From Inonotus obliquus (lineage: Eukaryota > Basidiomycota > Agaricomycetes > Hymenochaetales > Hymenochaetaceae): DNA of 64,000 bases. Position 1 is the first letter of the stretch; every line of letters starts with the position of its first letter. A program made the position numbers and the translations under genes. The stretch spans positions 1,860,001-1,924,000 of the forward strand of contig JAJHTX010000009.1 in the NCBI GenBank assembly GCA_032164295.1. The letters run 5' to 3'. The notes below the pieces were generated by a model. It searched no databases, was not told where the DNA came from, and saw only the letters and a list, made by a program, of their open reading frames with translations. Of this stretch, positions 1 to 64,000 are shown piece after piece.

Positions 1-217
1 CACGAGGACCTGGTTCACGAGAAAGTGTATCTTTATCTTCCAGTCTTTGGTGAGACTTGAATAATTTCTTCATGATTGCGGTGCCTCGATAGCATCAATG
101 TTGACGACGCGAGCGAGGATGCTGTCGCCGCCTCTGTCGTGTTGGTGGATGAAGTTGATGGTCCTTCTTGGCTTTCCTTCCATCAAATCATTTATTCTAT
201 TCAAATTCGTTTTATAT
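1..217. other. left window edge, no confident gene
   Basis: The first 60 bases read openly on the + strand in frame 1 and end in TGA at 58-60, so they could be the last codons of a gene entering from the left. This is too short to identify. The rest is downstream (3' UTR-like) sequence of the minus-strand gene that ends at 218. A minus ORF over 70-252 exists but overlaps that gene's terminal exon in another frame and has no support. Confidence 0.3.
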
Positions 218-776
218 TCATTTTTTAAATAATTTTGAAAATGCTCTTGCAAATGCTGGTGAAAAATACAACGAAATTCCGATCCTCAACGGCAGAAGGG
301 CCTGTAATTATCATCAGGATTTTCTTATATTGATAACTTTGGGAACTGTTTACTTTTGTTGCGCAGTATGCTGCCAATGCATTGGCGACGTCGCCCGCGA
401 TGGCGGGAGTGTTGTTGACGGCGTTGTCGAACCCCCATAAGTTGTATCTCCGGCCCACTCGTTGCGTCCAGCGCTCGCCGTCTTCCATCCATCGTCTTGT
501 CGTTTCTTTAACTATATTTGTGCTTTCACCGTCTTCATCCCTAACTCTCGTCTTATCTTTTGCATAATTAACGACGCGCTCGCCAACGCCCAGCGTTCGA
601 CACGCGTAGAATACGCCCACAAGCGGGACAATCGCCGTCGCTTCGTGCAGGATTGCGAAACTCGTTATTAGCGCCGGCAGCCCCGTTCCTGTCCGTGCCG
701 AAATGCCCGCCAATGTCGCTCGATAGCGCGATATAACCGAGTTTCTTCGCCGTGAAGGTGGCAGAGGGTCGGCCAT
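218..776 (-). CDS. FLILHELTA-family mitochondrial protein (Mrx11-like)
   Basis: Two exons, 776-354 and 301-218, separated by a 52-bp GT..AG intron (302-353) with a CTGAT branch-like motif. The splice is phase 0 and gives 168 residues. Residues 30-50 read LPALITSFAILHEATAIVPL, a close variant of the motif that names the fungal FLILHELTA family (Pfam PF10306), which includes yeast Mrx11, a mitochondrial protein tied to mitochondrial gene-expression complexes. The second exon supplies a conserved-looking tail (ALLPLRIGISLYFSPAFARA) that would be lost without the intron. The basic N-terminus (SRRRNSVISRYR) suits a matrix-targeting sequence. The start is the first in-frame ATG; the open frame extends upstream to 866 but only from GTG. 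Molecular function is not established from sequence. The gene is divergent from the acetoacetyl-CoA synthetase gene. Confidence 0.8.
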
Positions 777-963
777 TGGATGTGCAGGAGGTAGGTAGAG
801 TGCTCTGACTCTCTCACGTTGGCTGCTCGCCGTCCGTCCTTTTTCCGCTTGATCCCCAATTTTCACACCGACGAGAAAAAGTAGTGATTATATGCAGTTC
901 TGATCATCAACTTCGAATTCGACCCATGAGAATTGCCGGGCACGTTGTTTCCTCCCAGCGTCC
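777..963. promoter_or_regulatory. shared divergent promoter region
   Basis: Only 187 bp separate the start codons of the FLILHELTA gene (leftward) and the acetoacetyl-CoA synthetase gene (rightward), so the two 5' UTRs and core promoters must lie here. No convincing TATA box is visible. This is inferred from gene arrangement only. Confidence 0.4.
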
Positions 964-3816
964 ATGGACAACCTCAAGGTGTTCGATCAGTCCCGCCTCC
1001 TTTGGAGTCCACCAAACCCTTCCAGGACACGGGTAGAGTACTTGAGACGGTTCATCAATCATAAGCACGGATTACATCTAAGTACTTACTTCGATAAGTA
1101 TCGTCATATGTTCAGAGCTGAGCAATAAAGTAGAGAACTACGACGAGCTTCATGAATACTCGGTGTCCGACTATAATTTCTGGATTGATCTCTGGGAGTT
1201 TCTTGGTATAAACAGCTCAGTCCCTCCAAGTCCTTCGAGGGCACGTTTCCAGATTATATCAGTGTCACAACGTTTTCTTACTATCTGTCTGTTAGATCTT
1301 GGAACAAGGACGTGCACCTTATCTTCCGAATTGGTTTCCCGGAACACGTTTGAACTATGCAGAGAATCTCCTTTCGCGATCAGACGATGGAATCGCGATT
1401 ACCTTTGCTCGAGAGGACTCTTTGGTGTTTGGGTCGAGTTTTCAGAATAGGAGGATTCAGCATGTGTCCTGGCGTGAGCTGAGGGATCAGGTTGCCCTTT
1501 GGGCAGCAGCGCTGAGAATGGAGGGTGTCGGTGTTGGCGATCGAGTTGCTGGTGCGCCCTAGACGTCGAAATGCGTTGTCCGAAAGCTAACTAGACATCT
1601 CTCAGCGATCCTTACCAACTGTCCCACTGCAATAGCCCTAGCACTGGCGGTCTCTGCGGTCGGCGCCATCCTCTCACCTACAGCGCCCGACATGGGCGTC
1701 CAAGGAATCCTCGAGCGGTACAAACAGATACAGCCTCGACTCATAGTTGCGGAGACATGCTCGCTGTATGCAGGGAAGTATAATGACTTGGCACCCAAGT
1801 TAGGGGAGGTTGCGAAGAAGTTGAGCCAAGGTTATGGGCTGAGAAAAGTTGTCTTGGTACCAGGAGCTGGAGTTAATGGAAGGGGGAAGGACGGTGTGCA
1901 GTTGAGGTGAGTCGCTGTTCTGAGTGTTGAGTAGATGCTGATACAAGCTGCAGTGCGACGGTTGACGAGTTCCTGGAGGCTGGCTCGTCTTATGATGGTC
2001 CACTAGTGTTCGAGCAATTGCCTTTCAACCAGCCTCTATACATTGTCTTCTCGTCGGGTACGAGTGGTCCTCCGAAATGTATCATCCATTCAGCCGGGGT
2101 GAGACGCATGCAAGCCCGATCTTTCCCATTCGTATGCTGACTATTGTATGCTTGCTCCAGGGTGTCCTCCTGCAGAACAAGAAGGAATGCGCTGTTGGGT
2201 TCGGCATGGGTATCGATGATACTTACTTTCAGTTTACTACGGTCAGAATTCACCTCCTTTCACAAGGGTCTTTGTCTTAAGCTTGGCTCATAGACGGGCT
2301 GGATGATGTGGCCATTCATGCTCGCTGCTCTCTCATGCGGGACGCGTCTCATTGCGTATGATGGATCGCCGTTCCATCCTGACGTAAGGGACTTTCTAAA
2401 GTTTGTGAGCGAACAGCGGTACGTATAAGTTCACATCAACTATTGGTTGTTCTTCCTTACATCTGCCCGCTTCAGTGTGACGGTCTTTGGTACGAGTCCC
2501 CGATTTCTTACTGAGATACATAATCAAGGGATTCATCCGCGTACGTCCGCTCTCGACCCACCTGACGAACTACCAGAATGACACCCGATCGGATACAGTC
2601 AATCTTTCGCCGTTCGCTTCGCTTCGCATCCTATTTTCTACCGGGTCTGTACTCACCGCGCCGATGTTCGAATGGACACAGCATGCATTTGGTGATGGCG
2701 TACATCTCGCTTCTAGTTCTGGTGGGACTGATATTTGTGCTTGTTGTAAGTACAAGTTGTTCTTGGCGCTGAAGCTAGTTGTTGATATCGTTTGTAGTTG
2801 TTGGTGCGGTTGAGAGCCTGCCTGTCTATAGCGGAGGTATGGGAATCTTCTGTGTGCCGATGAACGTACAAGGAACTGAGCCATTCATTAATAGAGATTC
2901 AAGGCAAGAGCCTCGGGATGGCCGTCGAGGTTTTTGATCCCGAAGGTCGGAATATCGAGCACACCGGTACACCTGGCGAACTGGTGTGCACGCGACCTCA
3001 TCCTAGCTTACCTGTAGGGTTTTGGAATGATGAAGACGGAGAAAAGTTGCGCAAAGCTTATTTCGATGTGTATCCAGGTGTGTTTTTGATTTGTTTTATA
3101 TGATTCCACAAATGGGCAGATAAGTTGATTGCGCCCATGCAGATGTATGGAGGCAGGGAGATTTTATTGTTCTGGACCCGAAGACAAAGGGGGTGATTAT
3201 TCTCGGCCGAAGGTTAGTACGGTTCCTTCTCACCGATGCTTCGTCCGCCCTACATGATTTCTTACCACGCTTTTCACCCAACTCAGTGATGGCGTCCTAA
3301 ACCCCTCAGGCGTACGCTTTGGCTCAGCAGAAATTTATGCCGTATTGGAGTCCCCACCTCCTCCATACGACTTCACGCTTTTCATTGCTGATGCTCTTTG
3401 TGTGGGCCAGCGACGTGCGAGAGATTCAGACGAAAGGGTTTTGTTGTTTGTGAAGATGAGAGAGGGGAAGAAGTTGACAAGGGAACTGAAGAGGGAAATC
3501 GGGGAGGCGATCAGGAAGGCGCTTAGTCCGAGACATGTTCCGGCGTATATATTTGAGGTGGATGATATTCCTGTGAGTGCTGTTCTGCTTGTATCGTGTG
3601 CTTGCGGTGGGTGACAAATTCTTTTGATAGTATACGGTTAATAGTAAGAAGATCGAGATTGCCGTGAAGCAGATTGTTTCAGGGTCGAAATTGAAACCGA
3701 GCGGAACGGTCGCGAACCCGGATTCGTTGAATCAGTATTATAAGTTCTATGATATAGAGTCTTTGGACGAGTTTGGTAATGTGGTGCAGAAAGGGAAAGA
3801 GAGGTCAAAACTGTAG
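964..3816 (+). CDS. acetoacetyl-CoA synthetase (acetoacetate-CoA ligase)
   Basis: Fourteen exons fitted by hand: 964-1081, 1134-1240, 1296-1551, 1606-1906, 1954-2098, 2161-2241, 2294-2418, 2476-2540, 2599-2745, 2798-2836, 2895-3077, 3143-3212, 3287-3572, 3631-3816. They sum to 2,109 bases, an open frame of 702 residues, which fits the family's usual size. The enzyme activates acetoacetate to acetoacetyl-CoA with ATP in the cytosol (ANL adenylate-forming superfamily), feeding sterol and lipid synthesis. Family landmarks: [14 protein letters not shown] near the N-terminus, the P-loop-like [54 protein letters not shown], the hinge-side [20 protein letters not shown], and the C-terminal lysine region [13 protein letters not shown]. 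Twelve introns are GT..AG; the second (1241-1295) needs a GC donor to keep frame. No disabling change was seen. Confidence 0.9.
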
Positions 3817-4054
3817 ATCTGGGAAGTGGAATGATAGAAGTGTAAGTCTTTTGGTTATATGCATATGATTGTGAATAGGAATGCTACGGCTGAATGAGAG
3901 AATACGATGGAACCGTGATACTGAAATTGATTCAAGCATGTGTGACTGGCGTATATACACACCTCAGTCAGTTGCGCCGTCTAAGATTCCTTCTCGCGAA
4001 ATGGTTGCGATACAGACGTTCGCTCGGGAGCAAATATAATCGACGGTTCGGCTT
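3817..4054. other. convergent 3' intergenic region
   Basis: This 238-bp stretch lies between the stop codons of the acetoacetyl-CoA synthetase gene (+) and the convergent membrane-protein gene (-). It should hold both 3' UTRs. No other signal was recognised. Confidence 0.5.
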
Positions 4055-5311
4055 TCACGAGTCAGTCGCAGCTAATACAGACGCCACGGTGAGCGGAACC
4101 AATACCCATTGACCCCGTCCTTCCAGAAAGATCATGATGAAGAGCAAAATCGTGATGAGAAGGAACAATGTCAGGCCTACTCCCCATTGTGGTAAACTGC
4201 ATATGAGGCGCTGGATAGGCTGGAGTCGTTGTGCATCGACTCTGGCAATACCAACCGAGCCGTCGAGATATGCATTTGCACGTGCGACTTGGACGTATGA
4301 ATGATTCAGTAATTCCGGTCGAGTGATTGTGGGATAAGAGGAAGGGCTTGGCGTTATCGGGTGGTATGGGTCGAAAGTTACCGCGCGTTGACTTAGGCCA
4401 GAGGTCAAGCTTATCGAGATTGGTAGTGTATCGCGTCCCATTTAGACAGCGTTCTAGCATTTGAGACGCTTCGCCCCAGTCTATGTTACCGACAGATGCG
4501 TTTCCTGAACTGTATGCTTGTAATTGTCGGCCTTGGGAGTATAACATACACGGTGACTAATTTCATGTTGGGATCACAGAAAAGGACGAACGCATCTGTC
4601 GCGGTTCATGTATCACCCGTGTCAAGGTGACGAACGAGGTCCGACCAGTGTGTACTGTCAGTTGTCCTTTTGGTTGGAGGTATCGAGGATATAGGGACAT
4701 GTCCGTCGTGCTGGCATCTTCTTCGGTCCCTGTCCCGAGAAACAGCCATGCGAACACACCTAATCTGGTCGTCATCACCAACGGCCATATCCTGTGATCA
4801 AGAACGGGTTATAATCATTCAAGTCGACTTTAGAGCTCACCAGCACCCGATTCAGGATTGTCAGATACGGGGATAGCATCGTAGTCTAGCATTCCCTTCG
4901 TGTCACCCCAAACGTCCAGTTGGAATGTTTGTGATTACCTGTAGGTGGGTTTTAGTGAGCCATTGGGATTCAAATCAGGTTAGGAATCAGTTGTAAAGCC
5001 GGAATTTGACGTTCCTCATAAAGAGAACTCACGTAATTGTCAGTAGATTTCTCGTTCCAGGTAACGTATTCGTACCGGGTGGCTTTGGTTAGTGTGTCAA
5101 ACATATGTGCAAGGCGATCCAACATTGCGGAAGTTGAAGTGGAAACACGGTGTCTTCGCGGGCAAGGGCATGTGCACATTCGCCTGAGTAAAACTCGACT
5201 GTGATCTGAAGGCAACGCAGGGAGTTGAGTGACGATCGCTATCGTAGGCAGAGCCGATTTGAATAAAAGGCAAAGCAGAATCACTAGGACTCGGTGGCGA
5301 TGCAAGTACAT
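4055..5311 (-). CDS. hypothetical secretory or membrane protein, exon structure unresolved
   Basis: Not recognised as a family. The proposed start (ATG at 5311) is followed by a signal-peptide-like run, HRVLVILLCLLFKSALP. The proposed end (TGA at 4055) follows a strong membrane segment, GVGLTLFLLITILLFIMIFL, and a short tail. Coding-like blocks between are: 5311 to about 5032, ending at a GTGAGT donor; about 4930-4840 (LDVWGDTKGMLDYDAIPVSD); about 4785-4610; and 4441-4055. A GTGAGC donor and CACAG acceptor flank about 4842-4793. The blocks could not be joined into one open frame with the splice sites seen, so either small exons were missed or the gene is damaged. A secreted or plasma-membrane glycoprotein is a reasonable guess, no more. 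It is convergent with the acetoacetyl-CoA synthetase gene. Confidence 0.35.
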
Positions 5312-5943
5312 AGTCGCACGTAGCGTGCACGCTGAGACATGGTTACGGACATTAATCTTTCCTTCATGAAATCCACCTTCGGGACTCTAGGTATTGAGAC
5401 CCGTGAGCTTGGCTGTATTGCTCGGGGGAGCGCGGTCTATAACATCTCGGTAAGTATTCGCTCGTTGTTCATTCCACTTGAAAATGCTGCTCCTGCCGGT
5501 GGTGGATAAGACGATCGAAAAGATAATAGTCGAGAGAGAAAACACTTCTCCAGACTCCAAGTCGCTCAGAGCGCGCAGATTAAGGCCATGCACGCAGCCG
5601 GTGGGAAACTCGACAAAGGCAGTCCTAAGGATATGGAATCCGGTTAACGACATTTATACATATCATGATCGAAAGGAGTCCTTGAGTTGAGCAGAACTGA
5701 ACTCTCACTACATGATTACTGGAAAGGTGGTTGATCAAAAAAGGGATTGGTAATATCTACATGACGTAATCAGTTCGCAAAAAGGACTCATGGCATAACT
5801 GCCTCGTCACGTCGTCCTCTCTCCCCCATCCATCGTCCGTCACTGCGTCCAACCTCCTGTTCAATGTTCATCGAGGTAGCGATTGTTATATGTATGTACG
5901 TACTTTCTTTTGGGCTCCTTTCTATGAGTGGGTCGATGTCAAC
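5312..5943. other. intergenic region with one unsupported minus ORF
   Basis: An 88-codon minus ORF with a real ATG (5653 to 5387) reads with ordinary amino-acid composition (MSLTGFHILRTAFVEFPTG at its start). It could be an upstream exon of the 4055-5311 gene or chance. No recognisable domain. The remaining sequence shows nothing identifiable. Confidence 0.25.
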
Positions 5944-6327
5944 TCAATGTGGTTCAGTGTTAGAGGAGCTCAGGGAATGACAGTGCGACATTCGTTGGGA
6001 CCTGCGCTGGATCAAGCCTAATCGGTCCTGAGGGTAACCCCCTGCGCAAATTGAATCTTCTGGAAACTCTCGTTGGAATTGTGGTATGTCTATACCTCGA
6101 CGAGTCTGAGCGCACTTGACATGGACTGGACCTTCGTACTCTCCATAATCGTGGAACGATCCGACCCACATTTCGTACCCTGCCACACCTTGTGTGCCCA
6201 CTTGCTCGTCGTCTGGCGTGGCGGGCAACCCGCCATACAAAAACTTACAACCTTCCACAGCGCTGTGAAGAGGAGTGCGTTTGTAGAGCCCAACCTGCTG
6301 TTCTCTCCTTTTGACGCACGATACCAC
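5944..6327 (-). CDS. possible hypothetical gene fragment
   Basis: A 127-codon open frame on the minus strand with coding-like, low-bias composition (for example GYEMWVGSFHDYGEYEGPV near residues 50-70). It lacks an ATG at its open end, so an upstream exon would be needed. Near 6040 a second minus frame gives an equally natural ending (SGPIRLDPAQVPTNVALSFP), which hints at an intron or a frameshift. Not recognised; it may be a remnant. Confidence 0.25.
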   Translation of the reverse strand: MVSCVKRREQQVGLYKRTPLHSAVEGCKFLYGGLPATPDDEQVGTQGVAGYEMWVGSFHDYGEYEGPVHVKCAQTRRGIDIPQFQREFPEDSICAGGYPQDRLGLIQRRSQRMSHCHSLSSSNTEPH

Positions 6328-6765
6328 TCGTGATCTAGGGCGAAGACCTACTAATCAGTTCTCCTTTCTCGTACCGCGGATATGTGCACCTCCCGCTTAC
6401 ATCCCGCCCTGGTTTCAAAGTCACATTCTGCTTCGCTAAGACAGCTACTCCAGATTTTCGTTGCTACTGGCAGATAGGTCTACCAATCAAGCACATGCTC
6501 CGTGCTTCGATACAGCACTGGCTATCATCGATCTTTTCGCTTGGGCACGCTGCACAATCAATCTGGTTAACTAAGTACCTTCTTCTCTGGTGCTTATGGG
6601 AATGGACTACTATATCTGGAACATCTGCTTTGGTAATATGTCACGCATCACGTCACCTGGTTCCACCATTCCTTCTGATCAGTCGCTATCCTCAACTCAC
6701 GATTACCACCTGCGCATTCCTCGAAGGCATTCTCGTCAGGCATTCTCATCGACTTTCCCGACGCT
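6328..6765. promoter_or_regulatory. upstream region of ferric reductase gene
   Basis: About 440 bp without a supported gene precede the ferric reductase start. Several GATA cores are present on both strands (for example near 6470, 6530 and 6685), which would suit iron-responsive GATA repression as known for fungal reductases. GATA cores are common by chance, so this is inference only. Confidence 0.3.
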
Positions 6766-8833
6766 ATGTCTGATGCTCCGCCCACTATTCCAACGGAATT
6801 TCAGATATACAAGTTCGTGCCTGACTTGCCACGTCGCCTCTCACTGACTTCTCTGCGCAGTTCCTATGCGGTAGATCCAACCTATCAGCGGAAGTTCAGC
6901 ATAGTTTGGGCATCTGCTGCAGCTGTTTTTATCTTAGCATCGCTTCCGACCTTTGTGCGTGCATTGCGGTCAGGCCGAATTCGCGGCTCGTTGTTCGGAA
7001 TTCGCGACGAACTAAACACATATGTGCCCATTGGTAACGGCGAAGAAAAGTTACCAGAACCAACGCGGGGACGGTCTCCTAGGTTCTTTGGTTGGCTTTC
7101 CGTATTGAAAGCGCCTGCAATGTGGTCCGTTCCCCTCATGGGTCTGGACATCGGACAACGTGAGAGTTTCTGTTGGTGGAAATCTAGTGTACTTTCTCAT
7201 TTCCATCTAGTTATCCTCGTGGTCGCCTATTATGTTTCTGTGCTTCTTTGCATAGTGCTCAATGCTGAGCTCATCGATAATCCGAATCGTGCCGGTTTCT
7301 TGGCTATAGCCCAATTGCCACCCGTCTTTCTATTTGCGACTAAGAACTCACCTCTTGGTATCATGTTGTCCTGCGGTTATGAAAAGCTTAACTTCTTACA
7401 CCGCTGGTGCTCTCGCGGTACCTTACTTGCCTCGGCTGTACATGGCGCGTTGTGGATTCGAAATCACCGTGAGTACGGCGTACAGATTCTGGGTGCGCAG
7501 AAGGAGACATCGGGTGTTGCTGCCTTCGCGCTCCTCTGCATTCTTGCCCTCAGCTCGCTACGGCCCGCGCGTATATATGCATATCAAGTGTTTCGCTTGA
7601 TTCAGTAAGTGTTTCCTCATTGGTGTGGACTCGCAAACATTAAACACGTTCATCAGCCTTCTCGTCGTCCCCTCATTCGTTATCACGCTATGCTATCACA
7701 CATTATACGTAGCACCGTATGTGTATCCAGTTCTCGCATTTTATGGGTTCGATCTGCTCCTCCGCCTAGTCCGATCCCGCGCGAAGGATGCTACTCTCAT
7801 CGCGCCCGACGCTCAGATGACCATAATACGCGTTCATGATTGCACGTCCGGCTGGAGCGTTGGACAATACGTACGCTTGCGCATATTCATCGCCAATCGT
7901 ATGTTCGAGAGTCATCCCCTTACAATCATGAACGCACCGTTAGCTACAAGTTGTCTTGGTGATATCGGTATCGACCATGAACTTATTCTTGGAGCAAGGG
8001 TAAAGGGCGACTGGACTCGCGCGCTTAATACCTACACGCGCGAGAGCATTACTCGAATCTCGGAATCTGCGGATCGGGGTCATGTTCGTTCTGAATCAAT
8101 GAATGTCGTGATTGAGTCTGAAGTAGTTGTCGAGGGTGCGCGAGAGGGAGTTCCGGTTAATCTTGCCGACCTGCCTCCCCCGTCAAAGACGGGAAATGTA
8201 ACGGAAGCTGTTGCTCCCGAGGCCCGATGGTCCGTAGTGCATGGTGGGACGCCGGTGCAGGTGATGCTCGACGGTCCTTATGGCGGCTGTGCTCTGGACC
8301 TTGGTGCTTTCGAGCGGGTCCTCCTACTTTCAGGCGGATCAGGAGTGACCTTTACGCTTGGGCTTCTTGACGATATCGTCGGGCGGTGCATAAAGCTTGG
8401 TCGCCCTGGGGGGGAAGTAACACGTCGTGTGGAACTTGCCTGGTGTGTCCGATCCTTCGGTGCGCTGAATTGGGTGGCACCGCTACTATTGCCAATCGTT
8501 GTGCGCGCTGCGGCGCCTGAATCAACGCTAGATCTCCATATCAGTGTTTACGTTACTTGCCTATGCAAGCCGGAGCAAGTCCCTCTCATTCCGAACTGCG
8601 ATGTACTATTGGAGAGACCGAGCGTGCGGGGGCTTGTCGAGGGCCTTGCTCCTTCCTGTGCTATAACGAGGGACGAGAAATCGGAGCAAGAATCCACCGA
8701 CTGGTCCAGCTTAGCGATTTGCGCAGCAGGACCTGAAAGTCTGACGATCGAAGCCAGGAACACCACTGCACGTTTTGCATTCCGGAACCCAATGCGCCGT
8801 GTCGAATGTCATACGGCAGCTTACTTCCTATGA
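6766..8833 (+). CDS. ferric-chelate reductase (FRE type)
   Basis: Two exons, 6766-7604 and 7657-8833, with a 52-bp GTAAGT..CAG intron; spliced length 2,016 bases, 671 residues, normal for the family. The protein moves electrons from NADPH via FAD and two haems across the plasma membrane to reduce ferric or cupric ions outside. The first half carries hydrophobic segments with the first haem histidine pair (FLHRWC and AVHGALW). The splice recreates the codon of the next histidine (RLI-H-LLVVPSF), and CYHTLYV supplies its partner. The second half has the FAD-binding HPLTI motif, DGPYGG, the NADPH-binding LLLSGGSGVTFTLGLLDDI, and the C-terminal CAAGPESL. The start ATG at 6766 precedes a short cytosolic tail and the first helix. 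No multicopper oxidase or iron permease lies beside it here. The reading frame looks intact. Confidence 0.88.
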
Positions 8834-9551
8834 AATCTTTCTTGACGTTACTCTTTGTCTAAACCCTTTGCCAGACTTCCCGCCTCTATCGTGTATTATT
8901 TGTTTGGATAGGGTCCATCAAAGTAAATTTTCGCTCAGACCTCTAGCTAGTCCTACCTTGATTCTACGTATACGCTTTTGTAGAAGAAGTTTTATTGCAC
9001 GACGAGTTCTGGTTGATGATAAGGATGGTTCGTGCGGGAAACTAGTACATATGCGCCTGGGGCTTGTATCGCCCGAAAAGTGTCTCACCGGCCCCTGGAC
9101 TGATACGATGAAAGTAGCTTGGTATGTCCTACATGCAGTGTTGACAAGTAGCTCTCATTTTCCGATATGAATGAATAGGACTCCCATGATGATGAGCATG
9201 AAGGTGAACTCCAGTGGGGCTGGGATCCACATCATACAGTAAAGTACGGAAGCAGACTGTATACAGACACACTCTGTAATCAATTGGAGGAACAGTTATA
9301 TCTACATTGTACACCCCATTCTCCATATCCAGTTGTCTAGATAAATTCTATATGGCCATATGGGGTGATGAGCTGTGCTCATAGAACAGTACAGCACCCT
9401 AGCTATATACTGTATGCTTCTGTCTGCTTACTTGCATTTTTGTCAGGTTGAGTTCATAAATGATGATCCTTGAAAGGTGAGTAGATTGCTTGTTATGTAT
9501 GTATAATATGTGCCAGTAACCCTAGGAACAAGTGCACAGTATCTAATGATA
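8834..9551. other. intergenic transition zone
   Basis: 3' flank of the ferric reductase gene, then sequence that becomes AT-rich towards the transposon block. A tiny spliced-looking pair exists near 9054-9133 and 9180-9239 (GTATGT donor, AATAG acceptor). It gives only a short tail with no family resemblance, possibly the end of a truncated gene. Nothing else was recognised. Confidence 0.35.
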
Positions 9552-9633
9552 TACAGGGAATTCCATAATACAGCCATTTGCAGAAGTACAGGGAATTCCA
9601 TAATAATTTGGACACATGAATTTTGACACACGT
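9552..9633 (+). repeat. Tc1-like terminal inverted repeat end, interrupted by LTR element
   Basis: The motif TACAGGGAATTCCATAAT occurs twice (9552 and 9587); the second runs on into AATTTGGACACATGA. The same terminal sequence appears at 54648 and, inverted, at 55721. It looks like the end of a TA-targeting DNA transposon. The 14-kb retrotransposon inserted just inside it at ACGT (9630-9633), and the DNA transposon's continuation resumes at 23756. Confidence 0.55.
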
Positions 9634-10276
9634 TGTCAGGCCAGGATATTGCCTGGACATAAACAATCGTAATATTGGCACGCTTTACACTATCGGAAGC
9701 AAGAACATAGTAGGACATCAGAAAGGATAAACAAGAAATATCGGACGTCGCAGTAACTCGTAATTCTGCACACAAGTTAGCAAATCGAAAGCCGATGGAA
9801 AGTGCCAAGCTTACTATCAAGCGTTGAGCACAACTCGTCTAGTAACAAGCACCGGTACCCACTCGACCCACTCCTCCTCGATCATGATAGTCGTCTCCAC
9901 AAATACTCTTCGTGCTATTAAGCATAAAGATCGCAAAGTGTCGAGAAAGTAACTCACTGAATCGGGTTAGAGGAAGCACGATGATACACAAAAGTCAGCC
10001 TGAGAAGTTCAGAAGCGTGGCAGAGCAGATGGTGAAGTCGTGCACGAAGTCGTGAAGGTGGCATTAGAACAAAGAATTGCAGAAAAGGAACTCGAGCGGC
10101 GATAGATAAACAAACCATTCTTTATATGGTCACGCTCTAGAAGCAGAAATGAAGGTTCAAGAACCACCGGTTGCACCATTCATTTGGTCTTATCTGAGAA
10201 GCCATCCGATACATCGCTCTGGAAAAACCAAAGACCACAGTCCAGATACCAAAAACCAAATAAGCCCAAACTTGGT

Positions 10277-10440
10277 AATCGATTATATCATCCATCAGGT
10301 CATCGATTATATCATCCATCAAGTAATCGATTATATCATTCATTAGGTCATCGATTATCTCATCCATCAAGTAATCGATTATATCATCCATTAGGTCATT
10401 CATCAAGTCATCGATTAGATCATCGATCAGGTCATCACCT
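10277..10440 (+). repeat. 24-bp tandem repeat array inside LTR
   Basis: About seven units of roughly 24 bp, each built on ATCGATTATATCATCCATCA with small variations (ATCCATCAGG, ATTCATTAGG, ATCCATCAAG). The same array is at 22630-22793, and inverted in the solo LTR near 60400-60560. Being upstream of the TATA-like box, it could act as an array of protein-binding sites. Confidence 0.85.
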
Positions 10441-10469
10441 TGAACCATATTCTGGACTCATCAATTGAT

Positions 10470-10650
10470 TCATTGATGGCACATCATTCATCAAGTAACT
10501 CATTGATGCGCATCATTCATCAAATAACTCATTGATGCACAGCATCTATCAAGTAATTCATTGATGCACAGCATTCATCAAATCATGCATTGATGCACAT
10601 CACTCATCAATTAATTCATTGATGCGCATCATTCATCAAATAACTCATTG
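10470..10650 (+). repeat. 29-bp tandem repeat array inside LTR
   Basis: About six units of roughly 29 bp starting TCATTGATGCGCATCATTCA. The related solo LTR at 59562-61191 keeps only about two units, which accounts for most of its 135-bp shorter length. The array expands or contracts between copies. Confidence 0.8.
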
Positions 10651-11403
10651 ATACATTGATACATATCACTTGATTTGGAGTATTTGATGCATAGCTTTGG
10701 AAGGAGATATCAAATTTTGATGATGTGGTTGATGCAGATCTATTTTTAGCTTATGCTGTGGATTATGTAAATTGGTCTTGGAATTAGTATTTAAGGACCA
10801 GCATGTAGCCCCCCAGAGGAGCATAGAATTAACTCCCCATAGAATAACTCACCAGAGTTCTCCCCCAGAACAAGACAAGCTCACATCACTCTGTGACCCC
10901 TTGTCACACTATTTGCAAGTCAAGTCAAGGTTTCGTCGCATACAGTTGACCTCAGCTCAAGACTGGATAACTGTATTGCTCAAGGACTAGTTTGGTACTA
11001 GTCAAAGGTATTGTATTGCCTCTGTTCCAATTGGACATTGGTGATAAACCCCCCTCTCAAAGTCGATATCTGATATCTTGAGACTTCGAGTGTGTGTGTC
11101 CCTCTAGACATTGACATCTATTCTGCATAGCTTGTCATTGCCTACCTCGGTGTGGACAATTTAATTGCTCCTCACCCATTGTGACCTATCACTCGCTTTC
11201 AAGAGAATTGGATAAAGACTCATCTCTCACTCACTCTACCTCTCTACTCAAACTTGAGTCTCTCAACCCTCCAACTACAACAAGTTGCCCATAGCTTCAA
11301 CGAACAACTGGGAAGACTACCCGCCTAGATAATTAGACCGGTTGACTCAGTGGGAGTGTACTTGGTTATTCAACAGCCAATACCATCCCAGCACGACAAA
11401 ACT

Positions 11404-11421
11404 TGGTGACCACCGCAGGGC
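11404..11421 (+). other. candidate primer binding site
   Basis: TGGTGACCACCGCAGGGC begins five bases after the 5' LTR. It starts with TGG, as expected for complementarity to a tRNA 3' CCA end. The tRNA could not be assigned with certainty. Confidence 0.5.
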
Positions 11422-11523
11422 AGCTATTCGATAGTTGTGGTTGTAACCATATCAAGTTTTACCATCATCGCTCATCGATCAGAGCAAAGAAGAATTTTTC
11501 GCTAAGTCATTTGCATTGTTATC

Positions 11524-14500
11524 ATGACCACTGACAGTGCTACACAAACTACCAATCATGAGGAAGAAGTTCCCTCGACCAATCAGACATCATTATCGGT
11601 TCTAGATATGCCATACTCGACCTCGAAGAATGCTCCCAAGATATTCACGGGACATTTCTCAGAAGTCAAGGCCTTTCTAGATTATTATGAACAATTGTGT
11701 TCTAAGTACAATGTTACGCTTGACACAGACAAGTGCAAGACCATCACTCGATACTGCTCGAGGCAGGTAATCCAGGTGGTCGAAGGTCTTAATGATTTCG
11801 CTATACCCAATTGGAAGAATCTCAAGACTCAACTGCTGAGGCTGTTCGATGCCCAGCTCAATGAGAAGAGATATACAAAGATGGATCTCAAGAGATTCAT
11901 GTACGCTAATCGAGACTCGAGAGTCAAGAGCTGGAAACAATTCACGCAGTATTCCAGAGAGTTTACCAAGATAGGAGGATGGCTATTCGCTCACAAGAAA
12001 ATAACCAAGGAGGAACAGGCCACCTATTTTTGGAATGGACTCGATGACTACACTCGTGCACACCTAGAGAATCGACTCTTACTAAAGGATCCAGACCATG
12101 ACATGGCTGAACCTTTCGATTTGGAGCAGATATGGAATGCTGCAGAGTCGATGTTGAATGCAGACAGGTTCGACATGATTGATGGGGAGGAAAAGAAGGA
12201 AACTCCAAACCCATTCAGAGATGAACCTGAAGATGACCTCGGAAGTAATGAGAAGGAAGATGAGGATGAGGTCAAGATCGTATCTGATAGGATAAGGGAA
12301 ACTCAGTCTCCAAAGATCGGCAAGACTGATTCGAAGTTGAGAAGAGCTCAGGATAGGGTGAAGAAGACAGAACCTGATGAGGTAGAGAAGCTGATCGAAC
12401 AAATGTCGAAGCTCTCCATATCAGATCCGAAGTATGGTCTTTTGTACTACAAGGCAGTCAAACTCGACCCTTTAGTTGCACAAGCCATTCGTTCTCCAGA
12501 TCTTAGGTCCAATAATCGTATCGAGACTCAGCCAGATCAAGAGAAGAATAAACCTCGAGGTGGAAACATCGAGAGAGCTCCCTATCGTAATTGTTTTGGA
12601 TGTGGACAAATGGGACATGGACTTCGAACATGTTTAGAGGTGAAGAACATTATTTCCCAAGGAATTGCCAAGTTTGATAACTCAGGGAAACTTTGCATGG
12701 GAAATGGAGAAGTGATCAGGCGAGCATTTGGAGAATCATTAGTCCAAGCTGCTAAACGCCAACACTCAGCAGAAAGCAAGGTCAACTTTATCACATGTCA
12801 ATCCTCATCGGAAACTAGCGAGACATTATATGCGCACCCAGAAGAAGATGAGATTGGATATCCGATAACTCGTTCTCAGAAGACAACCAATCACAAGCGC
12901 AAGGATGTAATGGAAAGACCCATTCAGTCAAGACCATCAAGGAGAGCAGAACCAGAAGTTGTCATCGATCGTATACCTCGAAAGTCGCAAGCAGAGACAA
13001 TCAGTCCACCAGCCAAGACTCAGCCAAGTGTCAAAGATATCACTATGACTAATGAGCAGTTGGTACAGAAGATTGACCCAAGGAATAGTTCGAGAGTATC
13101 AACTAGCAAAGAAGAACCTACGGGAGACAAGTCGCAAACAGCACATCGTACACCACGCCAGTCGGAGATGTCAGCCAGTGTTAATCTTCAGACAGTCGCT
13201 GACAAAATCCTTTCCCAGGATCAACTTATCTCAACTCGAGATCTTCTTGGAGCTTCTCCCGGATTAGCCCGGATCATTGCTGATAAGCTTCAGTACAAGA
13301 CCATCAAACCCGCTCCAGAAATGATAATGAGAGCCAATATTGTTGAAGAAGATTCAGAGGATAATTCAGAAGCATTCTGGACTCGACCAGTGATTGCCAA
13401 GACTCATGGCAGACTTATCCGATTAACAGTCAATTGCGGAGGACATGACATCAATGCTATTCTCGATACTGGATCGCAAATGAACATCTGTCATAGTCGA
13501 TTCGCACAGCTCATCCAAAGACCCATTGACAAAACTCAGAAAATGAATATGAACGATGCTAATGGAGGACAAGGAATGTTAGAAGGATTACTCACAGGAG
13601 TTCGACTTGACATTGGAAGCATTATTACCATAGGCAACATCTATGTTGGAAGCCAAGTTCCATTCGACTTACTGCTTGGAAGACCATGGCAGAGAGGAAA
13701 CCTTATCTCCATCGATGAACGGCCTAATGGCACTTATCTCCAATTCAAGGACCCTGAAGATCCAACTCGATCGAAGACTAGATATGAGATGCTAGTAACT
13801 CCTGATGGAAGCAATGAGTCATGGGACTATGATCCATCAACATGGTTTGCTGCTCAACCTGATATCGATGATCAGGATGATTACCAAGCTCTATTTGAGA
13901 AGTTCACTCAGACAAGAGAGAAGGCATTGGAAGAAGTTCGAAATGAAGAAGGGACTGCATATACCGCATTTTCAGTTCCACCCTCATCAACTCAATGTAT
14001 TGTCAAGGAATGGGAAATCGAAACAGGAGAAAAATCAGTGCCAAGGAATTTGACATTGATAGAGGATGAAGAAGACAGAGAAGAAAAAGAAGCTCGAAGT
14101 GACTCAGAATTACCTAATATCAGGATCTATCGAAAGCGAATGAGAGGCTCAGAAGAAACAGACAGCCTAGAGTCACTCACGGCTCCAAAGAAACCAAAGT
14201 TCAGTCAAGAGTCGGATTATGAGAGTGACCAACGTGATCCTCAGACCATGAGGATGAAGCCAGACCAGCCATCACAAAGTGTGTATGAGCATGGAATGAC
14301 TAAGAAGGAAGAATTACGAGATTCAGATGATGAAATATCAAGTATATTGAGTGTCGGAAGTGAAGGATACTCAAAACACCATCATTATGGACAAGAAGCT
14401 AGCACGTCACAGCCATTCCCAACACTAATGATGTCGAAGAAGGACATCATAGTTAGGAATGATGAAGAAGAACTCTATTCCTCCAAGGAAATGGAGTCGG

Positions 14501-17232
14501 ATCACTATGAAAACGAGATCAATCCATTATTAAATGCACTATTTTCGGATTTTCACGAAATCGGCTCACCTCATACAGCCTCAGGGACCCTCCAGGTAGT
14601 CCACAATGACAGGGAATCACTCTGTGAGGAATATCTAGCAGGAAACCAGAGGGGGGAAGCCTACAAGCATAAAGGGAAGAAGTCAGTACAGCCGAAAATG
14701 CATAAATCTCCGAAATCTCATATCTCCGCGAGTTCAGTTCCGATCACCGTCATTGAACCGCCGTTGGAAAGCCGTGATCCGTCCGATCATTCCAAGCCAT
14801 CATACAATCTGCACGGTGCAGATCCGACAAAGTTACGGAAGAAACCGCGTTGGAGAAAAAGGAAGCTCAAAGTTAGCATTGCTGAACGACCGATGGACGG
14901 ATTTGCGCAATCAAGTAGCCGATCCGATAGCTCTCGACGAGAAGATTCCAACGATATCACAAGGAAGAGAAACGAACGACACCCGGTCAAGTTATGGCCT
15001 AATCTAGTAAATCCGAAAAATGCGACTCAGATATGGAACAGACAGCATGGAAATAGGACTCACATGCTACAACCAGACCCATTTCACGGGAAGGGAGGTC
15101 GACACAAACAGAAAAAGCCTAGAATCACCAAGAACGACCAAGAAATGAAGGAGATATGGCCAAAATCAAAACGAGAGGTTTTTGACCATAAAAGACCTTC
15201 AAGTAGCAAGGAAAGCAGCATTGACAGACCCCCAAAGACCATGCGAATGTCAAGTACACCCATGCAGACAGTGGCACAAGGAAAGAGATCAGTAATTGAG
15301 AAGGGAAATTCAGAGTTTGTGAACACACACCTGTGTAACACTCCCTATCAGACCCAACATCGCAATCCGACATCACTGAACGCACCAAACCACACGTATG
15401 ATACACCGATCGAAAGCCCTTGTCAGCGCGAATCAAACGAGCCTAAGATGACGAAGATCGGTGGAGATTTGACCGAGATGCAGGGAGGTGAACGACGACA
15501 CAGATATGGTGATGTGGCACATCCCCACACCTTCCCCAGCCCACAGACGAATGAACTAGACCTCAGAGACGCCCAGGGCAGTAGGTTAGTGCATGAAGTC
15601 GACGATAGACACCAGAAACTCACAGGAGACGCAAGAGAACACCTCAAAGACAGCTCAGAAGCTCAGAACCACTCAAACCCCAAATCCGACTTTCTTGTCT
15701 CCTCTAGCACGCAAATAACAGTTGCAGACCAGCCAGATGGTTGTGAAGGAAGTGCTGAGGATGCAGATGACGATTCTATAATCATAAGAATCAGAATTAA
15801 TAGGCGGAACAGAAAGGAAAGCTTACCAGAGGTGATAGATGCACGGAAAGATAGGAATGCAGTGCACATGGCCGGAAACCTTCCCCAAGACATTGCAAAC
15901 GAAAATGACGGTCCGAAGCGCAGTACACAGACTGAGGACAAGCCCAGGATGACAGCAAGCCAAGGATGGAGACCAGTTATTAAGGAGAAAATGAGTATGC
16001 TGTCGTTTTTTGTCAATACTCTAGTTTTGGTGATACTGTGCATTCAACTCACGAAAGCAAGCCCTCTACCACTCCAAATGTCCTCTAACGACCCATCCAC
16101 CCTCTTGACACCCCCTAATACCCCTCAGACTCTCTCGGAGATGGTTAATGTCGAAGAATTGGTGGAAATTTTCGAACGTATGAAAGTAGGAGAGCCAGAT
16201 TCAGTGATGGTAGAAGGAAGAATTGCTACGTTGACAAGCCAGACCCCAGACGGCACAGAAACCCATACCATTCTACTCCCAGCACTTCGACTCCCTACCT
16301 CAGACTTCGCATACTACATGCAGAAAGTGCACGACAGCTCCATGAACAAGACCGGTACTCTTCTTCTGTCACCCCGGGGCATCAAATGGACACCAATTGA
16401 ACCTGTTGACACTGAAGATGGTATCAGCACTGCACGATTTTTGGAAGGACAAGCCGTACCGTATGAAGGAACAGTGTTGAGGTTGGATCAGTTTGAAGCA
16501 CGAGTACGCAGGTCCATCAGCACACTGCCTATCCAACACCAGATGGGCTCCTACCTTCTTTATGCTCCGTTGGCCCAGTACAGTGACTGGCCCCTTCGTG
16601 ATGAAATCACTCAGCTCTGGATACACCTTATCGACCTCCACCTTCAGCTTTCACTTGCAGATTGTGCCTGTAATGGAAGATATTGGGCTTTGATGCCACC
16701 AGAGATGTTGGAAGAGTTGTCGAAAGAATGGGAGAGAGTGAAGAAAATGCTGGTGGAGTACGCAACCAAGTTGCTAGAACATGACTACAGCTCCGAGCTC
16801 ATGGAACCTATGACCAGGATGGAGATGCACCGGGATGGAACCACTTCTCTCCATATGTGCCGACGTTTTCACATTGTTGCTCGAGACCTGGAATTGTACA
16901 TTCCTGCTCCGTTGAAGGGATGCCAGATCCTCAGAGAAGAAGAATACCTATGGTTAGTCTGTCTCAACGAAGCCATTGCCCACGCACATGACCTATGCAA
17001 GGAGAGTTACACTATTGGACCACACCTTCCTTATGATCCAATTACGGAGTTGATAGATGAGATTGCTCATGCCAGGTTGCCAGAAGAAGATTGGGAGGTA
17101 CTTCCTCAACCAGTAACGCTACGCAACAACAGAGATGGAGCAACATCACCTGACTCACTAGGGTATGAAAGTGGAATCAGTTCCAATGCAGATGAGTGGA
17201 ACCTCTCTTCCTCTGATATTAGTCCTTTTTAA
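11524..17232 (+). CDS. gag-protease polyprotein with long C-terminal extension
   Basis: Single open frame of 1,902 residues from ATG to TAA. The order is: a gag-type capsid region at about residues 35-200 (FWNGLDDYTRAHLENRLLL); a CX2CX4HX4C zinc knuckle at C357-C370 (CFGCGQMGHGLRTC); and an aspartic protease with AILDTGSQMNI at D648 and LLLGRPW near 717. Some 1,180 more residues follow. The first 750 or so are acidic or basic, Ser/Glu/Lys-rich and probably disordered. Near 1490 comes MSMLSFFVNTLVLVILCIQL, a signal-anchor-like segment, then about 390 residues of folded-looking sequence with several cysteines and YLLYAPLAQYSDWPL. A typical Ty3 gag-protease is far shorter. Nothing in the extension was recognised; an env-like or membrane role is only a guess. 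The frame differs from pol. Confidence 0.88.
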   Translation: MTTDSATQTTNHEEEVPSTNQTSLSVLDMPYSTSKNAPKIFTGHFSEVKAFLDYYEQLCSKYNVTLDTDKCKTITRYCSRQVIQVVEGLNDFAIPNWKNLKTQLLRLFDAQLNEKRYTKMDLKRFMYANRDSRVKSWKQFTQYSREFTKIGGWLFAHKKITKEEQATYFWNGLDDYTRAHLENRLLLKDPDHDMAEPFDLEQIWNAAESMLNADRFDMIDGEEKKETPNPFRDEPEDDLGSNEKEDEDEVKIVSDRIRETQSPKIGKTDSKLRRAQDRVKKTEPDEVEKLIEQMSKLSISDPKYGLLYYKAVKLDPLVAQAIRSPDLRSNNRIETQPDQEKNKPRGGNIERAPYRNCFGCGQMGHGLRTCLEVKNIISQGIAKFDNSGKLCMGNGEVIRRAFGESLVQAAKRQHSAESKVNFITCQSSSETSETLYAHPEEDEIGYPITRSQKTTNHKRKDVMERPIQSRPSRRAEPEVVIDRIPRKSQAETISPPAKTQPSVKDITMTNEQLVQKIDPRNSSRVSTSKEEPTGDKSQTAHRTPRQSEMSASVNLQTVADKILSQDQLISTRDLLGASPGLARIIADKLQYKTIKPAPEMIMRANIVEEDSEDNSEAFWTRPVIAKTHGRLIRLTVNCGGHDINAILDTGSQMNICHSRFAQLIQRPIDKTQKMNMNDANGGQGMLEGLLTGVRLDIGSIITIGNIYVGSQVPFDLLLGRPWQRGNLISIDERPNGTYLQFKDPEDPTRSKTRYEMLVTPDGSNESWDYDPSTWFAAQPDIDDQDDYQALFEKFTQTREKALEEVRNEEGTAYTAFSVPPSSTQCIVKEWEIETGEKSVPRNLTLIEDEEDREEKEARSDSELPNIRIYRKRMRGSEETDSLESLTAPKKPKFSQESDYESDQRDPQTMRMKPDQPSQSVYEHGMTKKEELRDSDDEISSILSVGSEGYSKHHHYGQEASTSQPFPTLMMSKKDIIVRNDEEELYSSKEMESDHYENEINPLLNALFSDFHEIGSPHTASGTLQVVHNDRESLCEEYLAGNQRGEAYKHKGKKSVQPKMHKSPKSHISASSVPITVIEPPLESRDPSDHSKPSYNLHGADPTKLRKKPRWRKRKLKVSIAERPMDGFAQSSSRSDSSRREDSNDITRKRNERHPVKLWPNLVNPKNATQIWNRQHGNRTHMLQPDPFHGKGGRHKQKKPRITKNDQEMKEIWPKSKREVFDHKRPSSSKESSIDRPPKTMRMSSTPMQTVAQGKRSVIEKGNSEFVNTHLCNTPYQTQHRNPTSLNAPNHTYDTPIESPCQRESNEPKMTKIGGDLTEMQGGERRHRYGDVAHPHTFPSPQTNELDLRDAQGSRLVHEVDDRHQKLTGDAREHLKDSSEAQNHSNPKSDFLVSSSTQITVADQPDGCEGSAEDADDDSIIIRIRINRRNRKESLPEVIDARKDRNAVHMAGNLPQDIANENDGPKRSTQTEDKPRMTASQGWRPVIKEKMSMLSFFVNTLVLVILCIQLTKASPLPLQMSSNDPSTLLTPPNTPQTLSEMVNVEELVEIFERMKVGEPDSVMVEGRIATLTSQTPDGTETHTILLPALRLPTSDFAYYMQKVHDSSMNKTGTLLLSPRGIKWTPIEPVDTEDGISTARFLEGQAVPYEGTVLRLDQFEARVRRSISTLPIQHQMGSYLLYAPLAQYSDWPLRDEITQLWIHLIDLHLQLSLADCACNGRYWALMPPEMLEELSKEWERVKKMLVEYATKLLEHDYSSELMEPMTRMEMHRDGTTSLHMCRRFHIVARDLELYIPAPLKGCQILREEEYLWLVCLNEAIAHAHDLCKESYTIGPHLPYDPITELIDEIAHARLPEEDWEVLPQPVTLRNNRDGATSPDSLGYESGISSNADEWNLSSSDISPF

Positions 17233-17648
17233 TTGCGCCGGTGCTCACTCATTTTCAATGCTCATTTCTCCATTTATTTCAATTTGGGAATTGGCCTTTC
17301 GACTCAGCCTCTACCCACCTACTATGTCTAAATTTGGAAATTTGCCATTTATTTCTGACTCATAATTTTCAAATGCGCAATCACCCCTCACTCAATGTTT
17401 CTATTTATTTATTGATCAACCCCCACTTTATTCATAATTTCTTTTCATCACCAATCAACCCCCACTTAAATAAATGGTACAAAATTAGTTGTTTTGAAGT
17501 ATTGGACATTCTGACTTTCGTATTATGGTTCTCACTCTCAGATAAATTAGAAAAAGTTATTTTCTTTATTTTTCTGACGTTTTTCAAGTCTGGAATTAGG
17601 ATAGGATCAATTTCTCTTAGGACTTTCAGACATTTTTTATTATTTCAG
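17233..17648 (+). other. T-rich gag-pol spacer with possible 3' splice site
   Basis: About 416 bp, very T-rich. In the pol frame it is open but reads as hydrophobic nonsense (Phe/Leu/Ile-rich). It ends in a pyrimidine-rich tract and TTATTATTTCAG at 17648, immediately before plausible pol sequence. This looks like the 3' part of an intron. The only phase-0 donor noticed near the end of gag is GTAACG at about 17119; it is not established. Confidence 0.45.
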
Positions 17649-20600
17649 GATCTTTGGACCCGAGTCGAGTCTCACGATTCAACTTTTGCAAATCGGGAGA
17701 AGGAGTTCAGAGAAAATAACTTTCAAGGAAATGAGCATCGGCAAGGCAAAGTATTTATGGCAAGGATAGGAGAACTCGAAGAAAGGAAAGGGATGATGAA
17801 AGAAAGTTTTACAGCATACAAGCGAGTGGATAGGAAAGTCAAACCAATTCCAGGAATATTTCCTGAAGATGCACGGGTCACTCGACAGTTTCCAGAAGAT
17901 CCACTACTCACGTTACCTAATCTTCCAATGCACCCACCAGAATTTGAACCTTCGGAAAGGTTGACATTGGAAAGGCTAAAAGAATTGCACATCAACGATG
18001 ATGGATTCTTATGGCCTGAGGAAGAAAAATTATTCACGCATATATTCAAGATCAATGAACGGACTCTAGCCTTTGAAGAAACACATCGAGGAACGTTCCG
18101 AGAAGACTACTTCTCACCATACATTATTCCTGTAATCCCACATATCCCATGGGAGCACAAGAATATTCCAATCCCACCTGCCGCTAAGGATGAAATTATT
18201 CGAATGTTGAAAGAGAAGATCAAGGCAGGAGTATATGAACCAAGCCAGGCATCATATCGATCTCGATGGTTCAGTGTAGCCAAGAAGAATGGAAAGCTCA
18301 GAATTGTGCATGACCTTCAAGTTCTAAATGCAGTAACAATTCGAGATGCAGGTTTACCACCAGTGTTGGATGACTTCGTGGAACCTTTTGCAGGACGATC
18401 ATGTTATACGGTTTTCGATCTATTTTGGGGATTTGATGCTCGAAAATTAGCACCTGAAAGTCGCGATCTAACTTCGTTTTATACACCATTGGGCCTATTG
18501 CGAATCACATCCATGCCAATGGGATTCACAAACTCGCCTGCAGAATTTCAGAAATGTATGGTGTTTATTCTTCAACAAGAGATCCCCGATATTGCCAATA
18601 TCTTTATCGACGATTTACCTATCAAAGGACCTACCAGCATGTACCTTAAGGAAGATGGAAACCCGGAGACATTAGCTGAAAACTCTGGAATTCGCCGATT
18701 TATTTGGGAACATGCAAATGATGTGCATAGAATAATGCATCGAGTAGGACATGCAGGAGCTACATTCTCGCCCAAGAAGACTCAGGTAGCAAGGCCTGAA
18801 GTAACCATCGTAGGACAAAAATGTACTCCAGAAGGACGGTTACCTGATGACAGCAAAGTACAGAAGATTCTAACATGGCCACCATTGACAACTGTCAAAG
18901 AAGTCCGTGGATTTCTAGGTCTATGCGGCACTGTTCGCATATGGATCCAGAATTATTCAGCAATAGCAAGGCCACTAACTGAGCTTACAAGAAGCACAAT
19001 AGAGTTCGTATGGGATGAGCGAAGACAACAAGCCTTCAATGCTATGAAGAAGCTAATAACCTCAGCTCCAGCATTACATCCAATCGACTATAACTCAGAA
19101 CTACCCGTGGTATTATCTGTGGACTCAAGCATTATCGCAGTAGGGTTTATTCTATCCCAAGAAGATGAAAGTGGAAGGAGAAGACCAGCGCGATATGGAT
19201 CTCTACCAATGAATGAACGGGAATCGAGATATTCGCAACCCAAACTAGAGCTTTATGGACTCTTCAGAGCTCTACGCCATTATCGTCTTTACATATTTGG
19301 AGTCAAGAATCTTCAAGTTGAAGTGGATGCAAAGTATATTAAAGGAATGCTCAATGAGCCAGACTTACAACCTAATGCGACTATAAATCGATGGATCCAA
19401 GGAATATTATTATTCGACTTTAAACTGATACATGTATCAGCGACTCGGTTTAAAGGGCCAGATGGTCTTTCTCGAAGAATACCATTAGAGGAAGATTTTG
19501 AAGAATTTGACGATGAATTCCTGGACGAGATCGCATTAATGGTTACTGGTGTACCATTCGGTTCTACCAATGAAGAAGAACATTCGTCATTTACTATCTC
19601 CGCAAAGGATCAAGATAAAAATCTTTTAGAGATATTCCGATTTTTGGTTACTCTCAAAATACCAGAATTCACTCGAGTGGAGGATAGGAAGAGATTCTTG
19701 AAGAAAGCATCGCATTTCTACACACAAGACAAGACTATGTACAAGAAAGGAAGAGATAATCCTCTCAAAGTTATCTTTGATCTAGAGGAAAGATTCGAGA
19801 TCATGGTAAAGGCACATGAAGAACTTGGACATAGAGGAGAATTCGCTACCTATGAACTTCTCAGACGGAGATTCTATTGGCCATTCATGAGATCACATGT
19901 GAAACATCATGTACAATCGTGTAATGAATGCCAAGTTCAAAGCACTAAGAAGGTGGAAATTCCTCTCATTATGTCAACCCCGGCAACAATCTTTGTGAAG
20001 ATACATGTCGACGTAATGAACATGCCTGTAGCAAAAGGATTCAGGTATATTGTAGCAGCAAGAGATGATCTAACTCGAGCTAGCGAGGGTCGTGCATTGA
20101 AAAAATCAAATGCAGCAGCCTTAGCTAAGTTCTTTTGGGAAGATATCTTATGCCGGTATGGAGCAGTTGGAAGGGTAGTAACAGACAATGGACCTGAGGT
20201 GAAGGGAGCATTTACCAAGTTGATGAATCGATATGGAATCCCTCAAGTAAAAATCTCAGCATACAACTCAAAAGCCAATGGAGTAGTCGAAAGAAGTCAT
20301 GCTATAATCCGAGAATCGATTGTCAAGGCATGTGAAGGTCAGATCGTATCATGGCCTAACAAAGTACATACTGCCTTCTTCGCAGACAAGATCACGATAA
20401 CTCGCTCGACTGGATTCAGTCCATTCTTTCTACTTCATGGTGTCGAACCAGTACTACCTCTCGATTTATTTGAAGCTACATTTCTAGTACAAGGATTCAC
20501 AGACAATATGTCGACAGAAGACCTTTTGGCTCTGCGAATTCGACAGCTGGAGAAGAAAGAGGAAGACTTGGAACAAGCAGCTAAGACATTAACAGAAATG

Positions 20601-21047
20601 CGGTTCAAGTCAAAAGAGCATTTTGAGCGACGATTTGCCAAAAGACTCAGTACTCATCAATTCGAGCCAGGAGATTTTGTACTAATGAGAAACACACAAG
20701 TCGAAAAGGAAATGAATCGAAAGACCAAACCTCGATACTTAGGACCATTGGTCGTAATTCGCCATACTCAGGGAGGAGCATATGACCTTCGAGAAGTAAA
20801 TGGAGGAGTGCGACGGAATAAGGTAGCAGCATTCAGACTTGTCCCATATATCGCACGAGATAAGGAGGCATTACAGAAACTGCTAATGGAATGGAAGGAG
20901 GATAGTTCAGAATTGTGCAAAGAAGAAAAGAAGAAGAAGGAACAGAATCAGTTGCGCACTGTAGATGAGGAAGAAGCGGAGTCATTTGAAGGAAGTGATG
21001 ATGATGATGATGATGATGATAATGATGCAGAGGAAGAAGTCGATTGA
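17649..21047 (+). CDS. pol polyprotein: reverse transcriptase, RNase H, integrase
   Basis: The open frame extends from 17241 to TGA at 21047, but convincing pol sequence begins only after the possible splice site at 17648 (DLWTRVESHDSTFANREKEF). The first ATG in frame after that lies near 17758. RT landmarks: WFSVAKKNGKLRIVHDLQVL, MPMGFTNSPAEFQ, and catalytic IFIDDLPI at 18603-18623, where the usual Y of YxDD is F. RNase H follows (LSVDSSIIAVGFILSQ). The integrase has HHCC zinc residues (HEELGHRG..HHVQSCNECQ) and the D,D,E core (HVDVMNM, VTDNGPEV, NGVVERSH). The C-terminus has a GPLVV..YDLREVNGG module and an acidic tail of eight Asp. No chromodomain. No internal stop or frameshift seen. Confidence 0.88.
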   Translation, partial: DLWTRVESHDSTFANREKEFRENNFQGNEHRQGKVFMARIGELEERKGMMKESFTAYKRVDRKVKPIPGIFPEDARVTRQFPEDPLLTLPNLPMHPPEFEPSERLTLERLKELHINDDGFLWPEEEKLFTHIFKINERTLAFEETHRGTFREDYFSPYIIPVIPHIPWEHKNIPIPPAAKDEIIRMLKEKIKAGVYEPSQASYRSRWFSVAKKNGKLRIVHDLQVLNAVTIRDAGLPPVLDDFVEPFAGRSCYTVFDLFWGFDARKLAPESRDLTSFYTPLGLLRITSMPMGFTNSPAEFQKCMVFILQQEIPDIANIFIDDLPIKGPTSMYLKEDGNPETLAENSGIRRFIWEHANDVHRIMHRVGHAGATFSPKKTQVARPEVTIVGQKCTPEGRLPDDSKVQKILTWPPLTTVKEVRGFLGLCGTVRIWIQNYSAIARPLTELTRSTIEFVWDERRQQAFNAMKKLITSAPALHPIDYNSELPVVLSVDSSIIAVGFILSQEDESGRRRPARYGSLPMNERESRYSQPKLELYGLFRALRHYRLYIFGVKNLQVEVDAKYIKGMLNEPDLQPNATINRWIQGILLFDFKLIHVSATRFKGPDGLSRRIPLEEDFEEFDDEFLDEIALMVTGVPFGSTNEEEHSSFTISAKDQDKNLLEIFRFLVTLKIPEFTRVEDRKRFLKKASHFYTQDKTMYKKGRDNPLKVIFDLEERFEIMVKAHEELGHRGEFATYELLRRRFYWPFMRSHVKHHVQSCNECQVQSTKKVEIPLIMSTPATIFVKIHVDVMNMPVAKGFRYIVAARDDLTRASEGRALKKSNAAALAKFFWEDILCRYGAVGRVVTDNGPEVKGAFTKLMNRYGIPQVKISAYNSKANGVVERSHAIIRESIVKACEGQIVSWPNKVHTAFFADKITITRSTGFSPFFLLHGVEPVLPLDLFEATFLVQGFTDNMSTEDLLALRIRQLEKKEEDLEQAAKTLTEMRFKSKEHFERRFAKRLSTHQFEPGDFVLMRNTQVEKEMNRKTKPRYLGPLVVIRHTQGGAYDLREVNGGVRRNKVAAFRLVPYIARDKEALQKLLMEWKEDSSELCKEEKKKKEQNQLRTVDEEEAESFEGSDDDDDDDDNDAEEEVD

Positions 21048-21776
21048 ATCAAGAAAGTTGAAGAAGGATCAATGGCATATGCAGTAACGGGAGTGTTAGT
21101 TGCATCGAGCATGGACAAATACTCGAAAGAAGGAAGTGTCTCAGGAGTGAAATAGGAAGCCAGTAAATAACGGGTCTCGGAAAGGTTCGATAACATGAAA
21201 GTGCGAGCAGAAGGATCATTCTCCCATCGAAGGAGCTTGAACAAAACCTCAGACTCTCCTTTGGTGACCGGTTGAGTAGAAGAAGTGCGTGGATAACCTA
21301 GACGGGCGTGGAAACCAAGGCTACAGCCATGTATATGCATGCAGCGGGCACGGTTCTATAAGCAAAGAATTAGAAGAAAGAGCAAGTAAGATCAACGCAA
21401 TTTGACTACTCACAATGAGCTGAACCTGGACGATGCGAACCGGACAATTTTCGGCATGAGTGCCAAACCCACACGTTTCAAGACATGCACATTGACAGAA
21501 GGGAGAAAAAAGATTGACTCGAAGACAGAAGAAGTAAAACAGGTCGGTGAGAGAAGGAGGTGGACAGTCGAAGATCCAGTAGTACATCATTGACTCAAAG
21601 CTACAGGTACGGACATATTGGAAAGGGCGCCCACCCGGATCAACTTCGGCAACATAGATTGCAGAGAGAATATCATTATCAGAGGTCGATAGAACAAATT
21701 GAGAAGTAGGAAGCCCAGTTCGATGCCAGTCGAAAAGATTAGGCGCAGCGAAGAAGGAAGGGAGTATAAAGGACAT
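20948..21776 (-). CDS. antisense two-exon accessory gene of the LTR element
   Basis: On the strand opposite to gag and pol, between pol and the 3' LTR. Exon 1 is 21776-21414 (ATG, 121 codons), the intron 21413-21356 (58 bp, GTGAGT..TATAG, pyrimidine-rich before the acceptor), exon 2 21355-20948 ending TGA; 256 residues. The splice is phase 0 and removes an in-frame stop in exon 1's continuation. The N-terminal half is hydrophobic and cysteine-rich (CQCACLETCGFGTHAENC). The second half is soluble (GESEVLFKLLRWENDPSART) and ends in a Ser-rich tail, antisense to pol's poly-Asp tail over the last 100 bp. A TATATAAG box lies on the same strand about 65-75 bp upstream of the ATG. No known domain recognised. 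Position and orientation recall antisense ORFs described in some plant Ty3 elements; homology is not claimed. Confidence 0.6.
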
Positions 21777-21841
21777 AGTGAGCGGCGAAGAAAGGAGTCA
21801 ACAGTGAACTCACTCGAAGGCGCAAACATTTGAGAAGATCG

Positions 21842-21849
21842 CTTATATA
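21842..21849 (-). promoter_or_regulatory. TATA box of the antisense gene
   Basis: On the minus strand the sequence reads TATATAAG, 66-73 bases upstream of the antisense ATG at 21776. This spacing allows a short 5' UTR. It lies inside the retrotransposon, outside the LTR. Confidence 0.45.
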
Positions 21850-21986
21850 AGAAGAACAAGGCACAGAAGAAGCAGCGAGCTAATATATCAATATTCTTTC
21901 AGAATAATCGGATATCAGCTCTTTAGGAGGATTTGTTTTAGGAAGTTTGCAACTGGGGACAGTTGATATTTCAAGTGTTGGGCAGA

Positions 21987-23751
21987 TGTCAGGCCAGGAT
22001 ATTGCCTGGACATAAACAATCGTAATATTGGCACGCTTTACACTATCGGAAGCAAGAACATAGTAGGACATCAGAAAGGATAAACAAGAAATATCGGACG
22101 TCGCAGTAACTCGTAATTCTGCACACAAGTTAGCAAATCGAAAGCCGATGGAAAGTGCCAAGCTTACTATCAAGCGTTGAGCACAACTCGTCTAGTAACA
22201 AGCACCGGTACCCACTCGACCCACTCCTCCTCGATCATGATAGTCGTCTCCACAAATACTCTTCGTGCTATTAAGCATAAAGATCGCAAAGTGTCGAGAA
22301 AGTAACTCACTGAATCGGGTTAGAGGAAGCACGATGATACACAAAAGTCAGCCTGAGAAGTTCAGAAGCGTGGCAGAGCAGATGGTGAAGTCGTGCACGA
22401 AGTCGTGAAGGTGGCATTAGAACAAAGAATTGCAGAAAAGGAACTCGAGCGGCGATAGATAAACAAACCATTCTTTATATGGTCACGCTCTAGAAGCAGA
22501 AATGAAGGTTCAAGAACCACCGGTTGCACCATTCATTTGGTCTTATCTGAGAAGCCATCCGATACATCGCTCTGGAAAAACCAAAGACCACAGTCCAGAT
22601 ACCAAAAACCAAATAAGCCCAAACTTGGTAATCGATTATATCATCCATCAGGTCATCGATTATATCATCCATCAAGTAATCGATTATATCATTCATTAGG
22701 TCATCGATTATCTCATCCATCAAGTAATCGATTATATCATCCATTAGGTCATTCATCAAGTCATCGATTAGATCATCGATCAGGTCATCACCTTGAACCA
22801 TATTCTGGACTCATCAATTGATTCATTGATGGCACATCATTCATCAAGTAACTCATTGATGCGCATCATTCATCAAATAACTCATTGATGCACAGCATCT
22901 ATCAAGTAATTCATTGATGCACAGCATTCATCAAATCATGCATTGATGCACATCACTCATCAATTAATTCATTGATGCGCATCATTCATCAAATAACTCA
23001 TTGATACATTGATACATATCACTTGATTTGGAGTATTTGATGCATAGCTTTGGAAGGAGATATCAAATTTTGATGATGTGGTTGATGCAGATCTATTTTT
23101 AGCTTATGCTGTGGATTATGTAAATTGGTCTTGGAATTAGTATTTAAGGACCAGCATGTAGCCCCCCAGAGGAGCATAGAATTAACTCCCCATAGAATAA
23201 CTCACCAGAGTTCTCCCCCAGAACAAGACAAGCTCACATCACTCTGTGACCCCTTGTCACACTATTTGCAAGTCAAGTCAAGGTTTCGTCGCATACAGTT
23301 GACCTCAGCTCAAGACTGGATAACTGTATTGCTCAAGGACTAGTTTGGTACTAGTCAAAGGTATTGTATTGCCTCTGTTCCAATTGGACATTGGTGATAA
23401 ACCCCCCTCTCAAAGTCGATATCTGATATCTTGAGACTTCGAGTGTGTGTGTCCCTCTAGACATTGACATCTATTCTGCATAGCTTGTCATTGCCTACCT
23501 CGGTGTGGACAATTTAATTGCTCCTCACCCATTGTGACCTATCACTCGCTTTCAAGAGAATTGGATAAAGACTCATCTCTCACTCACTCTACCTCTCTAC
23601 TCAAACTTGAGTCTCTCAACCCTCCAACTACAACAAGTTGCCCATAGCTTCAACGAACAACTGGGAAGACTACCCGCCTAGATAATTAGACCGGTTGACT
23701 CAGTGGGAGTGTACTTGGTTATTCAACAGCCAATACCATCCCAGCACGACA
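21987..23751 (+). repeat. 3' LTR (1,765 bp)
   Basis: Direct repeat of 9634-11398, same length, same terminal TGTCAGG and ACGACA, same internal tandem arrays. Followed by the target duplicate ACGT at 23752-23755. The sequence immediately before it (AAGTGTTGGGCAGA) is a poor polypurine tract; the best purine run nearby (TTAGGAGGA) is about 60 bp upstream. Confidence 0.92.
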
Positions 23752-23755
23752 ACGT

Positions 23756-25480
23756 CATCCTCCAAAATGCAAAAAATGCAAAAAACACAACAAACGGCCC
23801 AATTTCTCAATCCGTACTGCTCATTAAGACATAATTTAACCACATAAAAAAAGCACTCGAAATTGTGCTTCTAACAATGTAAGAATGTATGGGAAATGTG
23901 ATGCTTATGCAACAGAAGAGGTCAGACAATATCGCCAAGTCAGTGCCTCAACTTCTCTCTCAGGGAGTGCAAAAATCATAGTTCTTTAAACACTCTATGT
24001 GAAAATCTAATTCAGGTGGCGTAGCCTGCACCAGTATAAGAGGTACCCATGAACGAGTTTTTGCAGTGAAAGGAGGTGCCCTTCATGATAGAGTAGGGCA
24101 AAATCCCAGTATGCCCACTTTTAAAACTCGCACCCTCTCAGCAGTGCATCTACAATAACTCATGCATTTCATCAGTTAAATTCTAGTTATTTGTTCTGTT
24201 GTCATCCATTGATGAGGGCTGTAAGATGAGGTACACATTAATTGTAATTGTCAAGATGAATAGATATAGTACATGAGTTGTTCTATTACTAGCCAGTATA
24301 AGCACCTCACCACCTTGGCTTTCATAATCGCATGAGCCAACCTCCTCTCTCAACCACACTCCATTACATCCCTATGATGCATGGAAAGCTGCTATCACCA
24401 TATGTATGCACTCAAGGAGAGACTTTTCGGTTTAAGATATATCTTGGTTTACGGGTCTTTCAAAATCCACGATCAACAATGTGATACAACAGTACAAAGA
24501 GACAGGGAAAGTTAGGCAACCCACCCAGTGGCATGGTCAGCCAAGTTTGTTATCCTATATAGACACAAATGTGAGTTAGACCCTCTACTCCAGATCCCTT
24601 TTCATCTTTGCTGACTGAGTGATGCATCACAGTTTATTTTGAACTCGATAGAATGGCAATGCAATTCTTATCTTGCTAAACTGAAAGACATACTTCTGCA
24701 CATTTAAGACAAGGAGGCTTCAACACAAACAATAGAATGAATATTGAAGCAAGCAGAATTTACTCTGAAAGAGATGTAGATTTCAGGTTATCAGTCATAG
24801 ATTTATGATTCATGTCTTATTGATTACAGATCAGCAAGAAAGCGCTAGAATACAGTGAAACCAAATGATTACAGTATCGGCTCAGAATGGCCTCCCAGTA
24901 CTCAGCAGATCAGCTAGTATTCATGACGAAAGTGCATGCAACAGGCATACCTACCTGCAGAGTAAAATATAGGCTTTAGAGGGTCACTAAGCAATTTGCA
25001 AACAGGTATTTCTAAGGGGTAAACGGTATGTCCCACATCCACTCTCCAGGTGGAATGCATCTCAATCCTCTCAGATATTCTATTCTATGATTTCATCACC
25101 ACTCTGTCGGAGCACATAAATGTATGGCCAGCATAGAATTCTGTGATTGTCATAGACAATTGCACAATCTACAAAGTGCCAATGGTTCAGGAACTTATCA
25201 AATCTAGGTGTGTTTATCATGTCTGCCACCAACTTCTTTTAATCTGTCAAGGTTTAGGGGAATAAAAGTTAAATTCCTTCCAACGTACTCATCAGTTTTC
25301 AACCTAATTGAGCTTTCCTTTTCTCTGTTGAAAGCTTGTCTTCAAAATATATGTTGGACACATGAAGAGATTGATGCAGTCATCTTACAGCTATATAGAG
25401 AAGTCATGTCAATCAGTGCTAAAGACTGTCATGTCTTCTACACCTATTGCAGATATCTTAGATGATGCATAGTTATTTCT
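23756..25480 (+). pseudogene. Tc1/mariner-like transposase remnant
   Basis: This is the continuation of the DNA transposon split by the 14-kb element. From about 24360 the + strand shows a helix-turn-helix-like reading (STINNVIQQYKETGKVRQPT near 24465-24520). Near 25255-25400 is the DDE_3-type transposase end (KFLPTYSSVFNLIELSFSLL, a decayed form of the conserved proline-tyrosine-serine..NPIE motif), followed by an ILQLYREVMSI tail. Many stops and frameshifts separate them, so it is dead. The first 200 bp resemble the long terminal repeats seen at 26312 and 53070. Confidence 0.6.
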
Positions 25481-25589
25481 CTCAGTATTATGTATCTAGC
25501 TCACATATGTACAGATAAAGCCGAGTAGGGATGGAGTTGAATCTGTTGTTTTATGTACAGAAGTTAATAACATATTAACTCTATCTTTA

Positions 25590-26307
25590 TCATCCGCTCA
25601 TTCTATTGATATGTTCGATGTTCTCGGATACATAACGAATGATGTAATTTACTAGTCCGATGTTGAGTTTAATATTGGCTTTGTGTGCAAGGTTCTTTAT
25701 GCCTTGTCTTTTCAAATTGCTAACATCATCAAGCCTGACTATGCTGTTGTTTTTGAAAAGAGGAATGAGTGACTCATAGTCAAGTCCATTGCAACCTCTT
25801 TCTAAATTTTTGGAAAAGGATTGCAGCCAGTTTAATGCCAATGAGAAGTTTCTTGCTGCACATGGACCAGAAGGCAGAGTATTGCACAGAAGCTTTTTAG
25901 TTGTGGGATACATAAACATTGTAAGATATATGATAGGTACAGCAGATAATGCAGCAATATTGTCTGGTGTGGCAAGAGGAGTCTGTTGTTTGCCTTTCTT
26001 CTAATCCAAAATCTTAAGAGACTCTGGTACTTTATATATAGTAGCTTCAAGTATTCCTTTATGCTAAGAGTAATAGTAGGTGAGAGAAGAGTGACAGATA
26101 ACAGGACAGGTGGACTTACAACCATCTTTGCGTGTTCAAGGAGGTATGCATTAGTGTAAGGGATGTGGTTATTGGAATTTTTGACATGACCACAAAGAAT
26201 TCTGCCATGCTTGTCACACTTGAAGTTCATCATGATCTTTCTGGAAATCTGTTTGATTTCGTTATTATATTTAACCTGAGTAATCTGCGGCGCATCTTGA
26301 ACTTTGT
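25590..26307 (-). pseudogene. degenerate unidentified protein with SAM-like C-terminus
   Basis: Read leftwards. Exon-like sequence 26307 to about 26119 (FKCDKHGRILCGHVKN; a CX2H..C pattern) ends in a GTAAGT donor. A 56-bp intron ends CTTAG, and the next exon continues HKGILEATIYKVPESLKILD. It then hits one in-frame TAG and reads on open to a natural stop at 25590. The last 60 residues (YESLIPLFKNNSIVRLDDVS ... LNIGLVNYIIRYVSENI) resemble a small helical SAM-like domain. A related decayed copy on the + strand lies at 38481-40340. The right end is cut by the inverted-repeat element starting at 26308. The family was not named. Confidence 0.5.
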
Positions 26308-26968
26308 TACAGCTGTTTGCAAAAATATTGGTAGTTGGGCCTTCATGTGCTTTTTTTGATGTGCGTCGTGCCCTCAGCACTCAAAAACACACTAACACAT
26401 CAATTTCTTGGTCAATACTGCACGTATAGATATGATACTAGCACCAAAAAAATCTTCTTGAAAATGCACTTCTGGTGATACTAATATATTGTAGAATGAA
26501 TATGCACATGCTCTGGTGGAAAAGAGAACATTCTCACTTGTTCTAATCATTACTTCGCCTTGACTGTCCTATATTCTAACATAACTCAACAACATCTGCT
26601 TTCTTGGCCTATCTGTTACATCAACAGCTCTGCCCTAGCCTAAGATAGAAAACTAAACCAAGCAAGGTGCATGCAGTTGGCTAGATTAGGTGTGATACTT
26701 TAGGATAGCAACAATGACAGGACTAGTAATGTAATAATGTAAAGTTGTTAGTCGGCTTACACATTTTCTTTGCAGCTAGCTGTCCTGTTACTTGCTGCTG
26801 CACAATAAAAGAGGAGTGATAGCAGGACCACATAAAGAACAACACTCGGCGAGGGTTGTAGAATAAGCAAGGGTGTTGCACAAGTGATGGATGAGTGTGA
26901 TAATCAAATGTATGCCAGATAGATAGCAAGACGTGTCAACAGCACATCTTGATCTTACTCTCATCTTC

Positions 26969-27528
26969 TGTTAAGGCAACACAGGTCTTACTTAACCACC
27001 GATGATATAATCAGAGGTCTAGTTCACAAGAACACTTCCTGTCTTGGAAGGTCAAGTCAGAGTTCAGAGGTTCAGTTAGTCTAAAAGGCCTAGAGTCAAG
27101 TTGAGAGACTAGTAGCTGTATTGCACTGAGAGTACAAGAGGTCAAGCTGAGGAGTCAAGTCCCTCATACATGGGGTTTATATAGACTACATGCCTAGAGG
27201 TAAAGTGGGAGAGAGAGATGGGGGAAAAGTGAGAGGGCAAACCAGAGTCAGGGAGACCCCCACCAGTACACGCAAAGTGGTACATGTGCTTCAGTAGAGT
27301 GGAGTGGAGTCTGGTGAAGCAAAGTGGAGTGAGACCATATAGGCGCAATGTAGGATAAATAATAGAACCATGAGAACACAAAGCAAATAAGAAATAGCAC
27401 ACGCAATGTGCAATATAAATAAAGGCTGAGTTGAATCAGCAAGGATGAGTAATAAAAGATGACCAAGCAATGATGACTGTTGAAGTCTTAAGTAATTGCA
27501 GTTTGCCTAGTAGAATTTCTTTGTAACA
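26969..27528. repeat. solo LTR (560 bp) with 5-bp target duplication
   Basis: Starts TGTTAAGGCAAC, ends TTTGTAACA, flanked by TCTTC at 26964-26968 and 27529-27533. The inverted counterpart near 41470-41520 lacks this block and keeps one copy of the flanking sequence, so the boundaries are read directly. It contains GGTTTATATAGAC, a TATA-like box, near 27175. No internal retroelement region remains; orientation is not certain. Confidence 0.75.
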
Positions 27529-27544
27529 TCTTCCAACAACTTGT

Positions 27545-28640
27545 ATGGCCCGATGTTGCCGCAGAATCTCTGACGGCTTAAGAGAATGCATTATAAGAAT
27601 CTATCAAAGTGGGATTTGTGTTGTGCAGCTTTTGCAGTGGGTGGGAATTCCAGAGCATACAATGTTCAGAATCATTCAGCAGTTCAATCATAATAAGACT
27701 ATGTCAACAGAGGTTCTAATGAACTGCAGAAGGCCTAGGGTTCTGGATTATGTCGACACAGAGGCAAGTCATCACTCTGAGCGGTCAATGTGTAGCCTCT
27801 CATACGTAGTGCATAGTCTCTAATTGGTTTATTGGTAAACCGAAACAACCTCTATTTGGATAAACTGAAGAAGAGACAAGGGAAAGACATTTTAGACTCA
27901 ACTATATACAGAGTATTGAGGTGCACAGGCTTTAGACTGAAGAAAGTAATCACTCTGTCCACTTGTTTAGGTGGTGCAGGATATGCTAACACAATGCATC
28001 TCAGATCTCAAAGGTTGCTCTGGAATGGAGCAAAACACAGCATGCACATTATTAGGCGCAAATTGGAACTCGTTACATATCTGAGCAGCTAGTGCTTGTA
28101 GATGAAAGCGTATGTGATCGCTGGACTTATATTTGAAATTAAGCATGGGCGCTTGAAGGCAAATGAGCTTGTCGGAAGCACTTCTTCATAAAAGGAAAGT
28201 AGTGAGTCGATGTCTTGAATTCTTCACAGACCACCCGGTCTATCAAATGAATACAGGTATTTCTTGCTACCCGCTATCACCCTTGATGGGGTGGTTGACT
28301 GTGTGGTCATTGAAAATACGTTCAACACAAATCTCTTTGCAGAGTTTATTGCCGGTCTTCTAGATAAAATGAACCTATTCCCTGCACCAAGGTCTGTGAT
28401 CATTATGGACAACTGTTCAATACATAAGGCTCCTGCAATTTGTCAACTCATAGAGTCCAGGTCAGCTTCCTCCTTGTTATCTACCTATTGTCATGCTAAT
28501 ATTTGCATAAAGATGTCAGACTAGAGTTTTTGCCTCCATATTCACCAGACTTTAACCCCATTAAACTTGCCTTCTCACTTATAAAGGCCTGACTTAGGAG
28601 ACATCAAATGCAAGGAGATCAATTGATTGTTGAACAATTA
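27545..28640 (+). pseudogene. Tc1/mariner-like transposase remnant (left arm)
   Basis: The start at 27545 reads MARCCRRISDGLRECIIRIY, a homeodomain-like HTH that continues into GIPEHTMFRIIQQFNHN. The DDE_3 core appears near 28240-28440 (ITLDGVVDCVVIENTFNTN, then SVIIMDNCSIHKAPAICQL, with the second catalytic Asp). The end follows near 28530 (LPPYSPDFNPIK-like, out of frame). Frameshifts at several points make it a pseudogene. It would have cut and pasted its own DNA at TA sites. The nearly parallel copy on the minus strand is 41465-40372. Confidence 0.7.
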
Positions 28641-28902
28641 TATATCTAGGCTTACTGTGTTTCTTCTGAAGAATGTAGATCTTTCTTTCAACACTCAGGA
28701 TACAATGTATTGTAACAGAAATTTTTTCATGATTTTGGACCAAGTGGAAGAGCTCCATCTATTTGTCAAAGAACAAAGGCATAGGTTAAATTCAAAAACG
28801 AAATACAGTCACATGACAAAAGTTTTGTCGCATTACATTTTTCACTTTGTACCGTAGACTTTTGAATAGCATTACTCTACAACAAAATAAAAATTCATCT
28901 AA

Positions 28903-30615
28903 TTAGTATTTAGTAGATGCTCCCCTGACCTCTACCAACTGTTCAACACATCTAGGCATGCTATCTATGAGCTTATTAATTACTTTAATGTCAATCTTTT
29001 CCCACTCCTCCAAAAGTGCCCTCTTTAACTCCTCCTCATTTCTAGGCCTAACTGGCCTCTTGTTAATTGCAATTTTCATCAGATACCAGACATGTTCAAT
29101 AGGGTTCATGTCTGGTGACTGAGCTGGGTGGGGGAACCTCTCCATTAAGTTGATATCCCTAAACTCTTGTGTCACCTTGCATCTGTAAACTGGTGCCACA
29201 TCTTCCATCACCTTTGCAACCCTCCTCTCCTTATACAGCTCTGCATAAAAGTCCCAGAGGGGTCCTGCCATAACCAAATCAACATAATCCACACCCTTCC
29301 TCCTGTCCTTGGAGATAAATATGAGTAGGCCCTTCTTGTTATATGCAATACAGTAATTTACTGTTCCTTTGAACACCACCACTCCTTTGAACACCTGGCA
29401 TTTTCTCCCGCAATTCTCCATCTTTTCGCCTGAAAAAATAACATCACATTCCAACTTATGTGGTCTACCCTCATATAAATTTTTGTAGAATTTGGTTGAG
29501 TAGTTAAATGTCAAAAAATCGACATTACAAAAATCAGAGCAATTTCTAACCATGTTCCTCCATCCAAATCTCCTCATATAATAACATGCAGAGCTTTGGG
29601 AGATCTGGGCTATGATTCATATTATACAGTATCTCATGCGCACATTACACATTCTCCGAAGCAATTTGGACAAGAATTGCGATTTCTATGTAGCAGACAA
29701 TTGTCACAAGTCATAGTTTCTTGTGGTAAGTAAGAAAATTAGATGACGTAAAGTGTTACTTGCCGAGACAGGGGTAACAAATTGATTAGGCGACGAGGTG
29801 TTCAAAGGAGTGGCTTTTGGTCCCAAATCTCTCCGTTTTTCTTTTCTCTATATTAATCTAACCAGTTCTTTCCAGACATTGAAAAAATTTGCTCAAGTAC
29901 GTCTCAGTGTGCCATTTTGATACATGAAATAAAATGTGCAAATAGTTGAGGGGGAGAGGTCATGCAAATAAAAAAGTAATTGGTGTTCAAAGGAATGGTG
30001 AATTACTGTACACCCCCAAACCATGACACTTGTCCTTCCTAACTTGAAAGTGGCTGCCAGGCACTTCTCGTTGAATGCCTCCTCGGTGCAACACCATACC
30101 AGAGAGGCCTTTGAGTGCTTTCCAAGCTCAACTGAGGATTCATCTGTCCAGATCACCCTGTGCCACTCCTCCTCCCCATGATCAATTGCAGCCTCCCCTC
30201 ACTCCAGCCTCCTCTCCTTGTGTTTATCAGTTAGAAATGGTTTCTTGCGTGCATGGTGTGAGAACATCCCCAAATCACGATGTAAGAACCTCTGGACAGT
30301 CCTGGGGGCAATAGGTTTGAGTGCACCAGCATTAAGATTTTGGGTGATGTCGACAAGTGTTTGACATCTGTTGCCATCAAGAGAGCGCTGCAGATAACAT
30401 AACCCCCTGTCACCAATCTTGTGTGGACGTCCACTCCTAGATAGATCATCGACATAGCCTCACTCGGCATGGTTCTTGAGAATGCATTGTATGGTACAAA
30501 TGGTGCAATTGAATGCTTTTGCAATTTTCTTGCGAGGGAGTTGAGTTTGGCAAAGATTAAGTATAGCAGCACGTTGAGCAGGAGTAGTGTTAGAGGATCC
30601 AAGTTGTTTGGGCAT
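28903..30615 (-). pseudogene. Tc1-like transposase (DD34E), interrupted
   Basis: Starts at the ATG at 30615 (MPKQLGSSNTTPAQRAAI) with a helix-turn-helix for terminal-repeat binding. First catalytic Asp in VIWTDESSVELG (about 30150); SVMVWGC at about 30010 is cut by a nested element and resumes at 29348 as IAYNKKGLLIF. Second Asp in VMEDVAPVYR and the Glu in QSPDMNPIEHVW, 34 residues apart. It ends with VEQLVEVRGAS, stop at 28903. At least two in-frame stops lie in the N-terminal half (for example after LKNHAE). So it is inactive, but it can be read almost completely once the insertion is ignored. Confidence 0.8.
29349..30010. mobile_element. nested 0.66-kb TIR element (MITE-like) inside transposase
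   Basis: Left end TACAGTAATTTACTGTTCCT and right end (reversed) TACAGTAATTCACCATTCCT, both running on into TTGAACACC; TA is duplicated at both sides. Excision in silico rejoins the Tc1 transposase codons exactly (TGGGGGTGT then ATTGCA). No transposase of its own was seen. A cousin with related ends is at 53690-54488. Confidence 0.75.
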
Positions 30616-30701
30616 GTTTGAGTCAGTGGTTGTTGTGGTATAAGGTAAAGAGTGGTTGTATTGTGACGTGAACACGACAAAACTTTTGTCATGTAACTAT
30701 A

Positions 30702-31120
30702 CATAAATAAGTAATGTATGACCTAGCAAAAATCATGTCCATACATATATTCACAAACCCTTCCCCTTTATACCGATTTTTGCTAAGAGATATTTCTTTT
30801 TCTGCTGCTTGATCAACGTTGGGACCACCATCAGACTCACCAAACTTTACTTCATCGTCGAGAGTAAGTAAAGAAAACCTGTTTGTGGAGCCTGCCTGCA
30901 TGGATGGCGCAGATGATGCAGATGGCACAGATAGTGCAGATGGACCAACTGTGAAGGATCTATATTTACTTCTACCGAACAACCTCATTTCGACTTTTGG
31001 AATGTCCTTGAGCAATTTTGACAAATTTACACATTCTGGGAGGGGGATGTACTTATTGGTAGGCCATCCTGATTCCGCAGCTATCAGAAAGTGCGGCAGT
31101 ACTTTTCAATGAGAATCTCA
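30702..31120 (-). pseudogene. unidentified coding remnant
   Basis: A minus open stretch from about 31110 to 30700 reads ESGWPTNKYIPLPECVNLSK and LLKDIPKVEMRLFGRSKYR, then a Ser/Ala-rich run and an acidic tail. Composition is protein-like and there is no start codon. A similar tryptophan-proline phrase (GCWPANKVLKQCAPFIAPIN) occurs on the + strand near 38970-39030. It may belong to the same unidentified family. Confidence 0.35.
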
Positions 31121-32201
31121 GTGGGAGGAGGTATGGTCGGTACAGATACAGAAGTTACCCCATATAGGTAGGTTTGGGAGAACAGCCGAGGGAGGAAGGT
31201 AGGTATGGCGGGTTGAAGGAAGATACATGGAGAATCACTACTACTCCAGGTAAGGTTAAAGAGAGAGACGGAGTTTAGGATAGTTAGGAGTATTACAACT
31301 AGCTCGCTGCCGGTGGGTACCGGAACAGGTCAACACTAGGCTTTACCTGTAGCTGCTGCAAGCGCAGGGACTTGGACAGATACACCAGGGATCCACAGAG
31401 CTCAACTACAAGACAGAGTAAGAGGAGGCTAGAAGTCTGCGGTAGAGCCTTCACAAAAGGAGACCCAAGTGCAAACCCCAACAGAGTACAAGCTTAGAGA
31501 CTGGGAGTGTAGTCAGTGCAGCCCCTTCGCAGGTAGGCAGCTTAGCATTATCCTATCAACCCTACTAAAGTCCTTACGATGGACGACACAACCAAGTTCC
31601 GACGGCTCATGGCTGAAGACACAAGTAAGGCTGGGCTCCACCCCCTAGTGATCACACATAGAGACAAAACTGCAACACAGGGGGTTTAGGAGATACTAAA
31701 TCTGAGGAAAGCTTTGGTGTCCCTTGTCCTCTCTTTATATCATTAGTGTAAGAACTATCTGCAGTGTACAAACAATATGCACAGACCATAAACAATGTGC
31801 ACAGACCAACAGTGCCATGTAGCTATGGCTCGATTATATAAAGGAAGGAAAAGGAATGTGGAGGTCATGGGTTCAAGTCACAGCACGGGTAGGAATAATA
31901 AAAGGAAAGGAATGATGAAAACTAAGGAGAGAATAGGTGAAGGAAATATGGTGACACTAAGGAAAGGAGTAAAGACAGTAGCTCACAATACCTTCCATGA
32001 GTCGTCAGTGTCAACGTAGCCAAGGGAGTTCGGTAGGGAGAGAGGCGGTGGTAAGCAGATGTCATCTGGGGTCCGAGTCCCCAGGCTGACTATGTCGGGG
32101 CTGTCCTATGACTTCTACCTACAGCCTAGATAGGGAGAGTACAACAATGCTAGTGCATGTCGGCCCGATAAGGCACTACACCATTACAGTGTGACACGCA
32201 T
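31121..32201. other. repeat-derived region with a tRNA-like promoter pair
   Basis: No gene was recognised. A possible A-box (TAGCCAAGGGAG, 32017) and a good B-box (GGTCCGAGTCC, 32070-32080, within a small hairpin CTGGGGTCCGAGTCCCCAG) are spaced like an RNA polymerase III promoter. No cloverleaf could be folded, so a tRNA-derived SINE is possible but unproven. GT-rich short repeats (GGTCGGTAC) link the left part to the GTACCG repeat family to the right. Confidence 0.3.
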
Positions 32202-34760
32202 TGAAGAGAACTACGTGCGGCTGAGCCCAGTATCGAGTCCAGTATCCCATTCTACGCTTACCCCATGCTACGGTATGGTCCCATCTACACCTTCCAGTAT
32301 CCACCAGCATACCTAGAAAAACTGTCAGTCCCATTTCTCAAGATACCGAATGCCGAGAGTACCAGTACCGAGCACCAAGAAACCCGGCACCGAGAATACC
32401 GAGAGTACTGAGTGCCGAGAAACCCGGTACTGAGACAAATTGACAATTCGACATGCTCTCATGACATGGATCAGACGTCTCTCTCATCGGTATTCATTTC
32501 TAATGGTTGGACTATGCATGCCGGTTCTTTGGAAAAGCTCAGGGTCAGTATCCGTTAAGGTTTTCAGGTCCGGTACCACCAGGAACGTGTCGGTATCAAT
32601 CAGCAGGGGCGCAGATCTCTTGTCCTGAGGACTTTTCATCCAGGGGTACTATATGCTACGTTTTCATTGGTATCTTGTCCTCCCTAACCCTTTCTTGTTG
32701 TCCCCCTGATGGCACTGCAATGTTCACTTTCCTTGTTACATTTTTCTTCAGACTTTTCTTTGTTTTGATCTTCCTTTCTACTTTCTCCTTTTGGATTTAT
32801 AAGCTAACTACAGTACAGTAGTATTAATATCTCCTCCTGTACGTAGTAGCTCTCCAGATAATCTTAGAAGCTAGCCTCTAACGTGAGGGCTCAGGTTTTC
32901 TCACCCCCTTCTCAGTTCCATCTCAGTCTCATCTCAAGCTTTGTCCCAGTCCCATCCCAGTTCCGTCTTAAGTGAACCTTCAGAGTTAGCCTCCTGAGTG
33001 AGGGCTCAGGTTTGCTTCCCGGTCCAGTCAACACTCTCAGCCACCAGTCTCCTCCAGTCTGTTTCTTGCTATACCATCCCGTGCTAGCAGTTTCCTTACA
33101 GTACCGACCTGTACCGACATTTTTCCCACGGTACCGACATTTTGTTATTCTTCGTATTCTGCACATTCACCTTTTGTTTCTGTACTGAGCTTTTGTTTTA
33201 CAACGTTTCTGTACATACCGATCCCGTTTGTTCAAGTACCGACCTGTACTAACATTTTTCCCACGGTACCAACCCTCTCAATTCCAGACAAGAACACATT
33301 CCCCCCAATGTCTAGCTGGTCCAGCACTTCTTTCTATTATTCCTTTGACTCCCTTTACATCCTCCTTCTACAGACAACAAGTACCGTGAGCGTTAAATGT
33401 GCAAGATCGCGTCCAGTACCGGAGGTACCGAGACGAGGGGTGTATGGTTTTAAGTGGGGGAGGGCTAATATGTGCCGGTACTTAACCAGTACGGTCACAG
33501 TACTTGTTGTCTATGAAAAGGGGGAGTGAATGGATGGGCCAGAAGCAAAGAGTATATGATTCTGGTATGAAAAGGACAGTTTTGAACGTAGGAAAAACTT
33601 CGGTATAGGTCGGTATGAGAGAGAACGTAGCAAAACAAGAGTCTAATACCGTGGGAAAAACCTCGGTACAGGTCGGTACAGAAAGAAAGGGGTCGGTACG
33701 TGAAGGTATGTTGTCAAACAAGAAGATCAGTACAGAAACAAAAGGGTGACGTGCAGAATGCAAAGGATAACAAAATGTCGGTACCATGGGAAAAACGTCG
33801 GTATAGGTCGGTACTGCAGGAAAACAGCTAGCACGGGATGGTATAGCAAGGGACTGAATGAGGTTGACTGGTGGCTGAAGGTGTCGACTGGACTGGGAAG
33901 CAAACCTGAGCCCTCACACGGGAGGCTAACTCCAAAGGTTCACTTGAGACGGAACTGGGATGGGATTGGGACGAAGCTTGAGATGAGACTGAGACAGAAC
34001 TGAGAAGGGGGTGAGGAAAACCGAGCCCTCACGTTAGAGGCTAGCTTCTAAGATTACCTCGAGAGCTACTACGTACAGGAGGAGATATTTATACTACTGT
34101 ACCGTAGTTAGCTCATAAATCCAAAAGGAGAAAGTAGAAAGAAAGATCAAAACAAAGAAAAGTCTGAAGAGAATTGTAACAAGGAAAGTGAACATCGCAG
34201 CGCCATCAGGGGGACAACAAAAAAGGGTTAGGGAGGACAAGATACCAATGAAAACGTAGCATATAGTACCCCTGGATGAAAAGTCCTCAGGACAAGAGAT
34301 CTGCGCCCCTGCTGATTGATACCGACACGTTCCTGGTGGTACCAGACCTGAAAACCTTAATGGATACTGACCCTGAGCTTTCCCAAAGAACCAGCATGCA
34401 TAGTCCAACCATCAGGAATGAATATCGTAGAGGGAGACGTCTGATCCATGTCATGAGAGCATGTCGAATAGTCAATTTGTCTCGGTACCGGGTTTCTTGG
34501 CGCTCGGTACCGGTACTCTCGGCGTTCGGTACTTCGAGAAATGGGACTGACGGTTTCTCTGGGTGTGCTGGTGGATACTGGAAGGACTGTACCGTAGCAT
34601 GGGGTAAGCGTAGAATGGGATACCAGGCTTGATACCGAGCTCAGCTGCACATAGTTCTCTTCAGCGTACTGGATAAGTACTGCCTCATTTGGCCCTCCCC
34701 ACTTAAAACCATACACCCCTCATCTTGGTATTTCGGTACCGGACGCAATCTCGCACATTT
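32202..34760 (+). repeat. GTACCG-rich 1.3-kb LTR-like repeat, copy 1 (split)
   Basis: Begins TGAAGAGAACTACGTGCGGC and runs to 33392, then resumes at 34667 (TACTGGATAAGTACTG) and ends near ATCTCGCACATTTT at about 34760. The two halves rejoin in register with copy 3 (37186-38480). It is densely sprinkled with GTACCGAG/CGGTACC words. Copies 2 and 3 have a TATAAATA box 5' to a conserved leader (AGCTAGCCTCTA), as an LTR would. No coding capacity. Confidence 0.65.
33393..34662 (-). repeat. GTACCG-rich LTR-like repeat, copy 2, nested in copy 1
   Basis: A full 1,270-bp copy in the opposite orientation. It is flanked by the 4-bp duplication AGCG (33389-33392 and 34663-34666), located inside copy 1. 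Target duplication plus inverse orientation show an insertion, not an inverted duplication. Minus strand reads GAAGAGAACTATGTGCAGC at its start. Confidence 0.7.
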
Positions 34761-35101
34761 TGTGTCTGAGACATCGAGGAGGAAGGCTGAGCTAAGACCA
34801 ACAGCTACTTTAGATAAGGAAGTACCATAGTGAGGAAGTGGAGGGGAAGGAGATAAGAACGATCATAAGTTCTGAATATGACAGGAGGAAAGGGAAGAGA
34901 TAAGAGCACTATTCTTAGTAAGAACTAGTGCAATAGAAGGGGGATAAAGGGTGAGGGGAGATGCGGAAGGGTAAGACCGACATTAAACTAAGGTCAGTAT
35001 CGAAATGAGAGTAGGACAGAGTCAGAGATTCAGGGTTACAACTGTAATGAGAAGTGTCAATTATGTAGATCACCAAAAGGAATTGATCGGTGAAAGGTGG
35101 T
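34761..35101. other. no recognised feature
   Basis: Purine-rich, low-complexity sequence between the GTACCG repeats and the next coding remnant. Nothing identifiable. Confidence 0.4.
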
Positions 35102-36782
35102 TCATGACAGTGGCAAATGATGCCAAGGATAGCCTTCGGGCGGGGAAAAGAGTTCATCGTACACCGTTGTTGGTCGGGTTTTAGCGAATGCAATGTGCAG
35201 TTTCTTCAGATTCTCCAGAGTATCTTTTGTCCTGAAATCAGCATTTCTTTGTAGCAGCATAAAGGTTGAGAACCTCTTGTTAAGCCTCAATATAGCACTC
35301 TGGACCCTCTCAGAATAATATGGCGGATGATCAGCAAGATTTCCTGGAGTTCTGAAAAGACCAGCATTCTTGGAGGTGTCAAAGTGATCTTTAGTCCCCA
35401 CATTCAGGAAGTAACCCCAGATATTGCGATTGTCCAAGATTGCCACACCCCATTCTGAGAAGTAAGAAAGGGTTTTTATGTTCTGCAGAAGTTGCTGCTT
35501 TGATGTCTGGGAAGCGAGCAATGCCCCCTCTTGTGCTGTATAAAAATTGTATCTGCCAGCTGCATATCATACCTGCCTCTTCCATTCAGCATTCAATTTA
35601 CATTTGGTCTGTTCTTTTGCTCGTGCAAGAAGCGACTCAAGTGACTTGTCAGGGGATCTGGCACGTTTAGAAACACTAAGAGTGCTTGAGATCCTATTGT
35701 CATTGATTTCAAATTTTGCAAAGTCCCAAAAATGCTTCTACTGCTCGGCTATACACCCTTGAGCCTGCACGATATCTTCCTCCAGCTTCTCCAGTTCAGA
35801 CCTAAGCCCTCCTAGCCATGTATGGTATTTACAGGCAGCATTCTGAGTCATGTATTTTAGAAATTCCAAAAGCTAACCATCGGATAGTTTCTGTCCAGCA
35901 ATCCTCTCAGTAGGTGAAATGCTCCACAGAGTCCCCATGTCCTTCTACTTTGATACTGGCATGTATCTGTCTTCTGCATCTGAGGGTGCCTTCAGTTTGA
36001 AGAAGCATTGACGCAATTTTAAAAGAAACATAGATTAGTCGAGCCTTCCTTGGAGAATTGCTCCTTGTAGTAGAGGAACAGTGTCTTCTACAGACTGTAT
36101 TAGAGTGAAGGCTGCACATGCCGTATCATAAAGACAGCGCACTGCACAGACAGTGTAGTTTCAATACAATATGTAATCAACCTGGGCTGTATCCAGCTGA
36201 AAAGGGGCTATCAGTAGATTTATACCTTTCACATTGTCACACACAACTTATATTTCCAAGTACGCCCACTTTTAGATTACCTATACTATTCTGCAAGTTT
36301 ATGTGGCATTCTCCCATCCTCAACTCTAACTTGTCTAACTTTTTCTTGTTCTCCCTCTGCATCCTCTTATCTTTATCCATTTTTGTGATTAGCTTGCTTA
36401 CTTAACTGAGGAGTTTAGATGTTGCTTTTTCATCATTCATGCTCTTCTTATGTAGCATTTCCAGAAAGTCACAAACTTCTCCTTTTGTTTCCTTTGTATT
36501 ATCAGTTTGGATACTATCAGAAACTGGTACTTGACTAGGAATGTGGCTGAGATACCTACAGTCTGAACTATTTGTCTTTATTGAGTCTCTGGACTTTTTG
36601 ACAGCCATCTGAAGACTCTGATCAATCTCTGCAGCCTCTTCTCTAGATTGTATACCTGTTGATCGAGCATCAGTTATGCTACCACTGGGAAAGATAGTAG
36701 TGCTCATACCTGTATTGGCTCCTTCCCACAAATGATACTGTTCCTGTTTCTGTAATGCACTCACTGTACTGGCAATTTGCAC
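35102..36782 (-). pseudogene. unidentified degenerate gene, coiled-coil-like
   Basis: Three minus-strand blocks read as protein: 36782-36402 (Ser/Lys/Gln-rich, ending VCDFLEMLHKKSMNDEKATS); about 35850-35600 (a Leu/Glu heptad-like LEKLEEDIVQAQGCI); and 35521-35102 (DFRTKDTLENLKKLHIAFAK near its end). Stops and frame changes separate them. No domain was recognised. Its orientation and location suggest it belongs to the decayed interior of the inverted pair 26308-42095. Confidence 0.35.
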
Positions 36783-37185
36783 TACTACTATCTAGAGAGG
36801 GAGCTCACAAACTTGAAGGGTGATGAGAACCGATGTACCCTTGACTTGTAATGATAGATGGGGAATGGGTCAACACAGTGCGACTTATCTCCTGTTTGTA
36901 TTGTTCTATTGTGAAAATATTTTTTCCATCCTGCGAGCCTCTTGTACTTAGCATAGGCACATCTTGATTTTTGCTAGAAAGTGCTCTTGAACAGTGGATT
37001 ACGGAAAGGTGGGTGCATGCAGAAATTGAGTAATATGTGAAGGGTACCTTATTGAAGAGATGCACACAGAAATCAAGAAATATGTAAGAGATACCTTATT
37101 TTGAAGTATGGAACATTTACTCATTCTGTTATCAGGATGGAAGAAAAAAAACCACCTTTGTTTCTAACCATCACGATGTCCCATT

Positions 37186-38480
37186 AAAGAGAACTATGTG
37201 TGGCTGAGCTCAATACCGAGCCCAGTATTCCATTCTACACTTACCTTATGCTACAGTACGGTCCTATCTACATCTTCCAGTATCCACCAGCATACCTAGA
37301 GAAACTGTCAGTCCCATTTCTCGAAGTACTGAATGCCGAGAGTATTGGTACTGAGAGTGCCGAGAGTACCAAGTGCCGAGAAACTCGGTACCAAGACAAT
37401 TTGATAATTCAACATGCTCTTATGATATTGATTAGATATCTCCCTCTCTGGTATTCATTCCTAATAGTTGGACTATGCATGCCAGTTCTTTGGAGAATCT
37501 CAGGGTCAGTATCTGTTAAGGTTTTCGGGTCCAGTAGTATCAGAAATGCATTGGTATCAATCAGCAGGGGCATAGATCTCTTGTCCTGAGGACTTTTCAT
37601 CCAGGAGTACTATATGCTACATTTTCATTGGTATCTTGTCCTACCTAACCCTTTCTTGTTGTCCTCCTGATAGTGCTACTGTATTCATTCTTCTTATAAC
37701 ATTTTTCTTCAGACTTTTCTTTGTTTTGATTTTCCTTTTCTACTTTCCCCTTTTGGAATTATGAGCTAACTATGGTACAGTAGTATAAATATCTCCTTCT
37801 GTATGTAGTAGCTCTTCAGGTAATTTTAGAAGCTAGCCTCTAGCGTGAGGGCTCGGGTTTTCTCACCCTCTTTTTAGTTCTGTCTCAGTCTCGTCTCGAT
37901 TTCTATCCCAGTCCCATCCCAGTTCCGTCTCAAGTGAACCTCAGGAGTTAGCCTCCCGTGCGAGAGCTCAGGTTTGCTTCCCGGACCAGTCAACACTCTT
38001 AGCCACTAGTCTCCTCTAGTCTGTTTCTTGCTATACCACCTTGTGCTAGCTGTTTTCTTGCAGTACCGACCTATACCAACATTTTTTCCACAGTACTGAC
38101 CTTTTATTATCCTTTGTATTCTGCACGCCACTCTTTTGTTTCTGTACTGACCTTTTTGCTTGACAACATTCTCCCACGTACCGACCCCTTTCTTTCTGTA
38201 CCGACCTGTACCAATATTTTTCCTACAGTATTAGATTTCTGTTTTACTACGTTCTCCTTCATACTGACCTGTACTGAGATTTTTCCCATGCTCTAACCTA
38301 CTCTTTTTACACCAGTCTCATACTCTTCACTTCTGGTCAGTCCATTAACTTCCTCTTTTCATAGACAACAAGTACCATGACCGTACTGGTTAAGTACCAG
38401 CATGTATTAGCCCTCCCTCACTTAAAACTATACATCCCTTGTCTCAATATTTCGGTATCGGACGTGATCTCGCACATTTA
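37186..38480 (+). repeat. GTACCG-rich LTR-like repeat, copy 3
   Basis: Near-complete copy, about 1,295 bp, from AAAGAGAACTATGTGTGGCT to GATCTCGCACATTTA. Same orientation and order of blocks as copy 1. It has AGTATAAATATCTCC near 37790. Most CG-containing words have decayed to TG or CA here compared with copy 2, as expected of an older, mutated copy. Confidence 0.65.
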
Positions 38481-40340
38481 CTGTGGCAGAAAAAATTGAT
38501 GACAGAGGCCCCTGCGATTCGCCGATGCAGGCCGGTGCGAGTAACAAGGACATCTCCAACTAAGCCCACATCAGTGAAAGAAAAGGGTGCTGAGGCCCAA
38601 CATAAGTATGCACCCAGGCTCCAATACAGTCATCCTTGAAAACCCATTGAAAAGTCCATGGAAGAGGTGTGGACATTTATCAGTTTGTAAATGTATTTTT
38701 ACGCATTTTATTTAGCAGGCTGAACCACAGGTAAAAATGTCTTGTCATGATCTTACTCTCATCTACAAAGAAGATAAAGAGCAAGAGGAACTATCGCAGC
38801 AAGATATTGCAAATATAGTTGAAGAAATAGATTCTACTTATCAAGATGGATTGGTAGTCTCCTCTGATTCAGAACTTCTACCTGGTATGTACAAGCCGGT
38901 TTAGAGGTGTGTCCTGATAATTTAGCAATTTTACAAATGATGAGAATGATATTGTAACATCCACACCTATCCAAGTCGGTTGCTGGCCTGCCAATAAAGT
39001 CTTGAAGCAGTGTGCTCCTTTTATAGCACCTATCAATGATTGTTGTGGTTTATGAAGGTTGAACATTGGTTCATTTGATACACTGTATGATGTTTGCAGG
39101 AGCATTGCAAAAATCCTTCAATGCTACTATGCTTCCATTTCACTTAGTTACACCACTCTATGGCTCAAAAAAACTGCTGCCCAGAAGGTGACACTACATT
39201 ATCTCAACTATAAGAAAGAGCTCAATGAATTGGCTAGAGAAATAAGAGAGTATATCGCAGATCAGAAAAAGAAAAAGAAGCCAAATATTATGTATGAGGT
39301 TGTATTTCACAACATGAATAATGAAATGGTGATTTTCTACATTATATGAAGCCACTGTGCATGTCTAATATGTTATCCATTACCCAGGATGGTTCAAAAT
39401 GTTCCAACGCTCCAAGAAATACAACCAAGCCAACTTCAACTGCTCCAAGTACAAATCAGCAAAAGAAGATGACTTTGGAGAAGGTCCTTGGCTCTACCAT
39501 ACAGGAAATTAGAAGGAACCTTGTATGTAATGAGCACCCACAGGATGTTTGCTTGGTCTACAATAATGGCAGGCATATTTGCTATAACGTGGCACATTAT
39601 ACTGATCATACTCGAATGATTGTGAGTTCAAAAGTTCAACACTTTATCCAATGGCACACTGACAACATACAAAGTTGGCAGGTACACCAGGTGTGATGTC
39701 CAAAGAGGTACCTAGTCAACTCAAGTTACTAGACTATTCAAAACCAACAGGAAGGAAAGTGCCATATACCTCTAGTAATCAGGATTTCAATAATGAGCCA
39801 GGATGTAAATGAGAATCCTACAAACCAGAAAAGGGTTGGAAAAGGTCTGAATCATCCTCTAGCAGTAGCAATGAATCAACCTGCAAATGGAGATGGGGGA
39901 GGAGCAGATCCTGGAGGAGTCATTGACATCAAAACTATCATTCGTCTGAGTCCTATAGATATTGCTATCACAGTCACTGTCAATCATACTTGACACATCA
40001 CTGTCACTGGAATGAGCACAACTATTGTTTGTCTTTTAAGGGAACTGCATAGCCCATCCAAGAAGTACAGATAACCATCAGCATCACCAGTATCCGAGTT
40101 TCAAAACTACCCTCTGGTTGATATCTGGTTGAAAACTTGCGAGGATGATACAGAACAAGACCGAGACAAGCAAAATTACACAAAACTTTCAGATATGCTG
40201 AAGAAGAACGGTTATATACAGGTTGATCCAGTATTTGTGCAACTATCTATGTTGATATACTTATAATAGCAGAACAGGATGGTGTACAGGTCAGTCATGG
40301 GCTAGCCATTTCTGTTCTCTACTTTGTAAAGGAAGATATT
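38481..40340 (+). pseudogene. degenerate unidentified protein with SAM-like C-terminus, second copy
   Basis: Several + strand blocks read as protein. About 38730-38885: DLTLIYKEDKEQEELSQQDI, ending at a GTATGT donor. About 38970-39340: basic, KELNELAREIREYIADQKKK. 39450-39640: EIRRNLVCNEHPQDVCLVYN, the CX2H..C pattern shared with the minus copy at 25590-26307. About 40090-40250: LKTCEDDTEQDRDKQNYTKL then SDMLKKNGYIQVD, the SAM-like end. Splice-like GT..AG pairs and several stops are present. Probably a spliced gene carried or captured by repeats, now decayed. Function unknown. Confidence 0.4.
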
Positions 40341-40371
40341 GGTATAATTCAAAGGAAAGGTAGATACTAGA

Positions 40372-41465
40372 TTAGTACAAGTAAAGAATCAGTTGTTGAA
40401 TACAGTAAATGATAATCGATACAAACCTCTGGTCTTCTTTAACAACAAACTTTGCAAAGGCTCGTGCCGAATGCATATTTGATAACCACGCAGTCAAGTT
40501 AGCACGGCAATAGGTAGATGATAAGAAGGAAGCTAACCTGGACTCTACGAGTTGACAAATTGCAGGAGCCTTGTGTATTGAACAGTTGTCCATAACCATC
40601 AAGGACCTTGGTATAAAGAATGAGTTCATTTTATCCAGAAGACCGGCAATAAACTTTGCAAAGAGATTTATGTTGAATGCATTTTCAATGACCACACAGT
40701 CAACCACCCCATCAAGGGTGATAGCGAGTAGCAAGAAATACCTGTATTCATTTGATAGACCAGGTGATTTGTGAATAATTCAAGGCATCGACTTACCGCT
40801 TTCCTCTTATGAAGAAGTGCTTCTGACAAGCTTGTTTGTCTTCAATCGCTCATGCTTGATTTTAAATATAAGTCCAGCGATCACATACGCTTTCATCTAC
40901 AAACACTAGCTGCTCAGATGTGTAATGAGTTCCAATTCGCATCTGATAACGTACGTGCTGTGTTTTGCTCCATTCCAAAGCAACCTTTGAGATTTGAGAT
41001 GCATTGTGTTAGCATATCCTGCACCACCTAAACAAGTGGACAGAGCGATTAATTTCTTCAGTCTAAAGCCCGTGCATCTCAATGCTCTGTATATAGTTGA
41101 GTCTAAAATGTCTTTCCCTTGTCTCTCTCACATAATTCCCTTCAGTTCATCCAAATAGAGATTGTTTCAGTTTACCAATAAACTAATTAGGAACTATGCA
41201 CTACGTATGAGAGGCTATACATTGACCACTCAGAGTGATGACTTGCCTTTGTGTCGACATAATCCAGAACCCTAGGCCTTCTGCGGTTCACCAGAACCTC
41301 TGTTGATGTAGTCTTATTATGATTGAACTGCTGAATGATTCTGAACATTGTACGCTCTGGAATTCCCATCCACTGTAAAAGCTGCACAACATGAATCCCA
41401 CTTCGATAGATCCTTATAATGCATTCTCTCAAGTGGTCGGAAATTTTGTGGCGACGTTGGGCCAT
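40372..41465 (-). pseudogene. Tc1/mariner-like transposase remnant (right arm)
   Basis: Starts at 41465 with MAQRRHKISDHLRECIIRIY (HTH) and continues to GIPERTMFRIIQQFNHN. The core near 40734-40560 reads ITLDGVVDCVVIENAFNIN and SLMVMDNCSIHKAPAICQL. Frameshifts break it. It is the mirror of 27545-28500; beyond about 40500 the two arms no longer match, and this copy continues into unrelated sequence. Confidence 0.7.
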
Positions 41466-42095
41466 ACAAGTTGTTGGAAGATAGGAGTAAGAGTAAGATG
41501 AGCTATTGATGTGACTTGCTATCTATCTGGCACACATTTGATTATCACACCTATCTATCACCTGTGCAACACCCTTGCTTATTCTACAACCCCTGCCGAG
41601 TGTCGTTCTTTATGTGGTCCTGCCATCATCCCTCTTTTGTTGTGCAACAGCAAGCAACAGAACAGCTAGCTGCAAAGAAAATGTGTAAGCCGACTAATAA
41701 CTTTACATTATTACATTACTAGTCCCGTTGTTGTTGCTGTCCTAGAGTATCACACCTAATCTAGCCAACTGCATGCACCCTGCTCGGTTCAGCTTTCTAT
41801 CTTAGGCTAGGGCAGAGCTGTTGATGTAACAGATAGGCTGAGAAAACAGATGTTGTAGAGTTATATTAAAATATAGAACGGTCAAGGCAAAGTAATGATT
41901 GGAATAGGCGAGAATGTTCTCTTGTATCACCAGAAGCGCATTTTCGAGGAGAGTTTTTGGTGCTAGTATTATGTTCATACGTGCAGTATTAACCAAGAAA
42001 TTGATGTGTTAGTGCATTTTTGAGTGCTGAGGGCACGATGTGCATCAAAAAAGCACATGAAGGCCCAACTGTCAATATTTTTGCAAACAGCTGTA
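40480..42095 (-). repeat. right arm of the inverted Tc1-like pair
   Basis: Reverse match to 26308-28500, ending at 42095 in the reversed TACAGCTGTTTGCAAAAATA end. It lacks the 560-bp solo LTR present in the left arm. The arms differ by many point changes, so the duplication is old. Confidence 0.65.
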
Positions 42096-42133
42096 AGTTC
42101 TTTTATTCTTTTGTCACTATAGCTATAATGTAC

Positions 42134-45100
42134 TACAGTAGATTATCTCATACGGAATAAGATGATATGAAATAAATCTCATATAGAATAGAATTTTCTG
42201 AGATTCTTAAGAGTTCAGTTTTATGTTCCAAAATATCCTGAAATTTTAGTATACCTCATGAAATAGAAATTTTCAAATTATTCCATATAAGATGTAGTTG
42301 ACAAGCATATTTTTGTGCTAAAAGCTACAGGATTATATAATTGCAACCTGTATATTGGTTGAAACGTGAGGCTGGCTGTCGTATGTACAATTATTTTATT
42401 CTCTACTATCATCTATGGACCAAGCCACACAAGTTTGCAAGCCTTGAGACTGACCAAAACCCTATCCACCTTGTCAACCTAAAGACAAGAATGCCCCTGC
42501 GACATCTGCCATATTACCACCAAAGCACAAAAAATGACTTTTCACCAATAATGATCGGGTTACTGTGATTGACTTCTGTAAATCACACCCAGATCTGAAA
42601 CAGGATAAGATTGTTACTTACTTTGCAAGTCGGCCTGAAGGTGCTCTGAAGTTTACTCAGAGTGCTTTATCAAAGCACCTAAGTACAAAGGGACAGGAGA
42701 ATGTAAGTCCCAAAGTATTAATTAATAATGAATGATACTTCAAAACTCATAATTTAAAAGCTTTAGCAGAAGATAGACTCTGGACAGGTTAACTTACTGA
42801 GTATGAAATGTGGTCGCATTGTAACTCAGCCAGATGTTGAGTTGACATGTATTATATGGTGTGGACATATGAAGAAGAAGGGTGAGACAGTAACAGGGCC
42901 AATGCTTGCTACGAAGCGAGCTAAGTTTGAAGAGTCAATGAGAGTCTCTGATACTGAGCAAATGAAAAGTCAAGGGTGGATCACACCATTCTGTAAAGCG
43001 TACATTATATTTTATTGATCTCTTCAACCGTTAGCTAACACAAAACTAGATACGGTCTTAGAGAATTTTGACAGCATGGTGAGGCTGTTTCTGTTAACAT
43101 AGAAGAGGTTGAAGAAGAATGCAAGTGTCTTACAGAACTTCTTTCAAAGTATAAAAAAAGCAATTAGTTTAACTTTGACAAAACAGGTCTATTTAGTTTG
43201 CAAGTGTATTGTATTATTTAAGATAGGTTAATAAACTTACACAGTTATACAGTATACCTTCTGACTAGGGTCTTGCAAAACAACAAATGGCTGGAAAAAA
43301 TTGCATCAATGCTAAGTTATGGATTACCATTGGTTTTGCATGCAATGCCGATGGAAGTGAGACCCTACCTCCATTCTACATTGGAAAGTATAAGAAACCA
43401 CATTGCTTTAGAAAGTTATCGCCAGTACAATGAGGATTCTAGTATCAAAACAATAGTACAGTATGGATGACAACAGAGCTGTTTCAAACGTACATCATCA
43501 TCATATTAATATATCTATGCTAATACATTATTATTAGATGGATCAAGATACAGGACCAATATTTTTGCTTACTAAATCAAAACATATATCTTCTTGTTGA
43601 TAACTTCTCCAGTCACGTCATTACGTACAAGCCTACAAACATACAAATTGAGTTTCTCACACCAAATATAACATCTTATATCTAATCTCTTGATGCTGGG
43701 ATTATTCGCTACTTTAAAGCACACTATCAACATGCTTTCTGTCTCTGTGCCATTGAGTTGGATAACACAGGTGAATTAGATATATACAAAATAAACTTAC
43801 TTGAAGTTTTGCTTCTTGCAGATGAAGCATGGCAGTCCATCACTTTAGAAACTCAATGCAATTGCTAGAACCATACTCACATTTAGGATACTCACAAGAG
43901 GTAAGCTAAATCTGTTGGTGTGCCTCTCATAACTGACAAAATACAGTGAGCCAGAAAAGAAGAGATCAGAAGGCGAAGTTGAGAAACAATCACCTCAGTC
44001 CAATAAAAAGGCATGGCAGATTATTCACAACTTTGCACAAAAAACAGATATGACCTTACCTCAGTGTGGAACTGAGCTCGAGCTACTTCTCAAGGAGAAG
44101 TATAGATCTGAAGACTGGAAATCTGCATTTGATACAGTTTTTACTGCTAAAAATGATGAGGTAGCAGCAGTCGAGTCTATTTAAAAACTTATAGAAAAGT
44201 ACATAAATGACCTGATAAAGCCTATTGAATCCAAAGTTTGTTATTTGCATCTACCTCCAAAAGGGTAAAAGGCTTACCTCATAAATTACAGGTAGAGAAG
44301 GCGCAGGCAGAACTAAGCTATTTGAAAGTACATCAGATCACGGAGCTTGAGAACTTACTTATTAAATGCATAAGTGATCTACGCAAATGCTTGTTTGGTA
44401 CTTCAAATTTTAACTGCTTGCATTTAAAATTATGGTGCAACCTATTAGGTCGGAACTGATGATGATTTGTTTGGTTATTCAAATTAGAAATTAACTTTTC
44501 TTTCTAACTGTTTAACCACTAATTCGCCATTGATAAAAAAGTATTTGTGGGCTTTGATTGTTCTGGTGAAATTAGATAAATCACTCCGCCACAGCGCTTT
44601 AGGTCCACCTCTGCTTTACAACTGGGTACATAGTGAGCCACTCACCATTGAGGAGCTTGTCAATCCTATCGAAGAGAAGGAAATTGGACAGACAGACTGT
44701 CAATTTCCAACAAGTGATGCTGAAATTATAACAGAAGTTTATCATCGAAATAGAGAGGATAATAGAAGTGCAAACAACAGTGACAAGATGGATGAGGGTG
44801 AGGACAAGGATGAGAACAACAATATACTCCCAGAGATATCTGCACAAGAGAGAACAAAACTATGCAAGCAGATAGAGCATCTTTGCTTAACTCACAGTGA
44901 TACAAAAGATGTCGGTGTACTTAAGTTACAGAGGCAAGCCAACGGATGCAAGGTTACCTGCAAAAGATGATTCTTGCTGCTCAAAAGCAGATCACCTTGG
45001 ACAGCTTCTTCTCTAAGCATATAGATATAAGTACGTAAGTACATACATTTTTGGTAAAAATAGTATGCGACATATGATTAGTGTATCTAGTCCATTCACT

Positions 45101-45555
45101 AATCAGGCTTGATGTGCAACTGTTGATCAGACACCATAGCCTTCAAGAAGTACAATTGAATGCACCTAGTGCACCTAGAACCAGTAAATCCCAACTCTTA
45201 TTATGCAACTTCTCCGAGACAACTTTCTCTTGCTATACAACCAGAAATTAGTCAAGCTATGTTAGGTATAGCATTTTGGGGCAGTTCTAAATGACAAGAA
45301 TATGTTAGTTTAGTTAGAATAATACCAAATATGAGTTTGGAGAATGTATATACCATTAACAGACATGGAGTAGATGATGGAATAAGAGGAAGGGATAGAG
45401 GTACGTCGACAGTGTTATCTTGCCCATATCTCTCATATATTTGTCATAAGGTCACACAAGGTTACACAGATGTGACTATTTGATACAGAATAATATCTTA
45501 TATGGAATGTGAAAACTCAGATTTTACATTATTCTGTATGAGATAATCTACTGTA
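42134..45555 (+). mobile_element. pogo/Fot-like DNA transposon, 3.4 kb
   Basis: Terminal inverted repeats of about 27 bp with one mismatch: left TACAGTAGATTATCTCATAC at 42134, right reversed copy ending at 45555. Both sit on TA. It holds a decayed + strand CENP-B/Tc5-type transposase (42500-44970). The right flank is a copia fragment, so it inserted into or beside that element. Confidence 0.75.
42480..44970 (+). pseudogene. pogo/Fot-like transposase (HTH_Tnp_Tc5 + DDE_1)
   Basis: Blocks in order: VTVIDFCKSHPDLKQDKIVT and LKFTQSALSKHLSTKGQEN (first DNA-binding HTH, 42555-42700); an intron with GTAAGT..TTTAG; IVTQPDVELTCIIWCGHMKK and GETVTGPMLATKRAKFEES (CENP-B-type HTH, 42815-42950); VNIEEVEEECKCLTELLSKY; FNFDKTGLFSL (first catalytic Asp, about 43175); a decayed middle; LLVDNFSSHVITYKPTNIQI (second Asp, about 43600) and LDAGIIRYFKAHYQHAFCL (third Asp). 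The C-terminal part (44530-44970) is acidic. Several stops mean it is inactive. The intact family protein cuts TIR ends and inserts at TA. Confidence 0.75.
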
Positions 45556-45558
45556 TAC

Positions 45559-46020
45559 AGGTTAGAGTGAACAAGTTGAAGTGGAGCAGTTGCTCTATGA
45601 GATGCAAGTCTGAAGACATTAACTTTATGCTACTTGCCTGCAATACATAGCTCACAGATATGATCTGGAGCAGTTGTGGACTTGATCACTATTTTCTTCA
45701 CTATCTGCTCCTTGTGCAACAGCTTCACATCACTGTGGTTAAGATGTGCAAACCTCCTGCACCAGAGGGTAAAGTCAAGTGGACATATGCTTGTGAATGC
45801 AGAGTATGTATACATTGACATAATATGCTTATTGAGTGTTGCAACATTGTTGAAAGCAATGGTTGCAGTGAAGAGAGGTGTGTTTTATATAATTTAGTTT
45901 TAGTGAAGTACAGGACTGAGAGAAGGTTAGTTTTGAGATCTGGAACATGGAGTACACAATAGAATTCAAGCAACTGTCTAGGTTTTTCACCTAGTGAAGG
46001 TTGGAAGCACATTGTTTCTA
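45559..46020 (-). pseudogene. Ty1/copia fragment (GAG-pre-integrase region), diverged
   Basis: Minus strand reads FTLWCRRFAHLNHSDVKLLH and TTAPDHICELCIAGK, the GAG-pre-integrase histidine/cysteine domain. It parallels 50590-51080 with clear divergence. It is cut at the left by the pogo-like element. A leftover of a second, older copia copy. Confidence 0.7.
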
Positions 46021-46039
46021 TACTAACTGAATAAATAAT

Positions 46040-47040
46040 TGTTGGAATTATGATCCTAACATATTCTTCTTATTTATTAACACATATGCACACATGTGCA
46101 TATTAGGTTTATTTGTGTTTTATTTTGTTTCTCCTTTATTTTTGTAGTGTGATGACTTTTAGTCACATTCTGATTATGTAATCTAGCCCTCGAAGCGGTC
46201 TGATGCAGTGGATGACACTTTTCACATCATGTGCTCATCTATTGCATACAGACAAGTAGTTACATCTTAATACACCTACATCTTGTGCTCATCCACTGCA
46301 AATAGTGTGTTTAGATTGCTGCTGCTTACAGGTTATGAGCCTTGTGCTCTGAGTCACACACATATACTGTTGCTTCTGGGTGGAAATCAGTTCACACCAA
46401 GTTTTAGGTTTATTGAATTACTTCTGGCTTCTGAAAATAACTTCTAGCTAGGCTTTTCTGGTGCATTTTTGAGCTGTGATGCTGAGAATTGTTTTCTGGC
46501 CCCTCCAGACATCTCTGCAGCTTCCCGAGCTCTTATTAGCCTCAAATCTCTGAATTGTAATATCTTCACAACCAGCTATCTGATCCTGCTCAAATTTCAC
46601 ACACATACCTGCTCCAAGTCATTTACTATCGTGCAAAAGAGTGTCCCGATCGGCTTTGATTTCATTGAGTTACAGTAAGTTTTGTGTTCTGCGTGCATTT
46701 TTGCCTATTGCAGTCGAACCACCGATCTGATCAACATCCCACTTAGTACACTGACTCATGTCTCTGCATCTGATGTGCATACCAGCTCTTGCATCATTCC
46801 ATCTATCTGTTCTGTCACTATATCAATTTTCATCATTTGTCACTGTTTTTTGCAGTTAGAGTGTAGCCTTTGCATCTAACTGTTGTTGGATCAGGGAATC
46901 CTACAGACTCTGAAGCTTGCCTGCCCAGCCTTAGTTTGCTGGTGCTTAGAGCCTCTCTGAGTCAGTGGTGCCTGTAGGGACTTAGCAGTCCAATAGACTA
47001 GCACTATCTTGCAGTGAACCTGTATATTCTTCACAATACA
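46040..47040 (+). repeat. Ty1/copia LTR, + orientation (1,001 bp)
   Basis: Starts TGTTGGAATTATGATCC, ends TCTTCACAATACA. The reverse copy is at 52157-53062. It is joined directly to an internal integrase fragment instead of a primer binding site and gag. Confidence 0.75.
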
Positions 47041-47478
47041 GGGTGCAGTGGCGCATTTATGCATGTGCACAACTGCTCTCCCACCTCAGCTGTAGATGAC
47101 AAGACCCCCTATAAGGCCTGGTTCAAGTATAAACCAGATGTGTCTCATTTGAGAGTGTTTGGGTGCACCTCCTATGTGCATGTGAAGAAGGACCAGAGAA
47201 GGCCATTGCACTCTCACACTCAGAAGTGTGTCTTTCTTGGTTATCCTTCTAACCACAAGGGCTGGCTATTCTAGAATCCACTCACTAGGAAGGAGATCAT
47301 CAGTGACTCTGCTCAGTTTGATGAGAGAGTGTTTCCTGGTACATCTAGAACCCCTGTTGACTTGAGAGTGCAACTCACTCCTGAGGCAAAAGACCTGCCA
47401 GAACAGAGGGGAGTAGATGATGAGTTGGATGTCCTGCCACCTCTTTGCCAACTGCACCTGATCCACCTGCACCTGCGG
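47041..47478 (+). pseudogene. Ty1/copia integrase fragment, + orientation
   Basis: Reads AFMHVHNCSPTSAVDDKTPY, LRVFGCTSYVHVKKDQRRPL and CVFLGYPSNHKGW, the copia integrase C-terminal region. It is an almost perfect inverted copy of about 49840-50277. It starts within GGGTGCAGTGG right after the LTR and ends at 47478 against a reverse LTR fragment. Both joins are rearrangement points. Confidence 0.75.
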
Positions 47479-47735
47479 TAAGCAGCAGCAATCTAAACAC
47501 ACTGTATGTAGTAGATGAGCACAAGATGTAGGTGTATTAAGATGTAACTACTTGTCTGTATGCAATGGATGAGCACATGCTTGGAGGGCTAGATTACATA
47601 ATCAGAATGTGACCAAAAGTCATCACACTACAGAAATAAAGGAGAAACAAAATAAAACACAAATAAACCTAATATGCTCATGTGTGCATATGTGTTAATA
47701 AATAAGAAGAATGTGTTAGGATCACAATTCCAACA
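47479..47735 (-). repeat. 3' LTR fragment of the minus-strand copia element
   Basis: Reverse strand starts TGTTGGAATTGTGATCC at 47735. Its polypurine tract (ATCAGGGGGAA, reversed) occupies 47736-47746. Only about 257 bp remain before the inverted integrase fragment. Confidence 0.7.
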
Positions 47736-47762
47736 TTCCCCCTGATCTGACACATCTATCAA

Positions 47763-50700
47763 CTATAAAAGTCCAAGGAGTCCAATCATCTGCTGCACCT
47801 TAACACATCCTAAGGCCTTGGTAAGAATGTCTGCAGGCATAGTTTTTATTAGCATATAGTCCACTTTAATATGACCAGCCTCAACAACACCTCTAAGCTA
47901 ATAGAACCTCAGGTCCTGATGCTTCATCCTCCCATGGTGCTCTGGATTCTGGGCAACAGACAGGGCAGACTGGTTACCCATCCACAAGGAGGAGGGTGCA
48001 TCAAAGCTATACCCAAACTCTGTGAACAGATTTATTAGCCACATAATCTCCTGACTTGCACTGACTGCAGCAATGTATTCTGCTTCAGTAGTGAACAGAG
48101 TCACAAAAGGCTGTAACTTGCTAGCCCAGCTGATTGCACCAGTTCCCATCTTGATCACCATCCTACTAGTGGATCTCTTATTGTCCTTATTGCTACCAGA
48201 GTCTGCATCACAGTAGGTAGGTAGTGAACAGCTCGGAGGAGGAGGGATCTGAAGCATAGGTAAGCTTGTAGTCCTTTGTCCCTTGCAGATATCTGCACAG
48301 ATGCTTTGCAGCTTTCCAGTGTACAACACCAGGACTCCAGGAGAACCTTGTCAGAACCTCCACAGCATAAGCAATGTCTGGCCTAGTGGCCACAGCCAGA
48401 TACATGAGTGCACCCACCAGCTGCTTGTATGGTACAGTCTGCATGTAGGCTGTCTCCTGCTCTGTCTGAGGAGCATTGCCTTGCTGAGCTTATGATGCTC
48501 ATCAATGGGGGTCTTCACAGGACTGCAGTCGGATATCCCAAATCTCTCAAGCACATCCACAATGCACTGTCTCTGTGAGAGGAATAAGGAATGCTTGCTT
48601 CTGTCTCTCTCAATGTGCAAACCAAGTAGGAGAGATGTAGGGCCCAGATCATGCAGTTTGAAGTTTTTGGCCAGCTCACATCTCACAAACTGGTACTGCT
48701 GCTTTGACTTTGCAGCAATAGTCATACTATCAACATAGACAGGAATGATGATTCTAACATCCTCCTTCCTGTAGACCCATATGCTGTAGTCACAGTGCAC
48801 CAGTGTGAAGCTCATGTCCTGCAGAACAGTGTCAAGCTTTTTGTGTCACTGTCTGCCAACTTGCTTCAGTCCATAGATAGACTTGACAAGCTTGAGGACA
48901 TAGCCAGGGCCAAAGTACTCTAGGTCCTCAAGTGCAGCAAGTGCAAGGATGGCTCTTAATGCTGCTCACTTGGGAGAACTCCAATCTAGGATGCTGAAAG
49001 TAGCCCTTTGCAACCAGTCTGGCCTTATATCTGTCCACTGACCCATATGCCTTTCTCTTCAGCTTGAACATCCATCTGCAGCCAATTGGCTTTCTGCTAG
49101 CAGGAAGTCTCACAGGCTGAAATGTGCCATTCTCAATGACTGACAAACTCCTGCATTGCAACTTCTTCCCAGAGATGTGCATCAGGTCTGCCTTTGATGT
49201 CCTTCCACTAGTATGGCTCAGATCTATACTGCTGTTTGGCTTGTGCAGAGAACACCTGCTCAAACTTGTTGGTAGATTGGAAGACATAGTCAAGGGCATC
49301 CTCAAATGGAATGTACACATTGTCCAGGCCTGTATTGGCTCCAAAGTCCATTAGGGCAGAGAACATGAGTGCTTCAGCTTGCAGCTCCTCCTCAGACATC
49401 ACATCCAGTTCATCAGAAGAATTACTGTCCATGTGCACATCTTCATCTGGCTGATGCACCACCTTAGGTTCTGGCTCTGGAGTTGACACTGGCTGTGTAA
49501 CTGGCACAGATGGTCTAGGTAGTCTCCTCCCAGGATAGTGCATGAGAGGATTGATGTACCTGTCCCAATCACCAGTGAATGGTCTTGGTTTGGGTCTCCA
49601 GTTAGGGACAGGCCAAGGTTTGGGTTGAGGAGCAGTTCTGGCTCTCTTCTCAGGTGATGGTGAATCAGACTGTAAATGACTCTGTGTGGAACTTGAAGGT
49701 GCAGGTGCATTGTGAGGCTGTTGAGTGTGCTCAGTAGGCTGTGGTCTGGTGGATGGTGAAGGTGATTGTGCAGCAGGTGGTGGAGAAGGTGAATGTGAAG
49801 GAGATGGGAGTGCAGGTGCAGTTAGAACAGGTGCAGTTAGAACAGGTGCAGTTGGCAAAGAGGTGGCAGGACATCCAACTCATCATCTACTCCCCTCTGT
49901 TCTGGCAGGTCTTTTGCCTCAGGAGTGAGTTGCACTCTCAAGTCAACAGGGGTTCTAGATGTACCAGGAAACACTCTCTCATCAAACTGAGCAGAGTCAC
50001 TGATGATCTCCTTCCTAGTGAGTGGATTCTAGAATAGCCAGCCCTTGTGGTTAGAAGGATAACCAAGAAAGACACACTTCTGAGTGTGAGAGTGCAATGG
50101 CCTTCTCTGGTCCTTCTTCACATGCACATAGGAGGTGCACCCAAACACTCTCAAATGAGACACATCTGGTTTATACTTGAACCAGGCCTTATAGGGGGTC
50201 TTGTCATCTACAGCTGAGGTGGGAGAGCAGTTGTGCACATGCATAAATGCTGCCACTGCATCCCACCAGAAGCTGGGAGGCAGACATGCCTCATTGAGCA
50301 TTGTGGTGATTCCCTCTGATGGTGTGCTGTCTGTGACTGCCTGCTCTATGGCAGAACTGCTCCCACTCTGTGGACATGTACTCTCCTCCCTTGTCATCTC
50401 TAGTGGCTTCAATCTTTGCACCAAGCTAATTCTCAGCAAATGCCTTACATTGCTTGAATGCAGCAAATGTATCACTCTTCTTCCTGAGTAGAAGAACAGT
50501 TCAAAAGTGGCTGGAGTCATCAATGGAGGTAATCCAGTACTTGTAATTGTGTCTGGATTGGACAGGTAGTGGACCATGGAGGTCAGAGTGAACCATGGAG
50601 GTCAGAGTGAACCAGCTGGAGTGGGGCAGTTGCTCTGTCAGATGCAAGTCTGGAGACATTGGCCCTGTGCTGCTTGCCTGCAATACATAGATCACAGATG

Positions 50701-51264
50701 TGATCTGGAGCAGTTGTGGACTTGATCACCATTCCCTTCACCATCTGCTCCTTGTGCAACAGCTTCACATCACTGTGGTTGAGATGTGCAAACCTCCTGT
50801 ACCACAGGGTAAAGTCAAGTGGACATGTGCTTGTGAATGTAGTGAATGCACACATTGGCACAATATGCCCATTGAGTGTTGCAGCATTGTTAGAAGCAGT
50901 GATTGTAGTGAAGAGGAATTTATTGTGTTGTTTGAAGAAAATCTGATTGTGGAGAATGGTAGCAACATAGGATTTGGTTCTGGTTAAGTACAAGACTGAG
51001 AGAAGGTTGTTTCTGAGATTTGGAACATGGTGTACATGATAGAATTCAAGCAACTGTCCAGGTTTTCCACCTAGTGAAGGTTAGAAGCATCCAGTCAGAT
51101 CCAGCATCAGAGATGAGTGGTGAGTGGGGATTGGTGTACTCTTGAGTACTTGCATTGCCAGCAAATTCAGCAGACTGAGCAGCATCAGAGTCTTCCTCCT
51201 GAGCAACATTAGCCTTCTGCTTCTGTCTCTTCTTGCCCTTCTTGTTCTTGATCTCTGCCCTCAC
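47763..51264 (-). pseudogene. Ty1/copia pol (protease, integrase, RT, RNase H), decayed
   Basis: Copia order on the minus strand. Protease remnant DAGSDWMLLT (about 51100); GAG-pre-integrase FTLWYRRFAHLNHSDVKLLH (50830); integrase (50577-50029, FGCTSYVHVKKDQRRPLHSH); a Pro/Ser-rich linker (49858-49700); RT N-terminal part GCRWMFKLKRKAYGSVDRYK (49080); RT active site PVYVDSMTIA near 48730, where the second catalytic Asp is Ser; LLLGLHIERDRSKHSLFLSQ; RNase H AISWASKLQPFVTLFTTEAE and RMKHQDLRFY. An in-frame TAG at 47898 interrupts the natural tail, which otherwise ends at 47763 (DILTKALG motif). Several other stops and frameshifts. Inactive. Confidence 0.8.
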
Positions 51265-51284
51265 TGCCTTGCTTGCATTCTACT

Positions 51285-52003
51285 TCTTGAAGCAGGTTGT
51301 CTCTGCATGTCCCTTAATGCCACAGAACTCACAAGTGATATCTTTGGAGTGTTTGTGAGCTGAGGTGGAGATGTGCATTACAACAGCCTGTGGTTTCACA
51401 CCCCTCCTGTTGTCATTTTCAAGAATAAAGGATGACTTTAAGTGCCTCCCAGCCAAAGTCAGGCTTGAGAAGGACAGCAGATCTGAAGGAAGAGAACTTC
51501 TCAGTCAGAGAACAACACAGAACAGCACATGCAAGCTCTTTCTCAAACTTCGCCAAAGTGAGGTCTGCTTTGCGAGTGTTCCTAACATCATGCAATGTCC
51601 TTTCAACTCTGGAGGTGAGCTGCTTAAGTGACTCATTCTCTTTCTTCTGAATGGACAGGAAGGAGTGGTAGGCCAGAAAGTGTGCAGTGGGATTGTCCTA
51701 CTCATGCAACTTCTTAAGTGCACTTCACATCTTGACAGAGTCTGAGATGTTCTCCCTAACAAGGATCTGCATGCTCTGGTCTACGTTCTGATAGATGAGA
51801 CCAGCTGCACACTCAGCCTTCATCTGCCATGTAGCTAGTTCAGGCCTGTTCTTCTCATCAGGTTGCTTCTCTTAACTGCTCACAAGCTACCATAGCATCT
51901 CGGTCTGCAGGAGGGCCTGCATATCAAACTTCCAAGTTACATAGTTGAGTGTGTCCAGCTTTGCAAATGCTGATTGTGAGTCAGCACCTGCAGGGTCGGA
52001 CAT
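51285..52003 (-). pseudogene. Ty1/copia gag, decayed
   Basis: Start ATG at 52003 (MSDPAGADSQSAFAKLDTLN then YVTWKFDMQALL), typical of copia gag openings. Later LTSRVERTLHDVRNTRKADL, and a CX2CX4HX4C knuckle CEFCGIKGHAETTC near 51330-51290, followed by a TAG. Stops break the middle. It lies directly downstream of the minus-strand 5' LTR and leader. Confidence 0.7.
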
Positions 52004-52156
52004 GATGCTTGGTAGAGAGGTAATTGGTGTGTGCAAGAGCTAGTGTGCAAAGCAGGAATACGATTGAATAAGAGGGAGGTGAGATATGAGCAAAATTGAA
52101 GTAGGGATAGATTGGCCACTCATTCAAATATAGTTAGTGGTAGCTACGGAGCACCC

Positions 52157-53062
52157 TGTATTGTGAAGAATATACAGGTTCACTGCAAGATAGTGCTAGT
52201 CTATTGGACTGCTAAGTCCCTACAGGCACCACTGACTCAGAGAGGCTCTAAGCACCAGCAAACTAAGGCTGGGCAGGCAAGCTTCAGAGTCTGTAGGATT
52301 CCCTGATCCAACAACAGTTAGATGCAAAGGCTACACTCTAACTGCAAAAAACAGTGACAAATGATGAAAATTGATATAGTGACAGAACAGATAGATGGAA
52401 TGATGCAAGAGCTGGTATGCACATCAGATGCAGAGACATGAGTCAGTGTACTAAGTGGGATGTTGATCAGATCGGTGGTTCGACTGCAATAGGCAAAAAT
52501 GCACGCAGAACACAAAACTTACTGTAACTCAATGAAATCAAAGCCGATCGGGACACTCTTTTGCACGATAGTAAATGACTTGGAGCAGGTATGTGTGTGA
52601 AATTTGAGCAGGATCAGATAGCTGGTTGTGAAGATATTACAATTCAGAGATTTGAGGCTAATAAGAGCTCGGGAAGCTGCAGAGATGTCTGGAGGGGCCA
52701 GAAAACAATTCTCAGCATCACAGCTCAAAAATGCACCAGAAAAGCCTAGCTAGAAGTTATTTTCAGAAGCCAGAAGTAATTCAATAAACCTAAAACTTGG
52801 TGTGAACTGATTCCCACCCAGAAGCAACAGTATATGTGTGTGACTCAGAGCACAAGGCTCATAACCTGTAAGCAGCAGCAATCTAAACATACTATATGCA
52901 GTGGATGAGCACAAGATGTAGGGAGTGTCATTCACTGCATCAGGCCACTTTAAGTACTAGATTATATAATTAGAATGTAATTAGAAGTTATTACATTACA
53001 GAAATAAAAAAGAAACAAATAAAACAAAAATAACTATAAGATGCACAAGTGTACATATGTGT
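52157..53062 (-). repeat. 5' LTR of the minus-strand copia element, truncated
   Basis: Reverse copy of 46040-47040. Its internal-side end is at 52157 and about 36 bases of the outer end are missing at 53062, where another repeat (TTACAACTATTTGC) begins. The leader and primer binding region lie at 52100-52156. Confidence 0.75.
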
Positions 53063-53689
53063 TACAACTATTTGCAAAAACATTTGCAGTCAGGCCCTTG
53101 CATGCTTTTTTTAACATAAGTCAAACTCTCAGAGGTCAAAAACAGACTAATTGGCTAATTTCTCAGTTAATACTGTATATAAAAAAGCTAATCTAAATGC
53201 ATAAAAAATATACTCAAAAATATACTTCTAACAGTGTAAAGATGTCTCAGAAATGTGATATGCATGTAATAAAACAAGAAACACAATTGCATCAAGTATG
53301 TATCTCACATCCTTCTTCAGAGAATGTAAAGCTATAACTCACTGAATATTATATGCAAAGATATAATACAATCGCATAAAACATCTTCTCAAAAATGTGC
53401 TTCTACACATATAATAATGTCTGAGAAATATAGTGTGTATGTAGTAGAACAGAAAAGACAACCTCATCAAGTTGGTACCTCATCTCCTCTCTCAGGCAGT
53501 GTAAGAATCATAGCTCATGAAATACTTCATTTGAATTTGAAAATCTGATTCAAGTGCATAAACTCAGGTCAGCTATGTTTACAACTATATTCAGCATCTT
53601 ATAGCTCAATGTTGCATCCTTAATAATAGAACAGGGTAGTCAATTGTTATGTATACTTGCAGAATCTCCTTTCCCAGAATTTTAACTAC

Positions 53690-54488
53690 TACAGTCATTC
53701 ACGCGTCCTTTAAACACCTATTCAATCCTTCAAAATAACACCCATCACACAATTGTTTTTCTCACTTTAAGTACATGTATGTATAGCTCCCAGCAGGATA
53801 CACCTTGTGTAATTTTTTGGTGGCGAAAAATTGAGTGAAAAAATAAATATGAGAATGTGAATAAATGGGGTCCCTGTCACGCAAAACCAACTCCTTTGAA
53901 CACTTGTGACACTTTGTCACACTAGCTTGAATACTGCCTTCCCACTTCTCCCTTATCCTAGATATACAATCTGCCATTTTTATACTTGTTACTAATGTCC
54001 TATGTATCATTTTTTATGTGTAGATGGAGGGAAGTGTAGCCTTCATTGCTACAACAAGTGACATTATGCACATGCTAATACAAATTATGTAATTGCGTCG
54101 ATCACTCGATTTGTCACATTTTCTTGAGGTTTTTCACTTGTCTGCTTGATATAAATGTAACTCCTGCTTCAAATCTTGTGAAATTTGTCCAGGGCATTCC
54201 TAGTACAGTGTACAAGCTATATCATAAGTTGATCCATGATTCTATAGGAAATAATTGGTGCAGAAAAACTTGCCCTCTGCATGAATGTCAGAATTTGCTC
54301 ATTTTTCGAGGTAAATAGCTATCAGAGAAAGAACCACTTGATGGATTTTTCTCAAAATTTGCACATATATTAATATATATTCTGTGAGCGTGTGTACCAA
54401 TTTTCGAGGAGATAGAGCAAGAATTGAGCGAAAAATAGCTTGTGTTCAAAGGAACGGGGTATGTTTAAAGGATGCGTGAATGACTGTA
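53690..54488. mobile_element. nested 0.8-kb TIR element (MITE-like)
   Basis: Left TACAGTCATTCACGCGTCCT and right reversed TACAGTCATTCACGCATCCT, both running into TTAAACA, on a duplicated TA. The undisturbed inverted arm (near 56775-56790) reads straight across the insertion point, which proves the insertion. Interior shows no transposase. Related in its ends to 29349-30010. Confidence 0.75.
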
Positions 54489-54647
54489 TATCTCATGTAA
54501 TTCAATACGAAAAATTATGATTCATTTTACTAAATTACAGAGAAATATAGAATAATTCAGACACATGATTTTTTTTATTTTCAGCCTCTTCAGTACCTCA
54601 GAACACAAAATTGTATCTCACTCAATTCTTGATCGTTTTGTGTTATC

Positions 54648-55721
54648 TACAGGGAATTCCATAAGAATTTGGACACGTCATTTTTTCCGTTTTCGGCCCC
54701 TTCAGTACCTTAGAATACAAAATAAATTATATCTCACTTAATTCTTGATCATTTCGCGTCATCTAAGTTGCTAGATTCATGCCCTAATTGTGCCGTCTAA
54801 ACTGTAATAAACCCGAGCAAACTCGAGCAAGAAGTGACCCCGAAATAGCACAACATGTCATTTTTTCATGTATTTCTCATGTCCATTTTTTTCTGCACTC
54901 AAATCTGGGTCTGCAGCACCCACAAGTGTCTCAAAATACTCAGATGGAATAACTGTAAGTTTAGGGCCTGCATTTTGGATGTGTATTGAGCTGTAAGTGC
55001 CAGTCTGAGGCATGCTTAAAAAGCAGAAATGCTCCCTCTCTCCTCTCTCTCCTCAGACTCTAGAAACAAATATCTGAAGCCCAATTCATACATTTAAATT
55101 TATTCTATGCCTATTGAAAGTGATTTGAGCACTTCTTGTGTCTTTCATGAGGATTGGTGCATTGTTTGAGGTGGGCATATGCACCATGCTTCCCTACCTT
55201 TCGCTAGCTTCCCAACATATCCATTTGCTCTGGGAGAGGCTCAGATACATTTCAATATACTCTAAACAAGTTCCTATGTATGAATTTAGCTTCAGATATT
55301 TTTTCCAGGACATGGTGAGCTTGAGAGATGAGGGGGCAATTCTGCCTTCTAGACATGTCTCAGACTGGCACTTACAGCTCAATACACATCTAAAATACAG
55401 GCCCTAAACTTACAGTTATTCCATCTGAGTATTCTGAGACACTTGTGGGTGCTGCAGACCCAGATTTGAGTGCAGGAAAAAATGGACATGAGAAATACAT
55501 GAAAAAATGACATTTTGCACCATTTTGGAATCAATTCTTTGCTTGAGTTTGCTCGGATTTGTTACAGTTTGGACGGCATGATTGAGACATGAATTTATCA
55601 ACTTAGATGATGCAAAACAATCAAGAATTGAGTGAGATACAATTTATTTTATATTCTGAGATACTAGAGAGGCCAAAAATGGAAAAAATTACGTGTCCGA
55701 ATTATTCTGCATTTCCCTGTA
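54648..55721. mobile_element. 1.07-kb foldback element with about 370-bp inverted repeats
   Basis: Left end TACAGGGAATTCCATAAGAA, right end (reversed) TACAGGGAAATGCAGAATAA. The arms match inversely from about 54650-55010 to 55372-55720 (for instance GGTGCTGCAGACCCAGATTT and its reverse near 54910). The central loop, about 360 bp, is non-coding. A partial direct copy of the arm (54536-54647) abuts the left end. Same end family as 9552-9633. Confidence 0.7.
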
Positions 55722-57351
55722 ATTATACATAATAATTTTGAATGAGAAATAACCTTCTCAGAAGAGTAACCAAAACCGACATAGATTCAGATTTACTGAA
55801 ATAATGTGATTTCTTATATATACTTTAATTTAATATTTAACTCTGTAACTATCTCAGATTCAATAGTAAACATATTATTTATAATCTTAATATAGCTTTT
55901 AGACAGGTTTTAGAGTAAGGAAGCATATGTTATTGTGCGAAAAGATATATACAATGAACAAGAAAGCCAAATTAGAAAACTGTAGAGGACTGAGAAAGTT
56001 ATGTTAGCATTCAGCAACATAATAAGATTTAAGAGTAAAATGAGATTCTATGTTACATTTGTATACTATGTAATTCATATGTGCAAAAGAAAGAAAGAAA
56101 ATTCATAGTTTGGTTCTTATTTGAGAGCAGATAAATAGAGTGTTGAGTTAAAATGTGGCATATCACGTGAGGGTGACAGTCACTTTTATCTCCCAGCTGT
56201 AAAAAGAAGTCAAACAAGTCATAAAATGTAGAACTAGTGACCTCACAGATAATTAAGACTGGATTGTTTATACAACCTCTCTTCCTCTTTCTGTGCTTGC
56301 TAACCCAGAGCAAAGGGACTAGCAATTGTATTTTATCATAGATTTATACTAAAAAAGTGTGTTGAAATCTCTGTGGGAAGTTCTAGGCACTTGAAGTGGA
56401 GATGGTGGTTGACAAAAAGAGGAGATAAGTGGGATGATTATAGTACGTAAAAGAGGTGTCTGAGCTAGACCATGTACATATGTATTACCTATAGCACCTG
56501 GTCCACCATATTGCAAAGGAGAATCTAACTTATTATTCATAATTCTGATACTTGGGCTAATTAAAGCTTGTCTGAAAGCTGTTAATGATGGTGGTCAACT
56601 TCTAGTTGGTCATTTTATAACTATATATTTATACTGGCTGATATAATAGAGTAATGCAATTATTTTACCAATACAACTACATTTTTATCTCAATTACTAT
56701 ACTATATGAAAGCACTCATTGAAATGTTAATTTAGCAAAAAGAATCATAATTTTTTGTATTGAATTGCATGAGATATGGTAGTTGCAATTTTGGTAAAGA
56801 GGATTCTGCATATATGCATAACAGTCAACTACCCTGTTCTATTATAAAGGATGCAACATTGAGCTACAAGATGCTGAATATGGCTGCGAGTTTATGCACT
56901 TGAATCAGATTTTCAAGTAGAGTATTTCATGAGCTATAATTCTTGCACTGTCTGAGAGAGGAGGTGAGGTACCAACTTGACGAGGTTGTCTTTTCTGTTC
57001 TGTCATATGTAGAAGCATATTTTCAGCAAAACATTTATATAGTTGTATCATATTTTCATGTGCAGTATTCAGTGAGTGATGAGCTTTACATTGCTTGAAG
57101 AAGGATGCAAGATACATACTTAACACAATTGTGTTTCTTATTCTGTCACGCACACATTACATTTCTGAGACATTTTTATACTATTAAAAGTATGTTTTTG
57201 AGTACATTTTTTACACATTTAGATCAGCTTTTTATATGTAATATTGACTGAGAAATTGGACAATTAGTCTGTTTTTGACCTTTGAGAGCATAACATATGT
57301 AAAAAAAAGCACGTGAGGGCCTGACTGTAAAAGTTATTGCAAACAGCTGTA

Positions 57352-58400
57352 ATTTTCCTCTCAAGGACAAAATCCTAATAACAATAAAAAAAGATTTATT
57401 CAGAAGACAGGCTATAAGTGTTAACTGTAAATTTAAAGAGTGAATTTGAAGTATATTGTAAGCTGTATATACCAGTCTGGTTTATGTCTGAAATATATAA
57501 ATTCCCCCTTTTTCTTTCTAAGCTTCTCAAGTCTCAAAATAGACTAACTAAGGCTAAATTCATATATAAAAACTTACTCTAAGCACATTGGAAGTTATTT
57601 GAGCTCTTCTTAAAGTTGATTCTTATATCAAAAGGCTGAGAAAGGAGAGAGAGAACTTATACATATGCCTAGCCTCTTCTATCTCATTCTTCTCATCTGT
57701 ATACATGACAGTCATGAGAAGTACTCAAACCTCTTCTTATGTACTCAAAGTGAGTTTATGTATATGAGTCTGGTCTCAGTTGATCTGTTCTGAGGCCTGG
57801 GGAATAGGGAGATTTCTGTATTTCAGGCATGGCTCAGGTTGATACATACAGCTCACGATACACTCTAAATTTATTCTCTAAATTTATTCTCTAAATTTAT
57901 AGCTGATCTATCTGAGCATTCTACGATGCTTGTGAGTGTTATAGACCTAGAATTAAGTGTAGAAAATTTAGTACATGAGAAATACATGAAAACTTGGTAT
58001 TTTGTGCCATTATAAGCTTGAAATTCTTTACCAATTTAGCTCATTTTGTTGAAGTTTCAGAAGCATAGTTGAGACATAAATTTAGCAACTTAGATGATAT
58101 AAAAAGATCAAGTTTTTATGAAGATATAGTGAGGTTTGTATTTTGAGAGACTGGAGGTGCTAAAAATGGCAAAATTATAATGTGACAATACTTCTGAAAA
58201 AAGCAGTAATATGGTCTGTTTTGAACTTACACTTCTGCAGGTTAAGGTAAATATTATTCCCTCACAAGATGTCAAATGCCCATTTGACCAGTATTTAGTG
58301 AGAGAGAAAGCATTCATATTCAATTTTACTTAGAAGGGATGTGAGGTGAGATGAATAAAAAAACACGATGGATCCAACTGTTAATATTTTTACAAACAGC
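57352..58400. repeat. decayed inverted-repeat element relics
   Basis: 57840-58190 is a strongly diverged copy of the 54648-55721 arm (TGAGAAATACATGAAAA and GAGACATAAATTTA words). 58355-58404 ends in the reversed TACAGCTGTTTGTAAAAATA end of the 26308 family. No coding sequence was recognised. Confidence 0.45.
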
Positions 58401-58774
58401 TGTAACTCATTCTAGCTTATAGTTATCAGCGACAGCTAACAGCACTGGTTTACTGCTGGGCTATACCTTTACTCAATCGCAGCAAAGAGAGTAGTAGTGA
58501 AGAGAATAAATTAGACTGCTGCTAACCGAAGGTTAGATTAGGTTAAAGCTAGGGTACAGGGGAGTACTACGAGCTACTTGTATACTCTACAGTGCAGCTG
58601 TGCAACAGCTACTATTACTAAGCTAATAATCTGGAAGATTCTAGATCAGGTGACTAGTTACTAAGAGATAATGACAAATAAGGAGTGCATGTGATTAGAA
58701 GGTCAGGTGACAGGAAAATAAGGGAAAGGAAAAGAAAATAAAAGAAAAGAAAAATTAAATATGAGTTTATGACA
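58401..58774 (-). repeat. probable 3' LTR of the minus-strand chromovirus
   Basis: The right edge is defined by reversed TGTCATAAACTCATA at 58774, preceded on the minus strand by a purine tract (AAGGGAGGGCTA). The left edge is uncertain because it overlaps a DNA-transposon end near 58401. No second copy in the window confirms the length. Confidence 0.35.
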
Positions 58775-59561
58775 TAGCCCTCCCTTCTAAGGCGGATGTC
58801 CCAGCCGCCTGAAGAACTTGGCATATGTTGACTATGCGTAGGGCCTCTGGATGTCGCTGATAGAACTCCTCAATCTCTTCTTGGGCATTCTCCAAGTTGG
58901 TTTCAGGTTCCCAGGTGCGCTCAGACTTGGGATATCCCTTCCAGTGTACCAAGTACTCCTTTTTTCTCCGTCATCGCCTGACATCAAGAATCTCTTCAAC
59001 TTCAAATTCTTCTACTCCATCCTCTAAGTCTGGTGGAGGCAGTGGTTTGTGTTGTTGAGAGAGAAACTTTGGTTTGCGATAGGGGTGAGAAGCACCTCAT
59101 TAAACACAGAATATACATAATGCCATCGAGAAGGCAACTTGAGCTTGTACGCTGCTGGACTGACTTTCTTTTCTATGACGAAAGGACTATATTGCTTGTC
59201 ACCCAGCTTCTTCATAGGTCAGTTAGAGAATATATTTACTCCTTCTAGCATTACTTGATCACCTGGTTTGTAAAGATGTGAGTTCCCCTTCCTGCAGTCA
59301 TAGTACAGCTTCATTATGTCAGCAGCCTCTTCAAGCACCATATAAGTCTCCTCATGAACCTATTGTATTCGATCTGCAAACTGCTTGGCCGTTTTGTTTA
59401 ATACTTCACGTCGTAGATTAGTCCCTTTGTATAGATGCCTTCCATAATTGACGAAGAAGGGAGACTGCTTGGTCAACGAGTGTTCCTTGTCATTGTATGC
59501 AAACTCGGCCAGTGCTAGCCATTCCACCCAATCTGACTGATGATGGTTGATAAAGATGCGC
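58767..59561 (-). pseudogene. chromovirus integrase C-terminus and chromodomain, decayed
   Basis: Continues the pol frame broken by the solo LTR: INHHQSDWVEWLALAEFAYN then FVNYGRHLYKGTN (integrase, Tf2-like), LGDKQYSPFVIEKKVSPAAY with YKLKLPSRW, and the chromodomain EYLVHWKGYPKSERTWEPET, which targets integration to modified chromatin in this family. An in-frame TGA lies just before the chromodomain and others lie upstream. Confidence 0.75.
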
Positions 59562-61191
59562 TGTCGTGCTGGGATGGTATTGGCTGTTAAATAACCAAGT
59601 ACACTCCCACTGAGTCAACTGGTCTAATTATCTAGGCGGGTAGTCTTCCCAGTTGTTCGTTGAAGCTATGGGCAACTTGTTGTAGTTGGAGGGTTGAGGG
59701 ATTCGAGTTCAAGTAGAGATGTAGAGTGAGTGAGAGATGAGTCTTTATCCAATTCTCTTGAAAGTGAGTGATAGGTCACCGTGGGTGAGGAGCAATTAAA
59801 TTGTCCACACCGAGGTAGGCAATGACAAGCTATGCAGAATAGATGTCAATGTCTAGAGGGACACACACACTCGAAGTCTCGAGTTATTAGATATCGACTT
59901 TGAGAGGGAGTTTATCACCAATGTCCAATTGGAACAGAGGCGATACAATACCTTTGACTAGTACCAAACTAGTCCTTGAGCAATGCAGTTACCCAGTCTT
60001 AAGCTGTGGTCAACTGTATGCGACGAAACCTTGACTTGACTTGCAAATAGTGTGACAAGGGGTCACAGAGTGATGTGAGCTTGTCTTGTTCTGGGGGAGA
60101 ACTCTGGTGAGTTATTCTATGGAGAGTTAATTCTATCTGGGGGGCTACATGCTGGTCCTTAAATACTAATTCCAAGACCAATTTACATAATCCACAGCAT
60201 AAGCTAAAAATAGATCTGCATCAACCACATCATCAAAATTTGATATCTCCTTCCAAAGCTATGCATCAAATACTCCAAATCAAGTGATATGTATCAATGT
60301 ATCAATGAGTTATTTGATGAATGATGCACATCAATGAGTTACTTGATGAATGATGTGCCATCAATGAATCAATTGATGAGTCCAGAATATGGTTCAAGGT
60401 GATGACCTGATCGATGATCTAATCGATGACTTGATAAATGACCTAATGGATGATATAATCGATTACTTGATGGATGAGATAATCGATGACCTAATGAATG
60501 ATATAATCGATTACTTGATGAATGATATAATCGATGACCTGATGGATGATATAATCGATTACCCAGTTTGGGCTTATTTGGTTTTTGGTATCTGGACTGT
60601 GGTCTTTAGTTTTTCCAGAGCGATGTATCGGATAGCTTCTCAGATAAGACCAAATGAATGGTGCAACCGGTGGTTCTTGAACCTTCATTTCTGCTTCTAG
60701 AGCGTGACCATATAAAGAATGGTTTGTTTATCTATCGCCGCTCGAGTTCCTTTTCTGCAATTCTTTGTTCTAATGCCACCTTCACGACTTCACCATCTGC
60801 TCTGCCACGCTTCTGAACTTCTCAGGCTGACTTTTGTGTATCGTCGCGCTTCCTCTAACCCGATTCAGTGAGTTACTTTCTCGACACTTTGCAATCTTTA
60901 TGCTTAATAGCACGAAGAGTATTTGTGGAGACGACTATCATGATCGAGGAGGAGTGGGTCGAGTGGGTACCGGTGCTTGTTACTAGACGAGTTGTGCTCA
61001 ACGCTTGATAGTAAGCTTGGCACTTTCCATCGGCTTTTGATTTGCTAACTTGTGTGCAGAATTACGAGTTACTGCGACGTCCGATATTTCTTGTTTATCC
61101 TTTCTGATGTCCTACTATGTTCTTGCTTCCAATAGTGTAAAGCGTGCCAATATTACGATTGTTTATGTCCAGGCAATATCCTGGCCTGACA
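59562..61191 (-). repeat. solo LTR of the 14-kb element family
   Basis: 1,630 bp, reverse orientation: TGTCGTGCTGGG at the left edge and GGCCTGACA at the right, flanked by GCGC (59558-59561 and 61192-61195). It carries the same 24-bp array but a contracted 29-bp array. Differences from the LTRs at 9634 and 21987 are visible throughout (for example CACCGTGGGTGAGG for CACAATGGGTGAGG), so it is an older insertion, reduced by LTR-LTR recombination. Confidence 0.88.
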
Positions 61192-63934
61192 GCGCAGAGA
61201 TTGTTCTACCTCCTGATTAATGTGCTCTATCTGTCTGTCAGTTTGTGGGTGAAATGCTGTGGACGCATTAGTTTCAATCCCTAGCAGCTTGTAGAATTCT
61301 TTTATGAACTTCAATTCGAACTGATGCCCTTGATCATGAATGAATTTCTGGGGAATGCCGTGCAGTCTGAAGATCTGGTTCCTATATATTTTGGCCATTC
61401 CTTCTGCTGTGAGAGACGTGTTGACTGGTGTCAGGTGAATCATTTTGCTAAATTGGTCCACTGTTATGCATATTGCATTGTGTCCTTGTGATGCTGGTAG
61501 TTCGCTGATGAGATCCACTGAGACTATCTCCTATATAGTGCAGACAGGACTTCATTAGGGTTGAGAGGCGCTTTTAGTTTGGTACAATGTGCTTTGGTAC
61601 GCTGACAAGTATTGCATCCTAAGACATATTGTCAGATATCGTAATGGATCCCTGATCACCAATAGTTTCGAGTGATCAGTTCTGTCGTCTTGTACTGTCC
61701 TAGGTGTCCATCAACCTGAGAGTTGTGATGAGCGTGCATGATGTCTTCTCTCAGTTTTTGGTCTCTTGGTACATAGATGCGTCCTTGTTTGAGCATTAAT
61801 CCATCTGGTAGAATCTCCCATTAATCATCCTTTTCTGCTAAAGCCAGTTTAACAACTCTATTCACCATGGATCTTGCCTTTATGATTTGCTTGACGAAAT
61901 CCTCATTTAGTGATTCGACTAGAATTTTGTTGATGAACCATTCTGGTTTGAGAACTGTGACATTTGAATTGTCGTTCTCCCCTCTCTTATGGTCTGCTTG
62001 TCTTGAGAGAAGGTCGGCTTTCGTCATCTGAGATCTCGGTTTATGGAAGAGCTTAAAGTCATATTCCGCTAGCTCTGTGACCTATTGTGCTTGGCAATAA
62101 TTTAACTTCTGGGGCTTTTTGAAGTACTGGAGGTTAAGGTGATCTGTCCAGATTTCAAATGTTTGTCATGCTTCTAAGAGGTATTGTCGCCACTCATTAA
62201 GAGAATCCATGATCGCTAGCAACTCCTTGTTGTAGATTTCATAGCTACACTCTGTTGTGTTAAGCGATCATGATCTGAAGGCAATAGGTCATCATTTTTC
62301 ATTGATTCTCTGTGAGAGTATAGCACCATTGGCAAAGTTGGACAAGTTGCATTTGATACGAAACTAATCATCATCTGTAGGAACTGCCAGTACGGGCTGT
62401 TCGGATATCCGTTGCTTGAGACGATCAAAGACCTCGACTTGCTCGGTTCTCCATTGCCATTCTACCTTTCCTGTTAGTGCATGTAGTGGTTTGGCAACGT
62501 GACTGAAGCCTAGGATAAAGCAGCAGTAGTAGTTGCAGAACCCTAAGAATTGTTGTAATTTGTGTTTATTCTTGAGTTGCGGCCAATCTCTGATAGCGGC
62601 TACCTTCGCTGGGTCCATTCTAACCTCTCCGTTTCCTACAATATGTCCTAAATACTCCACATTTAGTTGTGCAAATGAGCATTTTTCCGGCTTTAGACAG
62701 AGTTTGTGTGTTTGAAGTACTTCTAGGACTTGTCGCACTAGCTGATCATAATGAGCCTGCGTTTGCGCAAAGATGAGAATATTGTCTAGGTATACGATAA
62801 TGTGTCCATCATCGATGAGGTCCTTAAGTATTTCGTTCATGAAGCCTTGAAATGTTGCTGGGGAGTTGGTTAAACCAAAGAACATCACAGTAGGTTCGAA
62901 TAGACTACGGTTGGTACAGAATGCTGCCTTCCACTCATCACCCTCCTTTATCCTGATATTATTGTACCTCCATCAGACATCTAGCTTTGTAAAGTATTTT
63001 GCCTACTTTGTTTTATCAATGAGCTCTTGGATAAGAGGCAACAGGTATTTGTTTTTGATTGTGCCTTCATTGAGCCGTCGATAATTCTGAACAGGGCGAA
63101 GCTTGCCATCCTTTTTCTTGACAAAGAAGAAGGAGGAAGCTATAGGAGATTTGAAGGGGTGAATGCGACTAGTACGGAGATTTTCTTTGAGGAATTAATC
63201 TAATGCCTCTTGTTCCTTAAGACTGAGAGGATAGATCTTGCAATCGGAGGGTTGGAATCCTGGTGTAAGTTCGGTTGTGTGATCTCAGGGGTGATGTTCA
63301 GGGAGGTGTTCAAATTCCTTTTCACTGAATACATCTGCGTACTCCTTCACAAAGTCAGGCACTGCCTGTACTGCAAGTTTGCATATTTGCATCTATTTGC
63401 CTAAGGGTTGGTTTGCCTTAATATAGCCATCACAGTCAAAGTAGAACAGTCGATTGTCATTTCCATCCATCTACTGTTCCCATTCCTCTTCCTCTTCATC
63501 TGGTTTGTCTTCCATATTGCCAACCTTCGGTATATATCCATAGTCTTCAGGACAGCGGGTGAATGCAATCTTCCCTGTAGTTCAGTCTATACTGGGATTG
63601 TGACGACATAGCCATTTGTGTTCTATGAAGAGGTGGGTGTCTCCCAGCTCCGTAACCACCAACTCTATTACTTCGGAGTGGTCTCGCACTGTCATTCGAA
63701 GCTCTACACATTCAGTTACTGCGCTATTAGCATTTGGTTTTCTATCTGCATTATAAACGGGGAGCAGAATGGGTAGTTTCTTGGTGGGAATGTTATTGGC
63801 TTCTACGATTGTTTGACTAATGCAAGAGCCCATGCAACCACTGTCTAGTAAAGCTGTAACCTTCCATTTCCATAGGTTATCTAAGTGTTGCAGTGTGACT
63901 GGTAACGTGAGTTGTGATGATCTGATCTTGCGCT
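61192..63934 (-). pseudogene. chromovirus protease, RT, RNase H, integrase, decayed
   Basis: Minus strand, reading from 63934. Protease LLDSGCMGSCISQTIVEAN (63850); an RT region ending FFGLTNSPATFQGFMNEIL (62860); RT active site IVYLDNILIFAQT near 62800, with the second Asp replaced by Asn; YLGHIVGNGEVRMDPAKVAA; RNase H remnants (62360-62030); H2C2 zinc HNSQVDGHLGQYKTTELI..CNTCQRTK (about 61700-61600); integrase core ISELPASQGHNAICITVDQF and FIHDQGHQFELKFIKEF up to the solo LTR at 61191. Multiple stops. Ty3/gypsy Tf1/Tf2-like by order and chromodomain. Confidence 0.78.
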
Positions 63935-64000
63935 GAAGAGAACTACGTGCGGCTGAGCTCGGTATCGAGCCCGGTATCTCATTCTACACTTATCCCATGC
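63934..64000 (+). repeat. GTACCG-rich LTR-like repeat, copy 4 (runs off the window)
   Basis: TGAAGAGAACTACGTGCGGC starts at 63934 and matches the first bases of copies 1-3. It interrupts the upstream part of the chromovirus. Only 67 bp are visible. Confidence 0.7.

Follow-up and report, generated by a model that had tools for sequence, protein, structure and literature searches.

A Ty3-type element of Inonotus obliquus appears to carry an antisense gene of 256 codons, with one predicted intron, between pol and the 3′ LTR on the strand opposite gag-pol. Its anatomy is well defined, its length is improbable by chance, it is preserved across copies of the element, and a cousin family contains a selected gene of similar layout. 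We put at about two in three the probability that this is an accessory protein gene borne by the element, with its own promoter, spliced by the host and with a product that likely acts in trans. The stretch of DNA that was analysed, 64,000 nucleotides long, is referred to as the window, and Table 1 lists the features within it.

The element and its candidate antisense gene

The element is complete in the window (9634–23751). Its two LTRs of 1765 bp show zero mismatches, indicating that the insertion is very recent, and a 4-bp target duplication (ACGT, read by eye) flanks it. The LTRs, gag-pro and the order RT–RNase H–integrase place it in Ty3/Gypsy (Metaviridae), with the protease and integrase core slightly or clearly below Pfam cut-offs. 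Pol matched RVT_1, RT_RNaseH, RT_RNaseH_2 and Integrase_H2C2 above cut-off, the integrase core rve fell just under it (32.4 versus 32.6 bits), and two sub-threshold protease matches covered ORF1 residues 635–721. Homologues of pol were abundant in the protein database (of 7,992 candidates scored, 1,417 passed E ≤ 1e-5; the close relatives show 66–77% identity), the named ones including Trametes cubensis and Phanerochaete sordida; none was confirmed in the viral and prokaryote collections. The approximately 1,180 residues of ORF1 beyond the protease matched no Pfam family at E ≤ 1 and include a strongly hydrophobic 20-mer (residues 1490–1509), possibly a signal or membrane segment. The frames of ORF1 and pol differ, and a simple scan of 16504–17599 returned four intron-like bridges of 404–842 bp, recalling the intron between gag-pro and RT of Ogre elements. 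Two tandem arrays, one spaced at 12 bp and the other at 29 bp, are also present in each LTR (10226–10681 and 22579–23034).

The antisense gene spans 829 bp (20948–21776). When the gene model was rechecked, the ATG exon, the phase-0 intron of 58 bp, the second exon and the 256-aa product (121 + 135 codons) were all as described in an earlier, sequence-only reading, and the upstream sequence claimed there is present as TATATAAG, 65 bp above the ATG. The Ser-rich tail of the protein was likewise confirmed; its serines arise because the (GAT)n repeat coding for the acidic tail of pol is here read in reverse.

Table 1. Features of the Ty3-type element and its antisense gene, in window coordinates.
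Feature	Position	Strand	Description
5′ LTR	9634..11398	+	1765 bp, TGTCAGG...ACGACA; no mismatch to 3′ LTR
ORF1	11524..17232	+	1902 aa: gag (CCHC knuckle, by eye) and aspartic protease, followed by ~1,180 further residues
ORF2 (pol)	17241..21047	+	RT, RNase H, integrase
Antisense exon 2	20948..21355	-	135 codons + stop; 100-bp overlap with the end of pol
Antisense intron	21356..21413	-	58 bp, phase 0, GTGAGT...CTAAT...TATAG
Antisense exon 1	21414..21776	-	121 codons from ATG
TATATAAG	21842..21849	-	TATA-like candidate promoter box, outside the LTR, 65 bp above ATG
ACTGGGGACAG	21952..21962	+	Motif immediately preceding the 3′ LTR, here and in the cousin family
3′ LTR	21987..23751	+	Compared with the 5′ LTR

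The earlier statement that the protein matches no known family also held. No Pfam family and no PDB sequence matched it at E ≤ 1, and none of 438 candidates from the protein database did so at E ≤ 10, a search that would miss exons predicted as frames shorter than about 140 aa. As 1,417 relatives of pol were found, the database does cover such elements, and the missing homologues suggest a fast-evolving or lineage-specific protein. All 10 Cys residues are within positions 58–132 and four of the five His residues within 107–137; this Cys/His region straddles the splice junction and, as a guess from its composition, may bind metal. AlphaFold2 run on the single sequence of the unspliced 151-aa frame gave no usable structure (mean pLDDT 35).

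Chance, coding signal and copies in the genome

The chance expectation was estimated by searching for the longest antisense ORF with at most one intron (GTRNGH donor, CTRAY branch, YAG acceptor, 45–90 bp), using an intron pattern that was chosen after the finding had been seen, though it is generic. Only one intron in the real stretch fits this general fungal pattern, and it is the reported one, giving 256 aa. For the randomisations the pol tail was held fixed and the rest was randomised, such that the pyrimidine richness of the strand, which itself lowers stop frequency, was kept. An ORF of at least 256 aa was found in 0 of 2000 dinucleotide shuffles, in 1 of 20,000 order-1 Markov sequences and in 6 of 20,000 order-2 Markov sequences. 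Exon 1 read without splicing (151 aa) was less striking, being equalled in 0.95% of shuffles. We conclude that a long antisense ORF with one intron is rare by chance.

Codon usage trained on gag-pol scored the antisense frame below all three sense frames, and best overall among the three antisense frames. Gag-pol codon usage does not mark the frame as coding, which counts against a gene; gag-pol, on a purine-rich strand, may be a poor codon model for an antisense gene. A codon-usage variant that favoured the antisense frame was dropped as circular and as biased by its stop penalty and pooled base composition.

The organism's own genome (36 Mb, 30 contigs) contained at least 14 loci with the antisense region (16 matches). 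Among the integrase loci listed, 13 belonged to the window family (97–100% identity), and all 13 have the region. Of the 14 loci found, 13 span the gene (both counts being lower bounds), and eight of the 13 spanning copies are intact in frame, start, stop and both splice sites, so that it is present in most copies of the family and is not a one-off transduction. Both splice sites are retained in 12 of the 13. The lesions in the other five are a frameshift (L059), loss of the intron acceptor (L061), a stop (L063), a deletion in exon 1 (L065) and a 150-bp in-frame deletion in exon 2 (L064). Among the intact copies, exon 2 varies in length by multiples of three, but within a trinucleotide repeat that it shares with pol. 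An apparent intron-less copy at C6:2813294 (768-bp full-length match) was rejected, as it has a 64-bp deletion in exon 1 and still contains the intron.

The comparison of variation used 11 young copies; L063 was excluded as decayed, L064 as rearranged and L066 as a fragment. Variant sites numbered 8 in 671 bp of non-overlapping exon and 54 in 1391 bp of upstream sequence, intron and LTR (Fisher p 0.0005), an approximately threefold lower variation in the exons; the LTR was counted in its portion outside the tandem repeats, and gaps in the LTR may inflate its counts. The eight intact copies gave a similar result (6/671 versus 45/1391, p 0.0008), and the exons were also less variable than the first part of the LTR taken by itself (21/583, p 0.007). 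The difference from pol was marginal (15/548 in 10 copies, with L064 and L054 left out as not aligning there; p 0.06), and that from upstream sequence plus intron (7/268) was not significant (p 0.15); thus, only in comparison with the LTR is the exon variation clearly low. The young copies showed five nonsynonymous and three synonymous changes in the non-overlapping exons, and three and none, respectively, in the pol overlap, giving no sign of protein-level selection. Exon changes in the old copies L063 and L066 were mainly C-to-T or G-to-A (20 of 24 and 19 of 26, respectively), and each copy had one stop; many of the changes hit CpG sites, a pattern that methylation decay or a RIP-like process would produce. 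As both copies are decayed, they yield no selection estimate. Decay across copies, by which the sequence-only reading had proposed to judge the gene, therefore gave a mixed answer: the eight intact copies speak for it and the two old ones are uninformative.

Antisense genes in a cousin family

The strongest support for the window gene is a second antisense gene in a cousin family of six loci (42–45% integrase identity to the window element), located at the same place beyond pol. The region beyond pol was retrieved for five of the six loci, leaving out C12. The main ORF extends for 971–974 codons without stops in C2, C5 and C12, contains one stop in C9 and two in C11, and is represented by fragments in C10 and C13; in C2 the gene totals 1,099 aa. 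Upstream of it, five loci were read. In C2, C5, C9 and C10 a first exon of 108 codons, starting with ATG, precedes a phase-0 intron of 56 bp (GTGTGC or GTGCGC donor, CTGAT, AATAG). This exon is free of stops in C2, C5 and C9 but contains two in C10, and C11 fails to align there. The search model used above found just one intron in the cousin stretch, and a TATA-like TTTATAGA is 61 bp above the ATG (by eye).

Substitutions in the cousin gene follow the codons. Between C2 and C9, the pN/pS ratio was 0.24 across 869 codons (0.11 for the first 94 codons), with 14, 13 and 38 changes at the three codon positions. Ratios of 0.37 (C2 versus C11, 693 codons), 0.41 (C9 versus C11, 692 codons) and 0.17 (C2 versus C5, three changes only) were obtained for other pairs; comparison of decayed C10 with C2 gave 0.60 for exon 1 and 0.41 for 114 codons within exon 2. 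From these data we conclude that the cousin antisense gene is under codon-level selection. As the cousin stretch is rich in simple repeats and contains sense ORFs from ATG of up to 272 aa, the codon pattern, not the length, is the evidence. The cousin protein is Q-rich, with a CX2CX6CX7CX2CX7C spacing that we take to resemble the fungal Zn2Cys6 pattern; it had no Pfam match at E ≤ 10, and its first 260 residues had no relative at E ≤ 1. The cousin LTR (L072:787-2510) has at least 59 matching stretches, compared with six integrase loci, so that most are probably solo LTRs, and in L071 (C13:529740-533540) an LTR of the same family (C13:530843-532593) sits within the antisense gene and splits it.

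The window and cousin genes have in common their place, their strand, a short phase-0 intron after 121 and 108 codons, respectively, and a similar distance to the TATA-like box; agreement in phase is expected one time in three by chance. The proteins differ greatly in length and composition, and BLASTP of the window protein against the cousin main ORF (without the cousin's first exon) gave a best E of 4.3, on which we rejected homology as demonstrated. The common layout hints at a recurring accessory gene, and does not establish common descent. A fungal Ty3 clade may long have had an intron-bearing antisense accessory gene, the phase-0 intron after some 110–120 codons and the promoter position being ancestral and the protein having diverged or had its body swapped (a zinc-cluster-like, Q-rich protein versus a Cys/His-rich one of 256 aa), as a fast-evolving counterpart of HBZ; we regard this extension as rather doubtful.

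Nothing comparable was present in five other Ty3 families, represented by one locus each (23–29% integrase identity; 3.2–3.4 kb beyond the integrase, with the LTR position not fixed): the best antisense ORF starting with ATG was 77–95 aa, and stop-to-stop antisense frames reached 129 codons. Downstream of the integrase, two of these loci have a sense ORF, possibly an extra gene, of 338 aa (L079 1184-2198) and 294 aa (L080 1489-2371), respectively.

Alternative readings, mode of action and known systems

A spliced antisense transcript might instead act at the RNA level, by base-pairing with the genomic RNA or by supplying RNA silencing, with the frames incidental to a pyrimidine-rich strand. 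Pyrimidine-rich strands have few stops, and neither codon usage nor the N:S counts of the young copies favour a protein; moreover, double-stranded RNA from antisense transcripts is discussed in PMC7264820. However, composition-preserving sequences almost never reach 256 aa and the cousin gene is selected at the codon level, and we consider this explanation unlikely. Distinctly unlikely is a set of chance ORFs with a coincidental intron and no gene. The exon 1 ORF on its own turns up in about 1% of shuffles, the protein has no homologues and the tail of exon 2 reverses a pol repeat, all of which would fit chance, yet the whole gene was almost never matched in the randomised sequences, the majority of spanning copies keep it intact, the loci of the five other Ty3 families have no equivalent, and the cousin family has a selected gene of similar layout. 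Capture of a host gene by transduction, inserted with its intron and promoter, would account for the TATA-like box and the fungal-type intron, but it is highly improbable, as no donor was found in the protein database, Pfam, PDB sequences or the organism's own genome (the 30 matches listed there at E ≤ 10 were element copies, bar one at chance level with E 1.4), and a second capture would be needed to account for the different cousin gene at this site. The sequence-only reading had proposed a spliced antisense gene carried by the element and, as to its nature, a captured host gene or a regulator that counteracts or tunes the element. The anatomy, the chance tests, the copies and the cousin family speak for the former, and capture from the host found no support in these searches.

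For the accessory protein gene that we favour, transcription would start from a promoter of its own, lying in the interval that separates the ATG from the 3′ LTR, and the transcript would be spliced by the host and translated. The plus-strand genomic RNA would present the intron reversed, so that it would not be removed before reverse transcription and would persist. Survival of an antisense intron through reverse transcription, as the first description had argued, is sound in principle. The product would most likely act in trans on expression or replication of the element, as HBZ does for HTLV-1 and as proposed for the plant aORFs; we favour a trans-acting accessory protein because of the analogy with HBZ, Grande gene23 and the Retand aORFs. 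By analogy with the plant aORFs, Boty brtn and HTLV-1 HBZ, a regulatory role is possible, though by itself somewhat less likely than not.

In LTR elements, antisense accessory genes have been described from a number of plant families and, among fungi, from Boty at least (PMC7264820). In plant Ty3 elements the aORF-3R genes (Grande gene23, RIRE2, Retand, PvRetro13) are antisense, lie between pol and the 3′ LTR and occur in most copies; Grande gene23 has its own upstream promoter and a nuclear protein (PMC7264820, PMC11963269). The window gene is likewise antisense, in the same interval (exon 2 overlapping pol by 100 bp) and in most copies, and its counterpart to the gene23 promoter would be the candidate TATA-like box. 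It differs in its fungal host, in its short product (256 aa), which has no match to the TRP28 domain of Retand type (PF04195) or an SMC domain among Pfam families at E ≤ 1, and in its predicted intron, the word 'intron' being absent from the main texts of PMC7264820 and PMC11963269. Boty brtn is, by description, also an antisense extra gene in a fungal Ty3-type element (PMC7264820, PMC8365987); a Boty-like element is described with a chromodomain, whereas Pfam found none in the window element. The antisense protein genes HBZ of HTLV and APH-2, APH-3 and APH-4 have spliced transcripts, and HBZ down-regulates the virus (PMC10186651). The window gene would resemble them as a putative antisense protein gene, and its predicted intron is a consensus match in DNA. 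The HTLV promoter is described within the 3′ LTR; the candidate TATA-like box of the window gene is outside it, although the gene may use an LTR promoter. Unlike HBZ, its protein has no bZIP match in Pfam at E ≤ 1. The Ogre intron of plant Ty3 elements, another intron carried in an LTR element, is on the sense strand between gag-pro and RT and is spliced from a subset of transcripts (PMC6317226); the window intron is antisense.

Thus, antisense genes at this site are already described for plant elements and Boty (PMC7264820, PMC8365987), as are spliced antisense genes for HTLV, and an intron-bearing one in a fungal Ty3 element is apparently new; among the titles and abstract openings listed, which come from part of an open-access library, none described an antisense gene with an intron in a fungal LTR element, a weak negative. 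Two families in one fungal genome with intron-bearing antisense genes of similar layout would be tractable for studies of function, and natural antisense introns offer a clear-cut way to test how a single element accommodates both host splicing and reverse transcription.
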